Assembly: GCA_030684645.1 (NCBI GenBank)
Contig: JAUXUF010000106.1
Span: 1 to 47,923, forward strand
DNA length: 47,923 nucleotides
Direction: 5' to 3'
From: Bacteroidota bacterium
Lineage (GTDB): Bacteria > Bacteroidota > Bacteroidia > Bacteroidales > Prolixibacteraceae
The position numbers and the translations under genes are program-made. Below the pieces are notes generated by a model, which saw only the letters and a program-made list of their open reading frames with translations, searched no databases and was not told the origin of the DNA. How positions within the stretch are numbered: position 1 is the stretch's first letter; each line of letters starts with the position of its first letter. Shown here piece after piece: positions 1-47,923 of this stretch.

Positions 1-198
1 CACACCTTGCCTACCAACGGTTGGGCCCGATCGTACAGCGGCGTAAATCTCGATAGTTTCATCCGGAAAATTACCTTTCAGGAAATAAATCCGGAAGGAA
101 TGAAGATCCTTGGCCCGGTAATAGAAATCATGGCAGCAGCCGAAGAACTGGAGGCACATAAAAATGCGGTAAGTTTGAGGTTGAAAAGTATGGAATAA
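1..198 (+). CDS. hisD: Histidinol dehydrogenase, C-terminal fragment (cut by window edge)
   Basis: The frame is open from base 1 and gives about 65 C-terminal residues. It contains the family's conserved tail: [18 protein letters not shown], then a LGP segment and [10 protein letters not shown] near the end. HisD oxidises L-histidinol to L-histidine in two NAD-dependent steps in the cytosol, the last reactions of histidine synthesis. The gene starts outside the window. hisC follows 58 bp downstream on the same strand, the usual D-C-B order. Identification rests on the C-terminal motif and the context. Confidence 0.9.
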
Positions 199-199
199 A

Positions 200-233
200 G
201 CCCCCATCCTGACCTTCCCCCGAAAGGGAAAGG
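200..233. repeat. Dispersed short palindromic repeat between hisD and hisC
   Basis: A C-rich arm, a GAAA loop and a G-rich arm (CCTTCCC...GGGAAAGG) follow a CCCCCATCCTGA stretch. The reverse complement resembles the element at 4163-4195 over its whole length, so the two look like copies of one repeat family in opposite orientations. It is not followed by a T-run, so a plain terminator is less likely. Confidence 0.55.
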
Positions 234-256
234 AAAAACAGAATAAACGAAGAATT

Positions 257-1288
257 ATGAATTTAGAAAAATTAGTACGACCAAATATCAAGGCACTCAA
301 GCCATACTCTTCAGCACGCGAGGAATTTTCGGGACAGGCGGAAGTGTTTCTGGATGCCAACGAAAATCCTTTCAATGCGCCCTACAACCGGTATCCCGAT
401 CCCATGCAACTAAAGTTGAAAACAAAAATAGGGGCGCTCAAAAATATTACTCCGGAAAAGATTTTTCTGGGAAACGGAAGCGATGAACCAATCGATCTGA
501 TTTTCCGTGCTTTTTGCGAGCCGGGAGTCGATAATATGGTAACTATTGATCCAACGTATGGCATGTACCAGGTTGCTGCCGATATCAATAATGTGGAAGT
601 CCGCAAAGTAAAACTGAATGAGGACTTTGGGTTTAGCGCTCAAAAATTGCTGGATACAGCAAATCTGTACACCAAAGTTATTTTTGTCTGCTCACCCAAC
701 AACCCGACAGCCAATCTTTTAGATAAGGCCGAAATTGTAAAATTGCTGGCTGAATTCGACGGTTTGGTAGTAGTTGATGAAGCTTATATCGATTTTTCTC
801 CCGAAAGCAGTTTGTTGTCTGAGTTGGATCAATACGAAAACCTGATTGTTTTGCAGACTCTATCCAAAGCCTGGGGAATGGCTGGAATTCGATTGGGAAT
901 GGCTTTTGCCAATTCGGAAATTATCCGGATTTTCAATAAAATAAAGTATCCGTACAACATTAATATGCTGACTCAGCAAAAGGCTCTGGAGTTGTTGGAT
1001 AATCTTCAGGAAAAAGACGAATGGGTGAAAATCATTCTCGAAGAACGCGATTTGATGATCAAAAAACTATTCAGTTTTCCATTTGTTCAGGTCATATATC
1101 CTTCGGATGCCAATTTTATCCTGGTGAAAATGCATGATGCACGTGGGATTTACGAGCATTTGACGGATCAGGGAATTATTGTTCGCGACCGTTCAAAAAT
1201 ATCACTTTGCGACGACTGCCTTCGGATCACCATTGGCTCGCCCAAAGAAAACAAGAAACTGAGAAAAGCGTTAAAGGAACTGATTTAA
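257..1288 (+). CDS. hisC: Histidinol-phosphate aminotransferase
   Basis: A 343-residue fold-type I PLP aminotransferase, normal length for HisC. It converts imidazole-acetol phosphate to L-histidinol phosphate using glutamate. Visible landmarks are ANENPF near residue 34, SPNNPT at about 146-151, the PLP-binding VVVDEAY with D174, and [14 protein letters not shown] with the Schiff-base lysine K204. The start ATG follows an A-rich leader. hisD is upstream and hisB downstream, with an array of short words in the gap before hisB. Nothing looks broken. Confidence 0.95.
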
Positions 1289-1290
1289 AA

Positions 1291-1373
1291 AAATAAGAAA
1301 CACCGAATAAGAATTAAGGAACATCGAAGTGCTCGTTTTACATTTCTTATTTCTTGTTCGATATTCGATATTT
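1291..1373. repeat. Short-word array with inverted halves between hisC and hisB
   Basis: The left half (1291-1329) is built from words such as AATAAGAA, ACACCGAA and AACATCGAA. The right half (1341-1373) reads TTTCTTATTTCTTG then TTCGATATTCGATATT. AATAAGAAA at 1292-1300 is matched exactly by TTTCTTATT at 1343-1351, and the CGAA-type words match the TTCG words. It has the same design as the arrays at 4801, 5213, 7390, 8223, 8622 and 22900, but no gene lies between the halves. Confidence 0.6.
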
Positions 1374-1380
1374 AAATACT

Positions 1381-2502
1381 ATGAAAAAGGCATTATTTAT
1401 TGACCGCGACGGAACCCTGATTTTTGAAACTGAAGACGAGCAGATTGATTCGCTGGAAAAACTGGAATACTTGCCAAAGGTTTTCCGGAACATGCATTTT
1501 ATAGCCAAAAATCTGTCGTACGAATTGGTAATGGTGACCAATCAGGATGGACTTGGAACTTCCAGCTTTCCGGAGGACACTTTTTGGCCGGTTCATACCA
1601 AAATCCTGAATGCGTTTGAAAAAGAAGGAGTTGTGTTCGACGATATTCTGATTGACCGCAGTTTTCCCGCTGATAATTCAGCCAACCGAAAGCCCCGCAC
1701 CGGTTTGCTCGGAAAGTATATGGACGGCAGTTACGATCTGGCCAACAGTTTTGTCATTGGCGACCGGCTGACTGACATCGAACTGGCGAAAAATCTGGGT
1801 GCTAAAGGAATTTTAATCAACGATGGTTCTTTGTTAAATGACCTTCAGGAAAAAGGATTGGCAGAATTTTGTGTGTTGATGACAACTGACTGGGATGAAA
1901 TTTATGCGAAAGTAGCTGCCCCTGACCGTACTGCTATGGTTGTGCGCAATACCAAAGAAACAAAAATACAGGTTGAACTAAATCTGGACGGAACCGGAAA
2001 AGGAAATATTCACACCGGACTGGGATTTTTCGATCATATGCTTGACCAGATAGCCCGCCACTCCGGAGTCGATTTGACCATTCAGGTGGATGGCGATTTG
2101 GAAGTGGATGAGCATCACACGATTGAAGATACTGGTTTAGCTATAGGAGAAGCTTTCCGATTGGCTCTGGGCGATAAACGTGGCATTGAACGCTACGGCT
2201 ATTTTCTTCCAATGGATGATTGTCAGTCAATGGTTGCACTCGATTTTGGCGGCCGTCCATGGATTGTCTGGAAGGCTGATTTCAGGAGAGAAAAAGTGGG
2301 TGAAATGCCGACTGAAATGTTTTTTCATTTCTTCAAATCGTTCTCAGATGCAGCAATGGCAAACCTTTTCATTCAGGCAGAAGGAACGAATGAGCATCAT
2401 AAAATCGAAGGCATTTTTAAAGCATTGGCACGTACAATCAAAATGGCAATCCGGAAAGATGTGTTTAACTTTGAATTGCCATCAACCAAAGGAACACTAT
2501 AA
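1381..2502 (+). CDS. hisB: Bifunctional histidinol-phosphatase / imidazoleglycerol-phosphate dehydratase
   Basis: A 373-residue fusion. Residues 1 to about 165 are a HAD-type phosphatase (FIDRDGTL with D8 and D10, then MVTNQDG). Residues from about 180 to the end are the IGP dehydratase, with [27 protein letters not shown] and a second metal-binding histidine pair NEHHKIEG. The two activities dehydrate imidazoleglycerol phosphate and dephosphorylate histidinol phosphate. I chose the ATG at 1381 because an in-frame TTG at 1354 lies inside the upstream word array and adds nine non-conserved residues. The purU ATG follows two bases after the stop, implying co-transcription. Confidence 0.95.
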
Positions 2503-2504
2503 CT

Positions 2505-3389
2505 ATGAAGAGTATAAAACCACTTAGAGAAAAGAAGAATACGGCCATTCTGCTGATTCACTGCCCCGACCGGCAGGGAATTCTGGCAACAGTTACCGAG
2601 TTTCTGAACAAGAACAATGGTAACATTATCTACCTTGACCAGTATGTCGATCGTGCTGAAATGATTTTCTATATGCGGGTGGAATGGGAATTGGGCGGTT
2701 TTGCCATTCCTGCGGATAAAATCAGCGAGTATTTTCATACCCTGATTGCCGATAAACTGAACATGAATTATTCCCTGCATTTTTCGGAACAGATTCCACG
2801 CATGGCTATTTTTGTATCAAAGATGTCGCACTGCCTGTTCGATATTCTTTCGCGCTATACCGCAGGTGAATGGGATGTTGAAATTCCGGTAATCATCAGC
2901 AATCACATGGATCTGGAGCCTGTTGCCCATCGCTTTGACATTGAATTTCAGTATATTCCGGTAAACAACGAAAATAAAGCAGAGCAGGAAGCCCGGGAAG
3001 TTGAATTGCTAAAGAAACATGAGGTTGATTTTATGGTATTGGCACGGTACATGCAGGTGCTTTCTCCTGAATTTGTAGGGCGGTATCCAAACCGGATTAT
3101 CAACATTCACCATTCATTTTTGCCGGCATTTGCCGGAGCAAAACCGTATCATGCAGCCTATGAGCGCGGAGTAAAGATCATTGGAGCAACCAGCCATTAT
3201 GTGACCAGCGATCTGGATGGCGGCCCCATCATCGAACAGGATGTTACCCGCTGCAATCATACCGATACAGTAGAGCGGCTAGTTCGCAAAGGACGTGATC
3301 TGGAAAAAATCGTACTTTCACAGGCTGTTTTTAAGCACTTGCAACGTAAGATTTTGGTTTATAAAAATAAAACAGTAGTATTTAATTAA
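2505..3389 (+). CDS. purU: Formyltetrahydrofolate deformylase
   Basis: 294 residues, the expected size. An N-terminal ACT domain (about 14-85, with HCPDRQGILATVTEFL) is followed by a formyltransferase-fold catalytic domain (about 95-285). The latter carries VLARYMQVLSPEF, NIHHSFLPAFAGAKPYH and the ATSHYVTSDLDGGPII segment with the active-site histidine and aspartate. The enzyme hydrolyses 10-formyl-THF to THF and formate. It begins two bases after hisB, so it sits in the his transcript although it is not a histidine enzyme. Histidine and purine synthesis are linked through AICAR and formyl-THF, so co-regulation is plausible but inferred. Confidence 0.93.
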   Translation: MKSIKPLREKKNTAILLIHCPDRQGILATVTEFLNKNNGNIIYLDQYVDRAEMIFYMRVEWELGGFAIPADKISEYFHTLIADKLNMNYSLHFSEQIPRMAIFVSKMSHCLFDILSRYTAGEWDVEIPVIISNHMDLEPVAHRFDIEFQYIPVNNENKAEQEAREVELLKKHEVDFMVLARYMQVLSPEFVGRYPNRIINIHHSFLPAFAGAKPYHAAYERGVKIIGATSHYVTSDLDGGPIIEQDVTRCNHTDTVERLVRKGRDLEKIVLSQAVFKHLQRKILVYKNKTVVFN

Positions 3390-3454
3390 AAGTTACAACC
3401 CTGTCTTTTGCGATTGGGAAAGGAGCGAATAACGAAAATTAAAACATAAAAATT

Positions 3455-3988
3455 ATGAAACATTTTATTATTTTATTATTTAGTGGTTTATGTATGAGTT
3501 TATCTGCACAAACGACATTAAGGGAAATTCCAGCCGATTACACGTATATTATAAAGATAGGACAGCAAGTTCCTGATTTTACCACAACTACAACCGATGG
3601 GAAAACTGTTCGGATGGCTGATTTAAAAGGGAAAGTGGTGATGCTTCAGTTTACTGCCAGTTGGTGTAGCATTTGCCGTAAAGAGATGCCGCATATCGAA
3701 GCCGATATCTGGCAAAAATACAAGGACAATCCGAATTTTGCCCTTTACGGAATTGACCTGGACGAACCCAAAGGAAAAGTTAAAAAATTTGCCAAAGAAG
3801 TTCCGGTAACCTATCCATTAGTACTTGACCCGAAAGGTGGTATTTTTTATCAGTTTGCTGAAAAAGGTTCCGGTGTAGTCCGTAATGTCATTATCGATAA
3901 AACTGGTAAAATTGTCTTTGCTACACGGTTTTTCAAGGAAGAAGAATTTGCGGAAATGAAAGAGGTGATTGCAGGCTTGTTAAAATAG
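3455..3988 (+). CDS. TlpA-like thioredoxin-fold protein, exported
   Basis: A 177-residue protein with an N-terminal signal peptide (hydrophobic to about residue 17, ending LSAQ). Its redoxin/AhpC-TSA domain has the active-site pair C71 and C74 in TASWCSICRKEMP. It resembles the periplasmic TlpA/ResA-type thiol-disulfide oxidoreductases common in Bacteroidota. The exact partner cannot be told. It starts 65 bp after purU and is followed by an antisense tRNA gene, so it may end the first part of the operon. Confidence 0.82.
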   Translation: MKHFIILLFSGLCMSLSAQTTLREIPADYTYIIKIGQQVPDFTTTTTDGKTVRMADLKGKVVMLQFTASWCSICRKEMPHIEADIWQKYKDNPNFALYGIDLDEPKGKVKKFAKEVPVTYPLVLDPKGGIFYQFAEKGSGVVRNVIIDKTGKIVFATRFFKEEEFAEMKEVIAGLLK

Positions 3989-3997
3989 AGAAGAATG

Positions 3998-4069
3998 TAG
4001 CGCGTAGCAGAATCGAACTGCCATCTCCGGATTGAGAAACCGGTTTCCTAACCGTTAGAAGAACGCGCC
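3998..4069 (-). tRNA. tRNA-Glu (anticodon CTC)
   Basis: The minus strand folds as a 72-nt cloverleaf: acceptor GGCGCGT/ACGCGCT, D-stem TTC/GAA, anticodon loop TTCTCAA with CTC at 34-36, T-loop TTCGATT, discriminator A. CCA is not encoded. Two weak points are a G1-U72 wobble and a U31-U39 mismatch closing the anticodon loop. It lies antisense within the his cluster, between the thioredoxin gene and hisH, and has its own -7 box. Confidence 0.85.
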
Positions 4070-4088
4070 AAGAGTAAATACATCAGAG

Positions 4089-4096
4089 CAAAAATA
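4089..4096 (-). promoter_or_regulatory. -7 box for tRNA-Glu
   Basis: On the minus strand this reads TATTTTTG, an exact fit to the Bacteroidota TAnnTTTG box, about 20 bp upstream of the tRNA 5' end. No clear -33 TTG was seen. It implies transcription of the tRNA against the his genes. Confidence 0.55.
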
Positions 4097-4162
4097 CACA
4101 ACAAATGTCTTGTTGTAATTGAAAAGTTGAGAAAAATTTAGATGATCTAACATGAAACAAGA

Positions 4163-4195
4163 CTTCCTCCCCTTTGGGGAGGATTGAGGAGGGGC
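4163..4195. repeat. Dispersed short palindromic repeat in the hisH leader
   Basis: CCTCCCC-TTT-GGGGAGG is followed by ATTGAGGAGGGG. The sequence abuts the hisH start codon, with only four bases (TTTATG context) between. It resembles the reverse complement of the element at 200-233. The G-rich end would also act as a purine-rich stretch before the hisH ATG. Confidence 0.6.
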
Positions 4196-4198
4196 TTT

Positions 4199-4798
4199 AT
4201 GAATATTGTTATTATCAAGTATAATGCTGGAAATATTGAATCGGTGAACAATGCCTTGCAACGACTTGGCGTCAATGCCGAAATTACCGGCGACCACGAA
4301 AAAATAAAGGCAGCTGACAAAGTGATTTTTCCCGGAGTAGGAGAGGCCAGTACAACAATGGCTTTCCTGAAAAACGAAGGTCTGGATCAGCTAATTCCAA
4401 AATTGACACAACCGGTACTTGGAATCTGTCTCGGTTTACAGCTGATGTGCAGCTATTCAGAAGAGAATGATACTCCTTGTTTGGGCATTTTTGAAGAACA
4501 GGTCAAACGCTTTATTCCGGAACCTGGAAACGAATTTATTACCAAAGTTCCGCACATGGGCTGGAACAGTATCAGCCAATTGAAAAGCGGGATTTTTGAT
4601 CCGACACTCGACCAGCAATATGTCTATTTTGTACATTCGTATTATGCCGCAGTTGGGGAACACACAGCTGCCGTTTGTAACTACATTAACCCGTTCAGCG
4701 CAGCTTTGCACCGCGACAACTTTTACGCTACACAATTTCATCCTGAAAAAAGTGGAACAGTGGGTGCGAGGATTTTGGAGAATTTTTTGAAACTGTAA
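4199..4798 (+). CDS. hisH: Imidazole glycerol phosphate synthase, glutaminase subunit
   Basis: A 199-residue class I glutamine amidotransferase. It shows the nucleophile elbow GICLGLQLM with C77, the oxyanion strand PGVGEA, and FHPEKSGTVG supplying the His-Glu of the triad. HisH hydrolyses glutamine and channels ammonia to HisF, giving IGP and AICAR. I chose ATG 4199 because the in-frame TTG upstream is inside the palindromic repeat and would add residues before the conserved MNIVIIKYNAGN start. A four-helix-bundle gene, not hisA, follows directly. Confidence 0.95.
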   Translation: MNIVIIKYNAGNIESVNNALQRLGVNAEITGDHEKIKAADKVIFPGVGEASTTMAFLKNEGLDQLIPKLTQPVLGICLGLQLMCSYSEENDTPCLGIFEEQVKRFIPEPGNEFITKVPHMGWNSISQLKSGIFDPTLDQQYVYFVHSYYAAVGEHTAAVCNYINPFSAALHRDNFYATQFHPEKSGTVGARILENFLKL

Positions 4799-4800
4799 AG

Positions 4801-4832
4801 TTCCTTAGATACAAAGTTCCTTAGTACCTTAG
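4801..4832. repeat. Octamer array, left flank of four-helix-bundle gene 1
   Basis: Four consecutive 8-bp units start two bases after the hisH stop: TTCCTTAG, ATACAAAG, TTCCTTAG, TACCTTAG. The word TTCCTTAG differs by one base from TTCCTGAG, the reverse complement of the CTCAGGAA unit repeated at 5231-5264. The two arrays therefore form inverted flanks around the gene at 4860-5210. Confidence 0.7.
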
Positions 4833-4859
4833 TGAAATATTAACTTAAATGTATTTACT

Positions 4860-5210
4860 ATGAACACTTTCAGGGAAATTAAAGTTTGGCAGAAAGCAAT
4901 GGACTTTGTGACAAAAATGTACAGAAGCACAAAGAAATTTCCGCAAGATGAACTCTTTGGATTAACCAGTCAGATGAGAAGATGTGCAGTTTCAATTCCA
5001 TCGAATATTGCTGAAGGATTTGGACGACGATCATCGAATGATTTTAAACGTTTTCTGCAGATTTCTATGGGTTCATTATTTGAGTTGGAAACTCAGCTTG
5101 AGATTGCGAAAAATCTGGAATATATGGATGAATCTCAATTCAATAATTTGTATAACGATTTAAGAGAAATAGAGATCATGTTGTCATCATTTATTAATTC
5201 TATAAAGTAA
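4860..5210 (+). CDS. Four-helix-bundle protein (23S rRNA intervening-sequence / S23 family)
   Basis: 116 residues, matching the four-helix-bundle family first seen as ORFs inside 23S rRNA intervening sequences and related to the Avd accessory proteins of diversity-generating retroelements. Hallmarks are an N-terminal FREIKVWQKAM, the core AVSIPSNIAEGFGRRS and the ELETQLEIA helix. It is predicted to be cytosolic, all-helical and oligomeric. The biochemical role of the free-standing members is not established. No reverse transcriptase or rRNA is nearby. It splits hisH from hisA and has inverted octamer arrays on both sides. It is a distant paralogue of the gene at 8268, not a recent copy. Confidence 0.88.
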   Translation: MNTFREIKVWQKAMDFVTKMYRSTKKFPQDELFGLTSQMRRCAVSIPSNIAEGFGRRSSNDFKRFLQISMGSLFELETQLEIAKNLEYMDESQFNNLYNDLREIEIMLSSFINSIK

Positions 5211-5212
5211 AA

Positions 5213-5264
5213 TTCAGGAATGCAAAATAACTCAGGAACTCAGGAACTCAGGAACTCAGGAACT
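5213..5264. repeat. Octamer array, right flank of four-helix-bundle gene 1, running into hisA
   Basis: A degenerate unit TTCAGGAA (5213-5220) precedes four perfect tandem CTCAGGAA units (5231-5262) plus CT. The array is the inverted counterpart of the one at 4801-4832. It overlaps the hisA ATG at 5220 and encodes the first residues of HisA as annotated here. Eight-base units mean that gain or loss of one copy shifts the frame. Confidence 0.8.
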
Positions 5265-5996
5265 AAAATAACTATCATTCCTGCCATAGACCTTATCGAC
5301 GCCAAATGCGTCCGTTTGTCACAAGGCGATTACAACCAGAAAACGGTTTACAACGAGAATCCGCTCGAAGTGGCTAAAATGTTCGAAGATGCCGGAATTA
5401 CCCGTCTTCATCTGGTCGATCTGGATGGCGCCAAGGCCAAACACATTGTCAATTACAAAGTGCTTGAATCCATTTCTGCAAAAACAAACCTGATCATCGA
5501 TTTTGGTGGCGGATTGAAATCGGACGAAGATCTGCGAATTGCCTTTGAATGCGGTGCAAAAATGGTTACCGGTGGAAGCATTGCAGTAAAAGACCGTGAG
5601 ACCTTCCTGCATTGGATCGAAACGTATGGTCCGGAGAAAATCATTCTGGGAGCCGATGCCAAAGATAAAATGATCGCAGTCAGCGGCTGGCAGGAAGTAT
5701 CTGAACTGTCTATTCTGGATTTTATTGAAAGCTATACCAGCAAAGGCATTCAGAAAGTCATTTCGACGGATATCGCCCGCGACGGCATGTTAACCGGCCC
5801 CAGCATTGAACTGTACAAAGAAATCAGGACTAAATTTCCGAATTTGGAACTGATTGCCAGCGGCGGAATTGCCACGATGAAAGACATTCACGAGCTCGAT
5901 GAAATGGGCGTTCCAGGAGTGATAACAGGGAAGGCGATTTATGAGAACCGGATTAGCTTGGATGAAATCAGGAATTTTCACAAAATGAATAATTAG
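5220..5996 (+). CDS. hisA: Phosphoribosylformimino-5-aminoimidazole carboxamide ribotide isomerase
   Basis: A TIM-barrel isomerase converting ProFAR to PRFAR. The core begins at [21 protein letters not shown] with the catalytic aspartate in PAID. Further motifs are [11 protein letters not shown], the second catalytic aspartate in STDIARDGM, and [10 protein letters not shown] near the C-terminus. The only in-frame ATG before the core is at 5220, which adds about 16 residues ([13 protein letters not shown] type) encoded by the CTCAGGAA array. No native ATG remains near the usual N-terminus. The stop codon overlaps the first operator of the SatD promoter. Confidence 0.93.
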
Positions 5997-6069
5997 TCTT
6001 TTTAGGTTAATAGTATATGTATTAACTTTTTTAGGTTAATTATTGAATTATTAACTTATTTAGGTTATT
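5992..6069 (+). promoter_or_regulatory. Three phased operator-like palindromes before satD
   Basis: Three 20-bp boxes of the form ATTAAC-N8-GTTAAT lie at 5992-6011 (ATTAGT/GTTAAT), 6021-6040 (perfect) and 6050-6069 (ATTAAC/GTTATT). The spacer in each ends in TTTAG or TTTTAG. Start-to-start spacing is exactly 29 bp twice. The first overlaps the hisA stop codon and the third lies between the -33 and -7 elements of the satD promoter, reaching into the -7 box. This suggests a dimeric repressor, possibly SatD itself; the binding protein is inferred. Confidence 0.75.
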
Positions 6070-6073
6070 TTTG
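6043..6073 (+). promoter_or_regulatory. satD promoter
   Basis: TTG at 6043-6045, a 20-bp gap, then TATTTTTG at 6066-6073 match the Bacteroidota -33/-7 pattern. Only four bases separate the -7 box from the ATG at 6078, so the transcript would begin at or very near the start codon. Confidence 0.65.
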
Positions 6074-6077
6074 TAGG

Positions 6078-6704
6078 ATGGAAAAGCAAAATATAATTGG
6101 AGTAATTACGGGTGATTTGATCAACTCATCGGAGTTGACCAAAGATCAAAAAATTAACATGCAAACAGGTATGTCCAGTTTCCTTGAAAATAATCAAGAT
6201 GTCTTGCTGCCTCTCCAATTTTATCGTGGAGATAGTTTTCAGCTCATGGTTAAAATGGAAAAGGCAGCTATGTTTATGGTAATTATCGAAGCAATTATTT
6301 TATCGACTACCGGAACCAGGGCACGGATAAGTATTGGGATTGGTACTGTTTCCAAAATTATTCAGGACAATGTTTTGCAATCAGACGGGGAAGCCTTTCA
6401 GCTTTCGGGTCACCAACTTGATAAAATGAAAGGAGAAGGTAGGCTGCTAAAAATAGCGATTGATTCCCTGCAGTTTCAGCCAATTTTGGCCGCAACGTTC
6501 TATTTGGCCGAAAGTATTATCTGGAGCTGGAAACCGGGACAAGCGGCGGTCATTTCTATGATTCCAGCCTGCAAAACACAAAAGGAAATTGCTGAAAGAC
6601 TTAATATTACTGGCGCAGCGGTGAGTAAAGCACTAAAATCAGGAAAATGGGCAGCCATTGAGGATTTTCTGAATGGATACGAAGAAACGCTAAAAATGAT
6701 ATAA
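6078..6704 (+). CDS. SatD family protein
   Basis: 208 residues. The N-terminus IIGVITGDLINSSEL and the FYRGDSFQLMV and RISIGIGTV segments match the SatD family. Residues about 155-195 (KTQKEIAERLNITGAAVSKALKSG) look like a helix-turn-helix, consistent with a DNA-binding role. Its substrate or signal is not known to me. The DUF3307 membrane gene starts one base after the stop, a recurrent pairing. Three phased palindromes sit in its promoter, so autoregulation is likely (inference). The pair interrupts the his cluster between hisA and hisF. Confidence 0.8.
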   Translation: MEKQNIIGVITGDLINSSELTKDQKINMQTGMSSFLENNQDVLLPLQFYRGDSFQLMVKMEKAAMFMVIIEAIILSTTGTRARISIGIGTVSKIIQDNVLQSDGEAFQLSGHQLDKMKGEGRLLKIAIDSLQFQPILAATFYLAESIIWSWKPGQAAVISMIPACKTQKEIAERLNITGAAVSKALKSGKWAAIEDFLNGYEETLKMI

Positions 6705-6705
6705 C

Positions 6706-7389
6706 ATGAATGCACTTTTCTTTCCCATGCTTGCCGGTCATCTGGTCGCTGACTTTTGGTTGCAACCAGCCAGTTGGGTTAACCATAAAAAGGAAAATGG
6801 ATGGAAATCGAAAAAATTGATTCTTCATATCTTGATTGCAGCAATCCTTCCAGTGGTATTTACTTTACAATTACAACTTTGGTGGTTTGTGCCAGTCATT
6901 TTTTTGACGCACTATCTGATCGATGTTGTAAAATCGAAAGTCAAACAAAATATCTGGGTTTTTCTGGCCGATCAATTTCTGCATATAGGCATCCTTTGGA
7001 CATTGGCCACTTTTTTCACCCAAATTACTATTCCTGAAAATTTTATTAACTTCTGGATTTATTCATGTGGGTTTATCCTGATAACTAACCCACTGGGGAT
7101 TTTGACAGGCATCTTTCTAAAATTTGTCACCAAATCAGAAAGCAACCCGGTTCAATTGAATGCCTCTGCGTGGATTGGAATATTTGAAAGGATACTCATT
7201 GTGATTTTTGTAACCACCGGACAAATTCAGGCAATCGGCTTTCTGGTGGCTGCCAAATCGGTTTTCCGCTTTAGTGAAATTCAGCATGAAGGAAACCAAA
7301 AAGCCGAGTATTTTTTATTGGGAACGCTGGTATCATTTACCATGGCAATTGTGGTTGGCTTGGGAATTAATTATTTAGTAAAAAGTTGA
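6706..7389 (+). CDS. DUF3307 family membrane protein
   Basis: 227 residues with about six hydrophobic segments. It begins with the family pattern MLAGHLVADFWLQPASWV, followed by HYLIDVVKSK and LADQFLH, which place conserved polar residues near the membrane. It starts one base after satD and is surely co-transcribed with it. Function is unknown; the pairing suggests the HTH-bearing SatD controls or senses something tied to this inner-membrane protein. It ends at the 7390 inverted repeat. Confidence 0.8.
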   Translation: MNALFFPMLAGHLVADFWLQPASWVNHKKENGWKSKKLILHILIAAILPVVFTLQLQLWWFVPVIFLTHYLIDVVKSKVKQNIWVFLADQFLHIGILWTLATFFTQITIPENFINFWIYSCGFILITNPLGILTGIFLKFVTKSESNPVQLNASAWIGIFERILIVIFVTTGQIQAIGFLVAAKSVFRFSEIQHEGNQKAEYFLLGTLVSFTMAIVVGLGINYLVKS

Positions 7390-7449
7390 ACAGGCAGTAG
7401 GCAGAAATCAGACTGATAAACTGTTTTGAATCTTCTGCCTACTGCCTGT
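7390..7449. repeat. Perfect 17-bp inverted repeat built of heptamers, no gene inside
   Basis: ACAGGCAGTAGGCAGAA (7390-7406) and its exact reverse complement (7433-7449) flank a 26-base loop. Each arm is made of 7-bp words: AGGCAGT, AGGCAGA on the left; TCTGCCT, ACTGCCT on the right. It lacks a T-run, so it is not a typical terminator, although the RNA would form a stable hairpin before hisF. Confidence 0.75.
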
Positions 7450-7469
7450 AACCTGTTAAACTAAAGAAA

Positions 7470-8222
7470 ATGCTTGCAAAACGAATTATACCATGCCTGG
7501 ATATCAAAGACGGTCAGACCGTAAAGGGCATCAACTTTGTAAATATTAAAAGCGTTGGCGACCCGGTTGAACTGGGTGCGCTGTATGCCCAACAGGGAGC
7601 CGACGAACTTGTTTTCCTCGACATCACTGCCACTCACGAGGGCCGCAAAACCTTTGTGGAACTGGTCAAACGCATTGCCCGCGAGATCAACATACCGTTT
7701 ACAGTTGGAGGCGGTATCAGCGAGCTGAAAGATGCGGATGCTCTGCTAAGTGCCGGTGCCGATAAAATCAGTATCAATTCATCGGCGGTGCGTAATCCGA
7801 AACTGATTGACGAACTGGCACTGAATTTCGGTAGCCAGTTTGTGGTTTTGGCGATCGATGCGCGTGGCGAAAACGATTACTGGACTGTGACTGTCAATGG
7901 CGGACGTATTCCGACCGAAAAAGAATTGTTTTCGTGGGCTAAAGAAGGAGAAAACCGCGGTGCTGGCGAAATTCTGTTTACTTCCATGAATCACGACGGA
8001 ACAAAAAACGGTTTTGCAAACAAGGAATTGGCGAAAATGGCCGGTATGCTTCGGATACCAATTATTGCTTCCGGAGGTGCAGGGAATATGGATCATTTTG
8101 TAGATGTTTTTACTGATGGAAAAGCTGATGCCGGGCTTGCTGCGAGCATTTTTCATTACAAGGAAATTGCGATACCGGATTTGAAGAGTTATTTGAGAAC
8201 AAAAGGAATTACTATTAGATAA
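7470..8222 (+). CDS. hisF: Imidazole glycerol phosphate synthase, cyclase subunit
   Basis: A 250-residue TIM barrel that closes the imidazole ring using ammonia from HisH. It opens with [20 protein letters not shown] holding the catalytic aspartate D11. The second catalytic aspartate is in VVLAIDARG. Phosphate-binding loops are visible at VGGGIS and [11 protein letters not shown]. The stop is followed at once by a heptamer array and a four-helix-bundle gene rather than by hisIE. Confidence 0.96.
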
Positions 8223-8250
8223 AGCTACAAGCTGCAGGCTGTAGGCTTCA
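8223..8250. repeat. Heptamer array, left flank of four-helix-bundle gene 2
   Basis: Four in-phase 7-bp units begin at the hisF stop: AGCTACA, AGCTGCA, GGCTGTA, GGCTTCA. The stretch GCTACAAGCTGCAGGC matches 15 of 16 bases with the reverse complement of the right-hand array (8622-8663), making inverted flanks around the gene at 8268. Confidence 0.7.
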
Positions 8251-8267
8251 AGCAAAAAAAGGAGGGA

Positions 8268-8621
8268 ATGAAAGATTTCAAGAAATTACAAATTTGGCAA
8301 AAGGGCATAGCTATTGTAAAATTATGCTACAAAATTTCAGAGCAGTTACCTACAACTGAAAGATTCAATCTGATTAGTCAAATTAACCGTGCTGCTGTAT
8401 CAATACCATCAAACATTGCAGAAGGTAGTAGCAGAAGAAGTGAAAGAGATTATTTTCGGTTTCTGGAGATTGCATTAGGTAGTTGTTTTGAGTTAGAGAC
8501 ACAATTAATAATCCTTGATGAATTAGGACTTGCATCTTCAGAGAAGATTAATGAACTCCTAGCCGAGATCAGACAGGAACAACAAATGATCAGCAGTTTC
8601 TCTCAAAAATTACAACTTTGA
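8268..8621 (+). CDS. Four-helix-bundle protein (23S rRNA intervening-sequence / S23 family), second copy
   Basis: 117 residues of the same family as the gene at 4860, with FKKLQIWQKGI at the start, the core AVSIPSNIAEGSSRRS and ELETQLIILDELG. Roughly half the residues are shared with the first copy by eye, so the two are old paralogues. It separates hisF from hisIE and is enclosed by heptamer arrays in inverted orientation. A GGAGGG purine tract lies directly before the ATG, rare here but too close for a normal Shine-Dalgarno site. Role unknown. Confidence 0.88.
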   Translation: MKDFKKLQIWQKGIAIVKLCYKISEQLPTTERFNLISQINRAAVSIPSNIAEGSSRRSERDYFRFLEIALGSCFELETQLIILDELGLASSEKINELLAEIRQEQQMISSFSQKLQL

Positions 8622-8663
8622 GGCCTTCAGCTTGTAGCATGAAGCTTGTAGCCTGAAGCTCTA
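8622..8663. repeat. Heptamer array, right flank of four-helix-bundle gene 2
   Basis: Six in-phase 7-bp units start directly after the stop codon: GGCCTTC, AGCTTGT, AGCATGA, AGCTTGT, AGCCTGA, AGCTCTA. Read on the other strand they give the ACAAGCT/TCAGGCT words of the left flank. Confidence 0.7.
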
Positions 8664-8683
8664 ATAAAAACATACACAAACCA

Positions 8684-9301
8684 ATGAACATGACAAAAGA
8701 AAATACACAATTAGATTTCACTAAACTGAATGGTCTTATTCCGGCCATTATTCAGGATAATACCACCAACGTGGTGCTAATGCTGGGCTTCATGAACGAA
8801 GAGGCTGTTGCCAAAACCGAAGAAACCGGAAGGGTAACTTTCTTTAGCCGTACCAAAAACAGGTTATGGACCAAAGGTGAAGAATCAGGAAATTTCCTGA
8901 ATGTCGTTTCCATCGCAGCTGATTGCGATAACGACACGCTTTTGATCAAAGTGAATCCGGTCGGGCCAGTCTGTCATACAGGTGACGATACTTGTTGGGG
9001 AGAAGAAAACGAAGAAAGTGACATTCAGTTTCTGGAATATCTTCAGGATTTTATCGATCAGCGTAAACAGGAAATGCCTGAAGGTTCATACACGACTTCT
9101 TTGTTTCGGAAAGGAACACGAACAATTACCCAAAAGGTTGGAGAGGAAGCTGTTGAAACGATTATTGGAGCCATGGCCAACGACGATGAAAACTTTCTGT
9201 ACGAAGGAGCCGATCTTCTTTACCACCTGATCGTTTTGCTCTCACATAAGGGATACCGGATTGAAGATTTAGCACGGGAATTAAAGAAACGGCACAAATA
9301 A
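8684..9301 (+). CDS. hisI: Bifunctional phosphoribosyl-AMP cyclohydrolase / phosphoribosyl-ATP pyrophosphatase
   Basis: A 205-residue HisIE fusion. The N-terminal cyclohydrolase domain (about 15-105) has the family segment TGRVTFFSRTKNRLWTKGE and the zinc-ligand motif CHTGDDTCW. The C-terminal pyrophosphohydrolase (about 115-205) has GSYTTSLFRKG, the acidic VGEEAVETIIGA and EGADLLYHL. It catalyses steps 2 and 3 of histidine synthesis. An alternative ATG lies two codons later. This is the last his gene and a strong terminator follows. Confidence 0.95.
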   Translation: MNMTKENTQLDFTKLNGLIPAIIQDNTTNVVLMLGFMNEEAVAKTEETGRVTFFSRTKNRLWTKGEESGNFLNVVSIAADCDNDTLLIKVNPVGPVCHTGDDTCWGEENEESDIQFLEYLQDFIDQRKQEMPEGSYTTSLFRKGTRTITQKVGEEAVETIIGAMANDDENFLYEGADLLYHLIVLLSHKGYRIEDLARELKKRHK

Positions 9302-9339
9302 TCGCGGTCGTCCTGCCTGTTTTGTGGTCATAAAAGCAG

Positions 9340-9370
9340 AGGACTCTTTTTTAAGAGTCCTTTTTTTTTG
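9340..9370 (+). terminator. Rho-independent terminator of the his cluster
   Basis: GGACTCTT and AAGAGTCC form a perfect stem with a short T loop, followed by nine or more T. Confidence 0.9.
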
Positions 9371-9463
9371 TGTTTTAATGTAGCTAAATTGTTAAAATAC
9401 CAGTATTTACAAAAACTTAACCCTTCGCATCTCGTAAAACCAAGTTCTATTGGATTATTCGGC

Positions 9464-9471
9464 TATCTTTG
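9464..9471 (+). promoter_or_regulatory. -7 box for typA
   Basis: TATCTTTG fits TAnnTTTG, 20 bp before the typA ATG. No convincing -33 TTG at the usual distance. Confidence 0.55.
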
Positions 9472-9491
9472 CGCCTTCATTTTTGAACCCT

Positions 9492-11294
9492 ATGCAGAAG
9501 ATTAGAAACATTGCGATTATTGCCCATGTTGACCACGGTAAAACCACATTGGTTGACAAGATGATTTACTATTGTAACATCATGAAAGAACACGAGAAAA
9601 AACAAGAGTTGATTCTCGATAGTAACGATTTAGAGCGCGAAAGAGGGATTACCATTCTGGCAAAGAATGTATCTGTCATATATAAGGATGTTAAGATCAA
9701 CATCATAGATACACCCGGACATGCTGATTTTGGTGGTGAAGTTGAGCGGGTTTTAAACATGGCCGATGGTGTTTTGCTGTTGGTTGATGCTTTTGAAGGC
9801 ACCATGCCTCAAACTCGTTTTGTATTGTCAAAAGCGCTTGCTTTGGGTTTAAAACCTATTGTGGTTGTTAATAAAGTTGACAAGCCGAATTGCCGGCCTG
9901 AAGAAGTTCACGAGCAGGTTTTCGACCTGATGTATAGTCTGAACGCCACCGAAGACCAGTTGAATTTTCCGACGATTTACGGATCGGCCAAACAAGGATG
10001 GATGTCGGACGATGTGAAAGTACCTACTGACAACATTACAGCTTTGCTTGATGCTATTATAACACATATCCCAGGTCCGGTGCCAAATCCGGGAACACCG
10101 CAGGTTTTGATTACGTCGCTGGATTATTCGTCATACGTTGGACGTATTGCAATCGGTCGTATTCACCGGGGTGAGATTCGCGAAGGAATGAATGTTTCGC
10201 TCGTGAAACGCGATGGTTCAGTGAAGCGCTCCCGAATTAAAGAACTTCACACATTTACAGGTCTTGGCCGTGTGAAAGTAGAAAAGATGATTTCGGGAGA
10301 TATTTGTGCCATGGTCGGAATTGAAGGTTTCGACATTGGTGATACTGTTTGTGATTACGAAAATCCCGAACCTTTGGAGCCGATTGCAGTGGATGAGCCT
10401 ACAATGAGTATGACATTCATGATCAACAACTCACCATTTTACGGAAAAGAAGGAAAATTTGTGACTTCGCGACATTTGAAAGATCGACTGGAAAAGGAGC
10501 TGGAAAAAAACCTCGCATTGCGGGTACTTCCTACAGATTCTGCTGATTCATATACTGTTTATGGTCGTGGTGTCCTTCACTTATCGGTTCTGATTGAAAC
10601 GATGCGCCGCGAGGGCTACGAACTTCAGGTTGGCCAGCCTCAGGTTCTCTACAAGGAAATTGCAGGCGAAAAGTGTGAACCGATTGAAGAACTCCATGTG
10701 GATGTTACGGATACCTATTCAGGAAAAGTGGTTGAAATGGCTTCGATGCGAAAAGGCGAAATGCAAAACATGGAACGAAAAGGCGACCGGATCCACCTCG
10801 AATTTTTGATTCCATCGCGCGGAATTATCGGTATGCGTACCAACATGCTTACTGCTACTGCAGGTGAGGCGGTTATCAACCATCGTTTTATTGAATATCA
10901 ACCCTACAAAGGACCTATTGAAATTAGAAACAACGGTTCTTTGGTCGCACTTGAAACCGGTACTTCATTTGCCTATTCCATTAGCAAACTTTCAGACCGC
11001 GGTTCATTTTTTATTGATCCTGGACAGGAAGTGTATGAAGGACAGGTGATTGGAGAAAGCACTCGGGGTGATGATTTAACGATCAATGTGACTAAACCTA
11101 AGAAACTCACTAATATGCGTGCTTCGGGTTCCGATGACAAATTACGATTGGTAACACCAATAAAATTTAGCCTGGAAGAAGCTTTGGAATACATTAAAAG
11201 CGATGAATTGGTTGAGGTGACTCCACTGTCTATTCGTATGCGGAAAATTAATCTGAAAGAGCACGATCGTAAAAGACTGGCAAAAAACAGCTAA
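9492..11294 (+). CDS. typA: Ribosome-associated GTPase TypA/BipA
   Basis: A 600-residue translational GTPase of normal length. G motifs are AHVDHGKTT (residues 11-19), [18 protein letters not shown] and NKVDK, followed by EF-G-like domains II, III and V and the BipA-specific C-terminal domain ([16 protein letters not shown]). It acts on the ribosome in 50S assembly and stress or low-temperature growth. The ATG at 9492 is chosen because an upstream in-frame start would overlap the promoter box and adds a non-conserved leader. It is monocistronic, with its own terminator. Confidence 0.95.
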
Positions 11295-11323
11295 TTTTCA
11301 CTTTTGAATTTAGCCCGATACTG

Positions 11324-11356
11324 AAGCCCTGATCTGTTAATAACGGATCAGGGCTT
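11324..11356 (+). terminator. Terminator of typA
   Basis: AGCCCTGATC and GATCAGGGCT form a perfect 10-bp stem followed by TTTTT. Confidence 0.88.
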
Positions 11357-11359
11357 TTT

Positions 11360-11704
11360 GCATACTCCCCAAAGTAAAATCTGACTGAAATTTAAATACA
11401 AATCTATACTGGAAACTCTTCGTGTAGATCAGATTTTATTCGTTTAAAACAGTGTCAATTTTCAATGATTTTTTTCTGTAATATATCGTTTTGCAATAAT
11501 TTAAAAAATGGTCTCAGCAACCGATTAAAAATACCTCATTTAAGGCTTTTAAAAAAGTACCAAAACGAGTCAAAGTGAATCAAATAAAATGTTTGTATTC
11601 AATTAGTTGCATAGTTTACCGCGACCATAAAAAGTATTGAAAGTCATGGTCTCGATTTTGTCGCTAAAAACATGACTATTTATGAAGATTTTTGATGATT
11701 TACC
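11360..11704. other. AT-rich intergenic stretch, nothing recognised
   Basis: No open frame of coding character, tRNA or clear repeat was found. A loose GACCAT/ATGGTC pair near 11625-11655 is the only structure noticed. Confidence 0.5.
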
Positions 11705-11712
11705 CCCAAAAG

Positions 11713-11746
11713 AAAAGCACCTAAATCATTGAATTTAAGTGCTTTT
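11713..11746 (-). terminator. Terminator of tRNA-Leu
   Basis: On the minus strand AAAAGCACTTAAAT pairs with ATTTAGGTGCTTTT and is followed by CTTTT. It lies about 25 bp beyond the tRNA 3' end. Confidence 0.7.
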
Positions 11747-11770
11747 GCTATGATTTTACTTCATCTTAAG

Positions 11771-11854
11771 TGCCCAGAACAAGACTCGAACTTGCACAAC
11801 CTTACGGTCACTAGTCCCTGAAACTAGCGTGTCTACCAATTTCACCATCTGGGC
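11771..11854 (-). tRNA. tRNA-Leu (anticodon CAG)
   Basis: The minus strand gives an 84-nt class II tRNA: acceptor GCCCAGA/TCTGGGC, D-arm with TGGTAGACAC, anticodon stem CTAGT/ACTAG around loop TTCAGGG, an extended variable arm, T-loop TTCGAGT, discriminator A and no encoded CCA. All stems pair well. Confidence 0.93.
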
Positions 11855-11879
11855 ATTTGCTTTTCGTTTAAAAGCGCAG

Positions 11880-11887
11880 CAAATATA
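11880..11887 (-). promoter_or_regulatory. -7 box for tRNA-Leu
   Basis: The minus strand reads TATATTTG, an exact TAnnTTTG box, 25 bp upstream of the tRNA 5' end. Confidence 0.6.
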
Positions 11888-12060
11888 GAAATTTTTAGTT
11901 TCTGATGAATGGTTTCATAGATAAATGATGAAAATAATGATGACTCTGTTTTTACAGTTTAGCTTATATAATCGTGTTCAGTATTTTATCCTTGGTTCAT
12001 CGATCATTTATCGGTAAAAATCAGGTACTGGTCGTTTTATTTTATTGTTGTCAATACATA

Positions 12061-12459
12061 ATGCTAAACTTGCAGCTACGAAAACAAATAGCCATGTTGA
12101 TAGATTACACCGAGCAATATTCAGTGATTTGGGAGTCCTGTTCCAATCAGTTACACACATTTTCAAAGTCATATTCCAATTCAGAGAAACTGGAAAAAGA
12201 GATCGTTTTGGATCAATTTCTGAAATCGATTAAATCTTTCCGAAAAGAGCGAACCAACAGAAAATCAATGTCTGAAACTGAAGAGCGTATGTTTTTTGAA
12301 AATACACGTTGCTTTTTGAGGGATGGACTTGATTTTACGAACGATCAACTTGAAATGATAGAAAATCAATATTCACGCAATGATTTTCCGGAGTTATTCG
12401 CTAGTTTATCATTATTTTGCTTGTTGCCATATTCACTAATACACAGGTTAATGTGCTGA
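12061..12459 (+). CDS. Small unknown protein, probably 3'-truncated
   Basis: From the ATG at 12061 the frame encodes a soluble, charged, helix-prone stretch (residues 1 to about 112, with [20 protein letters not shown] and [11 protein letters not shown]). The last 20 or so residues are hydrophobic ([12 protein letters not shown]). That tail is translated out of frame from the signal-peptide region of the GH51 remnant that begins near 12405, so the original C-terminus appears lost. I do not recognise the family. The frame is open further upstream to 11974 but without coding character. It may be a relic. Confidence 0.45.
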
Positions 12460-12665
12460 ATATCGATGCTGTTGCGGGAAAAACGCAAATTAACAAAAAC
12501 ATATACGGTCAGTTTGCCGAGCATTTGGGCCGGTGTATTTATGATGGAATCTGGGTTGGAAAAAAATCGCCGATTCCGAATGTGAACGGATATCGCAAAG
12601 ATTTGCTCGAAGCACTTCAATTCGATCGGACCGGCTATTCCTTTTTGCAGCAAATATTCTTTTAA
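12405..12665 (+). pseudogene. Alpha-L-arabinofuranosidase (GH51) N-terminal remnant
   Basis: After a stop at 12402 the frame gives a hydrophobic signal-like stretch, then [38 protein letters not shown] and LLEAL, matching the start of GH51 enzymes. It diverges after about residue 75 and ends at 12665; GH51 proteins run to roughly 500-660 residues. There is no proper start codon before the signal region. Both ends are therefore missing. The neighbouring sugar genes and the GH43 gene at 24.8 kb suggest a once larger arabinose-related set. Confidence 0.8.
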
Positions 12666-12695
12666 AAAGAATGGTTTTCATTTGGTTTAATCATT

Positions 12696-12703
12696 TACTT
12701 TTG
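12696..12703 (+). promoter_or_regulatory. -7 box for the oxidoreductase-malQ pair
   Basis: TACTTTTG fits TAnnTTTG, 25 bp before the ATG at 12729. The -33 element is not clear. Confidence 0.5.
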
Positions 12704-12728
12704 GAACTTTGATCACTACTTTCGAAAT

Positions 12729-13835
12729 ATGGATTCAGAAAAAATGATTGTTGGCTTTCTGGGTGCCGGTGGAATAGCCCGGGCACATGCGTATGCATTA
12801 AATTCCCTGAAATATTATTATCCCGAAGTTCCTGAGATTGAGTTCGAAGCAGTTTGTTCGGCCCGAAAAGAAAGCAGCGAAGCTTTTGCGGCAAAATTCG
12901 GGTTCAAAAATTCGCAAACCATTGAGGAGTTCAAAGCCAATACCAAGATCAATACTGTACTGATCTTAGGACCTAACAATGTTCATTTCGACCACCTGAA
13001 GCTGGCACTTGAAATGCCTTCGGTTACCAAAATCTATCTCGAAAAACCAGTTTGTTCGAACCTGGAAGAAGAGAAAGAAATGACTATGGTTGCACAGGAA
13101 CCCGGAAAACAAATTCAGGTTGGATTTCAATATTTGCATACCGCTTCGGTTAGAGAAGCCCTGGCGTTCTGGAATACGGGAAAACTCGGAGCCCCAATTC
13201 ATTTTGACCTGAAATATTATCATGGCGACTATTTGCAGAAGTCGTACCGCGATAAACGGGTAACCAGGCTGACTCCGGCTCCCGATGGAGGAGCAATGGC
13301 AGATTTGGGTTCACACGGAATCAGTTTACTGATGGCTTTTCTGGGCGAAAACCTTCGTATCACCAGCGCAATTCAGTCCGGACGGTTTAATGATGTTCCG
13401 GAAGATTCGGATTTGTTCAGTTCAATAGCGCTGGTTCATCCTGAAAACCTGGCTGCCGGATCGATGTCAGCCAGCCGGATAAGCTCGGGAACCGGAGATC
13501 TGGTTTCGCTCGAAATCTATGCTGAAAAGGGAATGCTGAGGTATTCATCACATTCGGTCGATTATTTTGAGTATTACCTGGAAGAAACCGGCCAATGGAT
13601 TCGACAGGTCGTTGGCAGCAACTATTTGCCCATAACCAGTTTCCCTTCAGGTCATGTTCCTCCTGGGTGGTTACGTTCGATGATTCATGCCCATTATATT
13701 TTTCTTACAGGTCACGATTCAAAATCTTTTGTTCCGGACTTGAAGCATGGTTTAGCCGTTCAGCGTTTAGTGAGAGAAACTGCTGATTATTTGAAAATAT
13801 ATCGGAATTTAATACAAAATGATGGAAAGAAGTAG
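12729..13835 (+). CDS. Gfo/Idh/MocA family oxidoreductase
   Basis: 368 residues. The N-terminal Rossmann fold has GFLGAGGIARAHA (about 9-21) for NAD(P) and the family EKPVC motif (about 110). A GGGAMADLGSHGI-like segment (GGAMADLGSHGI) follows in the C-terminal domain and carries the usual catalytic-region histidine. Such enzymes oxidise or epimerise sugars, cyclitols or glycosides; the substrate cannot be told. Its end overlaps malQ by 17 bases, so the two are translationally linked, which favours a carbohydrate role. Confidence 0.85.
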   Translation: MDSEKMIVGFLGAGGIARAHAYALNSLKYYYPEVPEIEFEAVCSARKESSEAFAAKFGFKNSQTIEEFKANTKINTVLILGPNNVHFDHLKLALEMPSVTKIYLEKPVCSNLEEEKEMTMVAQEPGKQIQVGFQYLHTASVREALAFWNTGKLGAPIHFDLKYYHGDYLQKSYRDKRVTRLTPAPDGGAMADLGSHGISLLMAFLGENLRITSAIQSGRFNDVPEDSDLFSSIALVHPENLAAGSMSASRISSGTGDLVSLEIYAEKGMLRYSSHSVDYFEYYLEETGQWIRQVVGSNYLPITSFPSGHVPPGWLRSMIHAHYIFLTGHDSKSFVPDLKHGLAVQRLVRETADYLKIYRNLIQNDGKK

Positions 13836-15297
13836 TGGAATCCTGCTGCACATCAGTTCGCTACCGGGCGACGGCGGCATCGGGGGTTTTGGGAAAGATG
13901 CTTATCAGTTTGTCGATTTTTTGGCACAAACCAAGCAGAAAATATGGCAGATTTTGCCACTCGGACCGGTTGGTTATGGTAATTCACCTTATCAGTGCTA
14001 TTCTGCCTTTGCCGGAAATCCAATACTCATTGATGTTCAGCAACTGGTAACCGATCGGTTGATTTCTAAAAATTCGGTAACCGATCAGCATTTCAAAGCT
14101 AAGAATGTGGAGTTTGAGCGGGTAGGAGAGTGGAAGACAGCATTATTTCGGGAAGCTTTTGCCAGTTTCCAAAAGAAATTTGAGCGTTACAAAGATGAGT
14201 ATGTTACGTTTATGAGCCATAACTCGTGGTGGCTTGATGACTATGCTTTGTTTCGTTCATTAAAAACAAAATATGGCGAAACGGTGTGGAATACCTGGAA
14301 GAAAAAGCTGGTCATCCGCGATAATCATACCATTCAGGAAGCATTTAAAGAGTTGCATGCTGAAATCGATTTCCATCGTTTCCTTCAGTTTGTCTTTTTC
14401 AAACAATGGTACCAGCTGAAAGCTTATGCCAATTCGAAAGGTATCCGGATTATCGGTGATATTCCGCTTTACGTTTCGTTCGATAGTGTGGATGTCTGGG
14501 CCAATCAGGATATTTTTCTGCTCGATGAAGATTCGAAACCAACACAGGTTGGGGGAGTTCCTCCCGATTATTTCAGCGAAACCGGTCAGTTGTGGGGAAA
14601 CCCGGTATTCGATTGGGATAGGGTAGCAGAACGCGATTTTGACTGGTGGCTGGCCCGTGTTCATTTTAATCTCCGGATGTTCGATCAGGTCAGGGTCGAT
14701 CATTTTCGCGGACTGGAATCGTTCTGGGCTGTAAATGTGGAAGAAGAGACAGCAATTATCGGAGAATGGTTGCCTGCCAAAGGGCATGAATTGTTCCGAA
14801 AACTGAAAGAGCAATTGGGTACGCTGGAGGTTATCGCCGAAGATCTTGGGGTGATCACTCCTGAAGTTGAAAAACTTCGTGATGATTATAATTTACCAGG
14901 AATGAAAATTCTTCAGTTTGCTTTTGGATCGGATGCTTCCAATGTGAATTTGCCCCACAATTATACCTCTAATTTTTTCGTTTACACTGGTACTCACGAT
15001 AATGATACTTCGTTGGGCTGGTTTAATTCGATTGATAAAACAGAACGAAAATTCGCCCATAAATATATTTCCGGAAGCGGAAAACAGTTTGTGCAGAACT
15101 TGATAGATCAAGCCTGGGCGTCAGCGGCACATACTGCAATTGCTCCCATGCAGGATATTTTGGGATTGGGTGCCGAGGCGCGTATGAATACTCCGGGAAT
15201 TGCCGGTGGAAACTGGGCATGGCGCTTCACATGGCCCCAAATCCGCTCCAATCATAAGGTTTTTTTAAAACGGATTACCGGCAAATATAACCGATGA
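13819..15297 (+). CDS. malQ: 4-alpha-glucanotransferase (amylomaltase, GH77)
   Basis: 492 residues, a full-length GH77 enzyme. The N-terminus SGILLHISSLPGDGGIGGFG is diagnostic. Catalytic residues are visible as D294 in RVDHFRG (nucleophile), E341 in IAEDLG (acid/base) and D394 in GTHDNDT. The 250s loop region DIPLYVSFDSVDVWANQDIF is intact. It disproportionates malto-oligosaccharides in the cytosol for glycogen or maltodextrin use. Two adjacent ATGs (13819, 13822) are possible starts, overlapping the oxidoreductase. It converges on susD with 49 bp between. Confidence 0.95.
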   Translation: MMERSSGILLHISSLPGDGGIGGFGKDAYQFVDFLAQTKQKIWQILPLGPVGYGNSPYQCYSAFAGNPILIDVQQLVTDRLISKNSVTDQHFKAKNVEFERVGEWKTALFREAFASFQKKFERYKDEYVTFMSHNSWWLDDYALFRSLKTKYGETVWNTWKKKLVIRDNHTIQEAFKELHAEIDFHRFLQFVFFKQWYQLKAYANSKGIRIIGDIPLYVSFDSVDVWANQDIFLLDEDSKPTQVGGVPPDYFSETGQLWGNPVFDWDRVAERDFDWWLARVHFNLRMFDQVRVDHFRGLESFWAVNVEEETAIIGEWLPAKGHELFRKLKEQLGTLEVIAEDLGVITPEVEKLRDDYNLPGMKILQFAFGSDASNVNLPHNYTSNFFVYTGTHDNDTSLGWFNSIDKTERKFAHKYISGSGKQFVQNLIDQAWASAAHTAIAPMQDILGLGAEARMNTPGIAGGNWAWRFTWPQIRSNHKVFLKRITGKYNR

Positions 15298-15346
15298 ATA
15301 AGTCAAAGTTTGATTTTTGAATGTCATAATCAGAATTTTATACTGC

Positions 15347-16954
15347 CTAGTATCCTGGATTTTGAGTCATTTTTGGATTTAAATCAAGCTCATCCTGAGG
15401 AATCGGGAATACTTCGTTGATGTTTTTCCTGAATTGTCCACCTTTCCCTGTTTGCCAACGGGCAGCAAATTGATGAAAATGAGTCTCGGGTTCCCCCCAT
15501 CGGATGATGTCGTAAAACCGTTTGTTTTCCATGGCCAGTTCTACCCTTCGTTCATGCCTGACAGCTTTCCGGAGTGCGGCCTGATCGTTGGTTTGAATAT
15601 CGGGCAATAATTTATTACGGTCGCTATTGGCATCCCAATAGTTGTATTTCAGGAAATCGTAATTTTCATACTGGCCTTTTGAAACCTGATATTTGTTTAC
15701 ATTTTTAAAGGTTGTTTTTTTGTCGATTGCACTGCTTTGCCTGGCTCGCTTACGGATTTGATTAATCGATGAACGTGCTTCCTCCAGATCGCCATTTTCG
15801 CAGGCTGCTTCAGCATGAATCAAAAGAACTTCAGCATAACGGATCACCTTCAGGTTAAACGGAGCATCTGACGAATCAAAACCAACCCGTTCTGAGGGTG
15901 TCAGAAAAACTTTCCGGGAACATAAATGCGATGGACTATACTGGTTGAACTGTACTTCGCCCTCAAAAATATCGCCATCGAACAGAATGGTGTGAACCAA
16001 ACGCGGATCGCCAGGTTCAAACTCAGCCAGTAAATCAAATGTAGGAGCGTTAAATCCCCAACCTCCGGAATTTCGGCTCCGGCAAAACACGGGAATTACG
16101 GTACCTTCACTTTCATCGCCCCAACCTGTATTTGTTGTGGCGTGAGGCACTTCCAGTACTGATTCAACTCCGTAATCAGTTTTTCGAACCTGGAACAAAT
16201 CCTGAAAATCGGGTTCAAGCTGATATTCTCCTGAAAGTATCACACCTTTTGCTTCCTTTTCGGCCAGGGCCCATTTCTTCTGAAATAGAAAGACATTGGC
16301 AAGAAGTGATTGTGCTGCTCCTTTGGTTATCCGTCCCATGTCAGCTTTGGAGTATTCCGATTTCAGTGGAAGATGGTCTCGGGCATAAATTAAATCTTGT
16401 TCAATCTGCTCCCAGATCGTTGTTTTTGAGGATTTGGGTAAACGGTATTCTTCCGGAGTTAACGTTTTATTGACCAGTGGTACTTCCCCATAAATATTGA
16501 TCAGATAGAAATAGAAATGCGCCCTGATAAACCTGACTTCACCCAGCAAGCGCTCTTTCAACTGTTCATTCATGCTGATATTCGCAATATGTGTTATGGT
16601 GTTGTTGGCATTAAAGATGGCCGAAAAACAAACATTCCACATTCCCCTGCACGACAAATTATCGGATCGGGTCCTGAAGTATTCCAGATCTTTCACAAAT
16701 GGCCGGTCGTTGTCCGATTCACCACCTTTTTCGGCATCATCCGAAGCGATATCGCCAAATTCAAATTTATGAACTTCAAAATCATACGATTGAAAATAGT
16801 TGTAAACAGCGGTAACAGCTTGCAGTGCATCGCCTTCTGTTTGGTAAAATTTTTCGGATGTTTGAACCGCCAGCTGGAGCCGGTCAATGAAACTTGAATC
16901 GCATGCTGAAATCAGAATCAATAATAGAATGATATGTATCCACTTGTTCTTCAT
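15347..16954 (-). CDS. SusD/RagB family nutrient-binding outer-membrane lipoprotein
   Basis: 535 residues. A lipoprotein signal peptide ends at LISAC, so residue 18 would be lipidated. TPR-type helices (AHFYFYLINIYGEVPLV region and the AQSLLANVFLFQKKW helix) and the C-terminal family block (VRHERRVELAMENKRFYDIIRWG, ending NPGY) are typical of SusD. It sits as a surface glycan-binding lid on the SusC channel. It lies 9 bp downstream of susC on the same strand. The glycan is unknown; no hydrolase follows it. Confidence 0.93.
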   Translation of the reverse strand: MKNKWIHIILLLILISACDSSFIDRLQLAVQTSEKFYQTEGDALQAVTAVYNYFQSYDFEVHKFEFGDIASDDAEKGGESDNDRPFVKDLEYFRTRSDNLSCRGMWNVCFSAIFNANNTITHIANISMNEQLKERLLGEVRFIRAHFYFYLINIYGEVPLVNKTLTPEEYRLPKSSKTTIWEQIEQDLIYARDHLPLKSEYSKADMGRITKGAAQSLLANVFLFQKKWALAEKEAKGVILSGEYQLEPDFQDLFQVRKTDYGVESVLEVPHATTNTGWGDESEGTVIPVFCRSRNSGGWGFNAPTFDLLAEFEPGDPRLVHTILFDGDIFEGEVQFNQYSPSHLCSRKVFLTPSERVGFDSSDAPFNLKVIRYAEVLLIHAEAACENGDLEEARSSINQIRKRARQSSAIDKKTTFKNVNKYQVSKGQYENYDFLKYNYWDANSDRNKLLPDIQTNDQAALRKAVRHERRVELAMENKRFYDIIRWGEPETHFHQFAARWQTGKGGQFRKNINEVFPIPQDELDLNPKMTQNPGY

Positions 16955-16963
16955 TTGTTTCGC

Positions 16964-19900
16964 TTAAAATTTAACACTTAATCCGGTGAGAAGGGTTCGG
17001 GCCTGAGGGTATTTGGCAAAATCAATTCCTGAATTCAAGGGACTTCCACTTAAATCAGCCAGCTCAGGATCGAGTCCGCTATAACGGGTAAAGGTAAAGA
17101 GGTTCTGACCTCCCAAATAAATGCGGCATTCGGCAATTCCAATTTTCTGACAGAGCCACTTGTTCAGGCTATATCCAATCTGTAAATTTTTAACTCGCAG
17201 AAACGAACCGTCTTCGATGTACCACGACGAAGGCCTGAGGTTATTATTGGCTGTGCTGGCAGAAATACTGAACTGCGAATAAGAGGTTCCTTCCCCATGC
17301 CAGGCTTTCTGAAGCATGTCAACCGGTGCATTAAAATAGCCGGTATTTTGATGTGTATAGTATTTAAATACATTAAAAATATCTCCGCCCTGTACTCCCT
17401 GGAGAAAAAGGCTAAAATCGAAATGATGGTATTCTGTGGAAAAGGTTATTCCATAAGTATAATCCGGATGAGGTGAGCCGATGAATCCACGGTCCTCTCC
17501 GGTTATCTGGCCATCTCCATTCAAATCTTTAAACTTAAAATCACCAGGTCGGGTTAGTTTGTCCTGATAAAACAGGCCTTCGGCTGATATGGCATTTGCT
17601 GTATCAACTTCCTTCTGATTTTGAAACACACCCTCAACCATATAACCGAAAAATTCTCCGATTGGGTGGCCAACCATCGTCTTTGTGGTATAACCGAGTC
17701 TTTGTTCGCCTCCCAAAATGGGTTCGCCTCCACCTAACGACAGAATCCGGTTTTTATAGGCTGAAACATTCATGTTTACACTGTATTTCAGATCCTTCCA
17801 TTTATTCCGGAAAGTTACGAAAAACTCAAATCCTTTATTTTGAACATCTCCGGCATTAGTCCAAGGAGAGCCGGGTAAGCCAGTCGATAAAGGAACTGGT
17901 AACCGCAGGAGCATGTTTTTTGTTTTTTTGTTGTAAAGATCAATACTTCCTGAAAATTTATTCTTGTTCAGAATGAAATCAATTCCCAAATTCGTTGACT
18001 CGGTTGTTTCCCAGGTTAGGCCAGGATTTCCAATGTTAAGTGGAGAATATCCCTGAAACACCGTATTCCCGAATAAATATCTTCTGGTATTCCCACCTGC
18101 AATCAAAGTTCGGAAAGCATCGTTCGATATATTCTGGTTCCCGACCTGTCCCCATCCCAGGCGTAGTTTAAGGTCATCCACGAATTTAGAGAGTCTATAT
18201 AAAGTCGTGAAGAATTTCTCGTTGGAAATACGCCATCCTCCCGATAACGAAGGAAAATAGCCCCATTTTTCACCACCCGTAAATTTCGACGAACCATCGG
18301 CACGGATGGAGGCCGTCATTAGATATCGGGAATTGAAGGAATAATTGATTCGGCCAAGGTATGAAATCAAGGCGTAATCAGAAACATTACCGGTGACATT
18401 TGGATCGGTTGTGGCTGCACTCAGATATCGAAGGTATTCATCGTTTCCTGGAATATTTCTTTTCGAGGCTTGAATGAAATTATATTTGCCTGCCTCAGCA
18501 GTCATTCCCAGCAAAACTGTAAGATCATGGTATTGTTTGAATGTTTTTTTATAGGTCAGCATATTTTCGTAAATCCAGTCGAAGTTTTTGCCTGATTCTT
18601 TGGTAACCGAGTTAACGTCGTTTTTTGAATCAGAGTCCATCCAGAACGTGGGTGAAAAATTATCGTAATCTGAGCGTCGGGCATCCATTCCGAAAGTGGT
18701 ATGGTATGAAAGATTTTTGTTTAATTCGAAACTAAAAGTTAAGTTTCCGAATAACCGAAGTTGGGTCCAGGTGTTTAACGAACGTCCGATTTGTGCAACC
18801 GGATTATGTTTGTTGCTATATATAGATTCATACCAACGCGAAAATTCACCATATTTTACCCGGATTGGATCATCCAGAGGTCGTTCTCCTCCTGAAGTTA
18901 TCGGATCAAGAACGATCGAGGTGAAAACAATGCCGCCATCGAGGTCATCTTCCTGAATCGTTTTTCTTTTTGCATGACTGATGTTTGTATTGAAGGAAAC
19001 TAATACTCTTTTCGATAGTCTATATTCATTGTTCACTCTGAAAGTCAGCCGGTCGAACTCCGAACCTTTAATGGTTCCGTTCTGGTTCAGGTAGGATAAA
19101 CTCATCAGATACCTGTTCAGATCAGTTCCGCCTGAAATGGAGAAATTGTGGTTTTGAACAAGTGCTTTCCGTGTAATTAATTTCCACCAGTTGGTTCCGC
19201 CGGTAAACAGGTTTGGATCCTTAAAATCTTCAATGTACTGATAGGCACCAGTTCCTTCACTTTCATTTCCGGTTTTTACAGCCAGGTTGTGAATGGTAGT
19301 AAATTGTCTGCTGTCGCCCATTTCCGGATTTTTCCAGACCTCGTTTACACCAATATACGAATCAGCTGTAATGACTGGACTACCGGGGATCCCTTTTTTT
19401 GTGCTGATCAGGATAACTCCATTAGCTCCCCGGTTCCCGTAAATTGCGGTTGCCGATGCATCTTTCAGAATTTCAACATTTTCAATGTCACCCATATTCA
19501 GAAAACGGATATCATCGGTTGGTATTCCATCGATCACAAATAGGGGATTGTTGTTGTTTACTGTTCCAATTCCGCGAATCCGGACAGATGTTCCTCCTCC
19601 AGGTGATCCGGAAGTAGAAGTAATAAGAACTCCGGCAGCTTTCCCCTGGAGTGCCTGGTCGATTCCGGTTACAGGTATCCGGCGTACTTCGTCAACCTTG
19701 ATGTTGGTTATTGCACCTGTCAGGTCCGATTTTCGTTGTGCCCCGTAGCCGATAATTACTACTTCTTCCACGTCCAGTATGTCTGGTTCAAGTATAACAT
19801 CAATCTGTTGCTTTTTTCCAATCTGGATTTCCTGTTTTTTCATTCCAACATACGAAAACAGTAACGAGTCAACGCCGAATGGAACTTCTACCTTATAAAA

Positions 19901-20386
19901 GCCATTTCGATCGGTGGTCGTGCCGGTATTGGTGTTTTTAATAATGACTGAAACACCTGGAATCGTTTCCATATTCCTGTTGGCCACTATTCCTGTAATA
20001 GTCCGGAATGATTTGGTGTTGAAATTATCGGAAATGATTGGTTTCTGCTGTGACAGAATGATATGCTGGTCAATTATCTGGTAGGAATAGGGTGAGTTTT
20101 CGAACAGTTTGTCAAGTACATTGCGAATCGAAGCATCATGAATCTGAATGGAGGTTTTGGGTTGAAGGTTAATACCTGATTGTTCAAAAAAGAACCGGTA
20201 TTCACTTTGCTTTTCAATTTCAAGAATGATACGTTCAATTGGAACATTCTTAAAATTAAGAGAAATCTGCTTTTCCTGCGAATATACATTCGCCGAAAAA
20301 AAGATTATAAAAAAAGACAGTAGAAATTTTACTCTCATAAATACAGCAGGCATCCTATCAAACAATGCTTCTGTAAATATCTGCAT
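16964..20386 (-). CDS. SusC/RagA family TonB-linked outer-membrane transporter with STN domain
   Basis: 1140 residues. In order: signal peptide (to about VYSQ, 36), STN signalling domain (about 40-110), carboxypeptidase-like regulatory domain (about 128-205, GIVANRNMETIPGVSVIIK), TonB box and plug (EEVVIIGYGAQ, then IRGIGTVNNNNPLFVIDGIP and EILKDASATAIYGNRGANGV), and a 22-strand-type barrel to the end, finishing VKF. It imports oligosaccharides with SusD. The STN domain fits signalling through the upstream FecR and ECF sigma factor. A later start (MRVKF, 20338) would give a tighter signal peptide. Confidence 0.95.
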   Translation of the reverse strand: MQIFTEALFDRMPAVFMRVKFLLSFFIIFFSANVYSQEKQISLNFKNVPIERIILEIEKQSEYRFFFEQSGINLQPKTSIQIHDASIRNVLDKLFENSPYSYQIIDQHIILSQQKPIISDNFNTKSFRTITGIVANRNMETIPGVSVIIKNTNTGTTTDRNGFYKVEVPFGVDSLLFSYVGMKKQEIQIGKKQQIDVILEPDILDVEEVVIIGYGAQRKSDLTGAITNIKVDEVRRIPVTGIDQALQGKAAGVLITSTSGSPGGGTSVRIRGIGTVNNNNPLFVIDGIPTDDIRFLNMGDIENVEILKDASATAIYGNRGANGVILISTKKGIPGSPVITADSYIGVNEVWKNPEMGDSRQFTTIHNLAVKTGNESEGTGAYQYIEDFKDPNLFTGGTNWWKLITRKALVQNHNFSISGGTDLNRYLMSLSYLNQNGTIKGSEFDRLTFRVNNEYRLSKRVLVSFNTNISHAKRKTIQEDDLDGGIVFTSIVLDPITSGGERPLDDPIRVKYGEFSRWYESIYSNKHNPVAQIGRSLNTWTQLRLFGNLTFSFELNKNLSYHTTFGMDARRSDYDNFSPTFWMDSDSKNDVNSVTKESGKNFDWIYENMLTYKKTFKQYHDLTVLLGMTAEAGKYNFIQASKRNIPGNDEYLRYLSAATTDPNVTGNVSDYALISYLGRINYSFNSRYLMTASIRADGSSKFTGGEKWGYFPSLSGGWRISNEKFFTTLYRLSKFVDDLKLRLGWGQVGNQNISNDAFRTLIAGGNTRRYLFGNTVFQGYSPLNIGNPGLTWETTESTNLGIDFILNKNKFSGSIDLYNKKTKNMLLRLPVPLSTGLPGSPWTNAGDVQNKGFEFFVTFRNKWKDLKYSVNMNVSAYKNRILSLGGGEPILGGEQRLGYTTKTMVGHPIGEFFGYMVEGVFQNQKEVDTANAISAEGLFYQDKLTRPGDFKFKDLNGDGQITGEDRGFIGSPHPDYTYGITFSTEYHHFDFSLFLQGVQGGDIFNVFKYYTHQNTGYFNAPVDMLQKAWHGEGTSYSQFSISASTANNNLRPSSWYIEDGSFLRVKNLQIGYSLNKWLCQKIGIAECRIYLGGQNLFTFTRYSGLDPELADLSGSPLNSGIDFAKYPQARTLLTGLSVKF

Positions 20387-20477
20387 TTTTTTTAAAAATC
20401 AACAAATTCAGGAAAGGAAATGGAGATTGGGTTGTAATTCGTGAAAAAAAGCAGTCAAAATAAATGATTTGCTTCGG

Positions 20478-21488
20478 TTATTTTCTGCGAATAGTGATTT
20501 TGTTCCGATCGGCAAGGTACTCAATCGGTTCAGTGGTCGATCGTTTGAAAATTTCAAGAATTGAATAAACATTATCATCGATTTTGAAATCCCCGGTATA
20601 TGTTTTTTCTTTTAAAGACGGATCTTCAAAAATGATTTCGACATTGTAAATACGTTCTATCCGTTTAGCCAGTATTTCAAATTTCTCATCTTTAAAAACA
20701 AATTCACCTTTCATCCAAAAGGTGTAAAATTTAGTATCAACCTGATTAATAGTTGTATGGTTGCTTATTCTGTCATAAGTCAGACTTTCACCCGGACTTA
20801 GCGTATTCTCGGATTCAGGATTTTCGTTGGATTGAACCGTTACTTTTCCGGAGATGAGCGTGGTTTCAATAAATTTATCATTTGGGTAGGCACTGACATT
20901 GAATTTTGTGCCTAAAACCCTGATACTTACATCGGAAGTTTGAACAATAAAAGGAACTTTGGTATTTCGCTGAATTTCGAAATATGCTTCACCGATCAAC
21001 TCGACCTTTCGTTCATTTTTATTGAAACGTTTGGGGTAAATCAATTTGCTGTTGTTGTTCAGCCAGATTTTACTGCCATCAGGCAAAACAACTTGTGATT
21101 TGTTCCCTTTGGGCACAGAAATGGCACACATCTCGTTTTTTGAACTTTCCTCGCTGATATAATAATAAGAAAGGAAGCTGAAGGAAAGGACTAAAAAGAT
21201 AATTGCGGCGTACTTTGCAAATTGATTAACCCGAAAGGAAAAATTCCGAACTCTGGTTTGTGATTGAGTTCCTTCCGCGAATTTAATCCGGTTAATTAAT
21301 TTGTCGTACGCCGCAATTGCTTGAGAATTGTTTGTTTGATCTTGTTTGTGATACCAGAGTTCTTTGATTTGAAAATATACTTGCTTGTTTGTGGTCGATG
21401 AATTAATCCATTTGTTTAGAGCTTTTTCCTCCTCCGGAGAAATATTATCCTCAAACTTTCTCCCAATTATGCTCCAAATGATTTCCAT
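20478..21488 (-). CDS. FecR family anti-sigma factor
   Basis: 336 residues. The N-terminal cytoplasmic anti-sigma segment (about 1-90, with SPEEEKALNKWINSS) is followed by one membrane span (about 91-112). The periplasmic FecR domain has VSVPKG-like and LPDGSKIWLNNNSKL motifs and LGTKFNVSAY. A C-terminal DUF4974-type domain (about 260-335) follows. It would hold the adjacent ECF sigma factor inactive until the SusC STN domain signals substrate. It lies 91 bp before susC and 46 bp after the sigma gene. Confidence 0.92.
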   Translation of the reverse strand: MEIIWSIIGRKFEDNISPEEEKALNKWINSSTTNKQVYFQIKELWYHKQDQTNNSQAIAAYDKLINRIKFAEGTQSQTRVRNFSFRVNQFAKYAAIIFLVLSFSFLSYYYISEESSKNEMCAISVPKGNKSQVVLPDGSKIWLNNNSKLIYPKRFNKNERKVELIGEAYFEIQRNTKVPFIVQTSDVSIRVLGTKFNVSAYPNDKFIETTLISGKVTVQSNENPESENTLSPGESLTYDRISNHTTINQVDTKFYTFWMKGEFVFKDEKFEILAKRIERIYNVEIIFEDPSLKEKTYTGDFKIDDNVYSILEIFKRSTTEPIEYLADRNKITIRRK

Positions 21489-21534
21489 GGTTCTCTGAAA
21501 TTATAGTTAAAGACAAGATCTTTGGCAAAATCTA

Positions 21535-22167
21535 CTAGTTAATTGACCGATATTTTGAAATATTTTTCTGTTTATGTGCAAACAGTTGAAATAGAATTAG
21601 ATTAATATCTTCAATTGAAAAATGTTTTAATGATTGACCAAGCTTTTTAATGGCAGTCGCAATATGATTGTCGATTGTATTCACTGAAATATCCAGAATT
21701 TCAGCAATTTCTTTGTATTTCAGACCTTCAATTTTAGCCATTTGAAACACCAGTTTGGTTTTTGGCGGAAGCTGGTTGATTGCATGCTCAATTTCATTAC
21801 GGACTTCATTCGTAAAAAAAGTGGTTTCCGGTGTTAATTCATCTACCTCAAACCGAACTAAAACATCATCCAGCGAAGTATTCCGTTCCTTTCTGAATTT
21901 ACTCAGGTAATTAAATGAGGTGTTCTTGGTTGAAATGAACAGGTAATTATTCAGATTTTCAATAGTTTTAAGGCTGCTTCTCTTCTGCCATATATTCAAA
22001 AAAACATCGTTAACAGCCTCTTCAGCAAATTCAGCAGAATGAATTATTGAAAGGGCAAATTTGTAAAGCCGGTCGAAATAAGCCAGATATAATTCTTTAA
22101 ACGCTTGTTGGTCAGAATTCTGACTAATCTTTTTACAGAGGTGTCCGATGTACAGTTTGTTATCCAA
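21535..22167 (-). CDS. ECF RNA polymerase sigma factor (Bacteroides expansion type)
   Basis: 210 residues. Region 2 runs from about 15 to 90 (YLAYFDRLYKFALSII, EEAVNDVFLNIWQKR) and region 4 from about 130 to 190 (LPPKTKLVFQMAKIEGLKYKEIAEILDISVNTIDNHI). It is the first gene of the sigma-FecR-SusC-SusD unit and presumably drives the glycan-uptake genes when released from FecR. The extra C-terminal 20 residues are lysine-rich. Confidence 0.93.
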   Translation of the reverse strand: MDNKLYIGHLCKKISQNSDQQAFKELYLAYFDRLYKFALSIIHSAEFAEEAVNDVFLNIWQKRSSLKTIENLNNYLFISTKNTSFNYLSKFRKERNTSLDDVLVRFEVDELTPETTFFTNEVRNEIEHAINQLPPKTKLVFQMAKIEGLKYKEIAEILDISVNTIDNHIATAIKKLGQSLKHFSIEDINLILFQLFAHKQKNISKYRSIN

Positions 22168-22240
22168 GCCTAATTTCTGTTAGTTGATTTCATTAATCCA
22201 ACAACGAAAGTACAACTTCAAGTTCCCAATTCCTACTTTG

Positions 22241-22831
22241 CTATTTTAATTTGTCTTTAAAGATTTTTCTGAATTTCTGCAGTTTTGGCACAATCACAAA
22301 CTGGCAATAGCTTTGCGATCTGTTGTTTGCAAAATAATCCTGATGGTAATTCTCCGCTTTGTAGAACTTGTCGAAAGCGGTTATTTCTGTAACTACGGGT
22401 TTTTCGAACACATTTTCTTTGTTCAGTTCCGCTTTGTATTTTTCGGCAATATCCTTTTGATCAGGCGAATGATAAAAAATTGCAGAACGGTATTGAGTTC
22501 CCGCGTCGGCCCCTTGACGGTTCAGCGTTGTCGGATCGTGGGTTTCCCAGAAAACTTCGAGAAGTTCGCGAAAACTTATGATTTTTGGATCGAAAGTGAT
22601 ATGAATGACTTCGGCATGACCCGTTTCGCCTGTACAAACCTCCTTGTATGTTGGGTTTTTAAGTTTCCCGCCCGAATAACCTGACTCCACCGTTTCAACA
22701 CCTTTTAAACTCCTGAAAATGGCTTCGGTACACCAGAAACATCCTCCGCCGAAGGTAGCTGTTTCCGTTTGTCCTGAACTTGATAGCTGCGACATACTGC
22801 ATAAAATTAAAATGAATAGAAATCTGGACAT
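22241..22831 (-). CDS. msrA: Peptide-methionine (S)-S-oxide reductase, exported
   Basis: 196 residues. A signal peptide (about 1-20) precedes the MsrA domain with the catalytic GGCFWCTEA (C31, with C34), YSGG, GETGHAEV and the YHQDYFAN block. It reduces methionine-S-sulfoxide in proteins, here in the periplasm. MsrB is not fused, unlike many Bacteroidota enzymes. It is probably monocistronic; the octamer array at 22900 lies upstream. Confidence 0.95.
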   Translation of the reverse strand: MSRFLFILILCSMSQLSSSGQTETATFGGGCFWCTEAIFRSLKGVETVESGYSGGKLKNPTYKEVCTGETGHAEVIHITFDPKIISFRELLEVFWETHDPTTLNRQGADAGTQYRSAIFYHSPDQKDIAEKYKAELNKENVFEKPVVTEITAFDKFYKAENYHQDYFANNRSQSYCQFVIVPKLQKFRKIFKDKLK

Positions 22832-22899
22832 GATTGTCTTTTTCTATTCAGAAACAGATATCCTCGTAAAAAGTTGAATCCAGATAATTTCAGTTTTCG

Positions 22900-22986
22900 G
22901 GTTGTTATGTTATCAGGTTGTCAAGTTATCATTGTTATCTAAACTATTTAACCATCCAACCATTTGACCATACAGCCATTTAACCA
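22900..22986. repeat. Octamer arrays between msrA and the phosphoesterase gene
   Basis: Left part (22900-22939): GGTTGTTA, TGTTATCA, GGTTGTCA, AGTTATCA, then a shifted copy. Right part (22947-22986): five in-phase units TTTAACCA, TCCAACCA, TTTGACCA, TACAGCCA, TTTAACCA. The left words (GTT-type) are roughly the reverse complement of the right (AAC-type). The last unit supplies the stop codon of the minus-strand gene 22980-23498. Same design as the arrays in the his cluster. Confidence 0.75.
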
Positions 22987-23498
22987 ATGATCATTTCCTG
23001 AAAAGCTGACCGCTCAAATTCCAGAACTTCCAGATCCTTGATGTCTTTTCTGTCGATCACAAAACGGACTGCAGTGCACACCTGGTGAATACCTTTGTTT
23101 CCGGCTGCTCCCGGATTGATATGCAGTACCCGGTATTTTGGATCATGTATAACTTTAAGGATGTGTGAATGCCCGGAAATGAAAAGTTGAGGCGCTTTGA
23201 TTTGAAACAGATTCCGAATACGAGCTTCATACTTTCCGGGGTAACCGCCAATGTGAGTCATTAAAACATCAACTTCTTCGCAATAAAAACGCTCATCGAT
23301 AGGAAACATGCTCCTGAGAATATGATCGTCGATGTTTCCGTAAACTGCCCGCAAAGGTTTGAAAGCCGATAAACGGTCTGCTGTTTCGGCATTTCCAATG
23401 TCACCGGCGTGCCAGATTTCATCAACCTGTTCGAAGAAAGTAAAAATCCGGGAACTGAGCATTCCGTGTGTGTCTGATAATAAGCCAATTCGTTTCAT
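22980..23498 (-). CDS. YfcE/MJ0936-type metallophosphoesterase
   Basis: 172 residues with the full calcineurin-like metal set: SDTHG (D8, H10), HAGDIG, YGNID, THIGGYPGKY and SGHSHI, then INPGAAG. Members hydrolyse phosphodiesters in a two-metal site; the cellular substrate is not known. The start ATG lies 24 bp downstream of a TATTTTTG box. The stop codon is formed within the last unit of the octamer array, so its final residues may have been altered by that array. Confidence 0.88.
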   Translation of the reverse strand: MKRIGLLSDTHGMLSSRIFTFFEQVDEIWHAGDIGNAETADRLSAFKPLRAVYGNIDDHILRSMFPIDERFYCEEVDVLMTHIGGYPGKYEARIRNLFQIKAPQLFISGHSHILKVIHDPKYRVLHINPGAAGNKGIHQVCTAVRFVIDRKDIKDLEVLEFERSAFQEMIIG

Positions 23499-23521
23499 TC
23501 CAAAAAGATTATCGGATGAGC

Positions 23522-23529
23522 CAAAAATA
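23522..23529 (-). promoter_or_regulatory. -7 box for the phosphoesterase gene
   Basis: The minus strand reads TATTTTTG. It lies three bases from the oppositely directed box at 23533-23540. Confidence 0.6.
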
Positions 23530-23532
23530 GAT

Positions 23533-23540
23533 TAATTTTG
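23533..23540 (+). promoter_or_regulatory. -7 box for the SixA-like gene
   Basis: TAATTTTG fits TAnnTTTG and lies 15 bp before the ATG at 23556. It is divergent from, and nearly touching, the box on the other strand. Confidence 0.6.
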
Positions 23541-23555
23541 TAGAAAAACAGAACT

Positions 23556-24047
23556 ATGAAACGGGTAGTTATTGTCAGGCATGCTAAATCGGTTCATACC
23601 GGATACGATGATGATTTTCACCGCAACCTGGCCGACCGGGGTAATGATGACGCAGAAAAAATTAGCTTGAAACTGAATAATTTAAATATTACTCCTGAAT
23701 TGGTCATTGCCAGTCCTGCAACACGAACCATGCAAACTGCTGCTATTTATTGCCGTAACTTAAACTACGATGCTGCAAAAATTCGGCAGGAAATTGATCT
23801 TTACGAAGGTGTTTCTACTCAGGATTTTGTTGAGCTACTCCAGCAATTGCCTGAAGATGTCCAGACCGTTTTCGTTTTTGGTCATAACCCTACTGTCTAT
23901 TACCTGGTTTACAACCTGGTGAAATATTTCAATTCAGATATGCCAACCTGCTCAACGGTCGCGCTCGATTTTGAGGTTCGAACATGGAAAGATATCTCTG
24001 CCAGGATTGGCAAGGTGGCTTTTCAAATTACACCCAAGTCAATTTAG
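23556..24047 (+). CDS. SixA-type histidine phosphatase family protein
   Basis: 163 residues. The RHG-type motif is VIVRHAKS with the catalytic H9, and the second histidine is in VFVFGHNPTV. ASPATRTMQTA is the usual family segment. SixA proteins remove phosphate from histidine phosphotransfer proteins; many Bacteroidota members are uncharacterised, so the substrate is open. It is transcribed divergently from the phosphoesterase gene and followed by rsmE after 83 bp. Confidence 0.85.
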   Translation: MKRVVIVRHAKSVHTGYDDDFHRNLADRGNDDAEKISLKLNNLNITPELVIASPATRTMQTAAIYCRNLNYDAAKIRQEIDLYEGVSTQDFVELLQQLPEDVQTVFVFGHNPTVYYLVYNLVKYFNSDMPTCSTVALDFEVRTWKDISARIGKVAFQITPKSI

Positions 24048-24130
24048 CCCATTTGTATTTAGCATGAATAACTAATATCCAAAATCATAGCATAACCTTA
24101 AACGTTTAACTTTTGATTTGAAACTCTTCT

Positions 24131-24832
24131 ATGCATATTTTCTATACTCCGGATATTTCAGGAAACACCTACACCCTCGATGAACCCGAATCGAAACATT
24201 GCGTTCGGGTTTTAAGATTAGTATTGGGCGATAAAATAACTCTGGTCAATGGCCGTGGAGGTTTTTTTACCGCAGAAATTACAGATCCGGATCCTAAACG
24301 CTGTGCTGTTAAAGTGACCCAGTCGGAACCGAATTTCGGACTTCGGAATTTTCAGGTACATGTGGCAATTGCCCCCACCAAAAACATGGAACGAATCGAG
24401 TGGTTTCTGGAAAAGGCTACTGAAATTGGAATCAACCGGGTTACTCCGTTGCTTTGCAGGTATTCGGAACGAAAGGATATTAAACACGACCGGCTCGAAA
24501 AAGTGATGGTTTCGGCTATGAAACAATCGCTCAAAGCATATTTACCTCAGCTTGACGAACTGACGAAATTTAGTGAGTTTATCAGTCAACCTTTTAATGG
24601 ACAAAAATACATCGCTCATTGTGAAGAGCAGCATCGGGAATTACTGAAGAATGCAGTTCAGCCGGGAGAAAGTTATCTGATCCTGATTGGTCCTGAAGGT
24701 GATTTCTCAACTGAAGAAATTGAATTGGCTCTCAAGGCCGGATTTTTGCCTGTCAGTTTGGGTGACAGCCGTTTACGCACCGAAACTGCCGGTGTGGTTG
24801 CCTGTCATACATTCAACTTCCTTAATGAATAG
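24131..24832 (+). CDS. rsmE: 16S rRNA (uracil-1498-N3)-methyltransferase
   Basis: 233 residues. An N-terminal PUA-like domain (HCVRVLRLVLGDKI, about 23-40) precedes a SPOUT methyltransferase fold with the trefoil-knot motifs LIGPEGDFSTEEIELA and SLGDSRLRTETAGVVA. It methylates U1498 of 16S rRNA using SAM. Length and motifs are normal. It converges on the GH43 gene with 15 bp between stops. Confidence 0.94.
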   Translation: MHIFYTPDISGNTYTLDEPESKHCVRVLRLVLGDKITLVNGRGGFFTAEITDPDPKRCAVKVTQSEPNFGLRNFQVHVAIAPTKNMERIEWFLEKATEIGINRVTPLLCRYSERKDIKHDRLEKVMVSAMKQSLKAYLPQLDELTKFSEFISQPFNGQKYIAHCEEQHRELLKNAVQPGESYLILIGPEGDFSTEEIELALKAGFLPVSLGDSRLRTETAGVVACHTFNFLNE

Positions 24833-24847
24833 TACCTCCGGCAAGAA

Positions 24848-26557
24848 CTACTTGGTGAGCATGGGTTTTCCCGGAGTAAGCCCGTTTTCATTAAATGCAT
24901 CGACCTCAATCCAATAAGTCTTATTTTTGTCGGGGCAATGAATGGTCAACCGGTTTTTTTTATAGACCTGATAGCTGTGGTATAACTTATCTTTATCGGC
25001 ACCATAACGAATATTGTAACCCGTAGTATTTGCCTGTTTTTCCCATGACATTTTTATTATTTGTGGATTACGGAAATCTCGTACTGCTCGAAATGAATTC
25101 ACTTTTTTCGGTTTACGATTTGTCCCTGATCCAAAAATCCGAAAGCCAGAAATAGCGAATGTACCATCAGACACATGATAATTGGTAATTTTCAAATATT
25201 GGGCCTGAACTGGAATCCGCAATGCTTCATACGGATGGGTCTGGTATTCGGTGTTGGAAGTTTTATCGCTCAATGTCTTCCAATTCTTATTATCCGAGGA
25301 ATATTGAACAAGATATTGGTAGGCATGTACACCATTATTCCCAATGATTTTTGTTTTATTCTCCGCAAAATTCAGTTGAAATGCATTAACCGTGCAAACC
25401 GAACCTAAGTCAACACTCAACCATTCACCCTTTTTACTGGTTTGAGCACTCCAGTATGTTCCTATATTTTCATCAAAAGCAAAAGCGATCGGGCTTGTAG
25501 CCAAACTTGAAGATGCTTGTGCTGTCAGGTTATCAGAAAGAAGCGACCATTCCGGATCAAGTTTACTTACATTGGTGTTTTTGTGATTTGGCATAACTAT
25601 CGGGTAGTCGCCAAAATCAGTTTTTGTGAATAAGTTGCCATCTTTATCAAAACCTGCGGGGAAAAGCCCCAATCTGGATTCAGATTCATGTTTATCAGGA
25701 GATGCGACCGTTGCAATATGCCACCAGTTACCATATTTATCTGTAAAAGTTGACCCGTTACCGGCGCCGCAAATAAACCCGTCTGGCCGAAATGAAAATG
25801 GATTATTCGCAGCATAAGTAAAAGGTCCTAACGGACTGTCGGAAACATATACAATATCGCTATAGCTCCCCAAATCAACGTTTTGCTCTGTACATTGATA
25901 ATAGTATTTTCCGTTGTATTTATTCATCCAAGAACCTTGAATATTGTAATTTCCGGTTTTTCCGGTATTATCTTTAGGTTTTTTACGACCTTTTTTCAAC
26001 GGATTTGTTTTACTGCAAACAACAGGCACTCCTATGGGATTGAGTAGATTGTTTGCATCCAATTCGCGCGTCATCACCCCGTCATTATTCGAACATCCAT
26101 AGTAGCAATATACTCTGCCATCCGTATCGGCAAAAATCGCAAAATCACTGATAATTGAAAGCAGGATTGAACTACTGTACTCCTCCCAGTTTCCGTTGGT
26201 TGGATCTTTGGAACGGAATATCTTATCGTTGAGCGATGTAAAGAAATAGATCCAATCACCAATAACGACAGCTGTTGGTGCCCTATTTTCAAATGGCAGG
26301 TTTGCAATAGTTACGTATTTCCAGGAAAGCAAGTCGCTTGAATACCAATATCCTCCGGCATTTGAAGCAAATAAAAAATAGTTATCCTTGAAAAGCACAA
26401 TGGTTGGGTCCGCAATGCCTCGTCCTGTTGGCTGATCCGAGCTAAATTGATAATTTAGGTTCAGTGGATTACAGTATGTTTGACCGTAAACTGTTTTTAC
26501 CTGAATCCCAAGAATAAAGCTCGTAATAAGGATAAAAAGTAGGAATACTTTTTTCAT
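24848..26557 (-). CDS. GH43-like exported protein with discoidin and FN3-like domains, apparent catalytic-acid loss
   Basis: 569 residues: signal peptide (1-25), five-bladed GH43 domain (about 28-335), F5/8 type C (discoidin) domain (about 340-475) and a fibronectin-III-like domain (about 480-569). The base is kept as D50 in GIADPTIV and the modulator as D138 in SDFAIFAD. Where relatives have an IEG(A/P)WM acid this protein has IQGSWM (Q207). Where they have GAGHGSTF it has GAGNGSTF (N267). It may bind rather than cut arabinan- or xylan-type chains, or be inactive. The comparison sequences are from memory. Confidence 0.8.
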   Translation of the reverse strand: MKKVFLLFILITSFILGIQVKTVYGQTYCNPLNLNYQFSSDQPTGRGIADPTIVLFKDNYFLFASNAGGYWYSSDLLSWKYVTIANLPFENRAPTAVVIGDWIYFFTSLNDKIFRSKDPTNGNWEEYSSSILLSIISDFAIFADTDGRVYCYYGCSNNDGVMTRELDANNLLNPIGVPVVCSKTNPLKKGRKKPKDNTGKTGNYNIQGSWMNKYNGKYYYQCTEQNVDLGSYSDIVYVSDSPLGPFTYAANNPFSFRPDGFICGAGNGSTFTDKYGNWWHIATVASPDKHESESRLGLFPAGFDKDGNLFTKTDFGDYPIVMPNHKNTNVSKLDPEWSLLSDNLTAQASSSLATSPIAFAFDENIGTYWSAQTSKKGEWLSVDLGSVCTVNAFQLNFAENKTKIIGNNGVHAYQYLVQYSSDNKNWKTLSDKTSNTEYQTHPYEALRIPVQAQYLKITNYHVSDGTFAISGFRIFGSGTNRKPKKVNSFRAVRDFRNPQIIKMSWEKQANTTGYNIRYGADKDKLYHSYQVYKKNRLTIHCPDKNKTYWIEVDAFNENGLTPGKPMLTK

Positions 26558-26656
26558 AATAAATAATTCATTTTTGGTTCTATGACGTTTGGTATGGGTT
26601 AAATAACAAACTGACCACCAAAATATATAAAACGAGAAATGGCTGTGATCCGAAAA

Positions 26657-26802
26657 ACCTTATTTCTATTTTAGTAACCTAAGTATAAAACATAATCCGC
26701 CTTGTTTTAAACCTTATTAATTTATCTGTAAATCAATAAGGTAATAAGGTCAGACTTACACTCATGGCCCATTTCTACTAAGGTTTCCCTGACAAATAAG
26801 GT
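26657..26802. repeat. Scattered octamers ACCTTATT / AATAAGGT in inverted arrangement
   Basis: ACCTTATT occurs at 26657-26664 and 26711-26718. AATAAGGT occurs at 26735-26742, directly again at 26743-26750, and at 26795-26802. The right-hand word is the exact reverse complement of the left. The stretch fills most of the 337-bp gap upstream of two minus/minus genes. Apart from this the gap shows nothing I can call. Confidence 0.55.
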
Positions 26803-26894
26803 TTCATAAAAATGAATATAAAAGTATTCATGTCTCAAGTAATTAATCTGCACAAAATTGTATTACCCACGGTATCCGTCATAGAGACATGTGA

Positions 26895-28127
26895 TTATTC
26901 TACACCGAGCGCCTGTTCTATATCTTCAATCAAATCTCCGGCTCCTTCAATGCCTACCGAAAGTCGCATCATTGTTGTGCGAATTTCCATTTTCAGGCGT
27001 TCACTTTCCGGAAATTCAGCATAAATAGTGGAATACGGATGAATGATCAGCGATTTATTGTCGTTCAGATTGGTCGCACGGCGAATAATCTTCAGCCGGT
27101 TCATAAACCGGAAACATTCCTGCTGACTTTCCAGATCAAACGTCATTACTGTTCCGGGAACACCACCAAACTGTTTCAAAGCAAGCGGATAAAACGCTGA
27201 ATCTTTTAATCCGGGATAGTCCACCCGTTTTACTTTTGGATTATTCTGAAAATATTCACCCAGTTTCATGCAATTTGCGAAACAACGCTCAACCCGCAAT
27301 TCCAGAATATCAAGTCCTGAAATCATATAATTAGCTGTGTGGGCTGTCATTGGCATGCCTAAATTTCGATAGTAGTTCTTTCGGAGCCGGGCAATAAATG
27401 CATCTTTCCCGAACTTCCCGGCGAAGGCCAGACAATTCGGATTTTTACTCCAGTCGTATAAACCGTTGTCAATAATCAGTCCTCCAACCGAAGTGGCCCC
27501 ACCCGAAATGAATTTGGTGGTTGACATCACTTCAATATGAACACCCAATGATTTTGAATCGAAAACTGAAGGAGGTGTGACCGTACTGTCTGCAATCAGC
27601 AGAATGCCGTGCCTATTGGCAATGTCGGCCAAACGGCTGATATCAGCAATTTCGAGTTGTGGATTAGTTACGGTCTCAAAATAAATGGCTCGCGTATTTT
27701 GGTCGATTAATGGTTCAACTTCTTCAATTTTGCAGGTGTCAACCATTCGCGTTTCCAATCCGTAGGCTGAAAGACTTTGTTCGAAGAGTGCAACCGAATG
27801 CCCGAACAAATGATTTCCTGAAATAATATTATCTCCTTGTTTGCAAATAGCCATGATGGTGGCCGAGATAGCCGACATTCCGGAAGATAAAGCCAAAACC
27901 TGATGCGCTCCGGTTAACAGTTTTACCTTGGATTCAAAGTATTCAACCGTCGGATTGCTGGTTCTGGAATAGGTATGAGCGGGAAATTCCCCGCGGAAAT
28001 TGGCGGCAATATCCTCAGCCGACGCAAATTCGAAAGCAACCGCTTCATAAATAGGCATGGCTAAAGCGTTGTGCGGATCTTTTTTCAGAAATGGTATATT
28101 GAGCGATCGGGTCGTAAAATTTTTCAT
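26895..28127 (-). CDS. Cys/Met-metabolism PLP enzyme (O-acetylhomoserine sulfhydrylase / cystathionine gamma-synthase type)
   Basis: 410 residues of the trans-sulfuration family. Landmarks: SRTSNPTVEYFE (about 54-65), SSGMSAISA for PLP phosphate, LIADSTVTPP with D180, and STTKFISGG with the PLP lysine K205. It likely makes homocysteine or cystathionine from an activated homoserine. The usual N-terminal Y-R pair region is present as HTYSRTSNPT. MetY and MetB cannot be separated by eye, and no other met gene is in the window. Confidence 0.82.
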   Translation of the reverse strand: MKNFTTRSLNIPFLKKDPHNALAMPIYEAVAFEFASAEDIAANFRGEFPAHTYSRTSNPTVEYFESKVKLLTGAHQVLALSSGMSAISATIMAICKQGDNIISGNHLFGHSVALFEQSLSAYGLETRMVDTCKIEEVEPLIDQNTRAIYFETVTNPQLEIADISRLADIANRHGILLIADSTVTPPSVFDSKSLGVHIEVMSTTKFISGGATSVGGLIIDNGLYDWSKNPNCLAFAGKFGKDAFIARLRKNYYRNLGMPMTAHTANYMISGLDILELRVERCFANCMKLGEYFQNNPKVKRVDYPGLKDSAFYPLALKQFGGVPGTVMTFDLESQQECFRFMNRLKIIRRATNLNDNKSLIIHPYSTIYAEFPESERLKMEIRTTMMRLSVGIEGAGDLIEDIEQALGVE

Positions 28128-28289
28128 TTTTAAGAATTGAATTTATTTTAGCACAAATTTCACAAACAGAACGCCACATCGGACGTTTTGTTTGATTTTG
28201 CTTAGGTTGCAAATTTGGGAAATATTTAGCAAAAACAACCTTTCTTACAAATTCAAAATGCTCAATCCACTGAAACCATCCAATATTTC

Positions 28290-28297
28290 TATCTTTG
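28290..28297 (+). promoter_or_regulatory. -7 box upstream of a structured leader
   Basis: TATCTTTG fits TAnnTTTG. Transcription would begin near 28303, at the first hairpin of the leader. Confidence 0.55.
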
Positions 28298-28301
28298 AGC
28301 G

Positions 28302-28344
28302 CCGGGAGGATGAAACCCGGACAATCAGTATTTCTGATTTTTTT
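28302..28344 (+). ncRNA. Candidate short leader RNA with attenuator-like hairpin
   Basis: CCGGG (28302-28306) pairs with CCCGG (28316-28320), and AATCAG (28323-28328) pairs with CTGATT (28334-28339) followed by a run of T. This would end a transcript of about 40 nt only 15 bases before the ATG at 28359. It may be a small RNA, an attenuator, or simply structure in the leader. No known riboswitch class is recognised. Confidence 0.35.
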
Positions 28345-28358
28345 ACTTTGGCCTTGAT

Positions 28359-29012
28359 ATGAAAAAGCTCGGATTTATACTATTTGTTATTCTACCTGTG
28401 ATGGCTTTTTCTCAGGCCGCTTCGGTAAAAATTGCATTGATGAAATACAATGGAGGCGGCGACTGGTATTCAAACCCGACGTCATTGGGTAATTTAATCG
28501 CCTTTTGTAATGATAACCTGAAAACGAACATCGATCCGGAACCGGGAACAGTGGAGCCTGGAAGTGCTGATTTATTCAATTACGCTTACGTGGATTTGAC
28601 CGGACATGGAAATGTATTTTTTTCTGATCCGGAGGCTGCAAATCTACGCACTTACCTCGAAGGCGGAGGATTTATGCACATCAGTGATAATTACGGAATC
28701 GATCCGTTTATTCGCCGCGAAATGAAAAAGGTGTTTCCTGAACTCGATTTCATTGAACTGCCTTTTGAACATCCAATTTATCATCAGAAGTATCAATTTC
28801 CGAATGGGTTACCTAAAATTCATGAACACGATGGAAAACCGGCACAAGGTTTCGGATTGATTTATAAAGGCCGTTTGGTCTGTTTTTATAGCTTCGAATG
28901 TGATTTAGGTGACGGGTGGGAGGACCGTTCAGTTCACAACGACCCGGAAGACGTTCGCCAGAAAGCTTTACGGATGGGTGCAAATATCATTTCATTTGTG
29001 TTTAATCAGTAG
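28359..29012 (+). CDS. DUF4159 domain-containing exported protein
   Basis: 217 residues with a signal peptide (to about residue 19, AFSQ). The rest matches DUF4159: MKYNGGGDWYSNPTSL, TGHGNVFFSD, EGGGFMHISDNYG, KIHEHDGKPAQGFGL and DLGDGWED. The fold is flavodoxin/GATase-like, but no function is established. It is often near MoxR-linked genes elsewhere; here it is followed 11 bp later by a flavodoxin-fold gene, probably one operon. Confidence 0.85.
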   Translation: MKKLGFILFVILPVMAFSQAASVKIALMKYNGGGDWYSNPTSLGNLIAFCNDNLKTNIDPEPGTVEPGSADLFNYAYVDLTGHGNVFFSDPEAANLRTYLEGGGFMHISDNYGIDPFIRREMKKVFPELDFIELPFEHPIYHQKYQFPNGLPKIHEHDGKPAQGFGLIYKGRLVCFYSFECDLGDGWEDRSVHNDPEDVRQKALRMGANIISFVFNQ

Positions 29013-29023
29013 AAAAACTATTT

Positions 29024-29596
29024 ATGAAGGTTTTGGGCGTCAATGGAAGTCCGCGCAGAGGCGGCAATACTGAAATCCTTATTAAAACTGTATTTCAGGA
29101 GTTCGAAAAAGAAGGTATCGAAACTGAACTGATTCAGCTGGGTGGTAAAGTAGTCCATGGATGCACAGCATGTATGAAATGCCGCGAGATACAGGACAGA
29201 CGTTGCCACATCAAAAACGATCTGATCAACGAAATCATTGCTAAAATGGTAGATGCCGATGGAATCATTCTGGGTTCGCCTGTTTATTTTGCTGATATCA
29301 CTCCTGAAATGAAAGCTCTTATTGATGTTGCTGGTTATGTTGTCCGAGGAAACGGCCATTTGCTGCGACGTAAAGTAGGGGCTGCTGTCATAGTTGAGCG
29401 TCGTGGTGGAGCTTTGCATGCCTTCGAAACCATCAACAACTTTTTCCTGATTAACCAAATGATCGTCCCTGGGTCGAGTTACTGGAATTTTGCCTTTGGC
29501 GCCAAACCCGGCGATGTTTTAACCGACGTGGAAGGAATTCAGACCATGAAAACGTTAGGTGAAAATATGGCGTGGCTCATTAATAAACTGAGGTAA
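29024..29596 (+). CDS. Flavodoxin-fold NAD(P)H-dependent oxidoreductase
   Basis: 190 residues of the NADPH-dependent FMN reductase/iron-sulfur flavoprotein family. The FMN phosphate loop is NGSPRRGGNTE (about 6-16). A cysteine cluster GCTACMKCREIQDRRC (about 46-61) could hold an iron-sulfur centre, and LGSPVYF follows. Electron donor and acceptor are unknown. It is 11 bp after the DUF4159 gene. Confidence 0.85.
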   Translation: MKVLGVNGSPRRGGNTEILIKTVFQEFEKEGIETELIQLGGKVVHGCTACMKCREIQDRRCHIKNDLINEIIAKMVDADGIILGSPVYFADITPEMKALIDVAGYVVRGNGHLLRRKVGAAVIVERRGGALHAFETINNFFLINQMIVPGSSYWNFAFGAKPGDVLTDVEGIQTMKTLGENMAWLINKLR

Positions 29597-29786
29597 ATAT
29601 CCTGTACGTTCCCCTGATTTGGCAATCATTCAGTTGTTTTGCATCGATACCGGGCATTTATGTTTGGTAATTATAAATAAAAATTTCTTCGTTGAGAGAA
29701 CTGTTTTTTCGTTAAATTGGTGTTTTTACGGTATTAGCTTGTTGATACAGTTAGGATTAAATAGCAAACTTTTAAAATTCAATTCA

Positions 29787-30134
29787 ATGAAAACTTACAA
29801 ACCTTATCTGAGTTTAACTAATAACAGCGAAAAGTATGAACTTGGGGTGATTGTTACCGCAGTAAAAGATCAAACCATATCGAGTATCCGTCAGGAAGAA
29901 GTAAAAAAGGGCAATGATTCATATTGGGGGGTCATCATTACCCTCTCTGACGCAACCCAGTTGGTCAATGGTCCCGAAAACCCGATTTTTTCTGCTAATG
30001 TGGAAATTGCATTAGACAAATCGACAAACTACAAGAAAATCCAGTGCCGCACCGAAATATCGCTTTCGGATGGCAGATTTGGCCCCGCTGAAGGAGGTAA
30101 TACCTCTATCGATTTTGGGGACGCAGGAAATTAA
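29787..30134 (+). CDS. Unknown small soluble protein
   Basis: 115 residues from the ATG at 29787. An upstream extension of the frame to 29619 is low in coding character and AT-rich. There is no signal peptide or membrane span. The sequence is beta-strand-like with polar loops (KYELGVIVTAVK, YWGVIITLSD) and an acidic tail (SIDFGDAGN). No family recognised. It stands alone, with a clear terminator after it, which supports a real gene. Confidence 0.6.
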   Translation: MKTYKPYLSLTNNSEKYELGVIVTAVKDQTISSIRQEEVKKGNDSYWGVIITLSDATQLVNGPENPIFSANVEIALDKSTNYKKIQCRTEISLSDGRFGPAEGGNTSIDFGDAGN

Positions 30135-30156
30135 TAATTGGTTTAGGTCAAACGGG

Positions 30157-30187
30157 AAAAAGGTGTATGTGTAAAAACACCTTTTTT
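30157..30187 (+). terminator. Terminator after the 115-residue gene
   Basis: AAAAAGGTGT pairs with ACACCTTTTTT, which ends in a T-run. Confidence 0.82.
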
Positions 30188-30261
30188 ATTTTGCTATAAT
30201 TTACACCCGTTTTTTATAACTTTCAGCCGATTATGATTTAGGCTCCAATTAAAGATCAACT

Positions 30262-32376
30262 ATGGAAAAGCTTCTCTTGGCAATGATGATCATTTGTTTT
30301 TGCGGATTTGTCAGTAAAGAAAGCCGATCACAAATAAATGCAGTGGATGATACCCTTGTGATCCAAAACATGCTTAGTGATTTAAAGCACCTGATAGATA
30401 GCAATCTGGACAGCACACTCATTCTTAGTAAAGAGACGGCCCAAAGGGCCGCTAAAATTAAGTATAGAAATGGCATTTGGGAAGCAGAAATGTATCGCGG
30501 AAAAGCTTTATACAAACTTGGACATGCCGACTCCTCTAAGGTACTACTTACTCAGGTTTTAAAGGAAACGCAAGAACAAAAATGCCGATTGGAAGAAATA
30601 AAAGTGCATTCTGCCCTTGCTATGATATTACAAAATGACTACAATTTTCATCCTGCTGTAGATCATTTGATGCAGGCTGAAAAACTAATGAAAGACACCG
30701 ATCCTTTTGAGCTCCGTTTTGAAATTTTAAATAAACTGGCAACTACCCATCGAAAAATGATGGATTACGCCAGTGCATTGAAATACTTCAATATATTGGG
30801 AAACAAGTATTTTAACCAAATGAATGTCTTACAACGTTACACACTTTTTCAAAATAAAGGAAATGTTTACGCGGTTATGAAAGAGTTTGGTAAAACGGAA
30901 GAATTCTTCAAAAAAGCGTATGATGAAATTGTAAAAATCAATTCCCCTGCTAATCAGGCTTTGATTACTTACAATTTGGGTGCTCTTTTTTACAGTCAAA
31001 AACGATATGAAGTAGCGAAAGAATACATTACGAAATCATTGGAGGCATACCTAAAAATCGGAGATCGGTCATATATAGAGCGTTGTTACAGGGTTTTTGG
31101 CTCCATCTATTTTGACCAAAAAGATTATCTTAAGGCGAAAAAATACTACGATATGGCCATGGGAATTGCTAAGGAGATCAATAATCCCAGAGCAATTATG
31201 GCAAACTATGATAACCTGTATCAAACCTATTGGAATATAGGATACTACAACAGGAATATCGAGAATATGGATAAAGCGTTGAGCTATTATCAGAAGTACA
31301 CACAAATGAAAGACAGCCTGTACAAGATTGAAACTACAACAAAAATCTTGGAGCTTGAAAAGCAATACGAAACCGAAAAAAAGAACAACCAGATTGCCAT
31401 ACTGGAAAAGGAAAATCAACATCAGGAAGATCAAATTCTGGTGCAGCATACACAACGCAACCAATTGATCCTTGCAATCTTACTGGTCAGTGGTATTCTT
31501 GGCATATTTGTTTATTTCTTTTATTACTATAAAAAAGTCAATAATCTTTTACAGATTCAAAGTAAAAACATACTTGAGCAAAAAAATCGAATATCGGAAC
31601 AGAACGTAAAACTTCAAAAATCATTAAATACACAAAACAAATTGTTCAGTATTATTGGCCACGATCTTCGAAGTCCTTTGGCTTCCATTTTCAATATTTC
31701 AAGTTTGATTGGCTTCTATATTGAAGACAAAAATTATGCAGCCCTTGAAACAACCAAAAAGATGATGGACCAGAAAACTGATCAGATACTTGATTTGACC
31801 GATAACCTGCTTAATTGGGCCAGAAGCCAGACTGAAAGTTTGCAACCTTTGTTTATGCCATTGAGCCTGAATGAAATTTTTAAGGAATGTCTCGAACTTT
31901 ATCGACCGATTGCGGTCGATAAAGACATCATCATTGATTGTTCGGAACAACAAGACCTTCTGATTTGGGCTGACCGAAATATGGTAAAGACGATTTGCAG
32001 GAATTTGGTTAACAATGCTATTAAGTTTACACACAAAAACGGACAAATTAAGGTTTGGCATGAATCTAATGACCAGTTTGCCCTAATCTCAATAAAAGAT
32101 TCAGGAGTAGGAGTTGAAAAGGACAAGCTTGAATCGTTGTTTGAAAACGGCTACGAAAAAATAACCCGGGGTACGGCAGGCGAAAAGAGTACCGGATTAG
32201 GACTTTCTGTCTGTAAAGAATTCGTCGACGCGATGAATGGAAAGATTTGGGTTGAAAGCGAAACAGGCTTGGGGAGCCAATTCACTTTTGAACTTTTATT
32301 GTATGATCCTGAAATCCATCAATCAAAACAAAAACAAACGCAAAAAACGAACCTATCTACCCTTCTTTCAAACTGA
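30262..32376 (+). CDS. TPR-containing sensor histidine kinase
   Basis: 704 residues. A signal peptide (1-24) is followed by a periplasmic helical repeat array of TPR type (about 35-345, for example LGALFYSQKRYEVAKEYITKSLEAY). A coiled coil (about 355-395) and one membrane span (about 401-423) lead to HisKA with H467 in SIIGHDLRSPLAS. The HATPase domain shows NLVNNAIKFTH, DSGVGV and STGLGLSVCKEF. No receiver domain is fused and no response regulator lies nearby, so its partner is elsewhere. This architecture is common in Bacteroidota. Confidence 0.93.
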   Translation: MEKLLLAMMIICFCGFVSKESRSQINAVDDTLVIQNMLSDLKHLIDSNLDSTLILSKETAQRAAKIKYRNGIWEAEMYRGKALYKLGHADSSKVLLTQVLKETQEQKCRLEEIKVHSALAMILQNDYNFHPAVDHLMQAEKLMKDTDPFELRFEILNKLATTHRKMMDYASALKYFNILGNKYFNQMNVLQRYTLFQNKGNVYAVMKEFGKTEEFFKKAYDEIVKINSPANQALITYNLGALFYSQKRYEVAKEYITKSLEAYLKIGDRSYIERCYRVFGSIYFDQKDYLKAKKYYDMAMGIAKEINNPRAIMANYDNLYQTYWNIGYYNRNIENMDKALSYYQKYTQMKDSLYKIETTTKILELEKQYETEKKNNQIAILEKENQHQEDQILVQHTQRNQLILAILLVSGILGIFVYFFYYYKKVNNLLQIQSKNILEQKNRISEQNVKLQKSLNTQNKLFSIIGHDLRSPLASIFNISSLIGFYIEDKNYAALETTKKMMDQKTDQILDLTDNLLNWARSQTESLQPLFMPLSLNEIFKECLELYRPIAVDKDIIIDCSEQQDLLIWADRNMVKTICRNLVNNAIKFTHKNGQIKVWHESNDQFALISIKDSGVGVEKDKLESLFENGYEKITRGTAGEKSTGLGLSVCKEFVDAMNGKIWVESETGLGSQFTFELLLYDPEIHQSKQKQTQKTNLSTLLSN

Positions 32377-32790
32377 TAAAGGCTCTCTGCATTATTCAAA
32401 AATTTTAATTTCAATTTTCTTCTAATCAGGAATCTCCCTGATAAAGCTCGGGTGGGCTGGCCATGCAATTATTATACCCAAGTTAAGCCAATTTATTCAA
32501 AGAATTACTGTCTATTGCCTTATTCAATCGAAATTATAAATATATGGAACACCTGACATTTCTTCGAAAGGCCCAATAGCCGTTTATCATACCAAACACG
32601 TTGCTTGAGTTTTGATATTTGAATTAATCGAAGATATCGAAAGCAGAGGGCTGATGGCAGCTTTCATGATCATCAGGACGGAATTAACAAGGATATCTTC
32701 AGGTTTAACTTAATTCGTGATTTTCGTTTCAATAAATGTAATTGCTATCTGATTTGGTTTTAAATTAACACGAAATTTAGGTAATCAATT
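32377..32790. other. Gene-free stretch, nothing firmly recognised
   Basis: About 410 bp with no convincing coding frame, tRNA or repeat. A promoter box for the next gene lies just beyond it, at 32800. Confidence 0.5.
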
Positions 32791-32799
32791 TTAGATCGT

Positions 32800-32807
32800 T
32801 ATTTTTG
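32800..32807 (+). promoter_or_regulatory. -7 box for the chorismate-enzyme/aldolase pair
   Basis: TATTTTTG fits TAnnTTTG, 20 bp before the ATG at 32828. Confidence 0.6.
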
Positions 32808-32827
32808 CAGCAAAATGTGTAATAATT

Positions 32828-33136
32828 ATGAAGGAAGCAAAAAATTGTCAGACGATTCAGGAAATTAGAGCAGGAATTGATGAGATTGACCAACAGATTC
32901 TTGCCTTTTTTGGGAAGCGAATGGAGTATGTCAGAGAGATCGTAAAATTCAAATCAGATGAAAATGGGATTATTGCAAAGGAACGACAATTGGAAGTATT
33001 GCAAAAACGGAAGGAATGGGCTAAAGAATTCAATCTGGATCCTGAATTGTTTGAAGAAATTTACAAGGTCCTGATAAACTGGAATATCCAAAAAGAACTG
33101 GAATTGTTTCGGAGCGAGGAAAAAACAAATATATAA
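32828..33136 (+). CDS. AroQ-fold chorismate mutase / PchB-like isochorismate pyruvate lyase
   Basis: 102 residues, all helical. The pattern IRAGIDEIDQQILAFFGKRM, VKFKSDENG, AKERQLEVLQKRKEWA and INWNIQKELEL matches AroQ-class mutases. The spacing and the ER...R..WA...LD motif are closer to PchB than to P-proteins. PchB turns isochorismate into salicylate and pyruvate and also has mutase activity; which reaction this one performs cannot be decided by eye. It is paired with an aldolase gene 21 bp downstream. Confidence 0.8.
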   Translation: MKEAKNCQTIQEIRAGIDEIDQQILAFFGKRMEYVREIVKFKSDENGIIAKERQLEVLQKRKEWAKEFNLDPELFEEIYKVLINWNIQKELELFRSEEKTNI

Positions 33137-33157
33137 TCAAATTTAAATAACTAAAGG

Positions 33158-34108
33158 ATGTATAAAAAAGATATTAAAGTAGTTGATTGTACGGTACGCG
33201 ATGGCGGATTAATGAATAAATGGCAGTTTAGCGACGAATTTGTTAAAGGTGTTTACGATGCTTGCGTTGAAGCAGGCGTCGATTACATGGAAATAGGCTA
33301 TATCAGCAGCGAAAAGGCTTTTAGCCGTGACGAAGTAGGCCCATGGAAATTTTGTTCTGAAAAGGATTTACGCCGGATTGTTGGCGACAATAATACCAAT
33401 TTGAAATTATCGGCTTTGGTTGATATTGGCCGTATTGATATGGTTGATATTCCAATGGCAGCTGATAGTGTAATTGACATGATGCGTGTTGCCTGCTATG
33501 TGCACCAAATGGATAAAGCCATTGAACTGGCACATCATTGCATGGACAAAGGTTACGAAGTTACAATTAACCTGATGGCCGTTTCGAAAGTAAATGAACA
33601 CGATCTGGACGAAGCTCTTTCGGATTTGGCGAAATCACGGGTCCCAATCGTTTATGTGGTTGATAGTTTTGGCAGTATGTACAGTGAGACCACTGACTAT
33701 CTGCTGAAGAAATATCAAGCCGCATTGCCAGGAAAAGAAATTGGAATTCATGCTCACAATAACATGCAACTAGCCATGTCGAATACCATAACTGCCCTGA
33801 TTGGCGGAGCCACCTATCTCGATGCCACTTTGCTGGGGATGGGTCGTGGAGCCGGTAACTGTCCGGTCGAAATTCTGATTGCCTTCCTGAAAAATCCAAA
33901 ATATCGTTTGTTGCCTTTGCTGAAAGTTATTCAGGAACAGGTACTTCCATGGGACAAAAAAATTGACTGGGGTTACCATGTTCCATACCTGATTACCGGT
34001 GCCTTAAACGAACACCCCAGAAGTGCCATGGCTTGGATGGATTCGGAACGAAAAGACGATTTCGTATCGTTTATGAAGGAAATGCACGATTATGAATTGT
34101 TGGAGTAA
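33158..34108 (+). CDS. DRE-TIM aldolase catalytic-domain protein (4-hydroxy-2-oxovalerate aldolase-like)
   Basis: 316 residues, an HMGL-like TIM barrel. It starts VVDCTVRDGG, the catalytic arginine-aspartate motif, and has metal-binding histidines in IGIHAHNN and the loop LLGMGRGAGNCPVE. Relatives such as MhpE/DmpG cleave 4-hydroxy-2-oxoacids to pyruvate and an aldehyde. No acyl-aldehyde dehydrogenase partner is present. The gene ends at a clear terminator, so the unit is just these two genes. Confidence 0.85.
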   Translation: MYKKDIKVVDCTVRDGGLMNKWQFSDEFVKGVYDACVEAGVDYMEIGYISSEKAFSRDEVGPWKFCSEKDLRRIVGDNNTNLKLSALVDIGRIDMVDIPMAADSVIDMMRVACYVHQMDKAIELAHHCMDKGYEVTINLMAVSKVNEHDLDEALSDLAKSRVPIVYVVDSFGSMYSETTDYLLKKYQAALPGKEIGIHAHNNMQLAMSNTITALIGGATYLDATLLGMGRGAGNCPVEILIAFLKNPKYRLLPLLKVIQEQVLPWDKKIDWGYHVPYLITGALNEHPRSAMAWMDSERKDDFVSFMKEMHDYELLE

Positions 34109-34135
34109 AAACAGAGACAAAAATATATTTTTGAG

Positions 34136-34163
34136 AATGGAGGGCAGTTGCTCTCCATTTTTT
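34136..34163 (+). terminator. Terminator of the chorismate-enzyme/aldolase pair
   Basis: AATGGAG pairs with CTCCATT and is followed by TTTTT. Confidence 0.82.
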
Positions 34164-34206
34164 ATTGCAAAATGTATTGGCAGGCGGATTGAAGTACAAA
34201 TAACGA

Positions 34207-36834
34207 CTAGAAAACCAACTTCAGGAATAAAACAGGTGTAAGCGGAACGGAACTGGAATAGACCCGGAAATTGCCTAACTCTTTCGTTAACCGGAAATTT
34301 TTGAGGTTCGCATACCGTAGATTTTGAGTATCGAATACATTGAGAACTGACAATCCAAGTTCTCCGGTAAATCGTCTGGGAGTGAATTTGTAAGTCACGG
34401 CTGCATCAACTCGGTTATACGATACATTGCTGGTTTCAGCCTTAAATACTTCGCGCAAAATTTGCATTCCCGAACCATAAACATAGTTTGCAGAAAAATA
34501 AAATTTATGAATATTAAATAATCCGGCAGCTTTAAATTCGTGCGATTGGTGCTGTGGCGCCAGTGTATAATCAGGCAATGCAACATTCGCCGGAGCAAAT
34601 CGTTCGAGCGCTTTGCTAAGGGTATAGGAAGCCCAAACTGAATGTTTCCCAAATTCCTTTTTGGCATAAAGGTCTATGCCATAAGTTTTGGCGTCGCCAA
34701 AGTAAGAGAAATAACCGTCAACAGGTTTGCCCTTGACAAGCCGCTGTTCAAATACCCGTTCGATGAGGTTTCGGCTTGGCTTGTAATAAGCCTGTAAATT
34801 CAGAATCAGATCGTTCTTGAAGTAATTGATTTCACTAACCCAATGAGTGGCATTTAAAACAGGTGTGTTTTCATTGCCGGTAACCCACAAATAAGTGTAG
34901 TTTTGATTCCGGTCAACGTTGGCAACTTTATAAATGAACTGGTTATAACGTCCCCAGGACGCATTAAATTTCAACTGTTCAGAAAGCTTATAGGAGGCGC
35001 TTATGCGGGGCTCCAGGTAAACTTTGTTCTGATCGATGGACAGATTTGTTCGGATACCGGTTTTCAGGATGAGGCGGTCTCCGATTGGCAAATTATCGTG
35101 GACATAGACAAATGCCCTTCTTGAACTGAACTTAGTCAAAGTATTAATTGTCAGCGTGTCCGTCAGGTTGGTTTTGAGGTCAATTTGAGCTTCGTTATTG
35201 TAAAAGCCACCACCAAATTCCAACTGATGTCCATTAAAAAGTGTGAGCAGGTTCTCTGTCCTGAATGAATTATCCAGCGTACTATTTTTCGTATCTATCT
35301 GATCTTTATTATAAGTCGATTGTGTACTGGTATTGTTCGAATTGACATTCTCTGACTGTGATTTTGAAAAATCAGAATTCGTAATAACAAATTTCGAGAC
35401 CAGATTATCCGACCATTTTTTATGGTAGAAAACCGACCCGCCAAATTGTTTGTTTTCTTCCTTGTCAAGCAGGTTTATGGTTATCGGAGTGGTTTTTTTA
35501 TTCCCGTGATTCATCCCCATGTTCATTTCGCGGGTAACATTGGCATTCGCTTCCAGGCTAAAATAGTCGCCTCCCCCATACATGCTAACATAAAACTGGT
35601 CACCGTTATCGAAATGATAACTGTATTTCAGGTTTAAGTCTCTAAACTGGTAATCGTTGGGATAAACATCCATATCAAAACTAATATCTCGATGCTGTGT
35701 CGATTTTGAATGGTCGTTGGGTAAAGGTCGGGTAGGGGCAAAAATATTAAAATCGCCGGAGTTATATAAATTATAATAAGTTTGGCGATAGGCCAATATT
35801 AGCGACGATCTTTTTAATACTGGTATTTCAACCATTCCGTTTAGTGTGGTTGGGTTAATATTCAGACTAACAACCGGTTTTTGAATGTTCCCGTTTTTCG
35901 CTGTGATATTTACTATTCCACCAACTCTATTCCCATATTTTGCATCGAAACCTCCTTTTAAAATTTCGATGTTTTTTACTAGAAAAGGGTTTACTACGCT
36001 GATATTATCGTTGTAATTTTTTAATCCGAAGATGGTGAACTCATCAAAAGTAACCAGACTCTGTCCTTCATAACTTCCCCAGATCAGGAGGTCGCCCGAT
36101 TGTTCGCCGGCAGCCTGAATACCCGGCATTAACCTGATCAGATTGAATACCGAATTGTCGCCCTGACCGGGCAAAAACCTTGCAATGTTATGGTTGATGG
36201 TTATTTTGCCGGCCTTTTCGCCCACCATGGTTGCTTTCTCTATCCTGTTGTTTTGAGCGAGTACTTCAGGAAGGATTTGGGTGGATGGGGTCAGCTTGAA
36301 CCGCTGATTAATTCCGGCATATAGCAGCGTATCGTAAATATAATAACCCAGATGCGAAATGCGAACATGGAAAGTACTGTCGTCAGTTGCCGTATAATTA
36401 AAATTTCCGGTGACGTCGGCAATCATCGGATGGTTATTAATCATGATTTTTGAAAACGGGAGCGGCTCAAACGATCCGGCTTCCACAATCTGCCCGGTAA
36501 TTTGGGTTTGACCTTTTTTCTGTTCCTCCCTCAATTTCTTTTTGTCAGGAATGATGACAAATACCTCGCCGGTTTTTTTGAGTTGAAAAGGAAGACCATC
36601 CAATAGGAATTTTAAAACTTCTTCTTTCGATGAAAATGTTTTGGACACCGTAATCCGATATGGCGAAAGTTGATTGTCGGCGTAAGAGAACTGAAAATCG
36701 TATTGTTCACGTAATTGCAAAAGTACCTGGTTGAGCGGCAGATTGCTTACTTCAACTCTAATATTCCGGGATTGAGCAAAGCCTGCCACCGAAAGGATTA
36801 CAACAAAACATGATATTAATAATTTCCTAATCAT
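34207..36834 (-). CDS. TonB-dependent receptor with STN and carboxypeptidase-like domains
   Basis: 875 residues: signal peptide (1-20, GFAQ), STN domain (about 24-95), carboxypeptidase-regulatory-like domain (about 110-195), plug (about 205-320, MPGIQAAGEQSGDLLIWG and GGFDAKYGNRVGGIVNI) and barrel to a terminal phenylalanine. It lacks a SusD partner, so it fits siderophore, metal or peptide uptake rather than glycan uptake, though this is inference. It overlaps the fecR gene by four bases and should signal to it through the STN domain. Confidence 0.93.
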   Translation of the reverse strand: MIRKLLISCFVVILSVAGFAQSRNIRVEVSNLPLNQVLLQLREQYDFQFSYADNQLSPYRITVSKTFSSKEEVLKFLLDGLPFQLKKTGEVFVIIPDKKKLREEQKKGQTQITGQIVEAGSFEPLPFSKIMINNHPMIADVTGNFNYTATDDSTFHVRISHLGYYIYDTLLYAGINQRFKLTPSTQILPEVLAQNNRIEKATMVGEKAGKITINHNIARFLPGQGDNSVFNLIRLMPGIQAAGEQSGDLLIWGSYEGQSLVTFDEFTIFGLKNYNDNISVVNPFLVKNIEILKGGFDAKYGNRVGGIVNITAKNGNIQKPVVSLNINPTTLNGMVEIPVLKRSSLILAYRQTYYNLYNSGDFNIFAPTRPLPNDHSKSTQHRDISFDMDVYPNDYQFRDLNLKYSYHFDNGDQFYVSMYGGGDYFSLEANANVTREMNMGMNHGNKKTTPITINLLDKEENKQFGGSVFYHKKWSDNLVSKFVITNSDFSKSQSENVNSNNTSTQSTYNKDQIDTKNSTLDNSFRTENLLTLFNGHQLEFGGGFYNNEAQIDLKTNLTDTLTINTLTKFSSRRAFVYVHDNLPIGDRLILKTGIRTNLSIDQNKVYLEPRISASYKLSEQLKFNASWGRYNQFIYKVANVDRNQNYTYLWVTGNENTPVLNATHWVSEINYFKNDLILNLQAYYKPSRNLIERVFEQRLVKGKPVDGYFSYFGDAKTYGIDLYAKKEFGKHSVWASYTLSKALERFAPANVALPDYTLAPQHQSHEFKAAGLFNIHKFYFSANYVYGSGMQILREVFKAETSNVSYNRVDAAVTYKFTPRRFTGELGLSVLNVFDTQNLRYANLKNFRLTKELGNFRVYSSSVPLTPVLFLKLVF

Positions 36835-37703
36835 TCATCTTTTGGAACAATGAGATACTTGCCAACTGATTTTCTGACATATTTTAAACCCAAAGCAGGG
36901 CAAACATATTCCAGAATCTCTTCAACATTCTGATCCCTGTTAAAGTTCCCGGTGTACAACGATTTATTATCAATTTTAGTATCAATCGACACCCCATATT
37001 GACGTTCAATTTCGGTGAATACTGAATGAACCGGTGTTGCAGTAAATAGGAAAATGTTTTTCTTCCACGAAATTTCAGGGAAAGTTTCGATGTTGGTCAA
37101 AACGGTAATTTCACCATTCCTGTTAACTTCCGCCTGGCTGTTTGGTTTAATAATAGCTTCGAATCCCAATCGTGACCTGACTTTTACAGTTCCGGTAATA
37201 CAAGTTACTTTATAAATTTCTTCACGTGCAAAAATATTGAAACTGGTGCCTAAAACCTGTGTAATTCCTTTGGTTGATACAACTGTGAATTTTTTCCCTT
37301 TCTGAACTTCAAAAAATGCTTCACCTTTAAGTTTCACCTCCCGATTTATCTTCCACCAATAAGGATTATAACTTATTGAACTTTGAGCGTTCAATTTTAC
37401 TTTTGACTGATCGGGTAACATGGCTTCCAAATGTTGTCCTGCCGGTGTTTCAATGGTGATGGAATAAAAACGCAATAAACTTCCGGCCGAGAAGAGAATA
37501 ATGATACTTGCAGCTGCAATCCATTTGGCCAAAGTGAAATTAACCGACAACAAACGGCCTTTTGGCTGATCAACAATCCGACCTTCAATATTTGCCCAAA
37601 TATCAGCTTCACTCTTTTTCCAATGGAACTTTCCATCAGTAAAAAAAGCTTTGCTTTGTCGGTCAATAGCTATCAGATCAATATGTTGATTGTTTTGTTT
37701 CAC
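36831..37703 (-). CDS. FecR family anti-sigma factor (second circuit)
   Basis: 290 residues. A cytoplasmic N-terminus (1 to about 60) and one membrane span (about 61-82, WIAAASIIILFSAGSLLRF) lead to a FecR domain (about 88-190, LPDQSKVKLNAQSS and VLGTSFNIFA) and a DUF4974-type C-terminus. Four-base overlaps with the genes on both sides mean tight translational coupling of sigma, anti-sigma and receptor. Confidence 0.92.
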   Translation of the reverse strand: MKQNNQHIDLIAIDRQSKAFFTDGKFHWKKSEADIWANIEGRIVDQPKGRLLSVNFTLAKWIAAASIIILFSAGSLLRFYSITIETPAGQHLEAMLPDQSKVKLNAQSSISYNPYWWKINREVKLKGEAFFEVQKGKKFTVVSTKGITQVLGTSFNIFAREEIYKVTCITGTVKVRSRLGFEAIIKPNSQAEVNRNGEITVLTNIETFPEISWKKNIFLFTATPVHSVFTEIERQYGVSIDTKIDNKSLYTGNFNRDQNVEEILEYVCPALGLKYVRKSVGKYLIVPKDE

Positions 37704-38299
37704 TTTTGTTTTTCACTTTTAATCCGGTTCAAACGAAATCCCATTACGAATAAAATTAAGCCCGATATTTTATCTTTTAAGTTTGATTTTAAATGTTCAA
37801 GTGCCTGGCTCATTCGTTTTTCAATAGCCTTTACACTAAGTTCGAGCTGTTCTGCAATTTCTTTATATTTCAATTCGTCAATCCGATTCATTAAGAATAC
37901 GGTTCTTTGTTTTTCCGGCATCGATTTTAAAGCTGCTTCATAGGCTTCTTTTAATTCCTGAAAGTTCAATTCGTCTTCTGGAGTTGTGCTTTTATTGTTT
38001 GGCTGGAATGTATTGAAGAAGTTAAAAGCAATCACTTCCTTTCGATATTGCGATATAAATAAATCGCCTGCAATTTTAAAGAGTAATCCTTTAACTGTTT
38101 TTGGATCGATTGTTAATTGTTTTTCCCAGATCCGAAGGAAGGTCTCCTGGGCAATATCATCTGCAATTTCCTCATTGCCTGATCGGTAGAGTATGTACCT
38201 CCTGACATCCTCAAAGTAGCTGTTGAACAAGGTTCCGAACTCTTCTTTTTTCAATTTCTTTCCATTTTCATCTGCCCTAAAGATAGATGAAATGAACAA
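37700..38299 (-). CDS. ECF RNA polymerase sigma factor (second circuit)
   Basis: 199 residues. Region 2 (about 20-90, DDIAQETFLRIWEKQ) and region 4 (about 125-180, MPEKQRTVFLMNRIDELKYKEIAEQLELSVKAIEKRM) are complete. The frame starts at TTG (38299). No in-frame ATG exists before region 2, so this TTG or another rare start must be used. It heads the sigma-FecR-receptor operon. Confidence 0.92.
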   Translation of the reverse strand: MFISSIFRADENGKKLKKEEFGTLFNSYFEDVRRYILYRSGNEEIADDIAQETFLRIWEKQLTIDPKTVKGLLFKIAGDLFISQYRKEVIAFNFFNTFQPNNKSTTPEDELNFQELKEAYEAALKSMPEKQRTVFLMNRIDELKYKEIAEQLELSVKAIEKRMSQALEHLKSNLKDKISGLILFVMGFRLNRIKSEKQK

Positions 38300-38310
38300 A
38301 CATCAGAAAT

Positions 38311-38359
38311 AAAATATTTTAAAAGAGAGCCGTACTTCTCGACTCTCTTTTAAAAATAT
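38311..38359 (-). terminator. Terminator after the lipoprotein gene
   Basis: A long stem pairs TTTTAAAAGAGAG with CTCTCTTTTAAAA around a 13-base loop, with A/T runs on both sides. It can act in either direction. It separates the lipoprotein gene from the sigma operon. Confidence 0.78.
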
Positions 38360-38362
38360 GTT

Positions 38363-39373
38363 TTATCCTTTATGCATTCCTCCGCCAGACATTCCTCCGC
38401 CAGACATACCCTTACCTGATCTTTTTCCATGATCATTTTGTTGACCCATGTGTTGACCATCAGTTTTTGCATGAGGCATTCCACGATCTTTTAACACAAT
38501 TTCAACAGTTGCATCACCGGTCGTAAGGTTTGCCAGATTGTCGCAAACACCATCGCCATAATCCAAAGTAGCAATTATGCTGGTATTTTTACTATACTGT
38601 ACAGTTCCCTGAACGGCATGGTGGCAATCTCCCAACCTGATCAGCGGATTAGTAATTTCCCTCGTGTAAGTGTCTCCATTTGAATTGGTAACATTAATTA
38701 TTCCTGTAATCTGGATCATGTCGTCAGTGCGATCAAGAGGAGTGTTTAAACCTTGTAACCATTCCCTTACATTGTTGCCAACACGCTTGATTACTGTTCC
38801 ATCAGCTAATGTAAAGGTTACGTCACTTTTAATTGTCGATTTACGGGAAGTTGTATTGTCTCCGTTAAAAGTCTCGGTGCTGGTACCTTCAATCCCAATA
38901 GAGTCGATTACACAACCACTATAGGTAATGGTGCGTGTGGTTCCATCGGTATTTTTAGGTCCTGAAATTTCAATTACAACCTTGCCGTTTATCACTCTTC
39001 CATGTTGAGTTTCAGTGCTTGTTCCATAGTCGATTGAAATTGTGATTGGATAACCGGTAGCAGCAGTGTCTATTGAGACTACAGGTGCCTGTCCTTTCAT
39101 GTAATGCATATTTCCTTTGCCCGAAAGTAAATCGCGGTTATTCCCTTTCATGTGAGCAAGACCACGAAGCAGGTGTTCGTATTCGCCATAAAAATAAGTT
39201 TCATAATTTACTTCTTCCGAAACACTTTCAACAGCTACATCATTCACGGCAAGGGTAGCCGATTTCAATTGTAACGCATTCAAATCGGACGAAGGCGCGT
39301 TGACATCATTTTTCTGACAGGAAAAAAATGCGAAAGAGAGAATTACCAGTAATGCTTTAATTGTTGTTTTCAT
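38363..39373 (-). CDS. Unknown lipoprotein with Met/His/Gly-rich tail
   Basis: 336 residues. The signal peptide ends FFSC, so it is a lipoprotein. The body is beta-rich with repeated GTSTET segments and paired strands (TITYSGCVIDS, TYTREITNPLIRLGDC). The last 40 residues are low-complexity and rich in G, M, H and K (GKGMSGGGMSGGGMHKG). Two perfect 15-bp tandem repeats (38375-38404) encode part of that tail. The composition suggests metal binding. The family is unknown to me. It lies just upstream of the second sigma/FecR/receptor operon, but a terminator separates them. Confidence 0.75.
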   Translation of the reverse strand: MKTTIKALLVILSFAFFSCQKNDVNAPSSDLNALQLKSATLAVNDVAVESVSEEVNYETYFYGEYEHLLRGLAHMKGNNRDLLSGKGNMHYMKGQAPVVSIDTAATGYPITISIDYGTSTETQHGRVINGKVVIEISGPKNTDGTTRTITYSGCVIDSIGIEGTSTETFNGDNTTSRKSTIKSDVTFTLADGTVIKRVGNNVREWLQGLNTPLDRTDDMIQITGIINVTNSNGDTYTREITNPLIRLGDCHHAVQGTVQYSKNTSIIATLDYGDGVCDNLANLTTGDATVEIVLKDRGMPHAKTDGQHMGQQNDHGKRSGKGMSGGGMSGGGMHKG

Positions 39374-39600
39374 GATTTTGAGATATTATTAAAGTTAAAC
39401 ATTTATTGTTTTAACCTATATCCGTTTTATAGAGCCGGTACCCTACTTTTTTGGAAATTTTTTTTTACTTTTCTTTTAGATGTTATTAAAGCGTCATACA
39501 GTACAGGCATTTACGAAATTGAATTGATCCTGATATTCAGAGCTTATTTTCTAACTTTAATTTACTTTTCCTGAATCAATAACTTTATTTTCAGGATAAA

Positions 39601-39642
39601 AAAAACCGAAAAGCTTGAATTCTTCAAGTACTTCCCGGTTTT
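39601..39642 (-). terminator. Terminator of the AmpG-like gene
   Basis: AAAACCG...CGGTTTT with an inner GCTTGAA/TTCAAG stem lies 24 bp after the stop, with T-rich sequence on the minus strand. Confidence 0.72.
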
Positions 39643-39665
39643 AATATTGGAGGAATTGATTGATT

Positions 39666-41558
39666 CTATTCTTCTTTTTTCTTAATGCCGAATTCGGGTT
39701 TAACGTTGATAAAGAAAACCGGAATCATTCCTGGAATCATGCACAACATGACCCAAACGAAGAAATTTTTGTACCCGATTATTTCCTGTAACCAGCCGGA
39801 GAACATTCCGGGGAGCATCATTCCCAAAGCCATGAACCCAGTGGCAATTGCAAAGTGTGCCGTTTTGTTTTTTCCTTCCGAAATGTAGATCATGTAAAGC
39901 ATGTACGCTGTAAAGCCAAAACCATAACTGAACTGCTCGATAGCGGCACATAAACCAATAATGAGTTGACTCTCAGGCTGAGCAAATGAAAGATAGACAT
40001 ATGCCAGATGCGGTACATTGATGGCCAGTACCATCCACCAGAGCCAGTATTTAAACCCTTTGGTCGAAGCTGCAATTCCGCCCAGAATTCCACCTGCGGT
40101 TAGTGCAAGAATTCCAAAAGTTCCGTAAAGCAAGCCTACATCGCCGGTGGTTAATCCGAGGCCTCCGATCTGCCTGGGATCGAGCATGAACGGCGATGCC
40201 ATTTTAATCAACTGAGCCTCTCCCACACGGTAAAGCATTAAAAATGCGATGATGACTCCAATCTCTTTTCTCTGGAAAAAGGAGGCAAATGTTTTAAAAA
40301 ACTCTTTAAACAAGTTTTGTCCCTGTCCGGCTGCTTGTTGGTCAGATTTTGGATAAGGCAATATCATGCGGTGATAAAAGGAAAAAAGTACAAACATTCC
40401 GGCGAGAATCAAAAAAGTGATGCTCCAGGCCAGGTGGATGTTTCCTGAAGTTCCTTTAAATGCAGCTTGTGTTGACCGGGTTAGTTTCGGGTCGCACTGA
40501 AAAAGCAGATAAGCCGCTTGATCCTGATTGGCGCTATTGAATGTCAAACGTTCGCCTTCAATAAGGCGGATGCTGTTGTCGCCGTTACTGAATTTGACAT
40601 TCAGTACCATTTCTTTGTTTTCTTCCGGTTTCGTGTTCAGTTTGATGGCTACAATTGCAACGTTACCTGTTAAAGTATTGCCTGATACCAATTTGACTTT
40701 ATCCTGAAATTGATTTTTCAGCATATTTTTCAATGGCATTGAAATATATTCAGACCACCACGATTCTTCCTTTTTTTCGTTTCCCTGAGGCAGAGCTCCA
40801 GCCTGAAGCCTTACAAAACCATTTTTCCGGTTGTGTTCAGTTACAACTTTCCGGATGGAATCCAATTTTTCTGAAGGTATATTTTGCGTTGAAATTTCCG
40901 CCTGTTGAGGAAAACCAGCAAAAAAGTTTTTGTTTTCACCACCTGTATCTTGTTGCGGTATTTCGGGCATCCTGATTTCTTTCGCATAGGCAGGATTAGT
41001 TGAAACATTGATTTCAAGAGGAGGAAGTCCGGTAGATACTTCAAAGAATCCAGCCAGAATAATGAGCAACCCCTGGCCGGTTATCATCGCGATGCGGTAG
41101 AAAGTACTTCGAATACCTACAAAATAAGCTTGTTGATGTTCGTTGAGCCCCAGCATATAAAAGCCATCAGCTGCGATATCGTGCGTCGCAGAACTGAAAG
41201 CTAAAAGCCACATAAAAATCAGGGTGATTTTGAAAAAGTTGGGTAGTGGAATGGCAAGGGCAATTCCACCCAGGCCTGCACCAATCAGCAATTGCATAAT
41301 AATAATCCACCACCGTTTGGTTTTGAGCAGGTCAACAATCGGGCTCCAAAGCGGTTTTATCACCCACGGAAGATACAACCAGCTGGTATATAGTGCGATA
41401 TCTGTATTTGATATCCCCAGCCGTTTGAACATGATCACGGCCACAGTCATGGCCACGACATAGGGAATTCCTTCTGCAAAATAAAGCGTTGGAATCCATG
41501 CCCATGGGTTACGTTGCTTTGGAACTCCAGTGTTTTCAGTCATAGATTGCTTATTCAT
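39666..41558 (-). CDS. AmpG-like MFS permease with large periplasmic insertion
   Basis: About 630 residues from the ATG at 41558; earlier in-frame starts exist (ATG 41603, TTG 41627) but the conserved part begins at NPWAWIPTLYFAEGIPYV. Twelve membrane spans of the PAT/AmpG type are visible (YTSWLYLPWVIKPLWSPIVD, SSATHDIAADGFYM). Between spans 6 and 7 there is a soluble insertion of about 190 residues, rich in K, N and Q. AmpG imports anhydro-muropeptides for recycling. The upstream SpoIID/LytB-type gene supports a cell-wall role. The exact substrate is inferred. Confidence 0.75.
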   Translation of the reverse strand: MNKQSMTENTGVPKQRNPWAWIPTLYFAEGIPYVVAMTVAVIMFKRLGISNTDIALYTSWLYLPWVIKPLWSPIVDLLKTKRWWIIIMQLLIGAGLGGIALAIPLPNFFKITLIFMWLLAFSSATHDIAADGFYMLGLNEHQQAYFVGIRSTFYRIAMITGQGLLIILAGFFEVSTGLPPLEINVSTNPAYAKEIRMPEIPQQDTGGENKNFFAGFPQQAEISTQNIPSEKLDSIRKVVTEHNRKNGFVRLQAGALPQGNEKKEESWWSEYISMPLKNMLKNQFQDKVKLVSGNTLTGNVAIVAIKLNTKPEENKEMVLNVKFSNGDNSIRLIEGERLTFNSANQDQAAYLLFQCDPKLTRSTQAAFKGTSGNIHLAWSITFLILAGMFVLFSFYHRMILPYPKSDQQAAGQGQNLFKEFFKTFASFFQRKEIGVIIAFLMLYRVGEAQLIKMASPFMLDPRQIGGLGLTTGDVGLLYGTFGILALTAGGILGGIAASTKGFKYWLWWMVLAINVPHLAYVYLSFAQPESQLIIGLCAAIEQFSYGFGFTAYMLYMIYISEGKNKTAHFAIATGFMALGMMLPGMFSGWLQEIIGYKNFFVWVMLCMIPGMIPVFFINVKPEFGIKKKEE

Positions 41559-41645
41559 AAATTGGTTATTCGATATTGGTAATTTTTTACCATTCATATT
41601 CATAAAGTGTAAAGCTACGCGAAGCAAATGACCTGCAATGACAAT

Positions 41646-42977
41646 TTAATATTCCTTCGAAATGCTTGCTCCGCGAAAATAGTGCAAGAGAATTTCATCG
41701 TATTTGTAGCCTTTGGCCCCCATCATGGCAGCGCCAATCTGACAAAGACCAACTCCATGTCCCCATCCGGCGCCAATCAGATTAAATTCACCCGGAATGC
41801 CGTCGGTGATGTTTAATTTGTCGATAACAAAAGCTGAACTGTATAAATGCGATTCGGACAAAGTTTTTCGGATTTCAAGTTCTTTGCCAATTGTCAGTGT
41901 CAGTTTTGTCCCCACAATTTTTAACTTTTTTAATCGTCCCGAAAATCCCCGTTCAACCGGAATCAGATCGACAATGCTGCCAAAATCTCTTCCTGATTTA
42001 CGGGCAATGAGTTCAGCCAGATCGGCTTGCTGATAGCAAACTTTCCAACGGTAAAAATCCTGGGTTTCCTGATCGTAATCGTTCAGTACTTGCGAAAGCA
42101 CCACTTTATCGTGGGTGTTGCAAAAGGCTGCCGGAGCATTCCGGATCCATTTTTCAGCTGCAGTTTCATTGGTCAGATCAGCATCAAATCCTTCAGAAAG
42201 TGATGGGTTATCAATGATAGATTGTAGATAAGGATGAACTTCTGGTTCCCACACGTTTTCGAAAGTTTCGGAGATTCCACCACAACTTTTTGAAAAACGG
42301 GCATCACAGATATGGTCGTAATACATGATCAACACACCTCTGGTTTCAGCAATGGCCTGCTCTACCAAAGGGGTTGACTGGCGGGTAATTCCCTGGTACC
42401 GCTGGCAATGGTCGTCGCCACAAACATCAAAATTGAGATGGTCTTCGCGATCATACCAACGGATATATTCTTCCGGAGTTTCTGAAATACTTTGGTAAAG
42501 TGTACTGGTTTGTTTCAACGCTTTGCCTTTTTCGATTTGGGCCAGAAGCCACGAGCGAGAAGTTATGGCATGTGCTTTTAGTAATTCCATGCTGCTGGTT
42601 GCACTCATTTCCGACGAAATAACACTGATCAGGTAATCCTCCAGAGGTAAAATATTGATCGCAGTTAGTTTTTCGTCTTCAATCATGATTTCCAGCGAAC
42701 CTTTAAAGCGCTGATCTTCTTTCCGTTCCCAATGGAATTGGATTCCAATAGTCACATCATTTAAATCAAAATAGGCTTCATGATACCTGACCGGCTCAAA
42801 AACCAATGTTTCTTCGTCAATTCTTTCATCATTCAGCCAGATTTTACCTTCACGGTAATTTACTTTCTGGGTTCCTTCATACGGCACCCCGTTAGGAGCA
42901 AGCAAATACGGCTCATGCAATACGAAAATGATTTCCGGCTGATACATGATTCCAATGCGTAAGTGAGGTTCTATCAT
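41646..42977 (-). CDS. SpoIID/LytB domain protein (peptidoglycan glycan-strand processing)
   Basis: 443 residues. The SpoIID core is seen in PLEDYLISVISSEMSATSSMELLKAHAITSRSW (about 115-147, two key glutamates) and in the C-terminal GAGWGHGVGLCQIGAAMMGAKG. SpoIID proteins are lytic transglycosylases acting on denuded glycan; LytB members enhance amidases. No signal peptide is apparent, which is odd for a wall enzyme. It lies 88 bp before the permease ATG chosen here, likely one operon. Confidence 0.85.
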   Translation of the reverse strand: MIEPHLRIGIMYQPEIIFVLHEPYLLAPNGVPYEGTQKVNYREGKIWLNDERIDEETLVFEPVRYHEAYFDLNDVTIGIQFHWERKEDQRFKGSLEIMIEDEKLTAINILPLEDYLISVISSEMSATSSMELLKAHAITSRSWLLAQIEKGKALKQTSTLYQSISETPEEYIRWYDREDHLNFDVCGDDHCQRYQGITRQSTPLVEQAIAETRGVLIMYYDHICDARFSKSCGGISETFENVWEPEVHPYLQSIIDNPSLSEGFDADLTNETAAEKWIRNAPAAFCNTHDKVVLSQVLNDYDQETQDFYRWKVCYQQADLAELIARKSGRDFGSIVDLIPVERGFSGRLKKLKIVGTKLTLTIGKELEIRKTLSESHLYSSAFVIDKLNITDGIPGEFNLIGAGWGHGVGLCQIGAAMMGAKGYKYDEILLHYFRGASISKEY

Positions 42978-43052
42978 GGTTTTGAGTTTTAAGTTTTGGT
43001 TTTAATAGTTTTGGTAAAGTCATAAAGTCGTGAGTCCCTACTCAATATTATT

Positions 43053-43535
43053 CTACAAACAAAGTTCCAATACCGGATAAACCGGTTCGCTGAATCCGAA
43101 TTTACGGTATAACTTTTCTCCATCTTTCGAAGTGTGGAGCGACACTTTGCTGATTCCTCTGCGCTTTGCTTCATTCAACAATTGTTGAAGTATCATCGCC
43201 GAAATCCCTTTTCTGCGGGCAAAAGGTACAGTGTACATATTCAGAATATCGCCTTCAAGATACGAAGATTGGTTGAAATCTCCCGGTATTTTTTTTAGTA
43301 CCATTGCCCCGAAGCTCAGGATTTCACTATCATGTTCGGCCAGTAAGGCAAAAAGCCGATCCTCGGCCAAGGCCAAAATAAAATACTCAGTAAGTTCGTT
43401 TTTCAACTTCTGTTGGTACTCTTCACTTCGTTCACCCTGCATTTCGGTGAGATAAGCCATCCGGTAGGTTGTCAAAATTTCTACTTCAGTTATCCCGATC
43501 TCGCGGATTTGAATTCTGGATAAATTAATTTGCAT
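43053..43535 (-). CDS. GNAT family N-acetyltransferase
   Basis: 160 residues with the acetyl-CoA signature VPFARRKGISAMILQQLLNEAKRRG (motif A, about 105-130) and the LYRKFGF motif near the C-terminus. It acetylates a small molecule or protein amine with acetyl-CoA; the substrate is not predictable. It stands alone on the minus strand. Confidence 0.88.
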   Translation of the reverse strand: MQINLSRIQIREIGITEVEILTTYRMAYLTEMQGERSEEYQQKLKNELTEYFILALAEDRLFALLAEHDSEILSFGAMVLKKIPGDFNQSSYLEGDILNMYTVPFARRKGISAMILQQLLNEAKRRGISKVSLHTSKDGEKLYRKFGFSEPVYPVLELCL

Positions 43536-43749
43536 CGTAATTAGTTATTAGGTTTAGTCTAAAACAGAGAATGAATGCGTTAATCTGTCACTTGTCGTAC
43601 CAATTGTTATAATGTAATTAATAGATATACAGGTGATTAACGCAAAATAGCAATTCTGTTTTATGAATTACTAACTTAGTAATTATTGTGGAGCTTTCAT
43701 TGACAATTGTATCATACTATTCAAAATTTAATAGACAACCAGAAACTCC

Positions 43750-45072
43750 CTACTTTTCCTGAACAACCGGGCCCGAAAGTTGCCCGCTGATGCGCAGTAA
43801 TTCGATTTCAGCAGATTTGCATTGGTATAACGACACGAGTAATCTGTTTTCAGCATCCATCAGTTTTTTTTGTGTTTCGCGCAGTTCTATATCATTCAGG
43901 GCTCCTAATTTGTATTTTTCTTGTGTGATATTCCAGTTCAGATGGGCAAATTGAATGTTTGCTTTTTCGAAACGAACAAGTTTCAGGTTAGTTTGAAAAT
44001 CAGTATATACTTGCTGCAAATTAGTCTCCAAAGTCAGTTTCTGCAATTCGGCATCCTGAACGGCTGATTCTTCCCTGATCCTGGCAATCTTTAGCTTTTG
44101 ATTATTGGTAAAACCGTTGAACAGGTTGTAATTAAGCGTTAATCCGGCCGAAAAACCAAGGTTTCGGTTGCTTGTAAACGTCCCTACATCCGTTTGTGAT
44201 TTATTGTAAGAATAGGCAGTGTTGATACTCAGCCGAGGTAATTGTACCGATTTGATTTCTTTGGTGGTGAGATTGGCCAGATTAATTGCGCTCCGTGCTT
44301 CAAGTAAATCGGGACTTTGTTCCTGAACTTTATTCCAAAGTTCCTCATAAATCAACGTTTCATTTACCGGAATGTTTTTTTCAACCAACACATTGGTCAC
44401 TAAATCCCGGCAAAGGATCAGGTTAAAGTCAGATTTCAAATTTTTGATTACCGAGAGTTGTTTCATGTAATTTGCACTGTCGGCATTCATGTCAACTGTC
44501 GCCTGAAGGAAAGTAAGTTCAGATCCACCGCCTAAATCAAACCGGGCTTTGGCAAATTTCTTGCGTTGAGTTGAGATTTGCAATGCTTCATGGTACAAAT
44601 CAAGTATTTCATGCTGAACCACAATATCGAAATAAATCCTGCTCACCTGAGCCACTGTATTTTCGACCACGCCTCTTAACTGAGTGTTGCTCAATTGCTG
44701 TAGTTCATTCAGCTTATCGCGCTGGATAAACATGTTTAATCCATCAAAAATAGTCCAGGAAAGTTGTATCCCGGCATTTTGAATGTTGGATTTTGCATTG
44801 GGTACATCACGGACCCTGCCATCAAAATACTCGGCATGCGAATTATTGAGTGCAAACGACCGGGTGGCGTTCAAGTCAACTTTCGGCAACATTCCGGCAT
44901 TTCCTGGAGAATTAGTGATGCCCGAAATCTTCGCGGTATTTTCAGCCAGCGAAATGGAATAATTATTCTGAAGTGCCAGCACTATTGCGTCATTCAGTTT
45001 AAGCGTATCCTGAGCCATGCTCAATATTCCCTGGGTAATTAAGAAGGCGGCTATTGCGATTCGTAGTTTCAT
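43750..45072 (-). CDS. TolC-family outer-membrane efflux channel
   Basis: 440 residues with a signal peptide (to about residue 20, SMAQ) and two long helical OEP repeats (LNDAIVLALQNNYSISLAENTAKI at 25-48; second repeat from about 235). It forms the trimeric exit duct of a tripartite pump. It lies 31 bp downstream of the RND gene on the same strand, so it is the partner of that pump. Confidence 0.92.
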   Translation of the reverse strand: MKLRIAIAAFLITQGILSMAQDTLKLNDAIVLALQNNYSISLAENTAKISGITNSPGNAGMLPKVDLNATRSFALNNSHAEYFDGRVRDVPNAKSNIQNAGIQLSWTIFDGLNMFIQRDKLNELQQLSNTQLRGVVENTVAQVSRIYFDIVVQHEILDLYHEALQISTQRKKFAKARFDLGGGSELTFLQATVDMNADSANYMKQLSVIKNLKSDFNLILCRDLVTNVLVEKNIPVNETLIYEELWNKVQEQSPDLLEARSAINLANLTTKEIKSVQLPRLSINTAYSYNKSQTDVGTFTSNRNLGFSAGLTLNYNLFNGFTNNQKLKIARIREESAVQDAELQKLTLETNLQQVYTDFQTNLKLVRFEKANIQFAHLNWNITQEKYKLGALNDIELRETQKKLMDAENRLLVSLYQCKSAEIELLRISGQLSGPVVQEK

Positions 45073-45103
45073 TTTTTTATTTAGTTCCGGATTTCAATTT
45101 CTA

Positions 45104-47923
45104 TCAATTTAGTTCAATGTATTGTTCAGAAAAAACTTCAGCTGGTGAATTTTCTTCTTTTTTTGATGAGCTCGTTGGGGCAGTGTGTGATGAGAAAAAG
45201 GTGTACAAAGCAGGAATAACATATAACGTTAATACCAGTGCGAATATCAATCCGCCAATGATAACAATTCCCATGGATACCCGGCTTTTGGCGCCTGCTC
45301 CCAGTGACAGTGCAATGGGCAATGCACCTAAAACTGTTGATAAGCTGGTCATCAGAATTGGCCGGAAACGTTGGGTAGCGGCCTCCAATGCTGCCTGCTT
45401 GAGGTTTGCACCTGCTTCTTTTTTCTGATTGGCAAATTCAACGATCAAAATTCCGTTTTTCGTAACAATACCTATCAGCATGATCATCCCGATTTGGCTG
45501 AAAATATTGACTGTCTGGCCAAACAGGATCAACGAAATCAGCGCTCCGGATAGTGCTAATGGTACGGTGAACATGATGACCATCGGATCGCGGAAACTCT
45601 CGAATTGAGCAGCAAGGATGAGATAAATCAGGATCAAAGCTAATCCAAAAGCAAAAAGTAAGGTATTCGAACTTTCTGCAAAATCGCGTGAAGGCCCCGA
45701 CAGACTAGTGGTAAAGGAGTCATCAAGCACTTCGGAAGCGATACGGTTCATGGCTTCAATACTTTGTCCAAGCGTGTACCCGTTAGCCGGGTTTGCTGAA
45801 ACAGTTGCCGAAACATACCGGTTAAAACGGTACAATTGTGGCAGGCTGGAACTGTATTTAACCTGAATAAGGTTGTCGAGCTGAACCAATTCAGATCGTC
45901 TGTTTCTCACATAAACGGTGCTTAGATCCATCGGATCGTCACGGAAAGATCGGGACGCCTGACCGATAACCTGATATTGTTTTCCATTATATATAAAATA
46001 TCCAAGGCGTTGTCCGCTAAAGAATAGTTGAAGCGTTTCGGCTATGTCACGAATGGTAACACCCAAAGTCCGGGCCCGTTCCCGGTCGATCTGGATAATC
46101 ATTTCAGGTTTGTTAAATTTCAAGTTGAGGTCAACCACCTGAAAAGCCGGATCAGCCTGAGCTTTCTCCATGAACTGAGGCAATACTTTTTTTAGTTTTT
46201 CCAATGTTGGCGCCTGGATTACATATTGAACCGGCAATCCGCCACTCCGTCCAACCTGGATGGTTTGTTCTTCACTTACGATGGTACGTGCAAAAGTCAT
46301 TTTGCGGAAGATTCCTGAAAGCATATCTGCAATTTCAGACTGAGTACGTTTCCGTTCTCCTGGCTGTGTAAGTGATATACGAATGAATCCGGAGTTTACT
46401 GAAGAACCGCCAAATCCCGGTGAGGTCAGGCTGATGAATGAAAGGTTTTCAGGAATGGTATCCACAATCACATTCAACGATTTCATGTATTCATCCATTT
46501 TCTCGAATGAAGCGCCTTCAGGACCAGTTACGTTAACCATGATCCGGCTTTTATCCTGCATGGGTGCCAGTTCAGCCGGAATCATCGGCCAAAGGATTCC
46601 AATCAATGCAACTGAAATGCCCATGATCACAAATGCAATCCATCGGTATTTCAGAAATCGTTGCAGTGAACGGTTATACCTGGAAATCAATGCAACAAAA
46701 AATCTCTCGGTATTCACATAAAAGTTGCTGTGGTGATCACTGTGGCGCAACCAATGGGCGCTCATCATAGGTGTTAGTGTCAGCGAAACAAATGCAGAAA
46801 TCATAACTGCACCAGCCATTACAATGGCAAATTCGCGGAATAATTTACCGGTAAATCCCTGAAGAAAAATAATGGGGAGGAAAACTGCAGCCAATGTAAC
46901 TGTTGTTGAAAGGATGGCAAAGAAAATTTCTTTCGATCCAATCATGCCGGCTTCCATTGGATTCATGCCTTTTTCGATTTTACTGTAAATATTTTCAAGC
47001 ACTACAATGGCGTCATCAACAACTAATCCGGTTGCCAGAACAATACTCAACAGGGTTAAAATGTTAATGGTATATCCTGCCAGATACATCAGGAAAAAGG
47101 TTCCGATCAACGAAATAGGAATTGCAAAAACAGGGATCAAGGTAGTTCTCCATTCGCGGAGGAAAAAGAAAATGACCATGACAACCAGTAAAAAGGATAT
47201 CAGAATAGTTTCCTGGACCTCGGTAATCGCATTCCGGATGGTTATGGTGGTATCAGTTGACGTCCCCAGGGTAATATCGTCGGGTAAATCTTTTTTAATC
47301 TGTTCGAGCCGGTTTTTCAGCTCATCTACAATTGCAATGTGGTTAGCACCCGGTTGAGGAGAAAGTGCCAATCCTACCATTTGGTTACCGCCAACGCCAC
47401 GCAAAATGGATTTTTCATTTTCAGCCGTTAGTATAGCATTTCCAATATCTTTGAATTTGACCAATGTTCCGGCCGATTCTTTGATAATCATGTTGTTGAA
47501 ATCTTCAGCAGTAGTCATTCGCCCCAAAGTCCGAACCGAAAGTTCCGATCCGTAACCTTCAATTCTTCCGGTAGGTAATTCCACATTCTCGCGGTTGAGG
47601 GCATCACGAACATCGAGCGGGGTAAGTTTGTATCCAGCCAGTTTCAGGGGATCGATGTACAACTTAATAGCATAGCTTTTCTGTCCGTAAATACGGATTT
47701 CACTCACTCCCGGAATGGTTTGAAGGCGTTCCTTCAGAACATTGTTTGCCAATTCAGATAATTGCAGCAGGTTGCGTTTATCGCTCTGTACAGTTAAAAC
47801 ATAAACCGGACTTGAATCGGCATCAGATTTTACAACAATCGGAGGATCAACATCCGGAGGAAGGTTTCGTTGTGCGCGCGATACCCGGTCGCGCACATCA
47901 TTGGATGCAGCTTCCATGTCAAC
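45104..47923 (-). CDS. RND efflux pump inner-membrane permease (AcrB/HAE1 type), N-terminus cut by window edge
   Basis: About 940 residues remain; the first hundred or so lie beyond the window. It shows the second part of the porter domain, then membrane spans with GLVVDDAIVVLENI (the proton-relay aspartates), FREFAIVMAGAVMISAFVSLTLTPMM, and the second half with GIVTKNGILIVEFANQ. It is a proton-driven exporter of drugs or small hydrophobic molecules. A membrane-fusion protein gene is expected just outside the window. The C-terminal tail is acidic and serine-rich. Confidence 0.94.
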   Translation of the reverse strand, partial: VDMEAASNDVRDRVSRAQRNLPPDVDPPIVVKSDADSSPVYVLTVQSDKRNLLQLSELANNVLKERLQTIPGVSEIRIYGQKSYAIKLYIDPLKLAGYKLTPLDVRDALNRENVELPTGRIEGYGSELSVRTLGRMTTAEDFNNMIIKESAGTLVKFKDIGNAILTAENEKSILRGVGGNQMVGLALSPQPGANHIAIVDELKNRLEQIKKDLPDDITLGTSTDTTITIRNAITEVQETILISFLLVVMVIFFFLREWRTTLIPVFAIPISLIGTFFLMYLAGYTINILTLLSIVLATGLVVDDAIVVLENIYSKIEKGMNPMEAGMIGSKEIFFAILSTTVTLAAVFLPIIFLQGFTGKLFREFAIVMAGAVMISAFVSLTLTPMMSAHWLRHSDHHSNFYVNTERFFVALISRYNRSLQRFLKYRWIAFVIMGISVALIGILWPMIPAELAPMQDKSRIMVNVTGPEGASFEKMDEYMKSLNVIVDTIPENLSFISLTSPGFGGSSVNSGFIRISLTQPGERKRTQSEIADMLSGIFRKMTFARTIVSEEQTIQVGRSGGLPVQYVIQAPTLEKLKKVLPQFMEKAQADPAFQVVDLNLKFNKPEMIIQIDRERARTLGVTIRDIAETLQLFFSGQRLGYFIYNGKQYQVIGQASRSFRDDPMDLSTVYVRNRRSELVQLDNLIQVKYSSSLPQLYRFNRYVSATVSANPANGYTLGQSIEAMNRIASEVLDDSFTTSLSGPSRDFAESSNTLLFAFGLALILIYLILAAQFESFRDPMVIMFTVPLALSGALISLILFGQTVNIFSQIGMIMLIGIVTKNGILIVEFANQKKEAGANLKQAALEAATQRFRPILMTSLSTVLGALPIALSLGAGAKSRVSMGIVIIGGLIFALVLTLYVIPALYTFFSSHTAPTSSSKKEENSPAEVFSEQYIELN

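Follow-up and report, generated by a model that had tools for sequence, protein, structure and literature searches.

IVP genes—small genes of the four-helix-bundle family PF05635—stand between two arrays of short words that match each other in inverted orientation within a site, and this within-site match is general across all five groups of genomes tried. For 182 distinct IVP genes, the flanks score 20.6 on average when paired within a site and 10.6 when paired across sites, while 11.5 was the largest mean in 5000 permutations of the partners, which is overwhelming evidence for a pattern beyond chance. The window—the whole stretch of 47,923 nucleotides that was analysed, which is one entire contig—bears two such sites in its his operon. 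Comparison between genomes suggests that gene and arms probably make up one unit, i.e., a compact foldback-like element of about 0.4–0.5 kb that carries an IVP gene between drifting word arms and resides in operon spacers. IVP genes show a widespread association with drifting inverted word arrays, and a tie of these arrays to known heptamer repeats appears plausible.

Two copies in the his operon

In the window, the stop codon of hisH (4184–4798; PF00117; plus strand, as for all his operon features given here) abuts the left arm of element 1 (4800–4832). This arm is built from the 8-bp word GTTCCTTA in phase: TTCCTTAG stands at 4801–4808 and again at 4817–4824, in phase at a spacing of 16 bp, and TACCTTAG follows at 4825–4832. 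IVP gene 1 (4860–5210, 116 aa) lies between hisH and hisA. Its right arm (5213–5264) begins with TTCAGGAA and continues as (AACTCAGG)4.5 at 5229–5264, approximately the reverse complement of the left word. Within this 4.5-copy array of 100% match, CTCAGGAA is repeated four times head to tail (5231–5262), and its reverse complement, TTCCTGAG, is one base off TTCCTTAG. An earlier note on this DNA had described this layout—in-phase 8-bp words on the left, a tandem array on the right, and a reverse complement differing by one base—and the coordinates of both words are confirmed. Its statement that a second gene repeats the layout with a 7-bp word is equally correct. IVP gene 2 (8268–8621, 117 aa; PF05635 at E 1.8e-36) is situated between hisF and hisIE, with the 7-bp words GCTACAA, GCTGCAG, GCTGTAG, and GCTTCAA in its left arm (8224–8253) and inverted 7-bp words in its right arm (8622–8659). 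The best period is 8 bp for gene 1 and 7 bp for gene 2.

The right array of element 1 overlaps hisA (5220–5996; PF00977), where it is in frame as the N-terminus. Read from the ATG at 5220, the CTCAGGAA array provides an in-frame N-terminal extension of 16 residues (5220–5267). The usual ATG of hisA is AAA in the window, and all 18 of the other hisA loci have ATG at this place; in the window genome, the repeat array appears to have been turned into coding sequence and start of hisA.

Further repeats without an IVP gene are found in the window. A gene-less hairpin with element-like arms (CAGGCAGTAGGCAGAA and TTCTGCCTACTGCCTG) lies just 5' of hisF (7391–7448). Two neighbouring gene-less arrays, with GTTATCAG-like and then AACCATTT-like words, share a single gap between minus-strand open reading frames (22904–22985). 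A 29-bp tandem repeat, TTTTTAGGTTAATTAGTAAATTATTAACT, is located 5' of a gene of the SatD family (5999–6067); similar sequence occurs 3' of hisA in five relatives (L119, L122, L126, L128, and L133) and is perhaps a regulator site.

The protein family

A profile search assigns the product of gene 1 to PF05635 with E 2.8e-43. More remotely, it is matched by the bAvd model (E 5.1e-7; 30.6 bits, under the cut-off of 40) and the Avd model (E 4.9e-8); with 33.2 bits for gene 1 and 20.8 bits for gene 2, both window IVPs stay below the Avd equivalog cut-off of 80 bits. The kinship proposed in the earlier note is thereby upheld, with the Avd proteins of diversity-generating retroelements as members of a related fold family that is linked by weak profile matches. 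Structure-solved relatives of IVP are available as PDB entries 2gsc and 2rld. PF05635 is present in 116 of the 148 sampled genomes of the window's phylum, and no IVP match was found in phage records. No transposase family is among the Pfam and NCBIfam matches at E 0.001, and the only gene of the element is the PF05635 gene itself. We know of no accepted function of IVP genes.

Arms match within a site

Each site was scored by the best local alignment between its left flank (150 bp) and the reverse complement of its right flank, and every other left/right pairing (cross-site) together with permutations of the partners served as null. From the pooled set of 182 genes, repeats between groups (e.g., L018/L196 and L010/L211) were removed, and 6 of 260 genes with short or N-holding flanks were excluded. 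The inverted match exceeds the cross-site 95th percentile for 128 and the 99th percentile for 83 of these genes; 10 match in direct orientation only, and 44 show a match in neither orientation. With none of the 5000 permutations reaching the observed mean, the claim of the earlier note that flanks are alike within a site and mostly unlike between sites withstood the comparison with control pairings.

Taken singly, the two window sites are only suggestive of a non-random arm match. The flank pair of gene 1 scores 20, which one of the 181 other right flanks and three of the 181 other left flanks also attain; for gene 2, the score of 18 is attained by 2 and 3 of 181, respectively. On the level of word counts, TTCCTTAG occurs twice in the window with 1.28 expected (37 of 100 shuffles reach two) and CTCAGGAA five times with 1.66 expected (2 of 100 shuffles are as high). 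Five of the nine PF05635 copies of the same genome score above 16, the 95th percentile (L001, L002, L005, L006, and L007); L004 scores 15, L003 matches in direct orientation (21), and L008 and L009 are below the threshold.

For the genus (117 loci analysed, 195 matches), 41 of 56 distinct genes lie above the cross-site 95th percentile, and the observed mean was reached by none of 10,000 permutations. This genus probably belongs to the Prolixibacteraceae, since L018, one of its IVP copies, corresponds in protein and site to L196 from a named record of that family. A second run with slightly different gene calls placed 42 of 56 genes above the cut for the genus, 16 of 27 for the order, 39 of 50 for named Bacteroidota, 14 of 25 for the phylum sample, and 21 of 28 outside Bacteroidota—a group that is defined by record title, counts Ignavibacteria as outside, and consists in large part of metagenome bins for which misbinning is possible. 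The samples beyond the genus represent the best-scoring loci of each search (the best 30 of many, twice, and the best 80 of 587). By title, the non-Bacteroidota records include Acidobacteria, Planctomycetota, Clostridia, Proteobacteria, Cloacimonadota, and one Methanophagales archaeon bin, whereby the archaeal case is one metagenome-bin contig only (L240, score 18).

The concern that such arrays might be equally frequent around unrelated genes, voiced in the earlier note itself, is not borne out: among control genes with gaps on both sides at the same loci, 5 of 113 exceed the cut, versus 162 of 252 IVP genes (not deduplicated). A blind scan for inverted gap pairs in 400 kb of genome G001 was less favourable. 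Six of 424 near pairs exceeded the random 99th percentile with about four expected; one of these six top pairs was an IVP site, and the other two IVP genes of this stretch fell outside the 22 best pairs, which speaks against the element reading.

Anatomy and seat of the arms

Periodic arrays of 7 or 8 bp are present in at least one flank of 147 of the 186 IVP sites (left 118, right 102, both 73), compared with 13 of 211 other intergenic regions, read as single 150-bp windows in 400 kb of one relative. Arms are matched at 133 sites, of which 84 have 7 bp as their best period, 35 have 8, 9 have 9, 4 have 10, and 1 has 6; the increase in autocorrelation is limited to multiples of 7 and 8. The arms are also polar. 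Read in transcript sense, the left arm, by the upstream stop codon, is G-rich (G exceeds C in 115 of 133 cases, falls below it in 10, and equals it in 8), and the right arm, by the downstream start, is C-rich. The start of the left arm is close to the upstream stop codon, with a median offset of −2 nt (interquartile range −18 to 9, n = 120); for the right arm, the end lies near an in-frame start codon of the downstream gene, with a median of 14 nt (n = 109). At 141 of 162 callable sites (24 of 186 were uncalled), both neighbours are codirectional, versus 179 of 314 gene triplets of the control stretch. An exception to this rule is L326 on a Nostoc edaphicum plasmid: the IVP gene, whose GGGAGTA arms are strong and inverted, has a ribonucleotide reductase gene on either side, and both of these are on the other strand.

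A shared word lexicon was considered and rejected. Among the 7-mer words, 96 pairs lie within one change of each other (shuffled mean 50.7, largest 64), and among the 8-mer words eight pairs do (shuffled mean 2.8, largest 6); this excess is only mild and is accounted for, at least partly, by inheritance.

Filled, empty, and gene-less sites

The hisH–hisA junction was read in 18 genomes of the genus, the window included; a nineteenth hisA locus has no hisH. Nine of the 18 bear an IVP gene: six belong to a different IVP subfamily with the word GATTAAC, and the other three, including one that appears truncated, are of the type seen in the window. Empty orthologous sites were looked for and found in six genomes, where the junction consists of only 8–11 bp and is free of arrays. 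The remaining three genomes have other spacers, two of which are a gene-less hairpin of the CCTCCCC type. By eye, the comparison of filled and empty hisH–hisA sites gave no clear target-site duplication. At hisF–hisIE, the relative L120 has an IVP gene with a word of the same kind as window gene 2, and this word is absent from the junction in six IVP-less relatives (gaps of about 29–87 bp). The earlier note was right to suggest a cassette. Gene and arms occur together far beyond chance, and sites exist with and without the insert.

Some sites retain arms without the gene. At nuoJ–nuoK, four of eight relatives bear an IVP gene (L295, L296, L298, and L299; a ninth match, 46% identical, was set aside), and L297 has a single array of the same word before nuoK with the IVP gene missing. 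Compared with the NuoK proteins of these IVP-bearing relatives, the one of L297 shows 97% identity for L295, 98% for L296, and 92% for L298 and L299, so that loss of the IVP gene would be the simpler reading of L297. At cysD–cysN, both arms are there in L308 and an intact gene is missing. Both cases look like losses from an IVP-bearing state; in a reading by eye, L300 and L136 are decayed IVP copies. The window hairpin before hisF carries the word that brackets an IVP gene directly before hisF in L033 and L124, where the upstream neighbour of hisF is hisA; in the window, it is another gene. At hisA–hisF, words vary among relatives without an IVP gene there. Moreover, the 400 kb of G001 hold 13 gene-less array regions and three IVP genes. 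Hence, arrays may also live without IVP; this surplus and the word variation at hisA–hisF count against the element reading.

The same operon gaps house a second recurrent gene-less hairpin of the CCTCCCC/GGGGAGG type, often directly before a start codon. It is seen at 4167–4195 of the window, at hisH–hisA in L119 and L128, at hisA–hisF in L125, and at cysD–cysN in L307, L311, L314, L316, L319, and L320. A third recurrent spacer, GTCCGTCACATGAATG ... TTTGCCGTTCGGCTTTAGCCAACGGAC with variations, is found at cysD–cysN in L310, L314, L316, and L321.

Words follow the protein lineage

Word sharing was assessed for pairs of IVP copies at sites without flank homology, using the background 99th percentile (13.5) as threshold. 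The background was set by the bin of 25–35% protein identity—which makes the value there 1% by construction—and 1500 pairs were drawn from each of the three lowest bins. Arms are shared by 1% of the pairs at 25–45% identity, 3% at 45–55%, and 11% at 55–65% (n = 482), rising to 5 of 13 pairs at 65–75%, 7 of 12 at 75–85%, and all four above 85%. These top three bins comprise few pairs from few loci, several of them within one operon or gene cluster, and caution is warranted as some close word-sharing pairs might be local hops or duplications. By eye, ATTGTATA-type words are common to L198, L199, L200, and L206; of these, L198 and L206 appear to be a single site, and L199 represents a neighbouring gene from the same pathway. 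GAAGTCG words occur in both L058 and L060. Between window gene 1 and L267, which comes from another class of the phylum, the words are alike by eye only; the scores (12.0, or 13.5 when opposite arms are compared) do not exceed the threshold. Examined as one would examine a transposon family, end sequences are common mainly to copies with similar proteins. On balance, these comparisons point to words that are inherited with the IVP gene, and the word seems to be a component of the element that changes slowly.

On the IVP tree, repeat length is clustered as well, with 18 changes versus a shuffled mean of about 32 and none of 500 shuffles as low, on a tree of 117 rows in which many forks are poorly resolved. 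The idea that repeat length belongs to the IVP protein irrespective of the word was rejected, for the signal was gone once similar words were removed.

A candidate element and its alternatives

In the proposed element, a single IVP gene would be framed by arrays of 7- or 8-bp words, with the words of the left array recurring inverted in the right one. The whole would occupy the spacer that separates one gene's stop codon from the following start codon, usually codirectional with both neighbours. On the sequence level, comparison has established the unit structure, the link between word and lineage, presence and absence, and gene-less arms. From these, we infer that the element may be able to move or spread, with the arms serving as its ends when DNA or RNA folds back into a hairpin to which IVP binds. 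Strand transfer would probably be supplied in trans or by host repair because, to our knowledge, IVP has no catalytic activity. With every new copy, both arms would be renewed from one source and would stay matched while words differ between lineages; gene-less arms would be relics after gene loss, and operon gaps might be places that tolerate such inserts. The 44 unmatched and 10 direct-only genes are not explained by a strict foldback design.

A less probable but serious alternative is a different function of the arms: in an mRNA intervening sequence, they might pair as an RNA stem and thereby hold the IVP frame in a closed loop, similar to the intervening sequence (IVS) of 23S rRNA. RNase III might cut this stem, or the stem might rejoin the upstream stop and the downstream start, so that the operon is still expressed, and selection for RNA pairing would uphold the complementarity of the arms. 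The position of the complementary arms next to stop and start codons suits this reading, and the predicted fold of 4796–5270 pairs both arms (z −1.9, equalled by 4 of 100 shuffles). Across sites, the mean duplex energy is −50.6 kcal/mol within a site versus −33.6 kcal/mol between sites, and 66 of 186 sites lie below the cross-site 5th percentile. A precedent is the Coxiella IVS, for which a 28-bp terminal stem and RNase III cleavage in vitro are reported (PMC4990558). However, selection on an RNA stem is unsupported by the arm mismatches, which show no G–U bias (216 G–U-compatible versus 295 incompatible transitions; cross-site 1063 versus 1274), and the arms show no sign of changing together in place. 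At 26 orthologous sites, own partners matched better than swapped ones in 11 cases, worse in 11, and equally in 4 (Wilcoxon p 0.31). As arms thus matched their own partner no better than that of a sister genome, homogenisation of the arms in place was rejected too; an earlier, looser count, in which own partners came out ahead by 113 to 72, comprised 212 pairs that are not independent and is given no weight. In addition, a stem is impossible with the arms of the 10 direct-only sites. The lack of a G–U bias and of concerted change suggests that arms are made or copied together at the origin of a copy and drift from then on—which fits arms matched at birth, as expected from the proposed element. 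At one site, the orientation of the right array is reversed between L053/L052/L027 and L026/L050, whose IVPs are 95–100% identical, indicating that arrays can also flip or be replaced.

Another serious, though rather unlikely, alternative is that the arrays are independent host features, i.e., polymerase slippage products or regulatory repeats in operon gaps, and that the IVP gene inserts into them or recombines between them. Arrays do exist in intergenic windows without IVP, as the 13 of 211 control regions show, and hisA–hisF holds gene-less arrays and hairpins with several words. The direct-only sites L043 and L044 resemble an insertion within one array, and homologous recombination between equal words could shift a cassette without a transposase, which would also align the word with the IVP lineage. 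Against this stand the following observations: where flanks lack homology, word sharing climbs as the IVP proteins become more alike; the six short empty hisH–hisA sites are free of arrays; and L297 and L308 resemble losses from an IVP-bearing state.

That the flanks are copied or templated from the target upon insertion of the cassette, as the earlier note had suggested, we regard as very improbable. Words that match within sites and mostly differ between sites are what this would produce, and the empty hisH–hisA sites share, by eye, a partial match of six bases with the window word that may be chance. Yet related copies have common words at sites without flank homology, and the same empty sites bear no array; this part of the earlier note is not supported. 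Chance or a general repetitiveness of operon gaps, for which the modest single-site statistics of the window might be quoted, is refuted by the partner permutations in the pooled set and the genus and by the control genes.

Relation to known systems

The Coxiella IVS bears an S23p frame between terminal inverted repeats within 23S rRNA and occurs only in certain isolates (PMC4990558). The elements described here are similar in having a PF05635 frame and terminal inverted complementary repeats, in both window genes and at 128 of 182 sites overall. Unlike the IVS, which is placed in rRNA helices, they lie between protein genes and their arms are drifting 7- or 8-bp tandem words; the window copies reside in his-operon gaps rather than in rRNA, and Rfam at gathering scores yields only two tRNAs in the window. 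Eukaryotic foldback transposons have long inverted arms of short tandem repeats around a centre that is variable or absent. This resembles the elements here, although foldback transposons have repeat families fixed by the element and much longer arms.

The arms themselves have counterparts among bacterial heptamer repeats. G-rich heptamers of Xanthomonas and Nostoc are 7-bp units in gaps between aligned genes, on the sense strand up to 50 bp after the stop and on the antisense strand up to 50 bp before the open reading frame, with 70 convergent pairs in X. campestris and 75 in X. axonopodis; in Nostoc PCC 7120, inverted pairs are few and none of the repeats is on plasmids (PMC4692102). Their geometry, as given there, is that of the arms described here, but they are presented as repeats only, and the terms S23 and four helix are absent from that paper (PMC4692102). 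Cyanobacterial STRR hairpins lie between genes, usually consist of 7-bp repeats, and have a function stated as not known (PMC2670836). Like these and the heptamers above, the arms are degenerate tandem intergenic units, with 7 bp as best period at 84 of the 133 matched sites. Going by the title of a further paper, STRR are reportedly found inside RNase P RNA genes as well. In Beggiatoaceae, 7-bp TAACTGA arrays stand mostly just 5' of start codons, some of them in operons, with 169 direct sets and one inverted set in the main genome and occurrences in Cyanobacteria and Bacteroidetes (PMC4679880). In contrast to the arms here, this is one fixed word, and the terms S23 and four helix are again absent (PMC4679880). 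In cyanobacterial (Nostoc) tRNA-Leu introns, the P6b stem is made of complementary degenerate heptamers that follow either of two motifs, TDNGATT or NNTGAGT, with repeated shifts between classes and an origin stated as not known (PMC4476775). Unlike the elements here, these heptamers are within a group I intron and form only two word classes, and the available text does not mention an IVP gene.

The novelty that the earlier note had put forward holds in part. Arrays of 7-bp words between aligned genes were already described, whereas a link between IVP genes and 7- or 8-bp arrays was not found among the matches listed in open-licence PMC papers, as far as their accessible portions go. Likewise, the available parts of the repeat literature on STRR, Xanthomonas, Nostoc, Beggiatoaceae, and tRNA-Leu introns do not mention IVP genes outside rRNA.

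Thirty-one plasmid records, mostly cyanobacterial, have an IVP match, and 12 of them were analysed (Riemerella and others were left out). By eye, at least 10 of the 12 IVP genes have 7-bp arrays in one or both flanks, with words such as GGGAGTA, CAGAAGT, and GGTGTAG, which may be classic STRR words. Six of the 12 lie above the cross-site 95th percentile, a cut that a word common to three of them pushes upward, and two exceed the corresponding direct-orientation value. The occurrence of IVP genes with heptamer arrays on cyanobacterial plasmids suggests a link to the known heptamer repeats.

Hence, IVP elements may be a concrete candidate origin for bacterial intergenic heptamer repeats, since IVP genes are found inside such arrays, the word tracks the lineage, and arms occur without the gene. 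In a tentative extension, one class of tiny IVP elements with inverted 7- or 8-bp word arrays might be spread across bacteria and perhaps archaea, and its arms and gene-less relics might be the source of the heptamers in cyanobacteria (STRR), in Xanthomonas and Nostoc, in Beggiatoaceae (TAACTGA), and in tRNA-Leu intron stems. New words would then be born in matched inverted pairs, possibly by a repeat-adding synthesis with participation of IVP, which is distantly related to Avd, the partner of a reverse transcriptase. The proposed element provides a testable mobile-element hypothesis for an orphan family that is very widespread. It would also represent a case of two separated DNA arms that remain matched while their sequence varies between lineages, and it bears on operon evolution in that such inserts part closely spaced genes.

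On two of the cyanobacterial plasmids (L329 and L334), the IVP gene is located between cas6 and cas4 of a CRISPR locus, and in L329 it is flanked by long direct arrays of the (AAAAGCT)n type.
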